DNA of 64,000 nucleotides from Ochromonas danica. Its lineage: Eukaryota > Sar > Chrysophyceae > Chromulinales > Chromulinaceae. The notes under the pieces were generated by a model that was not told where the DNA came from, made no database searches, and saw only the letters and a list, made by a program, of their open reading frames with translations. Below, piece by piece: positions 1-64,000 of the stretch. Location of the stretch: contig VKHL01000105.1 of the NCBI GenBank assembly GCA_015146655.1, forward strand, positions 39,376 to 103,375, in the 5' to 3' direction. A program made the position numbers and the translations under genes. Numbering within the stretch: the stretch's first letter is position 1; each line of letters starts with the position of its first letter.

Positions 1-373
1 AGTGAAGTTAACACACACTACTGGGGAGACATTTTAGACTTTTTGAAGAGAGCAATAAGACTTTAAAATATCAAAGTGTTACTTCCTTGTGGCTGGCATC
101 TCATGTAAAGGGTCTCTTTCGTTCATCTTCTCTTCCCATCAGAGCAGAGAGAGCTCTAGAGCTCTACCTCCAACATCCACTTGATGACAGACCATTTTGA
201 TTCCTACTATAAGAAGATCTTCCCACCATAATCAATTAGGCTTAACTATTGAGTCTAATTCCAAAACGGAAAAAAGACAACACACTTCAGTATCTTTCAG
301 TTTTCATCGTCTTCTTCCTTCAATCAGAACATTCCCAACACAACATATCCACATCACAATCATAATCATTACC
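1..373. other. 5' flank of the permease gene
   Basis: No gene is recognised here. An open frame runs into the permease from upstream, but it begins with TTG at 197 and has no membrane or presequence character. The ATG at 374 sits in a good context (ACC before the ATG). The stretch therefore probably holds the promoter and 5' UTR. Confidence 0.5.
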
Positions 374-1946
374 ATGGCTAGTAATCGAGTTGAACCTGAT
401 TCCAAGTCAGCTTCTGTACGCAGTCTAGAAGAGGTTGAAACACTCAAAACAAAAGAAGTGATCACATTGAAATACTCTGCTTCCTCTCTTCAAGTCTTCT
501 TTATGGGTATTAGTATAATCGTAGGTGGCCAATTCATGGGATGGAATAAAGCTCTCACTATGGGGTTATGGGAGTGTATGATCGGGTTAGTCATTGTCTC
601 GATAGGCTATTTCTGTTTGACCTTTTGTCTAGCAGAGATGGCCTCGATCTTACCCTTTGCTGGTGGATCATTTGGCTATGTACGTTGTTCCTTAGGTCCA
701 CGTGTGGGCTATAATGTGGGGTTTTGTGAAAGTGTTGCCTATATTCTCTTTGTTGCCGCAGCAATTGATAAAATTGATGAAATACTTCGTCTTGGTGCCC
801 AATTACCTCATTCTTTATCTATATTGCCATCTATCTAGTAGGGATATCTATTATGTGTATGGGAGGTCCATGGATATGGTGGTTTAGTACAATCGTCTCT
901 ATCCTTGCCATGGGATTAGTAGGTGTCTATTGTATTTCAAATATCCATCATGATAATGTCATGCAATTTTCATCGAATCATCGTGTAAGTCAAAGTGCGA
1001 TGAGTTATTTGAAATGGTTACCTTTATTAACATGGTTTTTAAAAGGTATTGAACCAGTTACATTAGCTTGTAATAATGTTCATCAGCCTGGTAAGAAGTT
1101 ACCTAAGGTAATGATTGGAATCATTTTTGTAGTGATTCTTTCCTCTCTCTTTATCCTTCTGACCACTTGTGGCATTGGTCCATTAGGACCGTTTGATCTG
1201 GCGGGTCAGGCTCATTTTGCTGGATATGGCTATGTAGAAGGTCTTAATTTGAAATCTCGACCTTTATGGGATGGATTTTTTGCCTTGCCTGCATGTATTG
1301 GTACCGCTTATGGTTATATCTATGCCTTTGGACAACAATTACATTCCTTAGCTCAATCGGGTCTTGCTCCTTCCTTCTTAAAACGCTGTTGTGGTGCTTA
1401 TGATGCACCTTATGCTGCAGTTATTGCTGGATCCATTGTTAGTCTATTAGTGACTTACATGTTACGTATCTTTATCAATAATATTGCAGAAACCTTATTT
1501 GGGATGTGTATGATAAGTACTTGTATGGTGAATGTTTGTCTATGTATGGCATATTATGTCTTTAAAGATCGTTATTCTGCTTTAGAACATGCCTTTATCA
1601 ATCCATTTGGAATTATATCTGCGGATCGATTTTTGCATTTATTGCAATATGTATTGCCTTCTTTCGTGAGGATAATTATACAGCTTTGTTCTTTTTTATT
1701 ATTGTTATGATAATTGGTATGTTATATTATCAATTTGTTGCCATAAAGACAGAATGTTTCTCTAAAGAAGAGCAAGAAAAGTTCTTCAAAGCGTATGTAT
1801 TAAATGCCAATGCTATGAAAAGAAAAGGTCAAAATAAGAAAAGAAAGCATAATTCTATTGCTCCTACTACTACTACTACTACTGCTACTCTTACAAGGGG
1901 ATGTAATAATAATAATCTGTCTAATCTGCGATCAACACTAAATTAG
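374..1946 (+). pseudogene. APC-superfamily amino-acid/ethanolamine permease with two 1-bp frame breaks
   Basis: The conceptual protein of about 524 residues is a multi-pass transporter of the amino acid-polyamine-organocation superfamily, closest in feel to the ethanolamine permease group. The N-terminal helices have the family look (GISIIVGGQFMGWNKAL, then a CLAEMASILPFAGG segment), and about twelve hydrophobic segments follow. Reading needs three frames. The frame changes near 808-811, where PH should run into FFIYIAIYLVG, and near 1620-1623, where IISA should run into GSIFAFIAICIAFF. Both changes equal one missing base and both fall at short homopolymers (TT and GG). Restoring one base at each site makes the length divisible by three. 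Either the gene is a young pseudogene or the assembly has homopolymer errors. The tail is basic and Thr/Asn-rich. The family assignment is fairly sure; the substrate is not. Confidence 0.75.
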
Positions 1947-3131
1947 ACGATTTGTCTATCACAATGTGTTGATTAGTGCGTGTGGTCTCCACAAAGTTTC
2001 GAAATTCAATCGAAATTTCAAGTGAATTTTAACCGAATCCCGAAAGTTGCTCTGGAACGAGACTTAATTGTGTACTGAACTGTGATCACAATAATAATAA
2101 TCACGAAGCACTAGCTGTCTTGCACTATTCCTCGCGAGTTTCAACTTCGCTCTGATTGAACAAGCAACTGATATTAAATTCTTACATTTTGTTTATTGTA
2201 AGTTATCATACTATATCATAGTGATTAGTATTCTACAGGATGGTTAAATAGTTATTGTTAAACATCCTATTATTATCACTCGTTTGATTTCTATGTGTAT
2301 ATTTATGTGTGTTATCTTGTATATATATGTGTGTGTATGTCTGTTCGCCGTTTGTTTCTTTATGGTATTGCTTTGGTTTATTATATTATTAACATTTGAT
2401 AAGGATGGTGATGATAATGAGTTGATTGACAATCCTGTGTACTTCAATGAGATGATATGAGATGATAATAAAGCGATGTGATTTTTCTAGTATTTTAAAA
2501 GTAGAAAGTATTTATAAGAGTGAAGGAGGTAGTATATTGTAGTAATATAGTGTTGATTTGATTTGATTTGACTTGGTGATGAATAGAATAAATTAACATG
2601 TGATAATAATAGATTACTATCATTTGAGGAGATATCATTCGATTGCTACTATTCTTCTACTACTACTACTAGTACTAGTACAATTTATGAGCCATTTTTC
2701 ATAAATACCTCAAACCTGCTGGAGAACTGCAGCCCTTCGAAGGTCTACAGGTGGTTAATATGGTTGTTGGCTTCTCGAACGTCAACAACTTCGAAATTGT
2801 CCACAATTTAACCCGGTTTCAGGGATTTTGATTGTATAGGCTCAGTAAAAATTACCCCTTTAAAAATGTATAGGCTAATTACCCCTTTTTCATAACTATC
2901 GAGAAATCCTATCGAGAAATATCCCTTGGAGTTACTGAAGTCTAATTAAGACCTTAGCCGTTCGACGAAGTGGATGATTGACCGAAAACGGGTGTTAACA
3001 CGAATGTTACAGTACTCGTAGTATTGCAGGAAGTAGTGTTAAAGTTGTTATAAAAAATGTTAGTATGATAAACAATTCTATAGGCATCTACAGTATCTAG
3101 CTATATATATATATATATTAACATGTTTATG
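1947..3131. other. Intergenic region between convergent genes, nothing recognised
   Basis: This stretch is AT-rich with no convincing ORF. It contains short simple repeats: TG-rich sequence near 2290-2340, TACTAC near 2656-2680, and an AT run near 3104-3118. It probably holds the 3' UTRs of the permease and of the BRAP2-like gene. Confidence 0.4.
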
Positions 3132-5263
3132 CTATTTCCTCTTTCGTGATCCTGATGATCCTCGTGATGATCGACCACCACGTCCTTGCCCTGGTCCATT
3201 GCTAGGAGGCACAGCAGTGCCTGTTAGAATAACTCCAGTAGATAATTCTTCTCGTAATGAAGAGTTCTCAACAGTTTCCCGTGTTGCAACACAGAAAGTA
3301 ACATCTCTGATTTGTTGTTCCATTTCATCTACCTGTTCACAAAGAAGCCATCCCATCACCAAGTCAATAGGAATTATTAGTCGAAAGAGAACAAGTGCAT
3401 TACAAACAAACAAACAAAATCCCATCACTAACCATTTCTTGGAAGTTAGCTAAAGTGCCTTCGCATTTCGTTCGGAGATCATCTTCAGTGGTCATCTACA
3501 GACAGTCATTGTACTTGTTAGTGTGTTTGATAAAAAAGAACTGACCAAATCTCTCCTCCTACCATTTGCTTTTGCTTTCTCAATAAAACATTATTTTCTG
3601 CCTTGATTTGCTTGTTTTCTTCATCTAATAACTTCCATTTGTCCAGTAAAGAACGGTATTCATTTTCAAACCTTGATATTTCGATCTTGTGGTCTTCTAT
3701 TTCACGCAAATCTTGTTCCAATTCAACATCTAAACTATGTGGATCTTCAATTTCCGAGAGAGGGTCAAACTTGCTCTCACTTCCACCCAAGTCTGGATTG
3801 GCCGCATGACGAGAGTAGTAATAAGAAAGCTCCATGGCACGCACTGTCTCTCTCGCCAGGAGCTTCTCATAGTATAGCTGTTGCTCTTGCAACTGCTGCT
3901 CCATCAGCCTTTCATAATCTTCAGTAATACTTGTGAGCTTCTCTACTGTTTGCGAACCAAGAGACTCATTGAGTGCACGTTCTCTATCTTGAACCTCTCG
4001 TTGGGAAATGAGAATCTTCTTGGGTGGAAAAGAGTCTTCTGGACGTGTTTCCTGACTCATTGATGGATGATTTAACGAAAATGAACCAAAATCTTCAAAT
4101 CGAAGATTGGTGTAGTGCGGTAGACTTTGCAGAACGCCTCCATATATGGATGAACTGTTTTCATAGTGTACAAAGGTATCTGCAGCATAATCCCAGATCC
4201 TACCAGAGACCAGCTCAAGAGCAAAAGCATGTTGATCTGACAAAAAATGAGAATGTGCATGCTGTGATGTATATCGTCCACATCCTGTATATCCACAGAC
4301 CAAACAGACCCAAATGTTCTCCAACAAACCACATGCTATGCAGCTGCCCAACAGAGGATAACTATTCGCTTTGCCAGGTTGGGATGCCACCATAGAATGC
4401 TCAAAAAAATGTTGGGAAGGAGTCGTAGCACTTGGATCTTTCAAGTGATCAGACCGAGATGCTACATGATAATATACACTACACACTATGCAACGTGTAG
4501 CTTTCACAGGGTGTAGACTTTCTGCGACAGGTTCTTCTGGTCTAATCGATTCAATGCTTGGGTTAGAATAAAAGGAACGTCCCACAAGAATTTGCTCAGA
4601 TGATATATGTTGTTCTAAGCTTGTCGCTAGCCTAAATCTTCTCAAACACAACGCACAGGTTGGAAGCTGATAATAATAAGCATGCTTATTGTGGTGGTAT
4701 GGGGTCTTATTATAGGACTCCTTCTCTCCCGTCGAAACAAAGCTAAAGGATGGATACATCGTCGATAATGTTGATTGCAAAGAGTATTCACCGGTAGTCA
4801 TGAGATTGACTTGATTAGGATAAATGACAAGACAGGGTGGACAGTCCTTGTAGATGGACATTGGAATATTATGATAGAGTGCTGTAAAGAGTTTTCTCGA
4901 GGCATCCGAAGCAAAAGAAGCCAAAGCAAATATCTTTGTCTGCCTTAACGTGGTTATGGTGGAGGCAGTAGTAGTACCGGTACCAGGAGCAACAGACTTG
5001 ATCATGTCACTGTTATTGAAGTTGACAACGTAGTGATGGTCTTGGGATTCTTGCATGACTAACAAGTCTTGAATTTCATTACTCATAGGGTCAAATAAGG
5101 CTTTGATATCCTGTAGGAGATGGTAGTGAAGGGTTAGAGACAGTGTCAGTACACTCATCTTAATGCATGTTACTGTTTGTATGTTAGACTAGTGTACCTC
5201 AGAAGATGCTTCACATGGCAGTCCTATGACTAATGCATAGAAGATTTCTTTCTCTCCATTCAT
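3132..5263 (-). CDS. BRAP2-like protein (BRCA1-associated protein/IMP family) with degenerate RING
   Basis: Four exons join in frame to about 625 residues: 5263-5198, 5110-3563, 3495-3433 and 3332-3132. BRAP2 proteins are cytoplasmic ubiquitin-binding E3-type scaffolds. Seen in order: an N-terminal RRM-like BRAP2 domain (about 1-120, containing CPPCLVIYPNQVNLMTTG), a RING remnant (about 172-235), a ZnF-UBP (about 279-336, with CIAC, WVCLVCG, GCGRY, a His series and IWDY), a long coiled coil, and a basic Gly/Arg/Ser tail ending GSRKRK. The UBP ligands all look present. The RING keeps only the first (CALC) and last (CIVC) pairs, with no Cys-x-His-x2-Cys-x2-Cys core between them. The start is the first ATG of the small exon 1. 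Without that exon the RRM-like domain lacks its first strand (EIFYALVIGLP). Confidence 0.85.
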
Positions 5264-5736
5264 CTTTCCACAAGAAAAAGAAGAAGAGGAAGAAGAAGAG
5301 ATAGACTGAGTCATCAGAGAGACTGACTGACAGTTCACTCGACAAAGCTCATCTGACGAAAACAATCACAACAACAACCACAACATCATAACAAATAGAC
5401 TATGTCAATTACAGACTAAGAAAAGAAAGAGAGAAAAGATTAACCATGCTCTAGTACTAACCTGTTCTTAAGGAATCAATAACGACATTTAGGATAGTAG
5501 AGCTATAACTTTCATTATCTATCTCCATTCTAATAAATTGTTGTCATTTCATCGATGGAATCATATTGTTGATTCCATGGAGTCCATGGAATTCCTCACC
5601 TGTTGTTGAATCCATGGCCGGGAATGATCAACAAGAACAATGACAACATCAACAACCACGTTGATAGTAATCCAGTGTATCATCTATTGGTAAGGTCACA
5701 TACCTATTGTTATAAACAATAGTATTGAAAGGCAAG
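5264..5736. promoter_or_regulatory. Shared divergent intergenic region (BRAP2-like / sideroflexin)
   Basis: The two flanking genes point away from each other, so this 470-bp stretch probably contains both promoters. A near-perfect palindrome centred at about 5582 (ATTCCATGG, AGT, CCATGGAAT) is followed by another ATCCATGG near 5610. No known factor site is claimed. Confidence 0.4.
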
Positions 5737-6684
5737 ATGGATAGTTTACATGGATTTTGGGATAGATTTAAGATCTTTGTTAATATAACAGATCCACGGA
5801 CTTTGCTCTATACAGATCATGACATTCTTCATGCTAAACAAGTCTTAGATGATGACAAGAAGTCCATTACAACAACGACAACAACAACCTTGACATCTGA
5901 AGATAGACAATTCTATCAGAAATTAGTCAATTCTTCTATTCATCCTGTGACAAGAGAGATTATTCCACGTGCTTTCCGTGTATCTGCTATTGCTCCTGTC
6001 AATATTCCATTAATCTGGGCTATGATAGCCTGTCCTGCTAGTAATGTGCCTGGAACCTTGTTTTTGCATTGGTTGAATCAAAGTTATAACACAGCTTGTA
6101 ACTATGCCAACCGTTCTGGTGCTGAACAATCCATGACACAGTTAGCCAAAGCCTATGGATTGGCAGTTACTTCTGCTTGTACTCTTGCCTATGGTTTAGG
6201 AAAGATTGCTGCTCGTGGTCCTCCGATCTTACGTGCTTCTGGTGCTATTATACCCTGCATTGCCACGGCAGCTGCCAATGTGTCGAATATTGGCTTTACT
6301 CGTATGGAAGAGATGACAATGGGAACGAAAGTGATTGATGAAGAAGGAAGAGATTGTGGTATCTCTGCTATTGCTGGACGACAGTGTGTTGGTCAGACTG
6401 CATTGACTCGTTGTGTTTTGGTACCCTGTGCTTGTTTGATGTTACCACCTTTCTTTATGGCAAGATTGCAAAGTCTACGAGTGCTGCCTACTCATCCTAG
6501 ATGGCGGATGATAGTTGAATTGGCGGTGATCTACTTGTCTTTACAACTCGCTTTACCTGCTGCTTTAGCAGTCTATCCACAAACTGCTTCATTTTCGGCG
6601 GAGTCCTTGGAGCCACAATTCCGCCATTTAGTCAAAGCGGATGGTAGCCCAGTAACTACTTTGTATGCTAATAAAGGTCTGTAG
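5737..6684 (+). CDS. Sideroflexin (mitochondrial serine/small amino-acid carrier family)
   Basis: A single exon encodes 315 residues, normal for the family. Sideroflexins sit in the inner mitochondrial membrane; animal members carry serine for one-carbon metabolism. Family signatures seen are the N-terminal FWDRFKIFVNITDPRTLLYT, the HPVTREIIPRAFRVS segment (HPDT motif position, here HPVT), the WLNQSYNTACNYANRSG block and a C-terminal set of hydrophobic helices. A Thr run near residue 50 is a local insertion. The start is the ATG at 5737. A longer frame from 5725 begins with TTG and is not needed. Confidence 0.93.
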   Translation: MDSLHGFWDRFKIFVNITDPRTLLYTDHDILHAKQVLDDDKKSITTTTTTTLTSEDRQFYQKLVNSSIHPVTREIIPRAFRVSAIAPVNIPLIWAMIACPASNVPGTLFLHWLNQSYNTACNYANRSGAEQSMTQLAKAYGLAVTSACTLAYGLGKIAARGPPILRASGAIIPCIATAAANVSNIGFTRMEEMTMGTKVIDEEGRDCGISAIAGRQCVGQTALTRCVLVPCACLMLPPFFMARLQSLRVLPTHPRWRMIVELAVIYLSLQLALPAALAVYPQTASFSAESLEPQFRHLVKADGSPVTTLYANKGL

Positions 6685-7033
6685 GTTATATATGATATGG
6701 AACATTAGATTAAACAGCCGCCTTTCGGTTAAACTGCTTCATTAAGCTATTCTTGGTTGAAGCCAACAGCAAACAATTGATTTTTCATCGAACCTCGTGA
6801 TAAAATACGAATAGTGTCAAAGGGTTGAGTTGAGTTCAATACTCCACACTAGATGACATCCAGTCAAGCTGTGAACAAATCATGTGACCCAAAATTTCAT
6901 TTTATCAAATTATTGCAAGCTTTAGCAGCCCTCAACTATGATAGAAAACCCTAACGATATGATTGATGATTGCACACACTTTATCAATTAAAATGTCAAG
7001 AACATAAACATAACAACAACAACAAAATCTAAA
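6685..7033. other. Intergenic region between convergent genes, nothing recognised
   Basis: This AT-rich stretch separates the 3' ends of the sideroflexin and the K+ channel genes. I see no ORF or repeat beyond a short AACAACAAC run near 7010. Confidence 0.4.
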
Positions 7034-8380
7034 CTAGGCATCTTCGTCATGCCTGCCTTGTAATGGACTCTCAACATCATCAGAAAACTTCTTCTTTTTC
7101 GAACCAGAAAAAGTTCCAGTGGAAACAGATATCTCATTGATTTCCATTCCCTCTGTGCTCTGTCGAATAAGATCCATTGATTGATGACCTCTGAAAAAAA
7201 TGCAATCGAAAACATGTTGAAACATATAGAGAATTCCAGACCGTTTCTTGATTAATTCAAGAGCACGTTGATGATTTTGTGCTTCTTCTCTTTCTCTTTC
7301 GATAAAGTGTCTCAGTTGGTCTGGAGGAACATTTCCTTCCACAGAAATAGCAGAAAGTTTCTGACACCATAAAAACAAATATTACGATCAAATCTCATGC
7401 AAATATAGATGAGAACAAATAAAATCAATATATACCTGTAACCAGGGGGAAATATCCTTTGCATGGTCAACTTGACCCAAATACGTCAATAAGAGGATGA
7501 TTGTCTCATGTTTATTTAATGATCTCGTCTCATCAGCAAGGAAGTCTAAGGACTGCAACTGAGTCAGTCTTAATTCTGCTTTACGAAGCTGTTTGTTTTC
7601 TTCCAAGGTAAGCGTAAATGTTTTAATCATGCTAGCAATGATTATAGTAGAAACAATGATATAGACACACAAGAATGCCTTTGTGGATCTCTCCTTGATA
7701 TGCAGATCTCCATAACCCACAGTCTACACAAGACAAGATAATTAGCCAACTAACAAAGAAGAGAACATAACAAAAACTATGTTGTCATACCGATGAAGTT
7801 TCCATGATAAAATAGAATCCTTCTGTCCAACTCCAATCTTCATTATGCTTTACAACAGCCGCACCAATCACAATCCATAAGGAAAAAATAAAGAAGTTAT
7901 AAAATAACTGTCTTCGATAATGATAGATATCACCAACTTCCATTCCAGCAGCAACAGCTTGTTTATTGTTCTTACAAAGAAAATTGCGTACAATGGTGAG
8001 GTTATTGTGAATGATATCATTCACACCTACAATAATAACAAAGATACCAATGATAATGACAAAGATAGTAAATAAACGAGAGTTATCATCAGATGGTGCA
8101 GGTTGTCCATATCCTATATGGAATAAGATCATTTGTTGTTTAGTCATCAATTCGAGATCATAATAGATCAATAAGAAGAGATCAACTTACCCACTGTGCT
8201 TAACGTTACTATCATAAAGAAGACACTATCTGTGACAGTCCAATTTTCATATTGACAATAGAAAAAAGTTGCCAAAATAAAGAAAGTAGCAAATCCAATA
8301 AGGATACCAAGAAGATGCCATTGATCTCGGAAATTACTATAAATCTGATTTGTTAGCATCTTTCGTTTCTTAGCAAGCAT
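7034..8380 (-). CDS. Two-pore-domain potassium channel (TPK/K2P type)
   Basis: Four exons (8380-8191, 8113-7791, 7723-7436, 7360-7034) join in frame to about 375 residues. The layout is TM1, pore loop 1, TM2, TM3, pore loop 2, TM4, then a helical cytosolic tail. After splicing, both selectivity filters appear: TLSTVGYGQ in pore 1 and TSSTVGYGD in pore 2, both K+-selective signatures. Known two-pore channels set background K+ conductance at the plasma or vacuolar membrane. No EF hand is seen in the C-terminal tail, unlike plant TPKs; the tail is charged and ends with a Lys run and HDEDA. Both filter regions are interrupted by introns, so the unspliced frames look like several short membrane proteins. 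The membrane in which it sits is unknown. Confidence 0.92.
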
Positions 8381-8890
8381 GAAGAAAGAAGGAGGTCAAA
8401 ATAGAAGAGGAGAAGAGAGTACAATATTAAGAATATCTAGGTAGAAATCAATACCTTTTGTCAACGTTGCTATCGCTGTACTGTAGGCCAGAGCTGTTCA
8501 CTATTTGACCCTGCCTAGGTGCATGCCATTGCCACATTGGCCATCCAACAGAGAGTCAACTGTTGTTGTCATGCGCGGGAATCCCCACCAAGTGCATAAA
8601 TGGCGTTGTTGATTTTCTGTAAATGTAGTCTGATTCACATTTCTCTATTCGATTGTCCTATTAAATCTTTCTGATATTATTCTTTAATAAAGAAGAGAAG
8701 AAGCCGTGGTTAAGCTTCTTGAAAGGTTGTGGTGACCTTAGCTATCAAGATAAATTGACTGCTGGCACCAGCTAGACTGTCTTACAAAAATGAACATTTC
8801 AAAAACATAATTTACGAAATAGAAAAAGTAAGATACCAGTGCTTTAATAAGAGTCGAAGAATTCTTCTTTGCTTACTTTAATACATTAGT
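8381..8890. other. Intergenic region upstream of the K+ channel
   Basis: This stretch is the 5' flank of the channel and the 3' flank of the next minus-strand gene. It contains pyrimidine/purine tracts near 8670-8700 but no gene that I can recognise. Confidence 0.4.
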
Positions 8891-11607
8891 TTAGTTTAAA
8901 TGCTTTCGGATAGCAGAAATTGAATCGACTAATAGATCTTTCGAATCATGACCAAAAGCTATAAATAATGAGAAAAGGAGCGAACACATAAAAAGCAATC
9001 GCATCGCAAACTCCGCTCGAGAAGAGAACATGGCATGCAGCATCCGTCCCAGAAACCACCAAAATGCCACACTGCAACAATGAACAGCAAGCCAGTCAAA
9101 GGAAAGCTTTACGAAGAGTCTTGCCAAGGGAGCGTAGAACAAGCCACACAGTGCTACAAACATGGAAATTTCTGCAATAGCTCGTCTTATCAGGGAAGGA
9201 AACGGCAATTTGTATACAAACCACTCTACAACCAGAGATGGACCGCATCGCAACGATAAGACAAATAGACAGCGAGCAAGCAGAAAATATCGTCCAAACA
9301 AATGTTGTTCAGTCCATTCACTAAATAATTTAAACTCAGGCGATAAGATACCCTCCAAAGATAAGGAGAGAAGCTTTCGAACAACAGACACATTAGAACG
9401 AAACCAATCATACCAGGATCCTGGAGGTTGGACATGTGTTGAAGGCTCAGGATTGTCGACAACTGGACGAACCATCTCTTCCCCCACCATTGCTTTCATA
9501 AACTCAGTCAGTATATTTTCCAAACAGTCATTAAAATTTGTTTTGCATTGCACATCCTTTGCCCACCAAAGACCGATTGCCATCACCAAAACAGCAAAAC
9601 AAAGGGAGTCCCAAAGTCTAATCTCCCACTGGATCTGGTTGATGATAAGTTCGTTTAATTGCAAAATCTTGCTATGATCCAGTTTTTGACTGTTGTGGCA
9701 ACGAGTATTGAATGTCTCATCTTCTTTGAGAACGCTTTCACGTTTTTGAGAATAATTCTCCTCCCATGCTTCCAGATCGTAGCGCTTCTTCATATTATGA
9801 GCATATTCATTATCATTTCTCAGTCTTTCTAAGGTATCTTCATCAAGGCCCGCAGGAAAGTCCAACATCATTTGATTACCATTGCCAGGGGCTGAAAAGA
9901 CATCTTTCAGTTCCAATTGTATACTTTCACATTGATCGTCTGGCAAGCTGGTAAGATGAAAAGACGCACCCAATTGTTCCCTAATTAATGTGATTGCAAT
10001 TCCATCATGATAAAGTCTTTCGGTCATGGTAGCAGATAATAGAGCTGCCATAGTGCGCGCCTCCATAAAACGGCTCTTAGCATTGGCGATCGAATCTCGA
10101 ATGCGGAAGTTCACGTGATGCTGATAGAGATGAACCCAACGCACAACGGTGTTCAACCTGTTTTTAAGTACATTGAACATGTTATTCAATCTCACAATCT
10201 CAACTTCGTCCTCGATTTCTGAAGACCAAAGAGAACCATACTTCACGTGATCACCATGCGGACGAGGAAGATCCGTTCCACGCTCATTCAGAAATTTTCT
10301 GAATTTGCCCAATCTTGTATCGAGCTCTTTACGAAAATCTGCATTGTCTATCATCCACAAACTTGAGTCAGACGAATCCCTCATCCCTTCTATCATATCT
10401 TCGAGCAATATTCCATAATCTCTTACTACAGATGAAATGCCGTCTTTGCCAAGGGATTTATAATAGCCAAATTTCTCTTCTAACTCACTCAACTTTTGCA
10501 ACGCCTCTCTTACAGATGAAGCACGGGGACGAGCACGACCAAGTCTCATATTGCGCCTCACATTCCATACGCCATAGAGAAAGAAGACAACAGCAATCAT
10601 CATTACAGCAATCTTCATCTCCCGATTGGGATCTTAACCAAAGCAAGAATTAAACTTCTTCATCCAATTCCACTTTAATTTTCATAAAACAAATTTTCTC
10701 ACCTGGAGGGAAAGGAGGCCAAGGTCCAGGGAAAGGGGTAGGAGTAGGGACTGGCCAAACATCTTTACCAAAGCAAGAATTAACCTTCTTCATCCAATTC
10801 CACTTTAATTTTCATAAAACAAATATTCTCACCTGGAGGGATAGGAGGCCGAGGTCCAGGGAAAGGGGTAGGAGTAGGGACTGGCCAAACATCTTAACCA
10901 AAGCAAGAATTAAACTTCTTCATCCAATTCCACTTTAATTTTCATAAAACAAATATTCTTACCTGGAGGTCCACAAACGGCATAATCTTCTGCTCAAGCC
11001 AAATACACACACAAAGCAAGGCAAACAAGCTAGATGTAAAATATAACTAACTACCACATTTTGAGAATAAGTTCTCACCTGGATGCCATAGGCAATACCG
11101 TTGTTTTATGTCTTCTTTCATCTTTTCTTTTTCTAAATTCGTCTTTTCATGTTTACATTCTCCACCTTTCTCACTATCTTTACATCCCATTTCATCGCTA
11201 TCTGTTAGTTTATGGACCATCGTCTCATTGCTATCGAATTCCTCATCATCTGGCAGCTTACGGACCATCATCCATTTGTCATGAACTTCTTCTTCCTCTG
11301 GCAGTTTACGGACCTCATCCTTTTTGCCACCAACTTCACGATATTCTGCTCAAGCCAAATCCACGCACAAGGTCAGACAAGCAAGCAAGCTAGATAGATA
11401 ATATAATTAACCAGCAAATTTTGAGAACAGTTTCTCACCTGGATGCCACAAACCGACCACTTCTTCCCATTCAACTTCTTCTCGAATCATCACAACTTCT
11501 TCAACTTCCACCACGTGGACCTGCTTGCAAACATCCTCATTATCTTTACATTCTCTTTCATCACCATCTTCTGTTTGATTACCCACAGGGTCATCTATTT
11601 CATCCAT
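8891..11607 (-). CDS. Unrecognised multi-pass membrane protein with tandemly duplicated N-terminal exons
   Basis: I do not recognise a family. Six exons join in frame to about 774 residues: 11607-11439, 11345-11079, 10989-10963, 10892-10833, 10762-10703 and 10632-8891. The N-terminal half is acidic with internal repeats (VRKLPEEEE, VRKLPDDEE). Two copies of a proline-rich 20-residue segment (VWPVPTPTPFPGP...) follow. The long last exon begins with a hydrophobic helix (KIAVMMIAVVFFLYGVW), continues with charged helical sequence, and ends with about five hydrophobic segments. All inner exons are phase 1-1 and multiples of three (267, 27, 60 and 60 nt). Exons 1 and 2 share the ending LWHP and similar introns; exons 4 and 5 are near-copies including their introns. 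The true 5' end is uncertain: the frame stays open upstream of the chosen ATG, and a further 5' exon could overlap the neighbour's 5' region. Confidence 0.65.
10632..10962 (-). repeat. Tandem exon-intron duplication of about 130 bp
   Basis: A unit of one 60-nt proline-rich exon plus its roughly 70-nt intron occurs twice. A third copy of the intron follows the preceding 27-nt exon. The intron bodies (containing TTTTATGAAAATTAAAG and GGATGAAGAAG on the minus strand) differ at only a few positions. The duplication therefore looks recent and was kept in frame by phase-1 symmetry. Confidence 0.85.
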
Positions 11608-11771
11608 TGTGGTGGAAGTTGTGAGACAGAGCGATCTCTGTTGCACAGAGGCCAATTTGGTGTATTCGTATTTCCGTGTCCTCTTCTCACCGAAACTGCC
11701 ATTGTCGTGGTGAAAATTGTGTTTTGCGCAGGAATGGTGCTTCCAATTCCAACAACAACCATGAAATTGTC

Positions 11772-13784
11772 ATGCGAAAAAGTAGTAATCTAGATGAAGT
11801 AGATGTTATCCACAGTTTAAATATCTCTATTTTTCACCACCTTTCTTCTCTACAAATATTCTTCCAAGATTGGACCAATCGTACCCTGTTTCTTGACTTT
11901 GTTCTCCATCACAACTACTCACAGACACTTTCCGAGCATTTCCCTACCCCTTCAGAGAGAGTCCAAGAAGAAGGCTGTGTAGGGGAATGTCTATGGGATT
12001 GCTCTGATTATGTTATTGAGCAGGCTGAGGTGGGGAGGAAGGACTTCTTGCCCTTCCTACACTCTCTGCTGGGACAGCCTCTAGAGGGACAGGTGGCGGA
12101 AGAGGAGGAACAGCGAATGAAAGGTCTGGTGGATCTACAACCCACTCTTTCCTTTGGGTCTGCACAGGGACTTCTGCTCTTACACCGGCTGTCTGGCACA
12201 GTGGATGAGGCTGAGGGAGGTGTCTCCTTACAGGCAGGTGGCGGTTCTGGCTGGGGGTTTCAACTTTATTGTGATGGAGATATTCTGATGACATCCGGAG
12301 CTGGCGGAGGAGGCGGATTCTATCTCAACACTTCATCAACTACCTTCAATTTTGGTGGTGGAGGTGGAGGAGGGTTGCAGTTTATCAACTCTTCTTCTTT
12401 CAACTCAAGTACATCACAAACATCTCAATCCGTTGGGGGTGGGGGAGGATGTGGTAGTTGTGATGAGGAGACCTTTCTATGCTCATCTCTGGGAGTGGAA
12501 GGGGGTCAGGCGATAACATGTGGGTTCAAGCGAGATGATGATGCCTTACAAGGAGAAGCCCTACTTGAGGTCATCACTGCTACACGTCAGAGTCTAGATC
12601 AATGTAATGATATCACTATTCAAGGTGGTGGAGGCGGAGGAGGAGGGACAGGTGCTTGTTGTTGGCCTTTTCGAATTGGATATGGATTTTCGTTTTCATT
12701 GTCGTCAGCTAGTTTAGATAAGGAACCTTCTGCTTCTTCTGCTTCTTCTGCTTCTTCTTCTCCGCTGTCATCGTTAGATAGTCTATTGGATGGAAATAGC
12801 ACCAAAGAAAGTGATTCCCTTGAGTATACGGACTCATTGCATAGTAACACTAGTCATAGTAATGGTAGCGGTTTGGATGAGACGGGGTTAGGAACAGCAA
12901 GAGGAGGAGAAGTTGCGGGTGGTGGTTATGGTGATAACTATCGCTATCAATACGATATTGCAGGAAAGTTATTATTCTTAGCCAGTCAATCGTGTTCTGG
13001 ATTTAGTGATTGGTGTTGTGTTACCACATCTGCCAAGGATATGATTTCGCGATGTTTGGAGGCTAACACCACGCGCGCAATCCTCACTGACCATCTGTTA
13101 TCTGCTAATTGTACTTGGTTGCTTAACGATTATCCAAAAGTACAATGGCTACTTGTCTCTGATAATGCAGCTGTGTGTCAGAGACGAAGTGGATATAACT
13201 CAAGTGACTATAGTGCAGGGAATTCCACCAACACATTTTACACAAATACCACAGAGATATCTGAAGATAAGTTATCTGATTATGAGAGAGTTAACATCAG
13301 TTTACCTTCACTAAACTTTTCTTCTTTAAGAGAAGGAGAGATGAAGATGAGTCAGTATTTTGTTATCTATCTCAATAACCATGAGAATGATTGGCCCAAT
13401 AGCACAACAACTAGTGATCATCAAGTCATTGACTTTTCTTCTTTTGCTGTCAATCTTGAACAACGATCTACACAAGATGAGAATCTTTTTCAATGTTTGG
13501 CATTGAATGGCGGTGATAAGGAACAGATTTCGTTGTTGCAATATTCTCTTCCTGGTATATATAATAGCTATGCTGTCAGCTCGCTGTCAGCTCCAGTGAG
13601 GATGGGTGGTGTCTACTTTTTCACTGTGGTGACTGTGGTTATCATTGTTCTGGCACAGTGTTATCATCTTAGGGTGAGGAGGAGGATTAGAGGTTTGGAA
13701 GAAGACTTGATGGAGGTGGAAGAAGGGTTAGTCTCGTACGAAAGTGCTGCGAGCAGACTATCATATGGCTCGATTGAAAAATGA
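11772..13784 (+). CDS. Gly/Asn-rich single-pass membrane protein, function unknown
   Basis: At least 670 residues from the first in-frame ATG. Most of the protein looks extracellular: about fifteen N-x-S/T sequons, scattered cysteines, and poly-Gly loops (SGAGGGGGFYLN; FGGGGGGGLQF; QGGGGGGGGTGACCW) set between hydrophobic strands. This resembles the glycine-rich domains of some receptor proteins such as ALK/LTK, but the likeness is only in composition. One C-terminal helix (VYFFTVVTVVIIVLAQCYHL) is followed by a basic stop-transfer and a short cytosolic tail, so type I topology is inferred. No signal peptide is visible at the chosen start. The frame is open further upstream with only a GTG start, so a 5' exon carrying the signal peptide is likely missing. 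A Ser/Ala repeat at 12730-12760 is low complexity. Confidence 0.6.
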   Translation: MRKSSNLDEVDVIHSLNISIFHHLSSLQIFFQDWTNRTLFLDFVLHHNYSQTLSEHFPTPSERVQEEGCVGECLWDCSDYVIEQAEVGRKDFLPFLHSLLGQPLEGQVAEEEEQRMKGLVDLQPTLSFGSAQGLLLLHRLSGTVDEAEGGVSLQAGGGSGWGFQLYCDGDILMTSGAGGGGGFYLNTSSTTFNFGGGGGGGLQFINSSSFNSSTSQTSQSVGGGGGCGSCDEETFLCSSLGVEGGQAITCGFKRDDDALQGEALLEVITATRQSLDQCNDITIQGGGGGGGGTGACCWPFRIGYGFSFSLSSASLDKEPSASSASSASSSPLSSLDSLLDGNSTKESDSLEYTDSLHSNTSHSNGSGLDETGLGTARGGEVAGGGYGDNYRYQYDIAGKLLFLASQSCSGFSDWCCVTTSAKDMISRCLEANTTRAILTDHLLSANCTWLLNDYPKVQWLLVSDNAAVCQRRSGYNSSDYSAGNSTNTFYTNTTEISEDKLSDYERVNISLPSLNFSSLREGEMKMSQYFVIYLNNHENDWPNSTTTSDHQVIDFSSFAVNLEQRSTQDENLFQCLALNGGDKEQISLLQYSLPGIYNSYAVSSLSAPVRMGGVYFFTVVTVVIIVLAQCYHLRVRRRIRGLEEDLMEVEEGLVSYESAASRLSYGSIEK

Positions 13785-14151
13785 TCCGATGATGCCGCTT
13801 TAATACACAAGTCGCTGTTTTCACCACTTTGGTAACCACTTGCCATGTACTATATCAGCTAAGAGGAGATATTTAGCCAACAACATGGAGACGTCAGCTA
13901 AACCCATTGTAAGATGGGATATAGATTCAGGTCCGCAAGTTTTCTGGTCGCGGTGACACAGGAATTGTTGTGCTTGATTTTCGCGTCTTTGATCTATTAG
14001 AAGATTTGTTTTCGCTTTGCTTTGGAGTAGTTTTCAATGATAGGGAGGGATTTTGAGCTGGCTTTACTGTCCTTTATGAATGTCACTCTCAATGATAAAA
14101 TAAAACCAAAAAGATGGAAGAAACTAAACATGCATGATTCAAAATTTCCAC
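13785..14151. other. Intergenic region between convergent genes, nothing recognised
   Basis: This stretch contains the 3' flanks of the Gly-rich protein and the heme-peroxidase-like gene. No ORF, repeat or RNA gene is seen. Confidence 0.4.
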
Positions 14152-15434
14152 TCAATTACTAGCACTATTCTGTTTTGATGGTTTTGGAGAAAATGGAATG
14201 ATAGCTATTCTAGAGAAGCGAGCACCTAACTCACTCATGCGCCTATGAGCAGATTTGTACTGCTCAAAGAAAAGTTCTCTATCATTAGCAAAAGCTAAGA
14301 AATGTGTTCGATAGTCTGGACAGTCCAACAGTGCTTGGTCAGTTGGCAGCCACAGCAATTGCTCATTGGAGGGGTCATCTAAAGGTCTACGGAAATAGCT
14401 ATTATCAAACTGCAACCAATTCTTTGTCCAACTACATCCTCCAGGTATTCCAATGTCTTTGTGAGGTGGTTTCAAAGTCCCCTAGAAAATAGTTTGATGA
14501 GTCAAAGCTAATGCAGCCAATACAATGAGGGAGGTCTACTCACGTGTGCTTCAGCTGTCAGTTTTGTATAGATCGTTGCACCTTGGTCACCTGATGAGAA
14601 TGGACAGCAACCTGATCGATCTTGGAAAGCTCGACCACAAGTATGTGCTCCCATCAAAGCTACAGCCTCTCGATTAGTCAATCCAAGTCGTTGAAAGATA
14701 CTTCTTAAATGCTGTTCTGCACGCATTTCACCACGTGGATATGGTGGGAATACTTTTGGAAAGACAATGTTGGCTTGTAAATCTTCGGATGTTGGTGTAT
14801 GAAAACTTGCACCATTGGCAATTCGATGTCGTACTTCTTCTTGTAAGGTAAGACATCTTAGATCAACATCCACATCCTCTCTACCATAACGTAGTTCTAT
14901 ATAGGGACCACCCAGACTATAGACGGCAGCTGCACCCGCCATTTGAATGAGATCTGCCCAGGAAATCAATTTCCCATAGCGACGCTTGAATGGTAATAAG
15001 ATGGAAATAGCATTGACCATACCAGCATTAAAAGGTTCATTTAGTTCACTATCAAATCGTATACTCCCATTACAACCACCACAATATGGCCAATCAGAGA
15101 TAGTATGATCATAAGTCACCGCATCTGCAAAAGCCAAACGTAAAAGAAAAGGTTGACAATGACTTCGATCCATCATCACAAGAAGTTCTTTCCAACATGA
15201 TAATAGACTATATCGAAATCGTAAGTCAGAGAGTGGTTGAATTGATAATCGTACAAATAGAGTCAGTGTGATGACAAGGAGGAAGGAAATCGCAATTTGC
15301 CATCCTGTGAGGTGTGAGAGAAAATGAAATAGACTGACTTGTATATCATGTATTTGTTCTATAAACAAGATTTTAGCATATCTTATCTTTTCATCAACTT
15401 CATAAAATGCATATTCTAATCCAATATCAGCCAT
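14152..15434 (-). CDS. Membrane-anchored class I heme peroxidase-like protein lacking the distal His
   Basis: Two exons (15434-14544, 14481-14152) join in frame to about 406 residues. The fold is that of class I peroxidases (ascorbate peroxidase/cytochrome c peroxidase): a distal helix LLRLAFADAVTYD, the WADLIQMAGAAAV helix, a proximal helix VALMGAHTCGRAF with the heme-ligand His at about 264, and the WTKNWLQFDNSYF segment with the Trp and Asp that partner the proximal His. The distal His is replaced: family members read R-L-A-W/F-H, whereas here residue 103 is Ala (codon GCA) with Arg99 kept. Such an enzyme should bind heme but be poor at splitting H2O2. An N-terminal hydrophobic helix (about 45-63) would anchor it to a membrane. 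The ATG at 15434 is preferred over the upstream GTG. Confidence 0.85.
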
Positions 15435-15793
15435 TCTTCCAAAAATGATCACAACAATAAGAACAAGAACAACAATTGCTTAGTCTATTTCCTGAACATA
15501 ATAGCATTGTCAGCTATTATTGTGCTGCCTTGGGCAATATTGGGAGAGAACATTGTTAACTATTGTTACTTTGCGTGGTAAAAGCTGTTGTGGCAACGCT
15601 TGCCCCTCTGTCTTCTTCGTCTTCTGTCTTCGGTATCTGTTTGGACCAATCCGATCTTGCTCTCGATCCTCTCATTCTTCATCTTCGTTCACGACACACC
15701 CTTTCTGTTTTTCCTTAGACTAGGTCTTTACATACATTGCCGTGGTTTTTTAAAATATTGATTTCAGATTTTTTTTTCTTTCTTTCTAATTCT
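15435..15793. promoter_or_regulatory. Divergent intergenic region (peroxidase-like / coiled-coil protein)
   Basis: The two genes diverge from here, so both promoters are expected in this stretch. A T-rich run precedes the right-hand gene at about 15746-15790. No further site is identified. Confidence 0.4.
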
Positions 15794-15808
15794 ATGTGGA
15801 GAAGATGA
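15794..15808 (+). promoter_or_regulatory. uORF overlapping the downstream start codon
   Basis: An ATG at 15794 opens a four-codon reading frame (Met-Trp-Arg-Arg-stop). Its stop TGA overlaps the ATG of the main frame as ATGA. Such stop-start overlaps allow reinitiation, so translation of the downstream protein may be modulated. Whether it is in the mRNA is not known. Confidence 0.4.
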
Positions 15809-18282
15809 CAACAACAGCAACAGCAAATATGGAGAAATGGAATGAACTAAGTGAATCCATGCTGGATGCCAGCAATGACGAACTTATTACTAGTGTTATT
15901 GGAGAAGAAGAGAATGAGCTGAATTGGTCCGCAATCAAGAAACCTTTGAATGGTTCATCCAGTATGCTAAACGACCAGATTCTGCAACAATCTGTTCAAC
16001 TCTATCCACCAACTCGTGATTATCTCTTGAAAGGAAATCACCCTTCACCACCAAGAAGTCGCTCTAGTTCCAGAAATAGCTCACCGATTGAGAGAAGACG
16101 TGAGCCATTGTCCAAATCTGCTGAATCCATGTGGTCACCTGAGATTGCCAGGAGTATTCATGATGTCCTTATCAATGACAGAGCCAGCTTGTCTTCTTCT
16201 TTATTAGCTAATTCCAAGTATACTGGAAGTAATGGAAATACTAGCAATAAAAAGAAAAGAGGAACAGTGTTGGGGTCCTTCTTACACATGGTACAACCAA
16301 CAGACCCACGTGCCTTTACACATTTCACGGGGCAAGATATTACTACCATGTTGAAACAACTTGCACTCTTAGAGATTCAAATACGTGAGAAGAATCAACA
16401 AGATCGTGAAGTGTTGGAAGAAAAAATCTTGCGATCTTGGCATGCTGTCCATCAATTGGAAAGAAGCTTACAACATAACGAACTGGAAGATGAAGTGGCA
16501 CAAGAGTTGGTCTATACTCACAATCAACTGAATCATCTATTGGGTTTAATGGATCGAATGAATACCTCACTTGTCCCTGTCTTTGAGAAGTTACACAGTT
16601 ATCAAAATATGAAGAAGGAAGCCATCAAGAAAGAGAAGTTCATGAAGTCGATCAAGTCTTTTACCTTGCGTACAAAGACTAATCAAGAATATAGTGATAA
16701 GATATTGGCTTTAGAAGCTGCTGTAAGGAGATTGGATCGTATCAACGAGAAGAGAGAGAGGATGATGAAAACACCAGTCCGTGGAGAGGTAAATCGAATC
16801 AATGGCACGGGTTTGACTCCCGTGGCTTCCCCAATGGCTTCAGGTGGATGGAAAGGTGGCTTTGGTCGCAAATCGGCTGAAAAGCTAGACAGTGAGAAAA
16901 CTCCTGTGCAGGTTGTGAACACTCCAAGCACGCCTCTTCGCTTTTCAAATGACGTCTATTCCAACTCTTTCTATGATGCGATTGGTGCTCGAAAGCTATC
17001 TGAAGCAGAGCTGACCTCAGGCAGTGAGGTATCTCGTGAAGTTGACTATTCTTACTTCGAAGGGGAGAAACGAGCCGAAGAATCTGAACTTTTGCAGGAG
17101 TCCGCTGAATCTTTACCTTTACCAGAGCCAGAACCCAGCCAACCTCAGCCTGTACCTGAGCCTGAGCCTGAGCCTGAGCTAGTGGTAGTTGAAGACCAAC
17201 AGAAGGAAGTCGAAGCTGAAGTAACAGAGCCAGAGGATTTGCCAGGCGTTGATCTACAGGAAGATGTTACTGAAGATCTGACCGCATCTTATCCTCAACC
17301 TCCTAGCTATGAAGTTCCTACGGCTCCACCGAACAATACTTGGGTGCCTCCTCCCGTATATGAACCTCCAACCTCTGCGTTGGTGCAAGAGAACGTTGAA
17401 ATGGAACAAACACAGGAAGTACAGGTGGAAACAGTGGAGGAGAAAGAGGATCTACCTCCTCCTTACAGTGAGAGCGAGGATGAGGCGCTTCCAGGTATCG
17501 CGTTAGACGATGAAGATGCTCCTATGCCCAATATAAACACTGCTATTGAAGAACAAGTATCACCTCCAGCTTATCTCGATGATCGACCTTCTCCAGCTCG
17601 AAGAGCCTTGTTGCTGGAAGACGATTCTGAAGCAATCGGCGGTGACCTTCCGCCACCACCTCCACCTGTAACTCCACCTTCAAGCATCCAGCCTAGAGGG
17701 AGCATTTTCGACTCTCCTTCCAAGATGGCTCTCAATACAATTTTTGAAGAGGAAACCTCACCAGCCAATGATGGTCTTTCTCCCAACCCCAAGTCGCCTG
17801 CGGCTTTTCTGCCAGCTTTTCCATCATCATTTGAGCAAACTGATGTACCTGGGTATGATCATGTTGAGATCTCTGTTTTGGACGTTCCAGATGATGTGTC
17901 AGTTCTGAGTGGCAGTGAAGTGGGTTCTGTTACCTCCTCTGTTGTTCGCAAGAAGCGAAGACCAAGCATCAAAGGACTGGTGAAGAGAACCAAGTCTCTT
18001 CTCGGCATTGCACCAAAGAAATCAGAGTCAGACCTCCATGGTGCTGCTGAGGCTGGTAGTCAAAGTGCATCACGCAGACCAAGTGCTTCAGCTGATTCCG
18101 TTGCTAGCCAGTCGCGCAGACCGAGTGCATCGGGCGATTCCACCAGCCAGCTAGCATTTGAAGGTATCGCTGTGGAAGCAACGGATGGAGGGAGTGTGAA
18201 TGGCTCTAGCCAACAAACCTCTTCGCCTGCCCGCCCTCGCCGATCGTCCAAGGTATCCTCCCTCTTGAAGAGACTGTTTTAA
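15805..18282 (+). CDS. Phosphosite-rich coiled-coil protein, function unknown
   Basis: A single exon encodes 825 residues; I recognise no family. An acidic N-terminus is followed by a Ser/Arg stretch (about 75-110) and a helical, probably coiled-coil middle (about 175-320, with LLEIQIREKNQQDREVLEEK and a Lys-rich stretch). The long C-terminal half is disordered and rich in Pro/Glu, with EPEPEPEPEL, PPPPPP and repeated PPxY-like pieces (PPSYEVP, PPVYEPP, PPPYSE, PPAYLDD). The extreme C-terminus turns basic with four RRPS/RRSS motifs and ends SSLLKRLF. The PPxY-like motifs could bind WW domains and the RRxS motifs fit basophilic kinases; both are inferences. An adaptor or scaffold role is plausible. 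Internal copies of SRRPSAS at about 760-785 are a small tandem repeat. Confidence 0.75.
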   Translation: MTTTATANMEKWNELSESMLDASNDELITSVIGEEENELNWSAIKKPLNGSSSMLNDQILQQSVQLYPPTRDYLLKGNHPSPPRSRSSSRNSSPIERRREPLSKSAESMWSPEIARSIHDVLINDRASLSSSLLANSKYTGSNGNTSNKKKRGTVLGSFLHMVQPTDPRAFTHFTGQDITTMLKQLALLEIQIREKNQQDREVLEEKILRSWHAVHQLERSLQHNELEDEVAQELVYTHNQLNHLLGLMDRMNTSLVPVFEKLHSYQNMKKEAIKKEKFMKSIKSFTLRTKTNQEYSDKILALEAAVRRLDRINEKRERMMKTPVRGEVNRINGTGLTPVASPMASGGWKGGFGRKSAEKLDSEKTPVQVVNTPSTPLRFSNDVYSNSFYDAIGARKLSEAELTSGSEVSREVDYSYFEGEKRAEESELLQESAESLPLPEPEPSQPQPVPEPEPEPELVVVEDQQKEVEAEVTEPEDLPGVDLQEDVTEDLTASYPQPPSYEVPTAPPNNTWVPPPVYEPPTSALVQENVEMEQTQEVQVETVEEKEDLPPPYSESEDEALPGIALDDEDAPMPNINTAIEEQVSPPAYLDDRPSPARRALLLEDDSEAIGGDLPPPPPPVTPPSSIQPRGSIFDSPSKMALNTIFEEETSPANDGLSPNPKSPAAFLPAFPSSFEQTDVPGYDHVEISVLDVPDDVSVLSGSEVGSVTSSVVRKKRRPSIKGLVKRTKSLLGIAPKKSESDLHGAAEAGSQSASRRPSASADSVASQSRRPSASGDSTSQLAFEGIAVEATDGGSVNGSSQQTSSPARPRRSSKVSSLLKRLF

Positions 18283-18512
18283 CGGATTGTAGAATGATGG
18301 GCGAGAGAGAGATGCTAATATATTTGTATGTCAGAATCATGTGAAGCATGTGAAGTAATGCTTGTTTAACTTTCAAGAAAGAAATATTGGTTTCATGGGA
18401 AGAGAAGGGAAGGGTTACTTCCTCAACCACAGGCAACAACAAAGTGGTGGAAGTTGGTAATTTAGTAGACAAGGAAGTAATTATGGTTTAGACAGGGAAA
18501 GAGGGAAATTGA

Positions 18513-18924
18513 CTAGTTGGTCTTGGTGCTTTTCTTCTTTCCAGAAGATGACTTTGGAGTAGTGGCCTTGTTTTTGCTTTCCTTAGCAGTAGGTGCTAGT
18601 TTGCCTACTTCATCACTCCAAACCACTTTATTACGATTGAAGAAAGGCCAGTCAGGAATACAAATCTGAGCATTCAACAAAGAAATCAACACAGTGAGCA
18701 AGGTCAAGAGAGAAAGAGAGAGAGAGACAAGAAGAAGGGAAGGTCCAAAGCAAGAAGGAGCAAGAGCTACTCACCACAAGTGAAAGACCTAATCCTATTG
18801 CCCATCCTTTGCATGTCAAGAAAAAGTCATTCTGACTATATCCTACAAACCATGCAATAGCTCCAAAGAGAATGACTAGAATAGTATAAATATATTCACA
18901 GAGTTGTTGTCCTTTATAATCCAT
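18513..18924 (-). CDS. SPCS1: Signal peptidase complex subunit 1 (SPC12 family)
   Basis: Two exons (18924-18775, 18665-18513) join in frame to 100 residues. SPC1 is a small ER membrane subunit of the signal peptidase complex with both ends in the cytosol. Seen are the family start MDYKGQQLCEYIY, two hydrophobic helices with a GYSQNDF turn between them, and the post-TM2 PDWPFFNRNKVVW segment that matches the P-x-WP(I/F)(Y/F)xR pattern of the family. The Lys/Ser/Thr-rich tail after it is longer than in animals. The purine-rich repeat around 18705-18735 lies in the intron. Confidence 0.9.
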
Positions 18925-19336
18925 GATCGTTTATAATTAGATTCTATAGCTAAGCCAAAGAAGAGAATAATAAAGCCAAGCAACAACACTGACTGACTCT
19001 TCTCCATGCCCTTTGTTGATGACCCCAACCCAGACTGATTTAGACTAGACTAGCAGTTTGGAACCACCAGCGGTTTTCGGAATTTTGATAATTCGAAAAA
19101 CAGAGTCAATCAACCGATTGACAAATGTGCGGATTTCCTAATTTCCTAATTTCCTGATATCCGAAACTCAAGCACCGCCACACCTGTTCTAACTCCAACC
19201 TTGACAGAAGAAGTTCTGATTCCAACCCCTCCGTCCAACCTCTGGCCTCATCATCTCCTCACACTCACAGCGACATCGACACAATTGAATCCCTCCTGTC
19301 CTCAGGCTGTTCACTTAACACACAGTAACTATTAAG
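18925..19336. promoter_or_regulatory. Divergent intergenic region (SPC1 / microprotein)
   Basis: The two genes diverge from here. The right part (19190-19330) becomes C-rich compared with the rest, in keeping with the different base use of the downstream microprotein. A TTTCCTAA triple repeat lies near 19133-19157. Confidence 0.4.
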
Positions 19337-19566
19337 ATGTTCAAGGTTCTTTTGGCTAACTCTAGACTCGCTGGCTTGGCTGCTGTCACCACTGTCTTCA
19401 CTGGTTTCCTCACCTACGGCCTCAACACTGCTGCTGGTAAGCTACTACTACGACTATTAACCCATCCTGTCAGGATCGATGTACTCATTTGTTCTATTCT
19501 ATCATCCTATTCCTAGATCGCAAGCTTCCTGCCTATGCCTACAAGGTCTGGCGCCTCGACAATTAA
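19337..19566 (+). CDS. 49-residue single-TM microprotein, probably mitochondrial
   Basis: This gene is too short for ordinary ORF calling. Exon 1 (19337-19436) starts MFKVLLANSRLAGLAAV and ends before GTAAGC. Exon 2 (19517-19566) follows TTCCTAG and ends YKVWRLDN then TAA. Together they make exactly 150 nt. The protein has a short basic N-terminus, one hydrophobic helix (about residues 11-32) and a basic C-terminal segment (DRKLPAYAYKVWRLD). This shape is common in small inner-membrane subunits of respiratory complexes or ATP synthase, but no family is recognised. Codons are strongly C-ending (GTC, CTC, GCC, ACC, TTC), unlike the AT-ending neighbours, which suggests high expression. The 80-nt intron has consensus borders. 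Confidence 0.7.
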
Positions 19567-20332
19567 ACCACATGATGTATGATCTTGTGTGTTCCTTCTT
19601 CCTTCCTGTACTTTCCGCCATATGTCTCGTTACTTTTTCTTGGTCGCCGCGAAGATGATCGAGAAAGTCTTTATTGTTATTCACGATTGTTTCATTAGTT
19701 GACTCATCTGAAGAAGGACTTTCTGCTTTGTAATTGCATAAACCACTCAGTTTTGTTCCACTCCAAACAATGACTTGACTGTCTTAGTCTATCTCACACT
19801 ATTCACTCTAGCACACCTTCACCTAGACTAGTCCACAGTTAAATGGTGTTGATAGTAGTTGTTATTGAAATGGACCCCAGAGCTCTAACAGCCACAGGTT
19901 TGTGTCGGAACACCACCAGTACATAATGTGACGGTGACAGTGCCCAGTCAGTCGGTCAAAGTTACATGACAGTGAGACAAAAGTTAAAACATTACTTTAA
20001 AGCCTCTTCTTTAAAGCCCATAAGAGAAGCGTCTGACGTGACTAAAGCTGTTAGTCTATCGGCTGAGAAACGAGTGGTAGTGATAGACTTGACAAGCATT
20101 AGCACTTTCACTTGGTGGTTCTAACACTAATAGTAAATAGTCTGTCTTATGATGAGCTTTCGTAGGAACAACAACATCTCCACATTGTAACTATCATAAT
20201 GAAAACTAATCATACTACTAGTAGTAGTAGTAGTACTGTACATTTTATGAAGGAAGTAGTAGTTACAGTTATTTGAGTTATATCAACATATTAATACTAT
20301 TGATACTACTGATAGTATAATAGTAGGTCTAG
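19567..20332. other. Intergenic region between convergent genes
   Basis: This stretch holds the 3' flanks of the microprotein and the giant LRR gene. A TAG trinucleotide run lies at about 20215-20237. No ORF or RNA gene is recognised. Confidence 0.4.
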
Positions 20333-23300
20333 TTAAAAGCGAGCAATACAACGAGGCAAAACTCGTGATAGTAACAATCGATTAGCTACAATCTCTTCTC
20401 GACTAAATGCATTGCGTTCTAACCAAACTTCTCGTAGATGAGTTAGATTTTTCCAATCATCTGGTAATAATCCATTAATAGAATTACCAGAAAGATCCAA
20501 ATATTCTAGACCATGTAGTAAACATAATGAGGTTGGTAATTGTCCTGTAAGACTATTACCACGTAAATCTAGACGAACTACTATACCTCTTCCATCTACC
20601 CATACACCATACCATTGTCCTACTGACTCAGTTGTATTCCAATGATCTCGATTTCGCCAATGTCTTCCCATTGTAGACTCAAAGATCTCTCTTAGAGCTA
20701 ATCGTTGGATATCACAACCAACTCGTTGTAACTGTCGATGAGTAAATAACTGACAGGTTACAAGTTCTAATTCTGAAAATCCTCCAGCAAGTAATGCCGC
20801 AGCATCAAAACCAGCAGCTTTACATTGAGTTAGAGAATAACCAGCTTTACGTAATTCTAATACTGTTAGATGACATTGCCAAGCAGCTGTAGCAAGTGAG
20901 GTAGTAGTAGTAGAGGATTGTCCACCCTGACCATTACCATTACCATTACCATTACCATTACCATTACTGTTATTATTACCATTAGAATGACTTGTTGTTG
21001 ACTCTTTGGTTACTTGTAATAATGCTTGAGCTGTACTAGTTGTAACAGTAGCATTATGTGCTTGTGCTGCAGCATATTGTGCATTTCTTAATTGTTTGAA
21101 ATGTTGTAACGGATACCCTGCAGAGAGAAGTTGTGGCCAGGAATAGCATTGAGATTCCCATAGTTGAGGTAGAGAGAGACCTAACACTCGTAAGGTACGT
21201 GGTAGAGCAAAATCTAAATCTTCTAATTCTCTTTCTAAGTCAATTGCAAACTTTATTTCATATTCTATGATATTCTGAGATTCTAGTAAGGCAATGGGTA
21301 GTGGAGGAGCAGCAGGAGGAGGTGGTGGTGGTGGAGGAGGAGGAGGTCGAATAGGAGAACGTACAGAGTGTGTATGATTAGCAGAGCAACTATCTACACT
21401 ATGTACACTAGCTGAACCACCACCACCTCCTCCTCCTCCACCACCTCCTCCTCCTCCTACATGATATGGACTAGCAGGTAGACTATTCATACCAGTACGT
21501 TCTTTAATAATACGAAAAGATAATCCAGGCCATGTCTTATAAACTGATCGCATTAAAGCCATATTTTGTGCTCTTACTACTAAAGCAGCTAACGAACTTT
21601 CTTCACGTTTTAATGGTTGTTCCCATAATCGATTACTTAACTGATCTAACCCACATTGAACATTAAAACTCTTCTCTCCTATATGAACATGTCCATCACT
21701 ATGTTGTTGAGGTAGACTATATAATGCTTGTTTTACCATTCCATCTATTTCTTCTAGATAAGCATGATTAAACGAATGAATCTTACGTCGAATATCTTCC
21801 TTTTGTCGTAATAGATCTTGTAATGGACTATATAATGCTTCTACACTATCTTCTTCTTTCATCATCTTCTTGTTCTTCTTCTTATGACGATGATTGTTAG
21901 TATTACTATTACGATGAGTTACACCATCTCCTCCTCCTCTTCCTATCATAGTATTATCATTATCATCATCCTCCTCCTCATCATCATCATCGTCATCATC
22001 ACTATAACTATCTATACTTTCATCTAATCGACGACTAAGTTGATCATCTTGTAAATGTCGTTCACGAAAGAGAGAAATCCGTTGAACAAGATCTTCAGCA
22101 CGAACAAGTAAGTTTTGTACTTTAGCAACTAACGATTTTCCATTTATATTGCGATTTTTACCTTCATACCCAACCATCCCTGCAGTCATTGTATTAACAC
22201 CATTATTGTTATTGTTATTGTTACCATCACTACTACTACCAGATACTTCTTGTTGATGTTGATGTTGATGTTGACTTTTTAATTTCGTTAAATCTCGTAA
22301 AGCAAGTCGAATTCTACTAGCAAGAGTTGAACCAGTTGTTGTTGATTTACCATGTGTTTGATTGCTATTATTGTTATTGTTGTTGTTAGTAGTAGTAGTA
22401 TTGCCTTGAGATGAACTGTATTTATTCAAAATAGGATCAACTAAAGCTAAATCAAGATTTAATTGACAATCTAATGCTTTTAGAAATGCTTTTAAAAAGC
22501 GATATTGTTCACGTCCCCAACTTTGTCCATTCATTGCATTATTATTAACATTCATCTCATTATTACTATTGGAGGGATTATTACTATTACTGTTATTGTT
22601 GTTGTTGTTATTGTTAGTTGACATCATCATCATAGTAGTTGTTGTTGTTGTATTAGAATTACCAATACTTCGTCTGATAGTAGTTGAACTATTGTTATTG
22701 TTATTATTATTGTTATGTTTATAGAGAGTCTTATAATGACTAAGATGAGCATTAAGAGCATCTTGGAAAAGAGAAATCTTCAATAGAACTTCAATCAGAG
22801 CAAGATTACACGGAATAAGATAAACCATCATTTGTGCACAAACACTAGCAGCTTCTGTTTTCAATAATGCAGCAGAAACAGGAACAGTTGAAGGAGGAGG
22901 AAGAAGAAGAGAGTTCGTAGCATTATTGAAACACTCTTTTGATTCATCTGTCCCTCCTCCTATTACTCCTTGTTGTTGTTGTTTGGTTGTTGTGTTATTG
23001 ATTGTTGATGATCGACTAATTGCAAGTAATTGTTCAATAATATTCTTTAATAGATGTTGTTGTTGAGAATCAACAGAGAATGCTAAACAAAGTGTTCTTG
23101 AATATTGATAAAGTGTTTGTAAATCAATTCGATCAAGAAGTGTGATAACACTTGCTGGGTGTGATCCACTAGCACCACTACCACTACCACTACCACTACT
23201 GCTATTACCACTGCTATGACCACTATGTTCAATCTCACTCATAATACGATGATATTTATCTAATAGATTCTCAGCAGCAGAGAATATCTCTTCAGGTCGT

Positions 23301-26300
23301 TCATAGACTAAACTCTTCCCTAATGATGCTTTCACTTTACTGATCATATCAATATTCTGTTGATGTCGTTGACAAATGATTTCTAACAAATTAACAAGAT
23401 CATAATTGTCAAGTGTTGGTAATATGGAAGTTTCTAATCCAGTAGACATACCAGAAGGTGCTCGACTTTGTTGTTGTTGTTGTTGTTGTTGTTCTGGAGT
23501 TGTTGACAACTGCTGCCTGCCTGAGAGAGTCAAACTCTGTCTTCTCTTTGCACCTCCACCACCACTACTACTACCAAGAGCTGCTATACCAATCCCCATT
23601 CCACTAATTGATGTACCATTAGCATTAAGAGATAAATCAATTAATCGATATGTTCTTAATACACCAGGTCGTAAAGCATCTCGTAGAGAATCAAAGAATG
23701 ATTTAAATAATGTTGGTAACTCTTCTAATGATAAAGTCTTTGCAATAGTTAATGAGATAAAAGGAGATGGACTACTACCATGAGGATGATGATGTTGATG
23801 ATGAGTCATATCAACATTGTGATTTACAACTGACTTTCTTCCAATAACTATAGGAGATTTTTTGATTTGCTCTTGACTAAATGAACTATTATGACCAATC
23901 TTATTAATAGTGTTATTATGGTCTGCTGACGATAGAAGAGAAGAGGAGGATGGTTGTAATAACATCATCAATGGACTCATTTCTCCTCCTGGTAGATCAA
24001 CTAAATCAGGTAAAATAGCAGATTTTCGTCTTTGATTAGTACTTGTATTTTCTTCTTTATTTCGATTATCATCTCCTTCTTTATTACCATCTTTACCTGA
24101 TGAAGAAGGAGATGATTTTGTTACAGCTTCTTGTATTTCTGCTAAATTTAATGTTGCTTGTGATAGTGTACGTTTAATAGAAGAAGTAAAATTCATCACA
24201 GTTTCTGCAATTTTACTTTCTTCATCACTTAATCGACTAGAAATATTACGTGGAAGAGAATTTGGTGTACTTGCACCTTTTTCACGTTCTAATGCTTGTA
24301 CTAAATCAATACGACTACGTTGTCTTTCCATAGCAGATGATTTTCGAATACTTTTAGGTCGATGAGAAGGTGTCATAAGAGATCCTGCTGTACTATAGAC
24401 ACTTAATGTCACTGAATCGTCATCTTCGCGACTTTCATCACCAGGAGACATCATTAATAAAAAGTCATCATTAACAACACGATCTTGTCCATCTTTTGTC
24501 CAAAGAGAGACAACAGAACCTTCTCGTGGTGTACTTCTTGGTAATGCTGTAATTGCTGAACGTTTACGTGGAATACCTTGAAATTGGAAACTTTCAATAA
24601 CTAAAGGTGAAAGTTCTTGTGGTAAGGAAGAACTTCTTTGAGGTGGTGAAGTGCTGCTAAAAGGAGAGATAGTAGATCCTCCCATAGGAGTTGAAGATTG
24701 TAAAGAAAGGACTCGCTTGGAAACTGCACGACTAAGAGATCGTTCATTTGTAGCAGAAGTTGACATATTATTATCTGATAACACAGGAGATGGCGCCATT
24801 ACTGATGATGATGATTGTGGTGGTGGAGTGAGTGGTGGTATATCTTCATTTGCTTCCTCTAAGTGTTCTTTCTTTAATATACTTTGTCGACGAACTGCCT
24901 TGAGGACATCAACACCTTGTTCTTTATCTTGTAATGCTCTTTTTAATAAACTCTCTGCATTAGCTTGTAATTCCATAACTTTACGATTTGTTGTTTGTGG
25001 ACTTGATTCTCCTCCTCCTGTGGTTGTTGTTATTGTAATAGAAGGAGGAGCAAGTGGTAGTGGTGGTTGTAGTGGTGCTGAAAAACTATTCCGATAATGT
25101 TCTGATGCATTTTGTAAATATATTTCAGCTAGTTTGCTTGGTCGACGAGGCTCTTGTCGTACTAGAAGAGATTCTTTCTCATTCTCTGCCTCTGAAAAAT
25201 TATCAATTTTCTGTAATAACGAATGTAAACTCTGTTTTGAGTTACTTTCTGTTGAGTTATTAGATGGAGTGGGTGAGATAGAAAAGAAATTACTTCCATT
25301 ATACTGAGTTGCATTCTGAGGACTTGATTGTCGTAAATCTAATGTTGTCTTGGTTTGTGCTGTTGTTGTTGATGATGACGAGATGGTTAGAAGAGAAGAT
25401 CGAGGTGAAGGGACAGGCCGAGGACGTGGTGATACCACTTGAGAAACAACATAAACATCACCTTTTGTTTCTCTTTTCAATTCTAATGGATTGTTGTCAT
25501 TACCAGAGAGGATATGAGACTTCCTCATACTCCCAGGAGACATAGGAGGAATATGTGAGATTGAATTATCTTCTCCTTCTTCACTTTCAAAGAGCATTTG
25601 AAGAGGTGTTCTTGCACGATCTTTTGGAGAACGAGGGGAAAGTGCAGGTGGTGGAGGTGGACATGACAAGAAGCCACTGCTACTAACTTGCACGACCTCT
25701 TTTGTTGGGAGTACACCACTACTGGGTGACTTCCTGGGAATATTACGGAAAACTTCTGATTCATCAAATCGGTCAATAGATTGAAAAGGTGTAAGTCGTT
25801 TCGAAGGAGTAGATGATTTCAGTTCATCTGAAATGTTAGACTCCATCATAGCAGATGGTTGTTCAACATGACTGAATAATAATGCTGCAGCAGATGTGGA
25901 TGGTGGACGAGATGATAGCGTATGATGAGAAGAGAATGACTTTTCTGATGAAGCAGGACTTGGAGGAAGGGAAGAATGCGATAGATCACTTGTAATAATA
26001 TTATCACTTGTCATAGTTGATCCCACACTAAATCGAGTAATCATATCACCAGTAGGTGTCATTGGAGACACTTGCAAACTATTCAACTTTGAACCACTCC
26101 CTTCCGCAGAGAGAGCGGACTTTCCTTGTACCTCAGGAAGAGAAATAGTTGTAGCAGTGCTCACTTTTGTATGAGACGGTGAAACATAAAAGTTGTCATC
26201 ATCTTCGATAATCAACTTGTCAAGCTTCTTGCCTTTCAGCAGTCGCTCTGAAAGTGCCGACTCTTCACTTGTGCTATTAGTGAGGGTAATGTTGCTCTGC

Positions 26301-27807
26301 TGGTTCGCTTCCGTAATCTTAGACATTTGCTTCACGATATCATTGACAGGCTTGTTGTTGCTCTGCATTGGACGTGATGGAAGAAATGAGGCACCAGATG
26401 GTTCCCCTTTGTTCAAAGAAGAATACTCATTAATTATAGACAAGTTTCTTGAAGCAAATGGGCGATGAGTAATTCCTTCCTCAGCTGGCGAATCAACCTG
26501 ACCATTGTCTTCATCTGACTGAGGCTTCATTGTAATTATGTCTGCGGAATAATCGACAACAGATTGATCATATAAGGCAATTTCATTGTGTGCAGTCTCA
26601 TCATGTGCAAAAGGTTTGTGATTGGCAACTGGCATGCCCTCCTCTTGTTCAACGCTATAGGATTCATGGTCTGTATCAGTTGTTAGTGGACCGCTAGTTG
26701 GGTGGTTGCTAATAGAGGATGGGGCCAATCTGTCATCATCATCACTACTGTCAGACATATTAGCTGCATAAAAATCTATTGTATCATCAGTCTCCACAGA
26801 CGGTGCTAAGCCATGATCTATTTCTTTAGGCTCTTGTTGTAATGAGTTCGGAGGGTTTTGATCACTAACGGAGGATAATACGCCTTTTTGACAAAATGAA
26901 GAGGAGGCATTAGCATCCACTTGGTCAACATCATCGTCATCATCATCACTACTGTCAATGTTGGCAAAGTGAAAAGGATTCGAAGAGAGGACTTCCTCCT
27001 CTGCTGGTTGATTTAGATGTTTGTCATGCTCTTGGTTATCATCACTGCTATCTGATGCATTCGCAGCGAAGAAAGAAGCTACAGAGGTCTGATCTGGTGG
27101 ATGTGGTGGAGATGACGTAAGCTTGGGTTGGTTGTGATCATGTTCATCATCACTGCTATCAGACACATTGGCAGCAAAGAAAGAAGCAACTGATGCTTGA
27201 TTAGGTGCAAAGGAAGTAACATTCGGTTCCTCATCATCATCGTCACTGAGTTCCGCATTGGCAGCAAAGAATGTGTTCGCAGTTGATATCCTCTCATGAT
27301 TAGAGGTCGAAAGCGGAGCCTTGCTGACTTCTTCCTCAGAGCTATTATCATCTTTTTCACTGTCAATATCAACAGCATCTGGTAGTTTAGTGTTTGGTTC
27401 AATAGATTGGTTTTGACTTCTGGGAGTGGTGGCCAGAAAATGCATCAGTTGAGAGCGACGATTTCCCAATGGATTGTTGAGAACAATAACTTCATTCTTT
27501 GAATTTTGCCGATCATCAACATCACTGGAATCATTCGCAACAATATCTTCATTGTCATCGACATCTAGTCCATGAGATGCAGCTTCTTCCAATTCTTCGG
27601 GTGATAATCTGTGATTTTGCGAAGTTGGTATTGGAGGTGGTTCACGATCACTCCTCGTAGGTGTCGTACTAGAGAGGCAAAAGAGAGTAGAGGAGGGTAG
27701 GGTAAGTGACTATGACTGTGGGTTGACAGGGAGGGACGTGATTACCTTCTTGCTCGACTAGCACGAAACATCTTCTTGAGAGTATTATACCTATTCTTCG
27801 AGCTCAT
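20333..27807 (-). CDS. Giant low-complexity protein with C-terminal plant-type leucine-rich repeats
   Basis: Two exons (27807-27746 and 27668-20333) join in frame to about 2,465 residues. The start is the ATG of the small basic exon 1 (MSSKNRYNTLKKMFRASRAR). The N-terminal 350 residues carry about five copies of an acidic motif of the form FFAANxSDSSDD. A very long Ser/Pro-rich, poorly ordered middle follows, with poly-Gln (about 23470), poly-Asn, poly-Asp (about 22000), poly-Gly and poly-Pro tracts. The last 250 residues look folded: a helical region with repeated AGYSL/AGFDA/GGFSELEL units (seen in many stramenopile proteins), then WYGVWVD and LRRs of the LDLRGNSLTGQLP / LDLSGNSINGLLP type. 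There is no signal peptide or membrane helix. A scaffold role is only a guess. The intact 7.3-kb frame despite many repeats argues that it is expressed. Confidence 0.8.
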
Positions 27808-28149
27808 CCTTAAAATGAATACAACTACAATCTAACTTGAAGTAAGTCACAATCAAGTTTAAGTTCTTCTTCTACTAGTCTAGTTCAGGGTGATAAAAGG
27901 CAACACAGTTAATCGTTAGAATCGTCTGGCAATATTATTGTTTGCGAGGGAAGGCCCGGTGTGTCACTGTGTGGACTGCTGCCCGTGAAACGGTCATTTT
28001 GGCATGAAAAGAAGAAATTAGTCGTGATATAAATAGTAGTAGCAACAATACCATTGCATTGATAATAGGCACTCGGTAATGTGGTAAAGTAGCCTGTATA
28101 TGGTTTTGTCTAGCTTATTCTTCTTCTCCTCCTCCTTCATCATCATATA
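27808..28149. promoter_or_regulatory. Divergent intergenic region (giant LRR protein / kinesin)
   Basis: The two genes diverge from here, so both promoters should lie in this stretch. A pyrimidine-rich run (TTCTTCTCCTCCTCC) precedes the kinesin start. No specific factor site is claimed. Confidence 0.4.
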
Positions 28150-31100
28150 ATGGCGACATTAACACGAGCAACAGGAGAAGAAAGTCTCCAAGTTTATGTC
28201 CGTGTACGACCACCTATTTTGAAAGAAGTTCAATATGAAAGCTCTGTGATTGTACAAGGTGATAATGCTATTAGTATCATCTCCGAGAATCGTGAAGCAA
28301 GTTGTAGTTATGATCATGTCTTTCATGAGATCACAAGTCAAGATGAAGTTTTTCAATTCGTCAAACCATGTCTTGTCGATGTTCTCTCGGGAATCAACTC
28401 TTGTATCTTTGCTTATGGACAAACTTCTTCAGGTAGGATGATATCTTTCTCTCTCATTGCCAAACCTCACCCTGTATGCTAACACCACCAAAAACAACAA
28501 AAAAAACGAAAACAGGCAAATCCTACACGATGATTGGACCTAATGGTGGAGTGGATATCTTACATTGTGATAAAGATGCTTGGGGAATTTTGCCACGTGC
28601 ATCAGAGTTTCTTATGGGTTATTTACAAGATAAAGCCTCTGAAGGCTTACTCACCTATGAGGTGAAAGTATCCTTCTTACAGATCTACAATGAAAACCTT
28701 TATGATCTCTTACGAGATAGTGGACCTGCTATGGATGAACGATTATTACCATTTGAAAAAGATAGAGAAGATTTGAAAATACGTGAAGCACTTAAACCTC
28801 GCAGTAAATTAGCCTCAACAAGAGAACTTCCTAAAGAAGTTTATGTCTCTGGTTTGAGTGAATTTCGTGTCGAAACAAGTGAAGATATTTTGAAAATCCT
28901 TACTATTGGAACAGCCAATCGTTTGACACGATCAACTGATTTCAATTTAACATCATCACGAAGTCATGCATTATTAACATTAACTTTTGAGATTGAATCA
29001 CAAGTTGAAAGTGGACAAACATTAATTAGTCGATCAAAATTAAATCTAATCGATTTAGCAGGATCAGAAAAATTACCTTTTATATCGTCCGCATCAGATA
29101 ATAATCCCAAACATGTCAAAGAATTGAGTGCAATTAATAAATCATTATCTGCTTTAGGAAATGTAATTTCTGCTTTAGCTTCCTCTACACGTACTCATAT
29201 ACCTTATCGAGATTCGAAACTTACTCGTATTTTACAAGATTCTTTAGGTGGTAATACAAGAACTGTTTTAATTGCTTGTATCGCACCAACTATCTTACAT
29301 ACCATGGAAACAATGAGTACTTTACAATTTGCTGAACGAGCGAAAAATATTAAACTATCCGTTAAAGCAAATACGTTAGTAGATGATAAAGTAACATTAG
29401 CTAAAGCACAAGCTGAGATAACAAGATTAAAAGCATTATTAAGTCATGCAATGAAACAAATAGAAGAAAAGAATGGTGGAGGAGATTCTTCAAATCTTAT
29501 TAATGCTTCAGAATTTGAACGTCTTGTAGTAGAAAATGATAAACTCAAACAAGAGAATATTACTCTTAAACGACTAGCTAAAACTCATTCTTTAGCATCA
29601 TTTGATGATATGAGTGTTCAATCTAGATCATCTCGTAAGACAGCAAATCGTTCACCTGCTGATCCTCGTTCATCACAACATCGAGATCGATTAGGAAGGA
29701 AACCAGGATTCCTATCAGGAGCCAATCGCTTCACCTATGGTAAAAACTCTGAGTTCTTTGGCGCTGGTGCTGGTGGGGGTGGGGGTAGTAGTAGTAAGTC
29801 AGATATCAAGAAGAATAGATCACCTCTACGAGCAAGGAAATCATCTTCCAGTGATTGGGAATCAGGTAATGAAAACCTCTTCTATCTTAGATAACGAACT
29901 ACTTGTCCAGAGAATTGACATTTCTTCTTCCATATCTCTTCCAGACTCTGATCGAGAAGGAGAACGAGGAGTTAGAGGTGGATTGTCTAAGAGGTCGTAT
30001 GAATCTCCCAGTGCATTCATTCGTAGACAACAACAATCTTATTCAAAGGAAGCCAAGCAACAGTCTAAATTCCACAACAAATTGTTCAAGTAAGATAGAA
30101 TACTTCAACTATTACTACTAAATGGATTGTATTTCCCATGATATTCATTGTTGCTATTTGCTTGTTAATAGAGCAATTAATGATCGACAAGTGGCTGAAT
30201 TAAATATATTGATTGAAGATGCACAACGGAAGTTGATTGAACAGCAGCAGCAACAACAACTGCAGCAACAACAACAATTCATGCCAACATTAGCACCTAG
30301 TAGCAATGAGACTCAACAACAACATCAAATGATGATGATGATGCAACCTCAGTGGCCCATGGGATATATGAGTCAACCTATGGCAGGTAACTATCCTCCC
30401 GGCATGAATACTCCCGGCAATATCCCACAGCCTGTTTCATATGGACAAGCCAACGGCATGCTTCCTATGTTTCCCAAAGGCGGAAATCTTGGACCAATAC
30501 CATATCCTACTCCCTCAACCATGAATGCATATCCATTCCAAATAAATGGCATGATTCCTAATAGCTTATCGAATATGTCTCCCATTGACCCACAGCTGGA
30601 ACATCAAAGCGAATTTCTTCCACTTGGCGAAGATGAAGGAAAGCATATTCCTATTATAGCAATATCTTCACGAGATCAACAACAATCTCAGCTGGTTGAT
30701 CATCGCTCTTCTTCATCCAATCAAGGAGGGTATTCAAATAGACAACAACCTTCTAGTAGTAGTTCGTCTACTAAACCACCTCTTCAGCCTGTAGTCAAGC
30801 AACCTATTCCTGAACCTATTGAACCTCCAGTGAATCGCATCTTTCTAAGAAAATCTGGAAATAGTGCTGGTAGTAATGGAAATAGCAACAATGTGACAAA
30901 TCATGGCTTCACTCCCAATGTTGGTCATGGTAGCAATGGTTTTGTTGGGGGAAGCCCTAATCCTCTTCCCAAACTTACTCCAGTGCCAGAAGATAATGGC
31001 AGTAGTCATCCCGCTAGTGGAACCACGTCATTGTTTGCAAGTGCCGTCAACATGTACAGCAATGCTTCCAAAGCTTCTCATATACTCACCGACATGGTGC

Positions 31101-31427
31101 GCAATATAGGCAGTCGTAATAACAGTAAGTGATAATCAATTTGTATTTCCTTTCTTTGATACAACATGATGAATCGTGATAATGGATCTAATGAATTGTG
31201 TTGCAGGTAATAAAAGTGATGACCAAGGAGTTGTACCAGTCAGTCTCACAAGTTCTGCAGATGATATTGGCAGAGCCATTGAGATGTTTAGCTTTCGCTT
31301 CAATGCCTGGGATAGGATTGATATATTAGACTATGAGCCTTCGAAGCGTTTGCATAAATGCCAGTTCCCCAATGGTAGCATACAATGGCTCGATCTCACC
31401 AAGAAGCCTATTCGAAGTATGCAATAA
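28150..31427 (+). CDS. Kinesin with N-terminal motor and Gln/Pro-rich tail
   Basis: Five exons (28150-28432, 28516-29865, 29945-30089, 30172-31124, 31207-31427) join in frame to about 983 residues. The motor lies at the N-terminus: VYVRVRPP, P-loop GQTSSGKSYTM (split by intron 1), NLTSSRSHAL switch I, NLIDLAGSEK switch II, and HIPYRDSKLTRILQDSLGG. The P-loop reads GQTSSGKS where most kinesins have GQTGSGKT, and switch II is followed by an altered loop. A neck/coiled coil follows (DDKVTLAKAQAEITRLKALL), then Ser/Arg-rich sequence, a Gln-rich helix, a Met/Pro/Gln-rich low-complexity tail, and a small C-terminal block (AWDRIDILDYE...NGSIQWLDLTKKPIR) that looks like a folded Tudor-like or SH3-like module. 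The subfamily is not assigned. Confidence 0.9.
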
Positions 31428-31750
31428 CCTCTCAACAGTTCTTAGTGTAAATATCGGTAAACATTTCCAACTTAACGAAATTAACGCTTTTTTCGAATAT
31501 ATCTTGGCGTTCAATACTAGTAGCTACTGTACATTTCAAATACTTCAATAGAGTGTGAGAAGGATGAGATTGGATGAACTCACAACTGGAGAAAAGCAGG
31601 TCACAATTTCCATTTACAATTCTATACAATTGCCTCAAGACCTCAACACCTATGACTATTTATACACAAAATCAAATCAAGAGGTCTTTAACATAGGCTC
31701 GCAAGTAGACTAAGTAAGCGATTTCATCCACACAATCCTTTAGCTTGCAT
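31428..31750. other. Intergenic region between convergent genes
   Basis: This stretch holds the 3' flanks of the kinesin and the SRPBCC protein. No gene or repeat is seen. Confidence 0.4.
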
Positions 31751-32758
31751 TTATTGATTGGACTGGTTAGAAGTAGAAGATATATAGGAACCTAAGGTTT
31801 CATCAGGACCCCAAGGGACACCTGATGTTCTCAATCTTGGTCCAGCAAGATTCACTCCTTTATTTGACTCTGGTAAATCCTTCTCAGAAGAAGGAATAGA
31901 AACAGTGTGACGTTCAGATGCCAATTTAACTGCATAGAGATTTAGTGGAATATCTTCCTTGATTCTCCATTCTAATGCAATAACAGGGACAGGTCCCTTG
32001 GGTCGAACAAAGACAGAATAAGTTAGTTTTGTCTTGTAACGATAACAATTTTGTTGCAATACATTATCAAATTCCACTACACGACTGTGATATTTCAATG
32101 TCCAAGCACCATCAAATGCATCCAACATCTTAGACTCTACTAATTTGAATCTGATCTTCCATTCTTGAGCTAATTTCTGCTCTTCATCACGTTCTTCAGA
32201 CATATCCATAACAACAGCTGCACGGAAGTCAAAACCAATGATTTTCTGTGCACCTTCCTGAAACAATCGTGTCTTTCCTTGAGGCCCAGGTACCAGATAG
32301 CTTTCAACTAAGTTAGGAATATGCTCAGAGAGATGATTATAATCTGTGAGAATCGACCAAACGACATCCATGGGACTGTCGATGATGATATTAGCAGAGA
32401 TACGTCGTGTATTGAGACTAGGTGCTTCAATGGCCACGTCACTCATTTGCTTACCAAGCTAATCACAGAACAACAAGGAAGAGATAGAGAGGAGTAATGA
32501 GAAGAAGAAAAAGAGAGTGGTGGGGATGGCTGCTGACTCACTCACCTTGCGCAGGTCATTAGGATTATTGAAATCATAGGCCATGGACAAAACACTTGCT
32601 GGTGGAGAAGAATAAGAAGAAGAGACGGACCATCCTGTAGGATCTCTACTCATAGTCTTCCTTATACTACTAGATCGACTAGCAAGATGGAAAGGACAAC
32701 AACCTGGAATAGAAATCCACAACACAACTACTAGCACAATCCAAGACAACGACATCAT
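31751..32758 (-). CDS. SRPBCC/START-like (polyketide cyclase/COQ10-type) protein, probably plastid-targeted
   Basis: Two exons (32758-32546, 32458-31751) join in frame to about 306 residues. The ATG at 32758 gives a clear signal peptide (MMSLSWIVLVVVLWISIPGCC). A Ser/Arg-rich segment that would serve as a plastid transit peptide follows, with Phe near the predicted cleavage (CPFHLASRSS). The mature part is a SRPBCC lipid-binding fold: SANIIIDSPMDVVWSILTDYNHLSEHIPNLVES at the start of the domain and a long C-terminal helix region after PLNLYAVKLAS. Relatives in algae and cyanobacteria are uncharacterised plastid proteins; COQ10-type members bind quinones. The ligand is unknown. The frame from 32797 begins with TTG and would bury the signal peptide, so the later ATG is preferred. 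Confidence 0.8.
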
Positions 32759-33202
32759 CAACAAGTCAGAATTTCTCCTTTTTTCTCTTGAATTCAATCA
32801 GATATATTGGATAGGATGATTGTCTAAGCAAGTAAGAATAGATAGACGCTAACAAGAAGATAAGAGTTGAATCACAGGTGACAATCAGCAAGGGAGGAGA
32901 AGAGACTTGTTGTCAATCTTGTTGTTGTCATGCTTGGCATGCATTGCTTGGCGAATGACACACCATTGACAACTCCTCTCAAACCCACAATTTAAGAGTT
33001 ATTAGTCGACTTTTCTGAAAGCGAAGTTGCACCACCATATTCTGTTTCTTGTTGTTGTTGCTTACACAGCATCTGCTGATGGTTACAGTATTTGTTGTTT
33101 GCTACTTACACAGTAAGTAGCTAGTCTTATGAGTGAGAAGAAAGATGATGACATCTGATGATAATAATCCTACCACCAGATTAATACTGTACCATAGAGC
33201 TT
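32759..33202. other. Region between SRPBCC gene and tandem array
   Basis: This stretch is the 5' flank of the SRPBCC gene and the left flank of the LTR-like array. It ends with the tetranucleotide GCTT directly before the first repeat. Nothing else is recognised. Confidence 0.4.
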
Positions 33203-33314
33203 TGAGGCGGGATTCAGGTACCAATTAAAGAAACTGAGGAATTGTCAGTTAAAAGAAGATGAGAACCTTTAAAGAAGAACAGGTGAGAGAGTCGGAGATT
33301 TTCCTTCTCTCTCG

Positions 33315-33341
33315 TATATTAAGGTGATTTACCTTAATATA
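33315..33341. repeat. 11-bp inverted repeat in the LTR-like unit
   Basis: The arms TATATTAAGGT and ACCTTAATATA are perfectly complementary around a 5-nt spacer (GATTT). The hairpin recurs in every A copy of the array, one per 587 bp. It could be a regulatory or RNA-structure element of the LTR. Confidence 0.7.
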
Positions 33342-33447
33342 ATAGTTGTAGGAGAACAGACGTTAATCACAATAAAAGATTCTAAATACATGACAAAGTC
33401 TGCACCCTACGTATTTACATAACTACAGAGAAAAAGCTTAAATAAAG

Positions 33448-33711
33448 TTAAGGAAATACGTAAATGCAATAAGGGTTGCAGGCAACACTACAGCTTGCCT
33501 CCTTGATCATCAACCAGAGCTGGAGAGGGTCCTTGCTCCTCTTTGCTCTCTCATAGGCATCGAATTCTTCGAGCTTGTATTGCATAGATAGATCACAACT
33601 AGCCCATAATATGTTAAACATAGTCACTTTTGCGTCTTCATACTCGCCTTTCTTCTTCACCCACTGAGTGATCGTGGCTGTGGTTTCAGCCTTGAAAATG
33701 GCTATCCTCAT
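33448..33711 (-). pseudogene. Truncated copia-type Gag fragment, copy 1
   Basis: 87 residues from the first Met. Open frame continues upstream into the preceding LTR-like unit. The core EYEDAKVTMFNILWASC ... DPLQLWLMIKEA resembles the N-terminal region of Gag in Ty1/copia elements of protists. The frame breaks off at EAS and reads straight into the next LTR-like copy (CSVACNPYCIYVFP), so the rest of gag and all of pol have been deleted. Confidence 0.6.
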
Positions 33712-34034
33712 TTGAGGTGTAACAGCCGTAGCAGCCGTGCCATCGCCTGTGACCTGACTGACTTGGTCTTGAATGGTAACATCATCGCCTGAGGCGGGAT
33801 TCAGGTACCAATTAAAGAAACTGAGGAATTGTCAGTTAAAAGAAGATGAGAACCTTTAAAGAAGAACAGGTGAGAGAGTCGGAGATTTTCCTTCTCTCTC
33901 GTATATTAAGGTGATTTACCTTAATATAATAGTTGTAGGAGAACAGACGTTAATCACAATAAAAGATTCTAAATACATGACAAAGTCTGCACCCTACGTA
34001 TTTACATAACTACAGAGAAAAAGCTTAAATAAAG

Positions 34035-34298
34035 TTAAGGAAATACGTAAATGCAATAAGGGTTGCAGGCAACACTACAGCTTGCCTCCTTGATCATCAA
34101 CCAGAGCTGGAGAGGGTCCTTGCTCCTCTTTGCTCTCTCATAGGCATCGAATTCTTCGAGCTTGTATTGCATAGATAGATCACAACTAGCCCATAATATG
34201 TTAAACATAGTCACTTTTGCGTCTTCATACTCGCCTTTCTTCTTCACCCACTGAGTGATCGTGGCTGTGGTTTCAGCCTTGAAAATGGCTATCCTCAT
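34035..34298 (-). pseudogene. Truncated copia-type Gag fragment, copy 2
   Basis: The predicted protein is identical to copy 1, including the read-through into the neighbouring LTR-like unit. Identity at protein level across all copies points to recent amplification or gene conversion. Confidence 0.6.
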
Positions 34299-34621
34299 TT
34301 GAGGTGTAACAGCCGTAGCAGCCGTGCCATCGCCTGTGACCTGACTGACTTGGTCTTGAATGGTAACATCATCGCCTGAGGCGGGATTCAGGTACCAATT
34401 AAAGAAACTGAGGAATTGTCAGTTAAAAGAAGATGAGAACCTTTAAAGAAGAACAGGTGAGAGAGTCGGAGATTTTCCTTCTCTCTCGTATATTAAGGTG
34501 ATTTACCTTAATATAATAGTTGTAGGAGAACAGACGTTAATCACAATAAAAGATTCTAAATACATGACAAAGTCTGCACCCTACGTATTTACATAACTAC
34601 AGAGAAAAAGCTTAAATAAAG

Positions 34622-34885
34622 TTAAGGAAATACGTAAATGCAATAAGGGTTGCAGGCAACACTACAGCTTGCCTCCTTGATCATCAACCAGAGCTGGAGA
34701 GGGTCCTTGCTCCTCTTTGCTCTCTCATAGGCATCGAATTCTTCGAGCTTGTATTGCATAGATAGATCACAACTAGCCCATAATATGTTAAACATAGTCA
34801 CTTTTGCGTCTTCATACTCGCCTTTCTTCTTCACCCACTGAGTGATCGTGGCTGTGGTTTCAGCCTTGAAAATGGCTATCCTCAT
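34622..34885 (-). pseudogene. Truncated copia-type Gag fragment, copy 3
   Basis: The predicted protein is identical to copies 1 and 2. No independent mutations are visible in this copy. Confidence 0.6.
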
Positions 34886-35208
34886 TTGAGGTGTAACAGC
34901 CGTAGCAGCCGTGCCATCGCCTGTGACCTGACTGACTTGGTCTTGAATGGTAACATCATCGCCTGAGGCGGGATTCAGGTACCAATTAAAGAAACTGAGG
35001 AATTGTCAGTTAAAAGAAGATGAGAACCTTTAAAGAAGAACAGGTGAGAGAGTCGGAGATTTTCCTTCTCTCTCGTATATTAAGGTGATTTACCTTAATA
35101 TAATAGTTGTAGGAGAACAGACGTTAATCACAATAAAAGATTCTAAATACATGACAAAGTCTGCACCCTACGTATTTACATAACTACAGAGAAAAAGCTT
35201 AAATAAAG

Positions 35209-35472
35209 TTAAGGAAATACGTAAATGCAATAAGGGTTGCAGGCAACACTACAGCTTGCCTCCTTGATCATCAACCAGAGCTGGAGAGGGTCCTTGCTCC
35301 TCTTTGCTCTCTCATAGGCATCGAATTCTTCGAGCTTGTATTGCATAGATAGATCACAACTAGCCCATAATATGTTAAACATAGTCACTTTTGCGTCTTC
35401 ATACTCGCCTTTCTTCTTCACCCACTGAGTGATCGTGGCTGTGGTTTCAGCCTTGAAAATGGCTATCCTCAT
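35209..35472 (-). pseudogene. Truncated copia-type Gag fragment, copy 4
   Basis: This is the last Gag-bearing unit on the right and its predicted protein is identical to the others. It is preceded, in minus-strand order, by a terminal A unit without its own spacer. Confidence 0.6.
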
Positions 35473-35995
35473 TTGAGGTGTAACAGCCGTAGCAGCCGTG
35501 CCATCGCCTGTGACCTGACTGACTTGGTCTTGAATGGTAACATCATCGCCTGAGGCGGGATTCAGGTACCAATTAAAGAAACTGAGGAATTGTCAGTTAA
35601 AAGAAGATGAGAACCTTTAAAGAAGAACAGGTGAGAGAGTCGGAGATTTTCCTTCTCTCTCGTATATTAAGGTGATTTACCTTAATATAATAGTTGTAGG
35701 AGAACAGACGTTAATCACAATAAAAGATTCTAAATACATGACAAAGTCTGCACCCTACGTATTTACATAACTACAGAGAAAAAGCTTAAATAAAGTTAAG
35801 GAAATACGTAAATGCAATAAGGGTTGCAGGCAACACTACAGCTTTCACCAGACACATTGGAGAGAAAATAAGAAAGTCCTTCGAGATTATCAAGTGTGCT
35901 CGATAAGAGATTGGAATATTGTATATATGCACTACTAAGCGAGTTATTTACAAACACACATATATATACGTTGGTGCTATCTGGTGGGAGGTTTC

Positions 35996-37123
35996 CTAGA
36001 AGTAGCGTGGCCGATCAGGTAAATCCTCCCAAAGAATGGTCTTATCTAATCCACTGGAATCTACACAACGCCAAACAAAGTCATCCAGACGTACTTTCCC
36101 TGTATCAATCAACTTGCTTTCTTTCAAAAGCATCTGATCTAAACATTGTTTATAGATAACATTACCATCACAATTGGTGAAGAAGTTATGCAAAGGTTTG
36201 ATAATATTGCAGGTATTACTACCAGGTAATTCTCTCTCTTGAGCATCCACAGCATAGTCTAAATACTTTGTCAATATATCACCACGCAAACACGGTTTTG
36301 AATCATCATGTACCATTTGAGGAAAAAATAGCTTATCAGCATGCCGAAAGCTAAAGGGATTGTTATAAGCTTCACGTCCAATCATTACACCATGTACTGC
36401 AGGTAGACTATAAGCTTCATCCTCATAATCATCATAGATATTATATCCATGTAAATGATTACTAGCTTGATCAAAAGATACAATCCCACCATTTAAGATA
36501 AACTGCATATCCGGGAACAGTTTAACAATTCGATGTACTGCTTCATATTGTAAAGGTGGAACATTACGGTTTTGTGCTGGTGATAAACCTTTTAAAATAC
36601 AATTTCTTGCATGAAGTATAACACGTCGAACACCACCATTCCGTATAGAATGTAGATAATCTACGAGATCTTGAAAGGACTCTCGACCAGTCACACCCAT
36701 ACGACACTTCACTGTCACTTCAGCATGTATTACACGTCTTTTCATCTCATAAACAATACGTCGTACAAGATCAGGATCTAACATTAATTCTGCGCCAAAT
36801 CCACCTTTCTTGGCTTTATTGGAAGGACATCCAGAGTTGAGATTAATCTCATGGAAAGTTTGATAACTATCCACCAGTTGAGCAGCTTCAGCTAATCGTT
36901 CAGGATCATTACCACCAAGTTGTACAGCTAAAGGATGTTCATCTTGGTGATGACCAAGGAATGGTTCAAGATTCTCTGGGTTATGAATCAAGGCGTTATC
37001 CATAATCATTTCTGTGTAAAGCAAAGTATGATTTGTTATTAAACGCATGAAATAACGCCAATGTCGATCTGTCCATTGCATCATAGGAGCAGTTGATAAG
37101 ATAATTGGGGAAGTCGTGGTCAT
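35996..37123 (-). CDS. tRNA-dihydrouridine synthase, DusA type
   Basis: A single exon encodes 375 residues, a normal length. The enzyme is an FMN-dependent reductase that makes dihydrouridine in the tRNA D-loop (DusA acts at positions 20/20a in bacteria). Seen are the STAPMMQWTDRHWRYFMRL start, LYTEMIMDNALIHN, QLGGNDPERLAEAA, the catalytic Cys in EINLNSGCPSNKAKKGGFGAEL, VKCRMGV, the HARNCILKGLSPAQNRNVPPL segment typical of DusA, and FILNGGI plus VMIGREAYNNPF for FMN phosphate binding. The ATG at 37123 is used. An upstream TTG frame adds 32 unlikely residues, and no organelle presequence is evident. Confidence 0.93.
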   Translation of the reverse strand: MTTTSPIILSTAPMMQWTDRHWRYFMRLITNHTLLYTEMIMDNALIHNPENLEPFLGHHQDEHPLAVQLGGNDPERLAEAAQLVDSYQTFHEINLNSGCPSNKAKKGGFGAELMLDPDLVRRIVYEMKRRVIHAEVTVKCRMGVTGRESFQDLVDYLHSIRNGGVRRVILHARNCILKGLSPAQNRNVPPLQYEAVHRIVKLFPDMQFILNGGIVSFDQASNHLHGYNIYDDYEDEAYSLPAVHGVMIGREAYNNPFSFRHADKLFFPQMVHDDSKPCLRGDILTKYLDYAVDAQERELPGSNTCNIIKPLHNFFTNCDGNVIYKQCLDQMLLKESKLIDTGKVRLDDFVWRCVDSSGLDKTILWEDLPDRPRYF

Positions 37124-37508
37124 CTTTTTCTCTCTGTGTATGTATATGTTTCCTATCTCACCACTAATTAATTCATTCTTTTCACTGGCTGTCCTCCCCC
37201 TCCCTCCCTGGACGTACAAGTTAAGTTAATGCATTCGCACGCAAAGCAATAATAGTCCACTGTGTGAAGACTGCTACTCCCACTTGATTATTATTTGTAG
37301 ATATGTTAGTTCTATTTTAGGACAATGGTATTATCAAATAAGTCAATATGCTTCTTAGCTAAAGCAATCACCAAAGAAAATTTGGTTAACACAAATCTTT
37401 GGTTGACACAATCCGGAATCCCACCGGTTTGTCCTTGTTAACTTCACAGTCATTGTTAACTTCACAGTCCTTGTTAACTTCACAGTCTACACCATCTCAT
37501 CTACAGTA
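37124..37508. promoter_or_regulatory. Divergent intergenic region (Dus / YbaK-like)
   Basis: The two genes diverge from here, so both promoters should lie in this stretch. Its right end contains the 18-bp triple repeat described separately. Confidence 0.4.
37432..37485. repeat. Three tandem copies of an 18-bp sequence
   Basis: The unit TCCTTGTTAACTTCACAG occurs at 37432-37449, 37450-37467 (one difference: TCATTG) and 37468-37485. Each contains GTTAAC. It ends 23 bp before the downstream ATG, so it lies in the promoter or 5' UTR and may be a repeated binding site. Confidence 0.85.
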
Positions 37509-38318
37509 ATGTCTCTGCTTTCAACCAAAATAGCGATGATGACTGCTGATAGTGCTCGATTGGACTCTTTACTTGCTCGTCTCTCTAAAGCTGAGGATAG
37601 ATTAGTAAAGTTAGAAGAAAAGAAGAGAGAAGTAGATAAGAGAGAGAAGAACAATCTTCATGAAGATAATGGTGTCAAACGTGTTAAAGCAGATTTATTG
37701 CAACGTGGCATCATCTATTCCTCACGTTTCTTCTTTGTCCCATCACATTATTATGATCTTACTTTAGAAGAACGTGCTAGACTATTACAAACAGAGAAAT
37801 CTCATCTTTGTAAGACTATTCTATTTGAAAATACTGTCTGGGATGGTCCAGATGAATTTGATCCAACTAATGCAAGATATTATTGTGTTATCATACAGTA
37901 TGTTGGTAAGTACTGTACTGTACCTTTATGGTCAATTTGACATCATTGATCTCTGTGTGTGTGTTTTCCTTTTCTGTTCTTTATCTTTCCCCCAGCCAAG
38001 ATTAATATCACAGCTTTACGTAATCTCATTCATAGTCTTCGTCTACCAGCTAGTCGATTATCAAAAAATAGTTTTAACTTCCAACTTGCACCAGATGCAA
38101 AAAGCTATGAACTAAGTGGCTTTGAACACAATGCCTTAGCTCCTTTTGGTTTGAAGGAAAGTCGTATTCCCATTGTGATTTGCAGTCGCTGTCTCGCTCT
38201 ACAGCCTGCTTTGCTCTATTTGGGTGGAGGACATGTTGATGCTAAGCTTCTGCTACCTGTCAATGACCTGGTTACTGCAACGAATGCTATTGTAGGATTG
38301 GTCACTGATTTAAGATAG
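37509..38318 (+). CDS. YbaK/prolyl-tRNA-editing domain protein with coiled-coil N-terminus
   Basis: Two exons (37509-37905, 37996-38318) join in frame to 239 residues. The YbaK/EbsC fold hydrolyses mischarged aminoacyl-tRNAs such as Cys-tRNA(Pro). Family features seen are the conserved Lys in CKTILFENT, the middle strand around RYYCVIIQYVAKIN, and the C-terminal PIVIC, LYLGGGHVDAKLLLPVNDLV segment carrying the glycine-rich active-site loop. The N-terminal 60 residues form a charged heptad-like helix (LDSLLARLSKAEDRLVKLEEKKREVDK in parts), an added coiled coil that is not part of the bacterial stand-alone enzyme and could mediate binding to a synthetase or a dimer. Animal and protist relatives with this layout are poorly characterised, so substrate is unassigned. 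Confidence 0.85.
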
Positions 38319-38859
38319 TCAAAGGCTGCTGTCAAATGCTGCCTCTGCATCTTGTCTCAAGAGACTGCTGGACGATGAAGATGTTGTGATTGCTTGCTAT
38401 CAAACTAACCTTTTAAATCAGCAACACATCCAAATTATGAACTCAAAAAGCTAAAGCACAAATCTTAAGCAAAGCTAAGATAGTAATATTACAGCATCTG
38501 GGGAAAGGAACAACAAAGGCAAAGGTATAGATTTTGCTCTCCCAACATGAATTACTCCAAGGATAGGGCTACTCTTCATCCCAGGGCTACGACAGTAGCA
38601 AGCACCAAAGCAGTGGAAAAGAAGCTGTCAGAGTAGTGCTGCAGAGTTGATTGATGATCAGCTCTGTGAAGGACGGGAAATAGCAAACAACAATCGAAAC
38701 TTCTTTTGCAAGGTAGCTCAAAGATACTGTATGCACGAGTATCATGCATGAGCTTGATATACAAAATTGGAGAAACAAACAAAAGTCAGGTAGGTCTGAC
38801 AACAACAATAACAACAACACTATTGTGCTTCGGCTTGATATATTCTTTTCCATCGACTA
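38319..38859. other. Intergenic region between convergent genes
   Basis: This stretch holds the 3' flanks of the YbaK-like and SHPW/TPR genes. Several short frames exist on both strands, but none has a recognisable motif or balanced composition. Confidence 0.4.
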
Positions 38860-40983
38860 CTACCGCCAGTTTGAAAGGATCATATTGTTGTTGCTTGAGA
38901 ACAGTTTCTTTCGCTCCTCATCGACTTTACAACTCTCTGCATGCCCTTCTCCTAATGATTCACAACAAAGCTGATAGCATTCTTCATAAAAGGTCTCGGC
39001 TAGTTGCCAATATTGTTGTCTGCTCCCCCCTCCTCCCATTCCTCGTTTGGTATATAGCACAGCCATAGTGTGCACAAATTGTCTTGTGAGTTCATCTTTC
39101 CTTCCCCACAAGTCTTGACATCGGCCTAGTCCTTCCACACACACCAACTCTGCCTGCTCTAACTTATCTTGTTCGATCAACAAAGTCGCTAGTTGATGCC
39201 ATGCGAGTATGACAGAGCGACCACTTTTCTGTCTCAATCTCTTCCGATAACGAAACACCTCCATGACCAGGACATCTCCCAATTCAAACTTTCCAGCTGA
39301 GTGATAGACTTGACAGAGATCAAGAGCGATCAACAAAGTCTCCGGATGGTCAACACCAAAGCACCGTTTCGAGACAGCTAAGCAATCACTAAGAAGATCT
39401 TCTGCATCCTTCTCTCGCTGTTGAACATAATAGACAAGAGCCAAATTCCTTCCTGCCATGAGACTGTCTTCATGGAAAGGACCCCAAATCGTGCGATATC
39501 TATTCAGACAGTCTTTGAAGACTTCTTCTGCCAGGGAATAGCGACCATCTTCATAGTAAACTTTCCCCAATCGAGACAAGATTTGAACTCCTCTGGGATG
39601 ATAGATACCCAAAGAAGCTGTCAGTCTTTCAAGACAAGATCGATAGAGTTTCTCCGCTTCTGTATACCTTCGTTGATGATAATACAGTAACGCCAGGTCT
39701 TGAAGTACCTGGGAAACATCAATATGATCATCTCCCTGGAGGCCTTGCCGACGGTGCAGGATAGTCTCATAGAGACTCTCAGCTTCATCAACCTGCTTGG
39801 CTATGGCCAGACAATGAGCAAGATGGGTCATCGCAGACCAGGTCATAACATGATTAGTCCCATAAGCAACTTGGCAAAGGGAGATAGTGTCTCGCCATCG
39901 CCTCACTAATTGCGGTACTATGTTCTCTCCTTGGGTAGCAGGAGGAACTCCCACAATCATTCCTTCCATGGCGATCAAGGCACGAATACGATATTTCGCC
40001 ATCTTCTTTGAAGGAGGGGGCATAGAAGAGAGAGAGCTCTCTTCTTCTCGCCAGAAGTCTTCCAAGAGTTGCCAACTTTCATGACTACGGGAATGGTAAT
40101 ACATCCACACAGCACGTAGTATGACATCGTGTTCAATCCTGCTCTTCAGGGGTTTTTGGTCATCAAGCCAATATAGGAGAGACTGTCGCACCTTCACATG
40201 AAATGCATTGAAGGAAGTGATTGAGAGAATAGCTTGAAAGAGAGCATCTCGATCAGATGGTATCGTAGTTTGAGAGTGGCCTAAAGAGAAGGATAACAAT
40301 TCTTCCATGCGGCGACTGGGCTCGGCGAAGAAGTTCTTCCAAAATAATTCACTGCTATCCAGACAAAGTAGATCCAGACAAGAAGAATCACAGCAGAAGA
40401 TTTCAAAAAGACACCAAGTGTATTGGAGGACAGCAAATGTTATATCGACAAGAATAAGGACTTTAGGCATGGATGCAAGGAATGGTTGGAAGTGTTTCAC
40501 AATCCAATCACTTTTCTCACTTTCCACAAGAGTGACGAGAGAAGTAGAAGGAAGGACAAGAGGAGGATAGTAAAGGCAGAATATATCCATCCATAAGATA
40601 ACTTCATCTTCATTTTCAGACGCATTGCCATTGGAAGATGATGAGGATGATGATATAGGAGAGTACTTGGCGAGTAAAGTCGAGATCATCGACAAAAAGG
40701 GAAGTTGCCAAGGATGACTAACAAAAACATTTGCTTTTCCCACGAACTGCCTCTTTGCCTCTTCTTTTATGAGCATGTGACAATAAGAACAAGAAGCAGA
40801 CTGTGTGACTGGGATAATGTGATCCTCCCAAACTTCACGGGTGGTCTTCCCTGTAAGTCTTTCTCCACCTCCACAAAGATCTACGAAGACTTTCAAGAAA
40901 GACAGTCGAATGCCATCAGAAGAGATGGTTTGACAACTCACATCCATGTTATACGAGTTCAATTGGTATTTTACTGCCTTCAT
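38860..40983 (-). CDS. SHPW-domain plus kinesin-light-chain-type TPR protein
   Basis: A single exon encodes 707 residues. The C-terminal half (about 370-690) is a series of kinesin-light-chain-like TPRs: AESLYETIL, LALLYYHQRRYTEAEKLYR, GKVYYEDGRYSLAEEVFKDCL, LALVYYVQQREKDAEDLL. The N-terminal part carries FVSHPW (87-92), ILWMDIFCLYYP (129-140) and a segment with VLILVDITFAVLQYTWCLFEIFC. This strand pattern resembles TIR-like alpha/beta folds (a SHxW strand, a WxD strand, a WCLxE strand) found fused to TPRs in protist proteins. Enzymatic activity cannot be claimed, because no clear catalytic Glu is placed. A signalling adaptor role is plausible. A Ser run at 110-117 is an insertion. Confidence 0.75.
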   Translation of the reverse strand: MKAVKYQLNSYNMDVSCQTISSDGIRLSFLKVFVDLCGGGERLTGKTTREVWEDHIIPVTQSASCSYCHMLIKEEAKRQFVGKANVFVSHPWQLPFLSMISTLLAKYSPISSSSSSSNGNASENEDEVILWMDIFCLYYPPLVLPSTSLVTLVESEKSDWIVKHFQPFLASMPKVLILVDITFAVLQYTWCLFEIFCCDSSCLDLLCLDSSELFWKNFFAEPSRRMEELLSFSLGHSQTTIPSDRDALFQAILSITSFNAFHVKVRQSLLYWLDDQKPLKSRIEHDVILRAVWMYYHSRSHESWQLLEDFWREEESSLSSMPPPSKKMAKYRIRALIAMEGMIVGVPPATQGENIVPQLVRRWRDTISLCQVAYGTNHVMTWSAMTHLAHCLAIAKQVDEAESLYETILHRRQGLQGDDHIDVSQVLQDLALLYYHQRRYTEAEKLYRSCLERLTASLGIYHPRGVQILSRLGKVYYEDGRYSLAEEVFKDCLNRYRTIWGPFHEDSLMAGRNLALVYYVQQREKDAEDLLSDCLAVSKRCFGVDHPETLLIALDLCQVYHSAGKFELGDVLVMEVFRYRKRLRQKSGRSVILAWHQLATLLIEQDKLEQAELVCVEGLGRCQDLWGRKDELTRQFVHTMAVLYTKRGMGGGGSRQQYWQLAETFYEECYQLCCESLGEGHAESCKVDEERKKLFSSNNNMILSNWR

Positions 40984-41610
40984 TCAGAATGATTCTGGCT
41001 TTCCATTTTCGTTTTCCGGTTTTCTTTCACCATTTTCTGGTTTATAACCTCAAATGTGGAACTTCCAACAGAAGCCCATTTTTATGATTTTGATTGATAT
41101 CCAGATATCACATTGGTCATGGTTAGTAATGGCCAGTAACAATTAGCGAGATGGGTCATAGCATGATTTGTCCCATAGACATCTTGACAAAGGGAGATAG
41201 TGTCTCGTCATCGCCTCACTAATTGCATTGCAAATCCTATCAAATCACAATATTCAATCCTAGCATTACAAACCTCCATAACTTTATGAGTTTGAAACTT
41301 GAGTGTCAGTTGGAATTTCAAGCACCATCCGGACCATCCCTCAAGTGCCGTCTTGATAATTGATAACTAAAGATGATATCCAACCTTTCAAGTTGACACG
41401 GTAGCAATCTAATATATGTAACAATTTGGCAATGAACTGATACAAATTTTTAATGTTTAAAACCTTTTACTTTTTGTTCCGTGCCTTAAAAAAAAGGACA
41501 GTAATCACATCCTTCTCGCAGGATAGCCCACACGAAAAAAACAAAGCATGCAAGGACAAAACCATAGGTAGCATATTATAGTGCAGCCACTGTAATAAGT
41601 CTAGCAATCT
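40984..41610. other. Intergenic region with a decayed gene fragment
   Basis: This stretch is the 5' flank of the SHPW/TPR gene and the 3' flank of the CorA gene. It contains a short degraded copy of the neighbour's TPR coding sequence (separate entry) and is otherwise featureless. Confidence 0.4.
41131..41227 (-). pseudogene. Diverged fragment of the neighbouring TPR coding sequence
   Basis: About 97 bp match the coding region at about 39805-39913 of the SHPW/TPR gene. Long stretches agree (AAAGGGAGATAGTGTCTCG, ATCGCCTCACTAATTGC), with point differences and a deletion of about 14-16 bp. It has the same orientation and lies upstream of the parent start, so it is a small, old partial duplication. 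Confidence 0.75.
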
Positions 41611-43695
41611 TCAATCTTCAAAACTCTCATTAATTTGCTGCAATGGTGAATTCACATTGCCTGCACCATGACCTGTGTTAGCAAATGGTCGAGAACTGGC
41701 GCGTGCAGAGACAACCATAGTCTTGCGAAGCAGAGTACTCTCTTCTTTTCTTCTTGCTTCTTCTACTGAAGCACGTCGAGCAGCACGGGTGTTGGTAGTA
41801 TCCTTCTCACTGTCATCGATCTGTTGATTTGTTGTGCGATGAATATTACGGAAGATCTTGGCAAAAATACCCAATTCAATCCAACCTTGATAAATAAAGA
41901 AGGAAAAGATAATGATGAAGCAAACTGGACATTAACAACCAAACAAGTCGGATGGGCAAGTAAGGAACAATAACAGGGAAAAGAAAGAATAGAAAAACAA
42001 ACTTACAAGTGCACATCATCGAAAATACAAGAGGCCCATATTTGTAATTTAGCATTCCAATGGTATAGCCTCCATTCTCTTGGAAATTCATCCCAAAAAC
42101 TCCAGCCAAAAAAGTAAGTGGCAAGAAGATAGTGGCAATAAGAGACAACACCAAAGAAGTATTCGAAGTACGCAATTGAATCGTTCCATCCAATTCAGCT
42201 TGAAGACGTACGGTCTCTTCAAATTCCGTGTGAAGACAAGTGTGAATGAAAGTGTAGGCATCACACAAGTCAAGTAGATAAGGAATATGTCGAATTGCTA
42301 ACCAATCGCCATAAAGCATCTTTCTCATCGCTGACTGACTGACACTAGCATTATAATCGACATTATTAAGATTGTAACGAGTATACTTCTTCAAATAGTT
42401 CGCAGCATTGGGTTGAAATCGCTTGTTATTGTGAAGTACAGAGTTACTAAAGGAGACATTACTCTCCGTTTGGTCCATAGTTGCATAGCCTGGAGAAACT
42501 TGGTCACCACTTAGCGATTTTGCACTATTGCCGTTCGAAGAAGTCATGATAGGAAGTGGTGCATTGTCTAAATCCATGGCAAGCTGTAATAAAGTAGAAC
42601 ATAGACTTTTCACCTCATCCACTGTCCTTTTCATCAGCAACACTCCAGAGGCAATCATGTCCATCTTGATTCGCAAGTCTAACCTTTCGCGATGAAGCAG
42701 GTTGAGATGCACAACACGATTAAAATACGACAAGGCACAAGAGATAAACTCCAAGGAAGAATCCGACATACGCAAGACTTTCAAGGCAAGCTCATAGACC
42801 AAATAAAAAGGTCCAAGTACTGTACATTTCTCTCTCAGCTTAACATAGTTCTTCAACAAGCTTCCCACGATAAGTTCAGGGTTGGGAATAGTAGGGGTAG
42901 AGACATCGGGCAAGAGCTCGGCCTGGAAAGTGATGATCACTGAGGAAGAGACATAAATGAAGAGCTTGTACATATTGCAATCATTCTCTTCCAAGACAGA
43001 GGTGACCAAAGTTAGTAACATTTCACCATTTCCAGGCAGCATATTACTATGTGCGCGATAATCTTGAAAACCAGCAACAATAAGATCATGAATACCTATA
43101 GTATACAAGTATCACATTACCACACGAAAATGAACAAAACAGATGCATTAGAACGAATCAGAGCATAAAGAAGAGTAAGTAAAGCATCACCTAGATCACA
43201 GGCAATAGACTCAATAACAGAAGAGTCATGTAAATGAATCCATAGAAATGATCCCTGATTGTTAGTATTATCTTCATTGTTGTTGTTATTGTTATTGACT
43301 TGTCTAACTAATGTCAGCAATTGAGAATAAGATAAAGGAAAAGGACTCTCATCACCTTGAGGAGAGAAACGTATAGCTTGTGCAAGAGTTACATTACGAT
43401 TCGCTCCCATTCCACCTAATAGATTCTGTGTAGCATCTCCTGATGCTGAACTGCCAAGATTTGTCATAGAAGGGGAACGATCAATTTTTGATTCTTTCAC
43501 ATGGATATTATTATGAAAGGCTAACATACGATCATGAAGACCATCTAAAGCTAATAATCGTTGTTGATCATTGATGGTCCATACAGCAGAAGAAGTTTGT
43601 CGTAACATGGTATTAAATTCTCCACTATTCATCATATTAGCACGAGCAGAACTTGTTCGACTATTATTTGGTGATAACTCTGTACTTTTCAACAT
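41611..43695 (-). CDS. CorA-type Mg2+ transporter (GMN motif)
   Basis: Three exons (43695-43191, 43095-42007, 41885-41611) join in frame to about 622 residues. CorA/MIT proteins are pentameric divalent-cation channels with two C-terminal helices. Seen are a large soluble domain with the LGIHDLIVAGF junction typical of the family, long helices, TM1 (LVLSLIATIFLPLTFLAGVFGMNF) with the GMN motif at its end, a short loop (QENGGYTIGMLNYKYG), TM2, and a basic tail. The N-terminal 190 residues are Asn/Ser-rich with a poly-Asn run. The C-terminal tail of about 90 residues (IFRNIHRTTNQQ) is longer than in bacterial CorA. Without the last intron removed, TM2 would run into an unrelated hydrophobic stretch. 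Plasma membrane or organelle location is unresolved. Confidence 0.9.
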
Positions 43696-43938
43696 GGTAA
43701 ATACAAATGGATGACTTCGAGGATAGATAGATGGTGGTAGTAGCGACAGTGATGGTAGAAATATAGGGGATATGATAATCTATGTTGAATGTGATTGCTA
43801 TTTCACTGTATGTCACCGCTGTACGTGTCAGTTGAGAGCTGAGATTGTGACTGGGTGGGCAGCCATGACATGTTTACTATAGTAAAATAGGACTTTTAAG
43901 TCCCCAAATTGAATGTTGGTAGAACGTTTTGTTTTCAC

Positions 43939-44889
43939 ATGTTTTGTTTGGTCTGGATGGATAAAGAGAAGAAGATGATTGATTGTAATAAAAGAAGATC
44001 ATTTATCTATATTCTATTCTTTATTCTAACTTTATTCACTTTTACTTATCCTCAACATGGTAGTGGTAGTAGTGGTAGTAGTACTAATATAGAATCAAAT
44101 AGTAAATCATCATTTGGATTTCTTCCAGGAACATCTTTTGCTAATACCACTGTCTATGGTGCTATGATTGTCACCGATCCTGTCATTGCTGATGTCTTAG
44201 GAAGAGATTTTCATCGTGTTCCACAAGGTGTAAATGGAACAGCAGCAGAAAATGCGTGGAAAAGAATTGAAAATGGCAAGAAAACAATTGCAGAGCTTCC
44301 ATTTAATGTAGAAATATGGTATTCTTTACATGCACCTGCTTGTCCTAAAAGAAAAAATAAAGGAAATGATCGTGGTGTCTCTTTATCCCATTATACTATC
44401 TGGCATGATTTTGTGAAACAAGGAAAGAAGTTTCCACATCTTGTCCATGATAATGATATTCTTATTGTCTTAGAAGATGATGCTGTCATTGTAGTAGAAG
44501 ATATTCATCAAATATTAGCAAAAGAATTATCATCAATGAATACTGATCATCTTTTCTTAGGATGGTGTTATGGTCGTAGGCATATCCCAATGTGTACACA
44601 TGCTTATGCTATTACACGACGATGGGCAACAAAACTTGTTGATGAGTTTGATCTTTGTTATCCACAAGCTATTGATGCACAATTGAAACATTTCTCAGAG
44701 AAAGGTATGTTTTCATGGCGTAAGATAAAGAAGGAGTCTCTTCAACGATTAAAGCCAGGATTTGAAGACAATCCTCACTATTTCACTCGAGGGATATTTA
44801 TCCAAAGAGGTGGTCTTGTCTCTTTTAATCATCATGGCTTTCAGAACAATGCAGGACAAGCTACTACTCCATCTGCGAATAACATGTAA
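43939..44889 (+). CDS. GT25-family-like glycosyltransferase, type II membrane protein
   Basis: A single exon encodes about 316 residues. An N-terminal basic patch (NKRRSF) precedes one helix (IYILFFILTLFTFTY), giving type II Golgi topology. The lumenal part has the GT25/LPS-glycosyltransferase pattern: GVSLSHYTIWHDFV, ILIVLEDDAVIV (acidic metal-binding motif), and FLGWCYGRRHIPMCTHAYAITRRWATKLV. GT25 enzymes transfer galactose or glucose, for example to hydroxylysine or lipopolysaccharide; the acceptor here is unknown. Possible starts are ATGs at 43939 and 43960. The first is taken, but the choice does not affect the anchor. Confidence 0.85.
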   Translation: MFCLVWMDKEKKMIDCNKRRSFIYILFFILTLFTFTYPQHGSGSSGSSTNIESNSKSSFGFLPGTSFANTTVYGAMIVTDPVIADVLGRDFHRVPQGVNGTAAENAWKRIENGKKTIAELPFNVEIWYSLHAPACPKRKNKGNDRGVSLSHYTIWHDFVKQGKKFPHLVHDNDILIVLEDDAVIVVEDIHQILAKELSSMNTDHLFLGWCYGRRHIPMCTHAYAITRRWATKLVDEFDLCYPQAIDAQLKHFSEKGMFSWRKIKKESLQRLKPGFEDNPHYFTRGIFIQRGGLVSFNHHGFQNNAGQATTPSANNM

Positions 44890-45077
44890 TATTGTTCACT
44901 GAGTATATTGTGAGTGACCCACCAGCTAAACTAATTAGATTAGTTAGTGTTGTTATTACTATTAGTATACAATATGTACAAGAATACTACCCCCACCACA
45001 TAAAACAACACTACATCATTGTATAGCAAAGGGAAAGTGATTTAGTGTAATTGGTAACAATGAAAGCTTCATGGTGT

Positions 45078-45753
45078 TTATGAAATGAGGATGTTGTAGT
45101 AGAAGGCAGAAATGCGATCATGTTCCACAACTTCTCTTAAGGCCAAGCCTTGCAATCCTCCTTCTGGATCTTGACCAATTTCAAGATGTTCCAGATAAGC
45201 TTTGAGTTGATTACGATGGTCAGCATTAAATGGAGCACCAGGTTGTTGTAAGAGGTTAGCAAGTGTCTTGAGTGCTAATCTCACGACTTTGTGGTCAACT
45301 TTCACTTCACGGCGTCGTTCATAGGATCGTCTACCATGATGTCTCTTCCCTCTCTTGACTCTAGAAGTGAATAGTTTAACTTCATCTCCATCACCTCCTC
45401 CACCACCATAGGGTGAGGCTGTCTCTTCCGGAATATCCAACATTCGTTCTCGAACTTCTTCTTCATCTTCTCCTTCTTCGTTGTTATTGTTTTCATCGTC
45501 TTCTTCTTCATCTTCTCCTGAAGAATAGTCTGTATCAGAATACGAATCTGAGATATGATCTTCTCGATCAGCAGGTTGATCTAATGAAATATCAAATTGT
45601 CGAAAGACACGTTTGTCAATTTGAAGAAATGTTGGTCGATAACTACTACAAGCCATTCGACACGATCGTGTCAATACTTCCAACAATCTAAAGTTAACAC
45701 ATTCCATTCACACACCACAAGCACAAACAACACCAACACACGTCAATCAGTCA

Positions 45754-45785
<32 letters not shown>

Positions 45786-46155
45786 AAGTCAGGCAAAGTC
45801 AGTCAGTAAGTCAGGCAAAGTCAGTCTGAGTCAGCCAGTCAAAGTCAGTCAGTCAGTCAGGCGGTCATGGCAAACAAACAAACAAACAAACAAACAAACA
45901 AACAAACAAACAAACAAACAAACAAACAAACAAACAAACAAACAAACAAACAAACAAACAAACACACANNNNNNNNNNNNNNNNNNNNNNNNNNNNNNNN
46001 NNNNNNNNNNNNNNNNNNNNNNNNNNNNNNNNNACAAACAAACAAACAAACAAACAAACAAACAAACAAACAAACAAACAAACAAACAAACAAACAAACA
46101 AACAAACAAAAAAACAAAAAAACAAAAACAAAAACAAGCAAGCAAGCAAACAATC

Positions 46156-46199
<44 letters not shown>

Positions 46200-48456
46200 T
46201 ACTTACTTACCTAGGAACAGGATCTAATTTCCACAGAAACAGACCAATTGAAGAGATGACACTTGCTGGTGCAATACAATTCAAAGCATAACGTCGAATA
46301 AGAAAATTGGATTTTTCACCAATTGCCCACCACCACAAACTCTTAAGCAATGCAAACTTATTCCCACTAAGCAAATCTCGTAAGGAAGCGATAGCAGTTG
46401 ACTCTTCTTCTCCTTCTCTTCCTCCTCCTCCATGCCATGATGGAGTAGCTAATACTTCAGAAGCATCTCTTCTTGTTCTCACTTCCACTTTTCGAGCTTG
46501 ATGAGAGAGATAGGAAAGGGCCATGAAAAGTCTATAATTAGGTGATTGAACAGCTACGGAAAGTTGTAAACTACCACTTTCTAGTCGAAGAACACAGTTA
46601 GACCATCCTCTAGGCATACCATAGACTACAGTGAGACTGAAGAGTAATGCTGCCTTCTCAGCAATGTCAATCCACTTTCCTTCCAAGAGACTACCACCAG
46701 CGCCATTACCTCCTCCTCCTCCTCCTCCACCACCTCCTCCTATACCAGTTACTCTACCTTCAGCAGCATGTGATAGTGTAAAGAGTAAACGATAAGATTC
46801 CTTCGCAATGATAATAAATATCTTTTGTATGTTCGTCAATCTCTTCCCTGTGAGTCCATTGACTCGATAACGATGTCGTGGTATAAGACTAGCAGCTGAT
46901 CGTAATGCTTCACTAACAAGAGAGGAGACATCTTGAGGGAAGAAGACGATCGCTTTCAGACAGTCTAATGAGAGACAGACTGCTTCTAAATCACTCTCTG
47001 GGGAAGATAATCCTTGTTGGATTAATCGACCAGCTGTGCTAACTGATGCTAACCCTGCACCTCCTCCTCCTCCTCCACCTCCTGCTCCTCCTCCAGTAGT
47101 AGTTGTTTGTTCTTTATTCTCTTTAGGACGAGCTTGAATAGAATTCTTCAACGCAGCAAACAGACCTTGTAATATACTCACAACCTCTTGTTCATTAGCA
47201 AAGCTAAACTGTGCTCCTCCTCCTCCTCCTGCTGCTCCTCCTCCACCTTCTTCTTCCTTTTCAACCTCTTCTTGATACTCCAGTAACTTCCGTGCTTTCT
47301 CCAAGGCATAGAGACGAATCTTCTTATCCTCTGAGAATAATAAAGATTGTAATCTTCCTAAATTCCATTTCTTATTATTTCCTTGTAGACTAGCAGTATT
47401 AGTATTAGCAGTAGTATTAGTAGTGCTAGTAGTAGGTGGAGGAGGAGGTGATGATGATGACGAAGGTGTAACAGCACCACCAATAGCACCACCAGTACCA
47501 GCAGTGGGAGAAGGTTCATTAGTCTTCTGTTGTTGTTGTTGACATCTTTCTCGACATTTCTCTAAGATACGTATTAACTCATTTTGTTCTTCTAATGGAA
47601 ATAATCCAATAATATATTGAAAAGCTAATAAGATTTCACCTTGTGTTTCAGATGGAAATCTCAAAAGATGTCCTTCAATAGGAGGTATTAATAATTGTTT
47701 TATCCAATCTAATCCTTCAAATACTTTCAATTGTAATGGACTTAATGATTGAAAAGATTGTAAAGCATATAATGCAATGGAAGCATATTTCGTTGTCATG
47801 AAAATTCGTGCAATTTCATCTGCTGCATGAATAATAACATCTTTTTGTGGAAATCTGGTTAATAGTTTACGATAGATGATAAGACATGCTTGTTGTATTT
47901 CTTCATCTTGTGATAATGTTAATTCATGTAGAAAAGGGAAAAAAGTGTTATCAAGTTTCAATGAAACATTAGCATTGTTGCCATTCCCATTGTTGTTGTC
48001 ATTGTCGTCGTCTTGTTGAGAAAGACGTTGAATGAATCGAAAAAGTTGTTGAATTGTCCATTTTTGCCATTCACGATAAACTTCTTGAATATCTTTGATT
48101 AAGATAAGATCACTTTGTTGATAATCTTCTAATACCACTTCAATCATTTGAAATGTTGATGATGATGATGATGATGCTGATGGTTTTGTGTTAGAAACAA
48201 TAGCATCTGATATGTTGTTGGTATTAGTAGTATTAGTAGTAGTAGAGTTAGTAGGAAGTGGTAGTGGAAGTGAAGAACTGAGAATACGTCCATGTCCATC
48301 TCGTACAAAGAGAATCTTAGAAGGTCCTTTCTGTTGAATATGAAAACTCTTATATTCCATCAAAGCAGCTTGAGCTATGGTTGCTACAGTTGAATTAGGG
48401 AATAATGGAAGAAGTAGAGTATAATTTGATATCTTGACTTCTATTAACTCACTCAT
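45078..48456 (-). CDS. ARM/HEAT-like repeat protein with ubiquitin-like N-terminus, function unknown
   Basis: Two reading frames separated by a microsatellite-rich gap are one gene. Exon 1 (48456-46211) ends CCTAG before GTAAGTAAG. Exon 2 (45687-45078) follows AACTTTAG and continues in frame (PR then LLEVLTRSCR). The sum is 951 residues. The N-terminus (ELIEVKISNYTLLLPLFPNSTVATIAQAAL...) looks like a ubiquitin-like or docking domain. Helical repeats follow (about 120-330), interrupted by Asn, Ser, Gln and Gly runs, more helices up to residue 748, then an acidic stretch (EDEEEDDENNNNEEGEDEEE), a basic patch and a final helical pair. I recognise no named family. The 523-nt intron is the longest seen here and contains the assembly gap. 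Confidence 0.7.
45750..45868. repeat. CAGT/AAGT tetranucleotide-rich microsatellite
   Basis: Imperfect runs of CAGT with interspersed CAGG and AAGT units lie within the intron of the ARM-like gene. The composite structure (several tetranucleotides in series up to 46210) suggests repeated slippage. Confidence 0.85.
45869..46110. repeat. CAAA microsatellite interrupted by an assembly gap
   Basis: About 100 bp of AAAC/CAAA repeat on the left and about 75 bp on the right flank the gap. The long Phe-Val-Cys-Leu frames that cross it on the minus strand are artefacts of the repeat and not proteins. Confidence 0.95.
45969..46033. other. Assembly gap (65 N)
   Basis: The run of N lies inside the CAAA microsatellite, so the assembler failed to close it. 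The true repeat length is unknown. Confidence 0.99.
46152..46210. repeat. ACTA/ACTT tetranucleotide repeat at a splice donor
   Basis: AACTAACTAACT turns into ACTTACTTAC directly at the exon boundary. On the minus strand the intron begins GTAAGTAAGTAAGTTAGTTAG. The splice donor consensus itself is therefore repeated three times in tandem. Confidence 0.9.
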
Positions 48457-49791
48457 CTTGTTGTTGATCTATCTATCTGGACTCTATAGTGACTGTTTCT
48501 TCTCATTTCACCACATGACGAAGAAACACTCATCACAAAGAAAACGCGCTTCTTCAATGTGACAAGTTAACCCCTCTCGATCGATTGGGATGACAAAAAA
48601 AGTGGTAGACCTGGGTCTATGCTGATTCTAACATGATCAATTGTGTATTGTGTAACTCAGTTAATCGTGGACGACATTTCTTGTAACGGCAGTAGTCAAA
48701 GAGTACGTCACGTACTCAGCTTCATTCTCCCGCCCACTTTGCCTATTACATGAATACCCGAACACAGTCTGCACACGACATATATGTATTACTGCAGCTA
48801 ATATCATGCTCATCATCCTGAACATTAGGTCAATCTGACAAATTGATAAGATCTCAAGTTATAATTAATATACACATTTTTCTTTTTATTATGATCTAGA
48901 CCAAAGCAGGCAACTTCATACATCATCACCGAAAAACAAAAACAAAAAGCGGTGATCATAATATCTACAGAAGAATTTACCTGAGGTGAAGTGCTATAAT
49001 AGGAGATTCATTGCTAGATGAAATGCTCCAGGTCTTTACATTCATCTCTAGTTATTCAAGATGCTAATGCTAATAGACTGGGGGATATATTCATAACATT
49101 AGCAATATTCAGTTCACGTCGTCATTTACTCAATCAATCAACCTTAGACGAGTGGACTGTCTCAACACATTGTTCAAGTTCTTTGTACAATAACATACAT
49201 ACTAATAACATACTTACTAATACAATCTAAGAAATCAAATCAAGGTAGGAGGCCCTATCACGAAATTAGCTTTTACTACTTTTCATTGACAAGATAGAGT
49301 GGCCACTATAGAAATGTTCAACATGACATTATTCACTTCGCAAAGAAACGAAAGACATCTACAACCCATGGAAGGACATGAGAAAGAATAGCAATAATCC
49401 CACCACATTTACAAATCCTACAAACCATTGAAGGCTTAGCTTTCCCAATACTGTGTTCAAAAGCAATATCAGTATAAATTCTCCGTTCAATCTAAACAAG
49501 AAATACAAAGATCTAGCGATCAAGCGAAGCCAATCAACCGATCTCAGCGCCTAACTAATCAACCAATCAACCAACTAACCAACCTACATTGACGATCCAT
49601 TCAGTTTATCGCTAATATACAGAATCAACAAACAAAGAAACAAACAGACTCGAAGGAATTGCTTTATTCCTCTAAATCAACCAAAATACATAGAAAATGA
49701 TTGGGTGAAGTCCCCCCCCCCCTCTTGCCGTCAAGCCCCATCAAGCCTATTGTCCCCACTTCAATCATGTTCTAATCTACAAACTATTTTC
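48457..49791. other. Intergenic region, nothing recognised
   Basis: This 1.3-kb stretch separates the ARM-like gene (its 5' side) from the histidine kinase (its 3' side). It contains short ORFs without recognisable motifs, an imperfect AACC/AATC repeat at about 49555-49585 and an 11-base C run near 49712. No RNA gene is recognised. Confidence 0.4.
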
Positions 49792-52587
49792 TCACACAAT
49801 ACCTGAGCTGTCGGGGCCAGTATCAGACTTTGGACTAATAATTATATCATGCTGAGGATTCTTTTGATGACGCTGAGCAGTCACTTTAAGAACAGCTTGT
49901 TTAAAGGCATTTAGTGTGAATGGCTTGGGTAGAAAGGCATCAACACCAGCTTTATAAGCTTCTTCAACTGTCACATGGTCGCAGTTTGCAGAGCAACCAA
50001 TAATAATATGCTTGACATTCTTACGCCACACTTTATACAAATCCTCCATAATCTTTTCAACATCAATAGCAACAACACTTGCATTGGATTCGATACCTTC
50101 TGATATCTCAGCAACAGACACATGACTGGTCTCAGAGTAAACGGAATGGCTTCGATGCCTTTCAAATTCATCTGATGAAACATGCTTCTCCGCATCACGA
50201 ATGCGCCGGACAGTTTCAAAGCCATCCATAATAGGCATTTGTAAATCTACCAAGAGTATATCAAATGCTTGGCCACGCTGCAGAATATGCAATGCCTCCA
50301 GGCCATTTTCAGCTGTTGTTGTATAATAACCATCCTTCGACAACGCCTTAGATGTCATCTTCAAAACAGGTAGAGAATCGTCTACCACAAGAACTTGCCA
50401 ACTGCTATCATCTTCAGTACTATATGTGATGGGAACGGCATCAAGGAAAGGTTCATCTTCATAAGGATGATCTAAATTTCCTGATGGTGTTGCATGCAAA
50501 CCATGGTCATGATCATGCACATGATGTTGATGCTGATGTTGATGACTGTGCTGCTTCTCATCAACATCAAGTTGAGGGAATGGACTGCTACTCCGTGGCT
50601 CCTCAGTGGACGCCGCAGAAGAACAAGATGACCATGGGGACATTCGCAACTCATGGTCTACCGGGTCGTTTAAATCAATACCAACCTGCCCAGCTAGATT
50701 TACACAACTAGTGGATAGGCCCTTATATAACCTTTTGGCTCGATTTTGCTGCAGAAAGGAAGCCAAAGTTTGAAAAGATGGTTTAAGATGCAACCGCCTG
50801 GATGCACGATTTGATCGTTCACGACCGAAACTCTTCTCCTCCTCGGGTACAGGTTGATAAGGAATAGCAAACCAAAACAGCGAGCCTGATCTCCCATCTC
50901 TTCGATTTTGTACACCATATCTACCACCCAGAGCCCTCATACGCATTGCCAGAGTGTAGAGTCCCAAGCCCATGCCTCCTGTATGACGCTCCATTTGAAT
51001 GGAAGGCTCAAAGATCTTCTCACGAGATTCCGGGCGGACTCCGATGCCAAGATCTTCAACCTCAAAGCACAAAAGCAAAGAGCTACCTTTTTCTTCTTCA
51101 TTAGTTACGTCCAGGCCAGGAAGCTCATGAGGACTGAAGTTGGGCGACAAAAGTCTGAGACGAAGAGTGACAGGCTGATTCATGCTGTATTTGACAGCAT
51201 TCGACGTAAAACAAAGTAAACTTTCCTGCAACCATCTAGGATCCGTGACGATAGTGCGTTCGATATTCGAAGGGACGGGTAGTAGATCGACACAATGCTG
51301 AGCTTGCAGATCATGCAAACAAGCTAATGGAGCAGCCAGACAATCAACTAAATCAATAGTTTCCATTTGAGGCACCAATTCAACCCCTCGGGCAGCTTTG
51401 ATGAAGTCCAATGTGCGATGGACGGTCATGGTCATATATGCCAACGTGCTTTGAAGGTCCCTGGCGGTATTTTCTCCGGAAGCTCTTTCCTCCTCAACGG
51501 AAACATGGTCAATAGCATTTCGGGACAATAAACGATGCATTTCTTCAAAAGCTGAAGATATTATTTCAAGTCCAGTTCTTAAAGCAGCTAACGGCTACAA
51601 ACAAAGAAAGAATAAGTTACTATTTTGAGAATGTGAAGTGTGGGCATGACTCACCGTCTGTAGATCATGGGCCATGTTTGCTATAACGAAACGCCATTCT
51701 TCGGCATCCAACTCAGCGAGTTTTAAACGTGATTGCTCAAAATTAGCCCGCAAGATGCGATCCTTCTCGTCTAGATCAGCATGAAGTGTCCGATACGCCG
51801 TAACTCGGTTATATCTCTTGATATACACTCCAGCAAAGGAGAATACTATTGAGGTTAAAACTATATTAAAGGAAGAATAACCGTCAATAACAATTGTGTT
51901 GACCACAGCAAAGGCGGAGCTAATAAACCAGCACGACAAGGAAACATTCCAAGAAAGAGAACACAGCGCACAATCCAATACTAACACCCCCAATAGCAAC
52001 CCAGGAACATAATATAGTGGTAAGAAGTACTGTCGATGTTCATTACTGCATATCGCGTTGCTGTAAAGGGCACGATCAATAGCTCCATCACAAGCCGCGG
52101 ACATACAATGAGCCAATGTGGCGATTCCCACACCTGAAACACAAACTGTAGCAAAGGATTCTTCAAGTAGCATCATAGTACGTCTAGAATTGGCTAAAGA
52201 ACTAGCTGAGCTGTGTTTACGCTTATTGGCACAAATGTAAATGCCAAATGCAGCAATGACAAAAATAGCCAAAGGAGAAATCAAATTCAAGACACCTGCC
52301 CGATAAGTGGTTAAAGCCTGTTGAAACTCATGATAGAACCATAAAGAATATAATCCTGTTAAGACAACAAAAGACAGCCGGGGTGTTTCATAGAGGAAGG
52401 CGTTGTTAAAGGCTGCGTCGTGCGCTTTGTCCGAAAAGATTAAAAAGGGTGTAACTGAGACTATCTCTTCAGAAGAACTAGATTGCAGAGGTATTGACTG
52501 ACTCTTGTCAGATTCTGTCTCTGCCATAACTTGATCAATTCGTTTATTGATGTTCTCGAATCGTTGTTCACTTTTGTTTCGTTCCAT
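49792..52587 (-). CDS. Membrane-bound hybrid histidine kinase with receiver domain
   Basis: Two exons (52587-51655, 51594-49792) join in frame to about 911 residues. The N-terminal part has about six to seven hydrophobic segments (residues about 70-270). It continues into a helix and the H-box MAHDLQTPLAALRTG, with the phospho-accepting His at about 307 and the intron falling inside the box. The HATPase domain shows NAVKYS (N box), DLGIGV (G1), EKIFEPS (F box) and GGMGLGLYTLAMRMRALGG (G2), so it should be active. After a variable linker with a His/Gln-rich run comes a receiver domain: VLVVDDS, phospho-acceptor Asp in ILLVDLQMPIMDG, and Lys in FLPKPF. There is no PAS, GAF or phytochrome domain, so the membrane part is the likely sensor. 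No phosphotransfer (HPt) protein or separate response regulator is in the window. Confidence 0.92.
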
Positions 52588-53235
52588 GATTCAATTGCCA
52601 TAAAATAGAACTTAAAGGCGGAAAAGGGAGAAGAAATCTCTCTATACTATGAAGGAAAATAGAGATTACCAATAAGGAGAAAGGATTACTTTTGGAATGT
52701 AAAGGAGAAGCAGAATTGAATGGAATGGAATGGAATGGACCAACAACAACGACAACAACAACAACCCAGCAGAGGAGCTGCTTCTGCCGCACGACGCACT
52801 GCAGAGGCAAGGAGTGCAGACACAAGGCACACAGACAGAAAGGAGTGCTGTTTGCGGTGCAGAAACCTCAGAAATCAGAAACTGGTGTTTTTTGAAAATG
52901 AAATGAAATGGAATCCCGCGCGGAAAGCAATTTTGTGTTGAAGTGCTTTTTTGGCAACAACTTTTGATGTAATTAAACTTTTGATGTAATTTAAAATATG
53001 AAATATTTTCTTAATTCATTATTGAATCTAACACAATTCAAATTGTTCATCTCAAAGAATTAAGATGTATTATTTTATTGACTAATTAAAGATCGAAAAT
53101 TCCCCCCCAAGAACACACTCACCCCAAATTTCGAAAACACTAGTTTCTCAAATCTCTAGAACTGTGTCTTCTTGCCTGTTCAATCGGACACAACAAGAGA
53201 GAGAGAGAGAGAGAGACCAGTCGAAGGAAGAAAAG
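52588..53235. promoter_or_regulatory. Divergent intergenic region (histidine kinase / UBE2J)
   Basis: The two genes diverge from here. The stretch has a GGAAT pentamer run near 52713-52738, a CAACAA run, and a GA dinucleotide run (53197-53216) just before the UBE2J start. A strongly AT-rich segment lies at 52970-53100. Confidence 0.45.
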
Positions 53236-54606
53236 ATGAACAGGAAGAATCCAGCTATTAAACGAATTGCTGCTGATATTAAGGAATTAAAATCTCATCC
53301 TTCTAGTCGCTATCATGCTATGCCACTGGAAGAAGATATGTTTGAATGGCACTTCACTATTCGAGGGCCAGAAGATACTCCTTTTGCTGGGGGCGTCTAT
53401 CATGGTCGAATTCTACTACCTCCAGAATACCCTTTCAAGCCACCCAATATTATCTTCTTGACGGTACTAATATCTTGATCAAGTACCTTTAATCTTGGAG
53501 CGGGATACTAATTGGTAATTTTCTGTAATTTTGTGCGAATTTGTTTTCTTTTTCTGTAGAAAAATGGTCGCTTTGAAGTAGGAACAAAAATTTGTCTCAG
53601 TATCTCTGCATATCATGAAGAGACTTGGCAACCAGCATGGGGAGGTATAAATTTTTATCTTCTTTCTTTATTGGAGGTTTGCTAAAATGTATTGATGAAT
53701 GGTTTGTGTTGGGAGATAGTGAGGACCATGCTAGAGGCCATTATTAGCTTCCTTCCTTCTGAAGGAGCTGGTGCTATTGGAGCACTTGACTGGACTCCTG
53801 AGGAGCGAAAGAGGTTGGCGATCGAGGTAAGCGCTTCTGTGATATATACTTGATTAGCGATCTATTTTATCCCTTGTGATTCTTTATGACAGTCGAAGTC
53901 CTATTGCTGTCCTCTGTGTGGACCTGTGGCTGCTCTTCTCAGCGAAGGTGATGGCGCAGCAGAGAAGGTTGATGAGGGTATTAAAGCTCAGGTGGCTCAA
54001 TTACATGTCTCTCAGCCCAGATCGAAATCGGAGCGAGTGGTGGTGCGAAATCTCGCTCAAGATATGGTATTGGGCGAAGCCTCCGGAATTCAGACCATCC
54101 CACCTAACCAGTGTGATGTCGATGAGTATGATAATCCTCAAATTATTAAAAATCCTATGGCGGATCGAGATCAGGATGGAATTCCTGATGCACTAGAGAA
54201 TGAGGCCAACCTTATCGATCATGCGAGTCATATTATGCCCAGCAGGGCTTTCGATGACTTGGATAACAATGTAGATGCTGAAGATAACATCAATCAAATT
54301 CTCGAAATGGAGAACGTTGATCCAAGTCCCAGACCGATGGATGAAACATCTGGCTTTAGACATCGTCGTCGACAACAACCAGAAGAAGTTCCTGTGCAGG
54401 CTCCACTGCCACACAATGTACCCTTCCAACCGCGAGATGAAGAGTTTGAAGATGATTTGGTGCGTTGGCTTGCTCGAGGGAGAGAACGCGAGCCTTGGAG
54501 ACGTTTCTTGGACAAGATTCTCGATATGCTTATCCTTTTAACCTTTATGGCTATAATGGCACTTTCCTTTCGAATTTTGGCGCGCCAAGGAGGCCAGGTT
54601 GTTTGA
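53236..54606 (+). CDS. Tail-anchored ubiquitin-conjugating enzyme E2, UBE2J/Ubc6 type
   Basis: Four exons (53236-53463, 53560-53644, 53720-53826, 53893-54606) join in frame to about 377 residues. UBE2J enzymes sit on the ER and ubiquitinate ERAD substrates. The UBC fold is clear: NPAIKRIAADIKEL, EWHFTIRGPEDTPFAGGVYHGRI, PPEYPFKPPNI, and the catalytic Cys in TKICLSISAYHEETWQPAW, which has the TxxxCLSIS form of this subfamily instead of an HPN tripeptide. A long disordered acidic linker with DRDQDGIPDALENE follows. A single C-terminal helix (ILDMLILLTFMAIMALSFRIL) is the tail anchor. A GTG frame reaching up to 53164 is not used because the ATG at 53236 gives the standard N-terminus. Confidence 0.94.
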
Positions 54607-55582
54607 AAGAGAAGTTTTATGCATGTAAATATATTAACTTATGGTACATTTTATTTCCATATGCACTAACAAGAAAGCAAGCATAATGTCATGTAATGTC
54701 CAGCCAGCCCTGCTTTTATTGCACAATGAGTCACGAAGAGTGCGCAGATTCCTCCACTCATCCCCTTCTGCACTAGTCGTTCACTTTGTCATGACCTAAC
54801 GCCGGTGAGAATCAAACGTGGCACTACACAGAACAAGAAATTAGACAAGATCTAGCACTCATTATAGGGCACACACATAGTATACAAATACATGCATAAA
54901 ACAGGATAAAGTTGTGGCGCAGCTATGACTCGCTCTTCTCCCACCCCCTTCAAGAGGAGAATGTACCACAACCCGAAGGATGCGACACACTGCCCAGAAC
55001 ACTCTCCAAGACCAGGTCAGACCAGCATCGAGAGGAGAGTGCTCTTTCTATCAGGCACAAGAGACGATCTTAAGTACCACGCTCTCTTCCCCGCATGTAG
55101 AAATTGATACGAAAGACTCGATCAAAGCTCCACATGGAGGTCAGGGAAGATGAATATACCAAGACATGCAAAGCATGGACAAGATAAAATATAGAAGAAG
55201 AACAATGCCTTCTCACCACATTCCACCTTCTTGGGTGACCTTATCTATATTATACAATGCTAATCTTATGGGTAACATTTGACTTACTATTTATTTTATG
55301 TTCTTATTCAAACCAGACAAAAAGCTGTTTGGTGACTTTCAATGAAGTCTTGTTGATGAAGAGACAGTTCGAGATCAAACTAAAGAGCTAAAGTAACTCC
55401 ATCTTCAGGTCGTAAAAATCATTCGTCTGTTGATTTGATTATGATTTGAATCGTGGGGCTCACCCACCACCTCACAATGAAAAAGCAGTTTTTGCCTCCA
55501 AAAAACGAGACGAAAATGTGCTTGTATTGTTATTAACTTAATAAGGGAATCCAACAGACGAAGGGAATCAAAACAGATTTCC
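54607..55582. other. Intergenic region, nothing recognised
   Basis: This stretch of almost 1 kb holds the 3' flank of UBE2J and the 5' flank of Z-ISO. A 60-residue plus-strand frame at 54925-55107 has no recognisable motif and is not called. Confidence 0.4.
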
Positions 55583-55591
55583 ATGCAATGA
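55583..55591 (+). promoter_or_regulatory. Minimal uORF overlapping the Z-ISO start
   Basis: ATG CAA TGA begins five bases before the Z-ISO ATG, and its stop overlaps the main ATG as ATGATG. It could lower or regulate initiation if it lies in the mRNA. Confidence 0.35.
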
Positions 55592-56916
55592 TGACAATGC
55601 TGAAAGGATTGATTGCTCTTCTCCTACTCTCAGCAACGACTTCTTATCAAATATCTGCATTTCATCCTGGCAGAAAAGCTATTTTGCCAAGGTTGAAGCA
55701 TCCTCAACAGCAACAATTATCCAATCCATGGCACCAACAACATCATCACTACCATCAACATCAACAAACTGCACGTCATCATGCTATCACTACACGATAT
55801 CTTGCTAATAAAGATCTAATTGGAGAAGATGCTGCAACTTTTTCTTTATCAGAACAGAAAATTTCTTCTTGGGTACAATTTAGTGTTGCAGTTAGTGCTG
55901 TTATGATTTCCTTGTTTTATGTTTGGATCTATCCCTATGGTCCAGAATGGGGAAATGATTACAAGGATATTATGGAATCGTTAGCAGGTGGTGATAGCAC
56001 AATCACGATTACGCTAATGTTGGGATTCTTTGCAGTAGTTCATTCTGGTTTGGCTTCACTTCGTCCATGGGGTGAAGAAGTCATCGGAGCAAAACCATGG
56101 AGATATATCTTTGCAATCTCTAGCTTACCTTTAGCTTTCTCTGCTATTGTATACTTTATCAATCATAGGTAAGTCTGTCCCTCTGCTGTGTTGGAGCAGT
56201 GCCCTTATTCATTTGTGTTTAATGTGCGTGTATGTGTTGGAAGATATGATGGAGTGCATCTGTGGGATTTGCGAACTATGCCAGGCATGCATGACTTTGT
56301 GTTTTGGACATCTTTGGTCTCTTTCCTCTTTCTCTATCCGTCAACATTTAATCTCTTGGAGGTGAAATAATAATAGCTATTCTTTCTTTCCATGTATTTA
56401 TTTCTTCATCTGTATTGAAATGCTTTTGAATGACTGATAGATTGCTGCTGTAGATGAACCAAAGGTCCATCTCTGGGAAACTGGTGTAATGCGTATTACC
56501 CGACATCCTCAAGCTATCGGACAGCTCATGTGGTGTCTGGCACACACAGCCTATCTTGGCACCTCTTTCATGATTGCAACTTCTTCTATCTTAGCTGGTT
56601 AGTACTCCTTTCAGACAATTTCTTTTTCTTGTTTTTAAATGACAGATGTGCTGAAATACTTCCAGCTCATCACCTCTTTGCTGTGTGGAATGGTGATCGT
56701 CGCCTCCGTGACAAATACGGAGAGAAAGCGGAGATTTTACAAAATCGCACTTCTGTTATCCCCTTTGCTGCCATTATCTCCGGGAAACAAAAGCTTCCAG
56801 AGAATTATCACGAAGAATTACTGCGCTTACCATATTTAGCCATTATTGCTGGCAGTTTCTTTATCTACTATGCTCATCCATACATGCAGGTGGCGGCATC
56901 ACAGTTACATTGGTAA
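55588..56916 (+). CDS. Z-ISO: 15-cis-zeta-carotene isomerase (NnrU family), plastid-targeted
   Basis: Four exons (55588-56168, 56244-56361, 56441-56597, 56666-56916) join in frame to about 368 residues. Z-ISO isomerises the 15-cis double bond of tri-cis-zeta-carotene between the PDS and ZDS steps, using heme b in the plastid membrane. The presequence is a signal peptide ([15 protein letters not shown]) followed by SAFHPGRK, the Phe-containing motif of red-lineage secondary plastids, then a Gln/His-rich transit region. The NnrU core shows [61 protein letters not shown], and [13 protein letters not shown]...[11 protein letters not shown]; conserved His residues include those thought to bind heme. 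The last intron ends at CTTCCAG before CTCATCAC, which restores the family sequence AHHLF. Confidence 0.93.
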
Positions 56917-57111
56917 AGTATTAGTGAAGGATCAGATAATACAAACGGTGATGAAGATAGCCGCATAATATAATATAAGATAATATAATATATTCTTGAG
57001 CTCTCACTCACTTTATCTCACGCCAGCACTCTAATAGCGAAATACTGCAAAAAGCCAATGAACTGATTAACTCTTTCAATCAGTTAGCAATAACAACTTT
57101 CTTACTAACCG

Positions 57112-58179
57112 TTAATCCCAGGGCAATCCTTGAGTACCGTCCAAAGCACGAATTTGTTCCACCTCCTGTTCAGTCAAACGATAGTCAGCTTCGTCGTTGT
57201 TGTTGTTGCCCTGATCTTCTGTTGACAGATTATGAGGATCAGAACAGAGTTTGCTGGATTTGCAGATATTGAAGTTATCAGCTAGATGGCTGTTGCGCGT
57301 GCTGCGTGGTAAAGCAACAACCTCCTCTTCTCTCAACCATGCCAAGATAACCCGTGGTACCGACCAACCTCTTCTTTCAGCGATCTCGATGAGCACTGGG
57401 TGGCTCAGAACAGGATTATTGGACGAAGAAATATGTCTTCTACTACCTTGCCATTGTGTTCCAAAGGATGAGTAAGCCATGTATTGAATATTATGTTCGC
57501 GACAAAAGGCACGAACTTCTCGATCTTGATGAAGTGGATCCATCCAATTTTGTACGAGATGAACTTTTCGATTCGCATGATGAAGAACTAATTCTTCGAT
57601 TTGAAGGAGATCAAAGTTACTCACGCCGATATAAGTGATATTAAAAGTATCCTTTAAATCTTCCAAGTTCCTCCAAGCTTGTTGCCAACTTTCAACTTCA
57701 CCACGACAATGTCCTTGCCAACAGAATGGTGCATGAAGTAAAACCCCTGCTAGCCCAATTCCTTCAAAATTATTTAATGAGTTCGTCAAAGATCGTTTCA
57801 TCTCTTGGATTGCATAAGATCGAGGATGAATCTTGGTCACAATAATGGGCAGTGCTTCAGGATAGTCATGAACAAAGACACGTGCTGCTCTTCCAACAGC
57901 ATTTTCATCATACCATTCTTGTGCTTGCGCTGTATCAATAAGACGTACCCCTAATTGCATAGCAGCAATAACCACTTCTCTCGAACGACTACCTAATCCA
58001 GCAGTTCCCAATCCTAAGAGAGGGAGATAGTTTTGATTTTGATATGAGGAGATGGTCATTTCTTCACTTTCATGAGATAATTCTTTTACTCCTTCATTTA
58101 TAGCAAGAAGAATAGGGAGATTGGAAATCAAGAAGAAAGAAGACAAGATAGTGAACAGAGATTTAACAATCCTCATCAT
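57112..58179 (-). CDS. Aldo-keto reductase with N-terminal signal/anchor
   Basis: A single exon encodes 355 residues. AKRs are NADPH-dependent carbonyl reductases with a TIM barrel. The catalytic tetrad can be placed: Asp in RLIDTAQAQ, Tyr in WYDENAVG, Lys in IIVTKIHP and His in GVLLHAPFCW. VQNWMDPLHQ, AYSSFG and LPRSTRNSHLADN are the expected cofactor-side segments. An N-terminal hydrophobic helix (SLFTILSSFFLISNLPILLA) implies entry to the secretory route or membrane anchoring. No clear transit peptide follows it, so plastid import is uncertain. Between Z-ISO and LCYB it might act on an apocarotenoid, but that is only context; the substrate is unknown. An Asn run near residue 325 is an insertion. 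Confidence 0.88.
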   Translation of the reverse strand: MMRIVKSLFTILSSFFLISNLPILLAINEGVKELSHESEEMTISSYQNQNYLPLLGLGTAGLGSRSREVVIAAMQLGVRLIDTAQAQEWYDENAVGRAARVFVHDYPEALPIIVTKIHPRSYAIQEMKRSLTNSLNNFEGIGLAGVLLHAPFCWQGHCRGEVESWQQAWRNLEDLKDTFNITYIGVSNFDLLQIEELVLHHANRKVHLVQNWMDPLHQDREVRAFCREHNIQYMAYSSFGTQWQGSRRHISSSNNPVLSHPVLIEIAERRGWSVPRVILAWLREEEVVALPRSTRNSHLADNFNICKSSKLCSDPHNLSTEDQGNNNNDEADYRLTEQEVEQIRALDGTQGLPWD

Positions 58180-58676
58180 GAGGAATTAGATCAAACAACG
58201 TGATGATATGATGTGATGGGGGAAGGAAGAAGATCTTGAGTAGACAGACACCTCTCTTCTTTCAGTTTTCTCTGTGATCTAGGAAACACACTAGACACAC
58301 AAACTGAGGTCTCCTTTCTTCAGTTCTCGAAGTATGAAGATATCTGAAAAATAGTTACTGTAGCCAACAGACCAGAAGGAGCAGATGTGATGACCGAAAA
58401 TCCGAAATGACGAAACGGCCGAACGCATTCCTGGATTCCATGTGTGGTGTGTGGATTCCGTGTATTGGCGCATTCCACCTGATGTTGTTTCTATATAGGA
58501 ACCTAGCTACTATAGTCTTAATATATTACTGTTTTAAAAAATCTAAATTAGGCTCTATTTTCATGTTCTCTTGTTTTTCACGTTCCCTGTTAACTATTTC
58601 CTATATGAAAAAAAGGAAAAAAAATAATGGCCCATATTACAAAACTCTACTATCTTTTAGAGTTATGCTACAATTG
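58180..58676. other. Intergenic region
   Basis: This stretch is the 5' flank of the aldo-keto reductase and the 3' flank of LCYB on the same strand. Nothing is recognised apart from an A-rich run near 58608-58626. Confidence 0.4.
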
Positions 58677-60567
58677 TTACACTGAGGACAGTAATTCTGG
58701 TGCATTAAACGGTGAAGGAAGTTGTTCAGAATGAGTCTTTCCAACACCATCACCTGCTGTTGGCACAAAAGCTCGAATCATTTCTCTGGCTTCAGCTTTG
58801 ACTTGCTCATTGCCAACTTCATCCGATACTTCCTGCCATTCATAATCGGAAGGACCATCACCAAACACCCAAGCAGGGAGCAATGAACGAAATAAAGTGT
58901 TGGGACCATATTCAAGTGTATAAGTAATCGCAAAGAGTATCATGGAAATACGAGATGCGTTCGTCATCTTCATGAATAATTGCAAGGCAAAAGAAAATCT
59001 CTTCTCCCAAGAGTCATGAAGTTCACTATGAGGTAAACCTGGGAACCCTGCCAGGAATCCAGACCAAAGATCTTGAGGAACGGAAAAGAAAGCTGCGAAA
59101 AAGTCACGCAAACTTGCCACATTTTGAGCCATAAGATACTCTCCACCATAGGCTTGGAAATCTCTTTGTAATCGATTTCGTTTATTCCAAAGTGCATTAT
59201 AAGACAGTGAGGCAATTCGATCAGGATTCTCATTGGAATGAATGCCTTTAGAGATCACCTTCGCCAAAGTCTTCGAGGCAGCAAGCATACGATGGAGATG
59301 GTAACCAGTGCTAGGATGGACTAAGTTTGCAGCACCTCCAAAGGCAATAACACGTTGATGTCGATCAGGTAACTCACCACCCATCGGGATGTAACAGTAT
59401 TCCTCTTCCTCCATTCCACGAATATTGATGTCATAGAAAGCTAAACGCTTCAACGCACGCTTTTTACATTCTTCAAAAGATAACGTTCTTTTGCCTCGTC
59501 CGACAAGACTTGTTTCTTCAAAGAATACTCGATAACTACCATCCTTATTCCTTCCCAGTGGCATAGCATACATGAACTACATGTGACACATTCAATGTGA
59601 TTGATTTTAATGAGTATAATGGTTATCACAGTTAGTTAAATCATATTTCTTACCGTAGGACGATCTTCAGCATCCTTTAACCATGCTTTCTCACTCTCTA
59701 CAAATCCAGTTCTAATAGAGCAATATCATGACTTAAAATACGTATAAGATTGAAATAATAGGGATAGTAGTCTAGTTCGCACTACCTGTAGTCAAATAAG
59801 GTCATCGCTTCTTCTGCATATGGTCCCAACTTATCCACATGAGCAATAAATCCATAGGCAACTTGATGACCTGTAGGTAATACTTTTTCATTTCCACGAG
59901 CAAGGAAAGTAGATTCTTTGATAGTTAATCGTGATTCTAGACCACTTGTATCAACTAAGACTTTACAGTTCACTTCATCACCATTATCTAATTGAATCTT
60001 TGAACCCATAACAGAATGTACTAAGTTTTGATTAAATAGATTCATTGAGATTGATTTTGAAGTTAGTTTAGAAGCAATTACTCTTCCTTTAGCAGCTTCA
60101 TATCGATCTCGTAAGAGACTTTGCATTTTGACACGATCTACACGTACATAAGGTCGTGATAAAGTAGTAATATCATCTTCTCCAGCAAAATAACAATTTG
60201 TTAATTCCCATTCATTTGTTACACATTTCTTTAATTCTTCAAGTTGTAAACGTTCTGCAATAGCATGCCATTCATCTCTCCATTCTCCATAGTTTGGATA
60301 CCATGATGTCTTAGAAGAACCACGTGGATCAATTAAGAGAACTGAACATTTCTCTTGTTCTTGAAGTAACCATGCTAGAACTGTACCAGCAGGTCCACCA
60401 CCAATAATTGCAACATCTGCATTATGAACAGCTTGCAAATGTTGTGATTGTCTTCTATAATAGGGTAAAGAAGAAGAAGAAGAAGAAGGTGTTCTTTGGT
60501 GAAGTCTATAAGCTTCAATAACACAATAGAAGGCAAGGATAGTAAAGACCTGACTGATCAATCTCAT
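58677..60567 (-). CDS. LCYB: Lycopene beta-cyclase (LCYB), plastid-targeted
   Basis: Three exons (60567-59786, 59711-59654, 59576-58677) join in frame to about 579 residues. The enzyme cyclises both ends of lycopene to beta-carotene in the plastid membrane. Family features seen are the dinucleotide-binding VAIIGGGPAGTVLAWLL, the NYGEWRDEW segment (cyclase motif), RPYVRVDRVKMQSLL, VAYGFIAHVD, FMYAMPLGR, FFEETSLVGRGKRTLSFEECKKRAL, and YIPMGGELPDRHQRVIAFGGAANLVHPSTGYHLHRML. The middle exon is only 58 nt and supplies TGFVESEKAWLKDAEDRPT, without which the protein has a gap. The N-terminus (MRLISQVFTILAFYCVIEAY) is a signal peptide and a Ser-rich transit-like region follows, fitting a secondary plastid. 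The C-terminal extension past the cyclase core is about 60 residues. Confidence 0.95.
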
Positions 60568-61466
60568 GTTTCTTGTCTTGTTTTGGTAATCGGAAATGCC
60601 AAGGAAGGCGTTCGTTCTTCACGTTGACGAGAGATCATCATGACGTTGTTGGCTGGGAGGTCTCCAAACCCGAAAATCCAGATTTATAAATCATACTACA
60701 CCAAGAGAATGTGGAGGACAAACCAAAAACAGACAGCAAACTCGTGAAAACGGCTTTTAAAGCCAGCTTTGCTGATCAGCCAACTCGTAAAACCCCAGAA
60801 AGAAAAAGGAGCGCAAAGTTACACAAGTACAGTTCATCGATCTGATTAGACCACTCAATATCCATTTGAACAATGACCTTTTTGGGAAGGTTGATTTGTT
60901 GGGACAGGACAAGATCTGCTCATCAAGTAGTACAAGAATAAGGAGGTGCTACTTACCAAAGGATCAGAGGAGTGAATAACTTCCACAATCCAATCATAAA
61001 TATTTAAAGTAATTGAGTATTCTCCCTTCTACCCGACGGACAAAACCGCCTCAACACTGTCAGTGTCTTCCACGTACCATCTGTAGCACTTAAACATCTA
61101 CCTATGTTGTGAGCTAGATGGTCTACTCTGAGCTTTTGACTTCTAAACAAAATAAGCAAGACAATGACGGAAAATCACTTACTATTAGAACACAACGCCT
61201 CACAACAGAACCCCACCGTATATGCTGCTGCTTGAGAGCAGATCTCTCAATCAAATTCTCAGTGGAAAGTTTAAGAAATTACCCGCAAACTATGCGCACT
61301 GGCCATTAAGCAAAGAGAAATGGTATTAGCTACGCGAAGAAGAAGAAGAAGATTCGTGATAAGAGCAGTGCGGCACAGCAGGTAATGAGCTCTCGACTTT
61401 AGAATAAGATCCTGAATTAAACCAGCCTCGCAATGACGACCATCCTAACCACAACAATTAATGTGA
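60568..61466. other. Intergenic region, nothing recognised
   Basis: This stretch of 900 bp holds the 5' flank of LCYB and the 3' flank of the GT32-like gene. It contains short frames without motifs and an AAG run near 61338-61350. Confidence 0.4.
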
Positions 61467-62714
61467 TTACCACTCCAAAGAGAAGGAAGAAGCTCTAGTT
61501 AGCAAAACAAAAGGCTTACCAAGGAAGGTATGAGTCCACATATGTACCAAGACAGTCTCCGCTACAGGAGACAAATATCGTCCTCGTTCAAAGGCACTGC
61601 AGCGCTTTCGCAGAATACGATCCATCGGATCTTTTCCCTCTAAAGATAAAGATGAAGGAGAAGAGGCAAGTAATAAACGACATCCTTCCGCTATACGACT
61701 ATTAGTCGCATCAATGAGTGGATGAAGAATCTCTGCCTCCATTTCCAAGATATAAGCCTTCTTCTTAGAGGATGTCTCTGTGACAGACTGCTTTGTGGAA
61801 GATAGTACCCTCTTGCTTCTATGTTCTTCATCATCTATCTTCGTTATTGCTAGACTTGTCCCCAGTTCCTGTACCAAGTCAACCTGTGCTAGATGATAAT
61901 ACTCATCTAGAGCCTTGTCGATATTATAACTAAAGGGACCTCTGTGTGCATAATTATTATCTGCAGCAAAGGCAGCGCTACGACTATCTAATAACCAACG
62001 CAAAAATGGATGACGTGGGCTAGCCAGAATGAAATCTTGAATAACTGTGCGATTGTTATGATGAATAAACCTGGCTTGCACTAACGGCTCCCTTGATACT
62101 ACCAGAAGATCTTTTACTTCACTCATCGAAGTGGAGGAAGAAGATGCATTGTTAGCTTTGTTTAGCAGTCGATTCACTTCTCGTAGGACGAAATCTTCCA
62201 GACAGAAGAGTGGGCGATGGCAGTAGAAGTCCAAGTCCATATAGAGTCCTCCATAGTGATAAGCTACGATAAAACGTGCCATATCAGCCATATAAACCCC
62301 TTTCAAACTATCAAATAGAGGAGCATATTGAGGATAGAATCCATGAACAAAGGCTTTAAGGTCATCATCATCCATGAGATTGAAATCATGGAAAGGATTT
62401 AATGCTTGACAACCAGCTCTCCATCGTAGAGTCTCAATAGGAGGTAAAGAATTAGACTTCCACATTTGATGAACTTCTTTTGGAAAGAAAGAATGTTGGA
62501 AAGCTCGGGTTTCATTAGCATGTAGTTTGAGACGATTGTTATGCCAGAAATCTTGAGAAGTGACAGCAAAGGACTCATTTAGACCATCTTGACTATTGTA
62601 GAAATAATGAAGAAGAAAGAGAATAGCAAAGAGTACGATTACACTAAATACGGGGAGTATGAACTTATTCTCAATCATCTTCCTTTTCCCAAATCTGAAC
62701 AGCCATGCCATCAT
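61467..62714 (-). CDS. GT32-like (OCH1/DXD) glycosyltransferase, type II membrane protein
   Basis: A single exon encodes about 415 residues. An N-terminal basic segment (RFGKRKMIENK) precedes one helix (FILPVFSVIVLFAILFLLHYFY), so it is a Golgi type II protein. The lumenal part has the DXD-sugar-binding region: FPKEVHQMW, FNLMDDDDLKAFV, and the signature GVYMADMARFIVAYHYGGLYMDLDFYCHRPL with the D-x-D metal site. FILASPRHPFLRWLL and the His/Trp-rich end (LVHMWTHTFLGKP) are also typical. Relatives include OCH1 mannosyltransferases and inositol-phosphoceramide mannosyltransferases; the acceptor cannot be told. The ATG at 62714 replaces a GTG start three bases upstream. A donor-like GTAAGC near the C-terminus would need a 47-nt intron and is not used. 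Confidence 0.85.
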   Translation of the reverse strand: MMAWLFRFGKRKMIENKFILPVFSVIVLFAILFLLHYFYNSQDGLNESFAVTSQDFWHNNRLKLHANETRAFQHSFFPKEVHQMWKSNSLPPIETLRWRAGCQALNPFHDFNLMDDDDLKAFVHGFYPQYAPLFDSLKGVYMADMARFIVAYHYGGLYMDLDFYCHRPLFCLEDFVLREVNRLLNKANNASSSSTSMSEVKDLLVVSREPLVQARFIHHNNRTVIQDFILASPRHPFLRWLLDSRSAAFAADNNYAHRGPFSYNIDKALDEYYHLAQVDLVQELGTSLAITKIDDEEHRSKRVLSSTKQSVTETSSKKKAYILEMEAEILHPLIDATNSRIAEGCRLLLASSPSSLSLEGKDPMDRILRKRCSAFERGRYLSPVAETVLVHMWTHTFLGKPFVLLTRASSFSLEW

Positions 62715-62865
62715 CACCTATTGGTCAAACATGGTAAAATAGGTTTAAACATATGGTAAAAGATGGTAAAAGGTGAATGACGGTTTCTTCTTCTGTTGCT
62801 GGGGTAGTTTGTTGTTTGACATCTTTATATCATACTATCATCATACTAATACTAATACTATCATC

Positions 62866-64000
62866 ATGCCACCGAAAAAAGATGATAAGAAGAAAGGTAA
62901 AGGTGCTGGTACCTATACCCCAAAAGAGATAAATCCTCAACACTATATTCGTCCTTCTATTCCTTTACCTTCACCTTCTCTTGAACAACAGCTTGACTCT
63001 TCATTACCACGTGGGAAGATTCTCAACTCTGAGACACTTTTCCCTATCTGGCCTGAAGAAGTTGAAGGAGGAGGAGGAGGAGGAGGTGGAGATAGTGTGT
63101 TGTTAGGACTAGAGGAGGAAGGGGGACAGGCCCCCCCTGCTATCTGTTACCCTTCCGCCCTCGCAGTGGACCGTTTCACTACTTTGAGAGAGTTCTACCA
63201 TCTACTACCATCTGCTGAGGAAGAGGCAGCAGCAGCAGCACAGAATAAGAAGAAGAAAGCTGACAGTAAGCGAGGTGTACCTTCTAAAGGTAAAGAGGAG
63301 CAGCAGCAGGAGGAGCGGGTAGAGGTAGTGACAGGAGAGGATGGTCAGCCACTACCTGTCGTCTACCGTGATAACACTACCTTTGCTCTCTGCCCACCAT
63401 TACCTGCTTTCCGTAAGAAACCCATCCCTTCTTATGCTTCTCGCTCCACGGATGCCTCTATGGATGGTGGAGGAGGAGGGGGAGATGGAGAAGGATCAGG
63501 AGGAGAGGATTGGGTAGATCCACTAGTCTGTGAAGCCTTTCGTGTAGTGTGGGAGTTTGCTAGTCGTCTCTTCCATGACTACCCTTCCTCCTCCTCCTCC
63601 TCTGAGCGTGCCTCTACTGTAGAGCAGTTAGAGAAGAGCTATCTGTGGCGAGCAATCTACCCAAAACTACCATCAGGAAAACCTTGTTTTAACCCTTCAG
63701 GGAGATATGCTGTGCGTGTGTTCTGGGCAGGGAAGTGGAGGAAGGTGTTAGTAGATGACTCACTGCCTCTCTGTGCTGATGGTCAACCTGCTTTGGCTAT
63801 GACAACTGATGACTTTGAAATATGGCCACTTATCTTATCCAAGGCTATCTATACAGTTTATACTGCTACCATGTATGACCCTACTACCTATAGTGACAAC
63901 AGTAGTGGTAGTAGTGACAATAGAGGTAGTGCTATGGGTAGTGGTGGTAGTAGTGTGTCATGGACAGCTGATCAGATTTGTCAGTTTGTCTCCTTTGCTG
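62866..64000 (+). CDS. Androglobin-like protein (calpain-like N-terminal domain), partial
   Basis: The open frame starts at the ATG at 62866 and runs off the window without a stop or intron (at least 378 residues). The basic start MPPKKDDKKKGKGAG is followed by TYTPKEINPQHYIRPSIPLP, Gly and Ala runs, then a calpain-like cysteine protease region: FRVVWEFASRLFHDY, SYLWRAIYPKLPSGKPCFNPSG, YAVRVFWAGKWRKVLVDDSLPL, and DDFEIWPLILSKAIYTVYTATM. This segment order and the W-R-K-V-x-V-D-D-x-L-P block match the N-terminal part of androglobin, a large ciliary/flagellar calpain-globin chimera. A plain calpain-like protein is the alternative, because the globin and IQ parts lie beyond the window. Confidence 0.75.
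   Translation, partial: MPPKKDDKKKGKGAGTYTPKEINPQHYIRPSIPLPSPSLEQQLDSSLPRGKILNSETLFPIWPEEVEGGGGGGGGDSVLLGLEEEGGQAPPAICYPSALAVDRFTTLREFYHLLPSAEEEAAAAAQNKKKKADSKRGVPSKGKEEQQQEERVEVVTGEDGQPLPVVYRDNTTFALCPPLPAFRKKPIPSYASRSTDASMDGGGGGGDGEGSGGEDWVDPLVCEAFRVVWEFASRLFHDYPSSSSSSERASTVEQLEKSYLWRAIYPKLPSGKPCFNPSGRYAVRVFWAGKWRKVLVDDSLPLCADGQPALAMTTDDFEIWPLILSKAIYTVYTATMYDPTTYSDNSSGSSDNRGSAMGSGGSSVSWTADQICQFVSFA

Follow-up and report, generated by a model that had tools for sequence, protein, structure and literature searches.

Between two protein-coding frames of Ochromonas danica, a series of five LTR-like units and four spacers is printed in a window, our name for the whole stretch of 64,000 nucleotides analysed, that belongs to contig C105 of a draft of 31,187,593 bases in 337 contigs. 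To the left, a minus-strand frame at 31754-32458 matches Polyketide_cyc (E 3.7e-10); to the right, a minus-strand frame at 35999-37225 matches dihydrouridine synthase (E 2.8e-60). The series reads (A290-B297)x4-A290 over window positions 33203-35840, with the following features.

33199..33202, no strand assigned: left-hand GCTT of the 4-bp duplication that flanks the array, AAGC when read on the minus strand (duplication test and sequence)
33203..33492, minus strand: A copy 1, LTR-like, 290 bases, TG...CA (copy comparison)
33493..33789, minus strand: B copy 1, 297 bases, from inside a gag-like frame (copy and protein comparison)
33790..34079, minus strand: A copy 2 (copy comparison)
34080..34376, minus strand: B copy 2 (copy comparison)
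34377..34666, minus strand: A copy 3 (copy comparison)
34667..34963, minus strand: B copy 3 (copy comparison)
34964..35253, minus strand: A copy 4 (copy comparison)
35254..35550, minus strand: B copy 4 (copy comparison)
35551..35840, minus strand: A copy 5 (copy comparison)
35841..35844, no strand assigned: right-hand GCTT of that duplication (duplication test and sequence)

The A copies start at 33203, 33790, 34377, 34964 and 35551, a spacing of 587, and the window matches itself at a shift of 587 across 2055 consecutive positions, which is far beyond chance. No copy-to-copy mismatch was found among the five A or the four B. The array pattern in the printed letters is thus real and not due to chance, and the coordinates, the period, the five 290-base TG...CA units, the four 297-base spacers and the identity described by an earlier, sequence-only reading were all confirmed. 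A tRNA scan of the window, run with bacterial settings on this algal host, returned none. A separate 130-base tandem repeat lies at window positions 10631-10969 (2.6 copies at 96%), and its copies differ from each other. The alga is photosynthetic, since light-harvesting genes are present; the corresponding family, PF00504, gave 47 match rows in the draft. Contig sizes, where seen, shrink with rising contig number to 10,124 bases in C337, which suggests that the draft was cut at 10 kb.

Unit A bears the TG...CA ends of an LTR, and the outer borders of the array share four identical bases, AAGC on the minus strand. A search of the draft with A and B gave 50 match rows, mostly to A or parts of it and in many contigs. 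A 4-bp duplication was present at two of the seven A sites tested, namely the outer borders in the window and a single A copy in C45 with GTGA on either side; the other five sites (C332, C317, C57, C304 and C298) had none, C57 and C304 having flanks in common, and this count left out C116, C124, C135 and C261 and comes from a draft that may have mis-joined flanks. The string GTGAGAAAGGGTAG, which we read as PPT-like, was found before A-like copies in C298, C261 and C332 and at the C116 joints, and is absent before the A copies of the window, that is, at the end of B. On the other side, A is followed by GGCGATGATG, and a search by simple TGG motif, without tRNA comparison, gave no primer-site-like TGG start within the first bases among the A flanks listed. 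On balance, A is most readily understood as the LTR of a repeated family. The proposal that the array derives from a TRIM-like LTR element therefore stands in its LTR part, given the TG...CA ends, the 4-bp flanks here and at C45 and the spread over many contigs, whereas the TRIM part is incomplete, B coming from inside a gag-like frame and no TGG-type primer site lying beside A.

The sequence-only reading had also called for a genome-wide search for single insertions and a full-length parent. A single copy of A was seen at C45; a complete parent element was not found, with 11 RVT_2 places in the draft of which only C304 was read closely. In C304 (locus L012, 544-2962), an A copy is continued directly by an open frame of 716 residues that carries an RVT_2 domain; the same copy sits inside another LTR-like fragment. 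Through this frame, a link of A to a Copia-type pol is possible. Reverse transcriptase domains were also seen in two very long open frames, of 3540 residues (C312:2055-2780) and 4335 residues (C297:13927-14637). Two other identities for A were considered and dropped. A retrozyme or other known RNA was set aside because an Rfam scan of window positions 32900-36000 gave only mir-297, whose 21.2 bits fall below the gathering score of 90. A spliced introner-like insert was suggested by some joints that read CAG|G, and was dropped because the copy in the window is placed between gene frames and ends as an LTR does.

Unit B proved to be an inner part of a longer frame. Beyond the four window copies, its protein matched only two places in the draft, C59 (83%, residues 28-99) and C114 (66%, residues 2-62). 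In the C114 relative, about 138 codons of open frame precede the point aligned with B residue 2, and in the C59 relative the open frame extends about 110 codons past the end of B. Since related frames continue beyond both of its ends, B is an internal slice of a gag-like frame, and not the beginning of gag, as had been suggested. In the array B is bounded by complete A ends on both sides, and no other draft contig holds it save these two diverged relatives, which lack A at the same joints. The label copia-type gag gained no support from searches: Pfam at E 0.01 gave no family for the B and C59 frames; with the limit raised to E 10, PH_13 (E 0.12) was the single match of the B frame, and neither the C59 nor the C114 frame had any. 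No PDB relative of the C59 frame was found at E 10. The putative gag identity of B thus rests on reading the motif. In C59, a gag-like frame is followed by its own inverted copy (locus L020, 2960-3150 and 3214-3404; 191 bases, 99%, 63 bases apart).

Other perfect arrays, met by chance or through A and so not a census, are present in the draft. A second A-bearing array in C298 (locus L009, 1618-4755) has a unit of 627 in 5.0 perfect copies, with 2511 positions matched; the 134 bases at the start of its spacer are found again in C205, C143, C132 and elsewhere. In C135, a unit of 468 occurs in 3.3 perfect copies with 1079 positions matched, and a 1068-base inverted repeat (locus L011, 1-1068 and 3374-4441, 100% complementary) flanks this array; the inverted repeat could be a fold-back or amplification artefact. 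A unit of 2407 that carries a light-harvesting gene is printed in 3.8 copies in C224 (8240-17292), with 0 mismatches over 6646 positions. It is listed here because words of 77 bases could not have counted its copies either, and it may be a true, young gene array or the product of the same assembly effect. Of the A copies in C116, two agree over 376 positions and a third differs, so that this array may be real.

The ends of contigs inside A gave a clue to how the draft was built. De Bruijn contigs end with a fixed overlap at repeat borders. Among contigs picked for matching A, which are not a random sample, we found 12 ends within near-identical A, eight of which stop after exactly 77 bases of it. 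Five of these hold A bases 1-77 (the head of C261 and the tails of C330, C283, C75 and C7), and three hold bases 214-290 (the tails of C320, C180 and C156); the remaining four hold 76 (C270), 74 (C248), 142 (C276) and 290 bases (C304). The end of C262 is a diverged A-like copy that stops at the position of A base 77. In a second repeat, which is part of the C298 spacer, the head of C333 and the tail of C150 also end with exactly 77 bases, and C246 ends with 79. Two further heads were tried as a check: no second place was found for that of C312, and that of C90 shares 96 bases, not 77, with the end of C41. A single fixed word length would account for the ends of 74, 76, 79, 96 and 142 bases only with additional assumptions. 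From the recurrent 77-base ends we infer that the draft came from a de Bruijn assembler working at k=77, and that it collapsed A into one repeat. Some contig heads (C150, C210 and C337) begin with simple repeats, as would fit short reads.

Words of such lengths tell little about copy number. All array words of 77, 78, 100, 150 and 250 bases are present in a single host-A-B-A-host pass, and 296 bases is the first length at which one pass can be told from four. Since contigs end at 77 bases and no tested word of up to 250 needs more than one pass, the identity of the copies is uninformative, and identical copies are what such a graph has to print, regardless of the real state of the genome. With read pairs longer than A, B might be seen beside B, but four copies could not be counted. 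The sequence-only reading had offered very recent amplification, active homogenisation or an assembly artefact as the source of the exact identity; the fixed 77-base ends and the fit of words up to 250 to one pass favour the last.

The locus is therefore probably one LTR insertion, either solo A or A-B-A, whose copy number was inflated or left undefined by the assembly. Under this reading, a single LTR-type insertion lies between the two host genes, marked by the 4-bp duplication, with A as the likely LTR of a repeated family. In a draft made from short words, with k=77 as the contig ends indicate, near-identical A copies would share one graph edge, B would form the edge returning from the end of A to its start, and the array would be the A-B loop written out four times. 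The true locus would most likely be a solo A or one A-B-A. The origin of B is the weakest step: elements of the A family probably landed in, or recombined with, a gag-like gene of another retroelement, which we propose as the reason why complete A ends bound B on both sides. The matching outer GCTT fits a single insertion event. The printed pattern is weak evidence for four real tandem units, and the perfect identity most likely carries no biological message, the array being most likely an ordinary repeat insertion.

It is possible, although unlikely, that the genome holds a real LTR-internal tandem array of five LTRs and four internal parts, built by unequal recombination between LTRs held in common or from concatenated transcripts, and so young or homogenised that its copies are identical. 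Its layout equals that of the maize Zma-SMART L5I4 tandem TRIM array, which also has five LTRs, four internal parts and one flanking duplication around the whole (PMC4717578); the same source reports TA-TRIMs from 35 of 43 plant genomes, some of them validated by PCR. The Cassandra elements build such arrays in plants, with LTRs and internal domains in series, and short-read assemblies limit the view of the long ones (PMC7215508). The single matching 4-bp pair at the outer borders would also follow from one insertion and later expansion. In addition, the four passes exceed what a benchmarked assembler writes for a loop: when given simulated perfect tandem repeats, SPAdes 3.11 never printed more than two copies (PMC6052550), so over-counting was not its usual fault in that benchmark, which counts against the artefact reading. 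The present loop resembles the de Bruijn tandem-repeat loop of that source in having one entry, one exit and a pass number that k-mers do not give, and differs from the benchmarked one in its four passes against at most two. Four passes may mean that B is truly present several times. Because of the validated maize arrays, the Cassandra arrays, the SPAdes limit and the contig ends that depart from 77, the real array is still given some probability. Several observations weigh against it. No word shorter than 296 bases requires it, A is collapsed in the draft as judged by the contig ends, and the neighbouring perfect arrays with the same LTR carry unrelated spacers. The TRIM layout of LTRs around a short internal domain is there in print, again without support from words below 296 bases, and its internal part is an inner gag-like slice in which no primer site was seen, unlike in Zma-SMART. 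The maize array was, moreover, confirmed by PCR and sequencing, whereas the copy number here is the one printed in the draft; and unlike Cassandra, A gave no 5S-type match by Rfam. More doubtful still is a specific form of this array, a young L5I4-type series whose repeated part is a captured gag-like slice, with the arrays of C298 and C135 as sisters carrying other slices.

Two remaining explanations appear less probable than these. A-B-A could be a small non-autonomous element at several dispersed sites, merged by the graph and printed here as an array. Many A flanks still end unresolved at contig ends, and several identical copies would collapse B into one high-depth edge; however, B occurs elsewhere only as two diverged relatives without A at the joints (collapse would hide copies), the A flanks listed show no TGG-type start, and the end of B lacks the PPT-like string of C298, C261 and C332, so that we consider this explanation improbable. 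Very improbable, in our judgement, is an A-B loop that came from extrachromosomal circles, made of the LTR and part of gag, by self-integration of element cDNA. The AAGC at the end of B abuts the start of A in the manner expected of a self-integration joint, and LTR-derived circles are reported from yeast and plants. Such circles should hold the primer site and the gag start beside the LTR, whereas B begins about 138 codons inside the related frame.

Our preferred reading, one LTR insertion with a copy number inflated or undefined by the assembly, illustrates how a 'perfect' retrotransposon array resembling recent amplification can appear in a draft assembly. Among titles and abstract openings, we found no LTR array described in the literature as an assembly loop. 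The lengths of contig ends at a repeat border and the shortest copy-separating word can be obtained from the assembly alone, and can be used to screen other drafts. As a feature, the array is not established; if real, it would belong to a known type and be unusual in its internal part. Should it prove true, tandem LTR arrays would extend to an alga, and, if the doubtful captured-slice form were the right one, the A family would be an LTR family in which short segments, once captured, are made into perfect tandem arrays.
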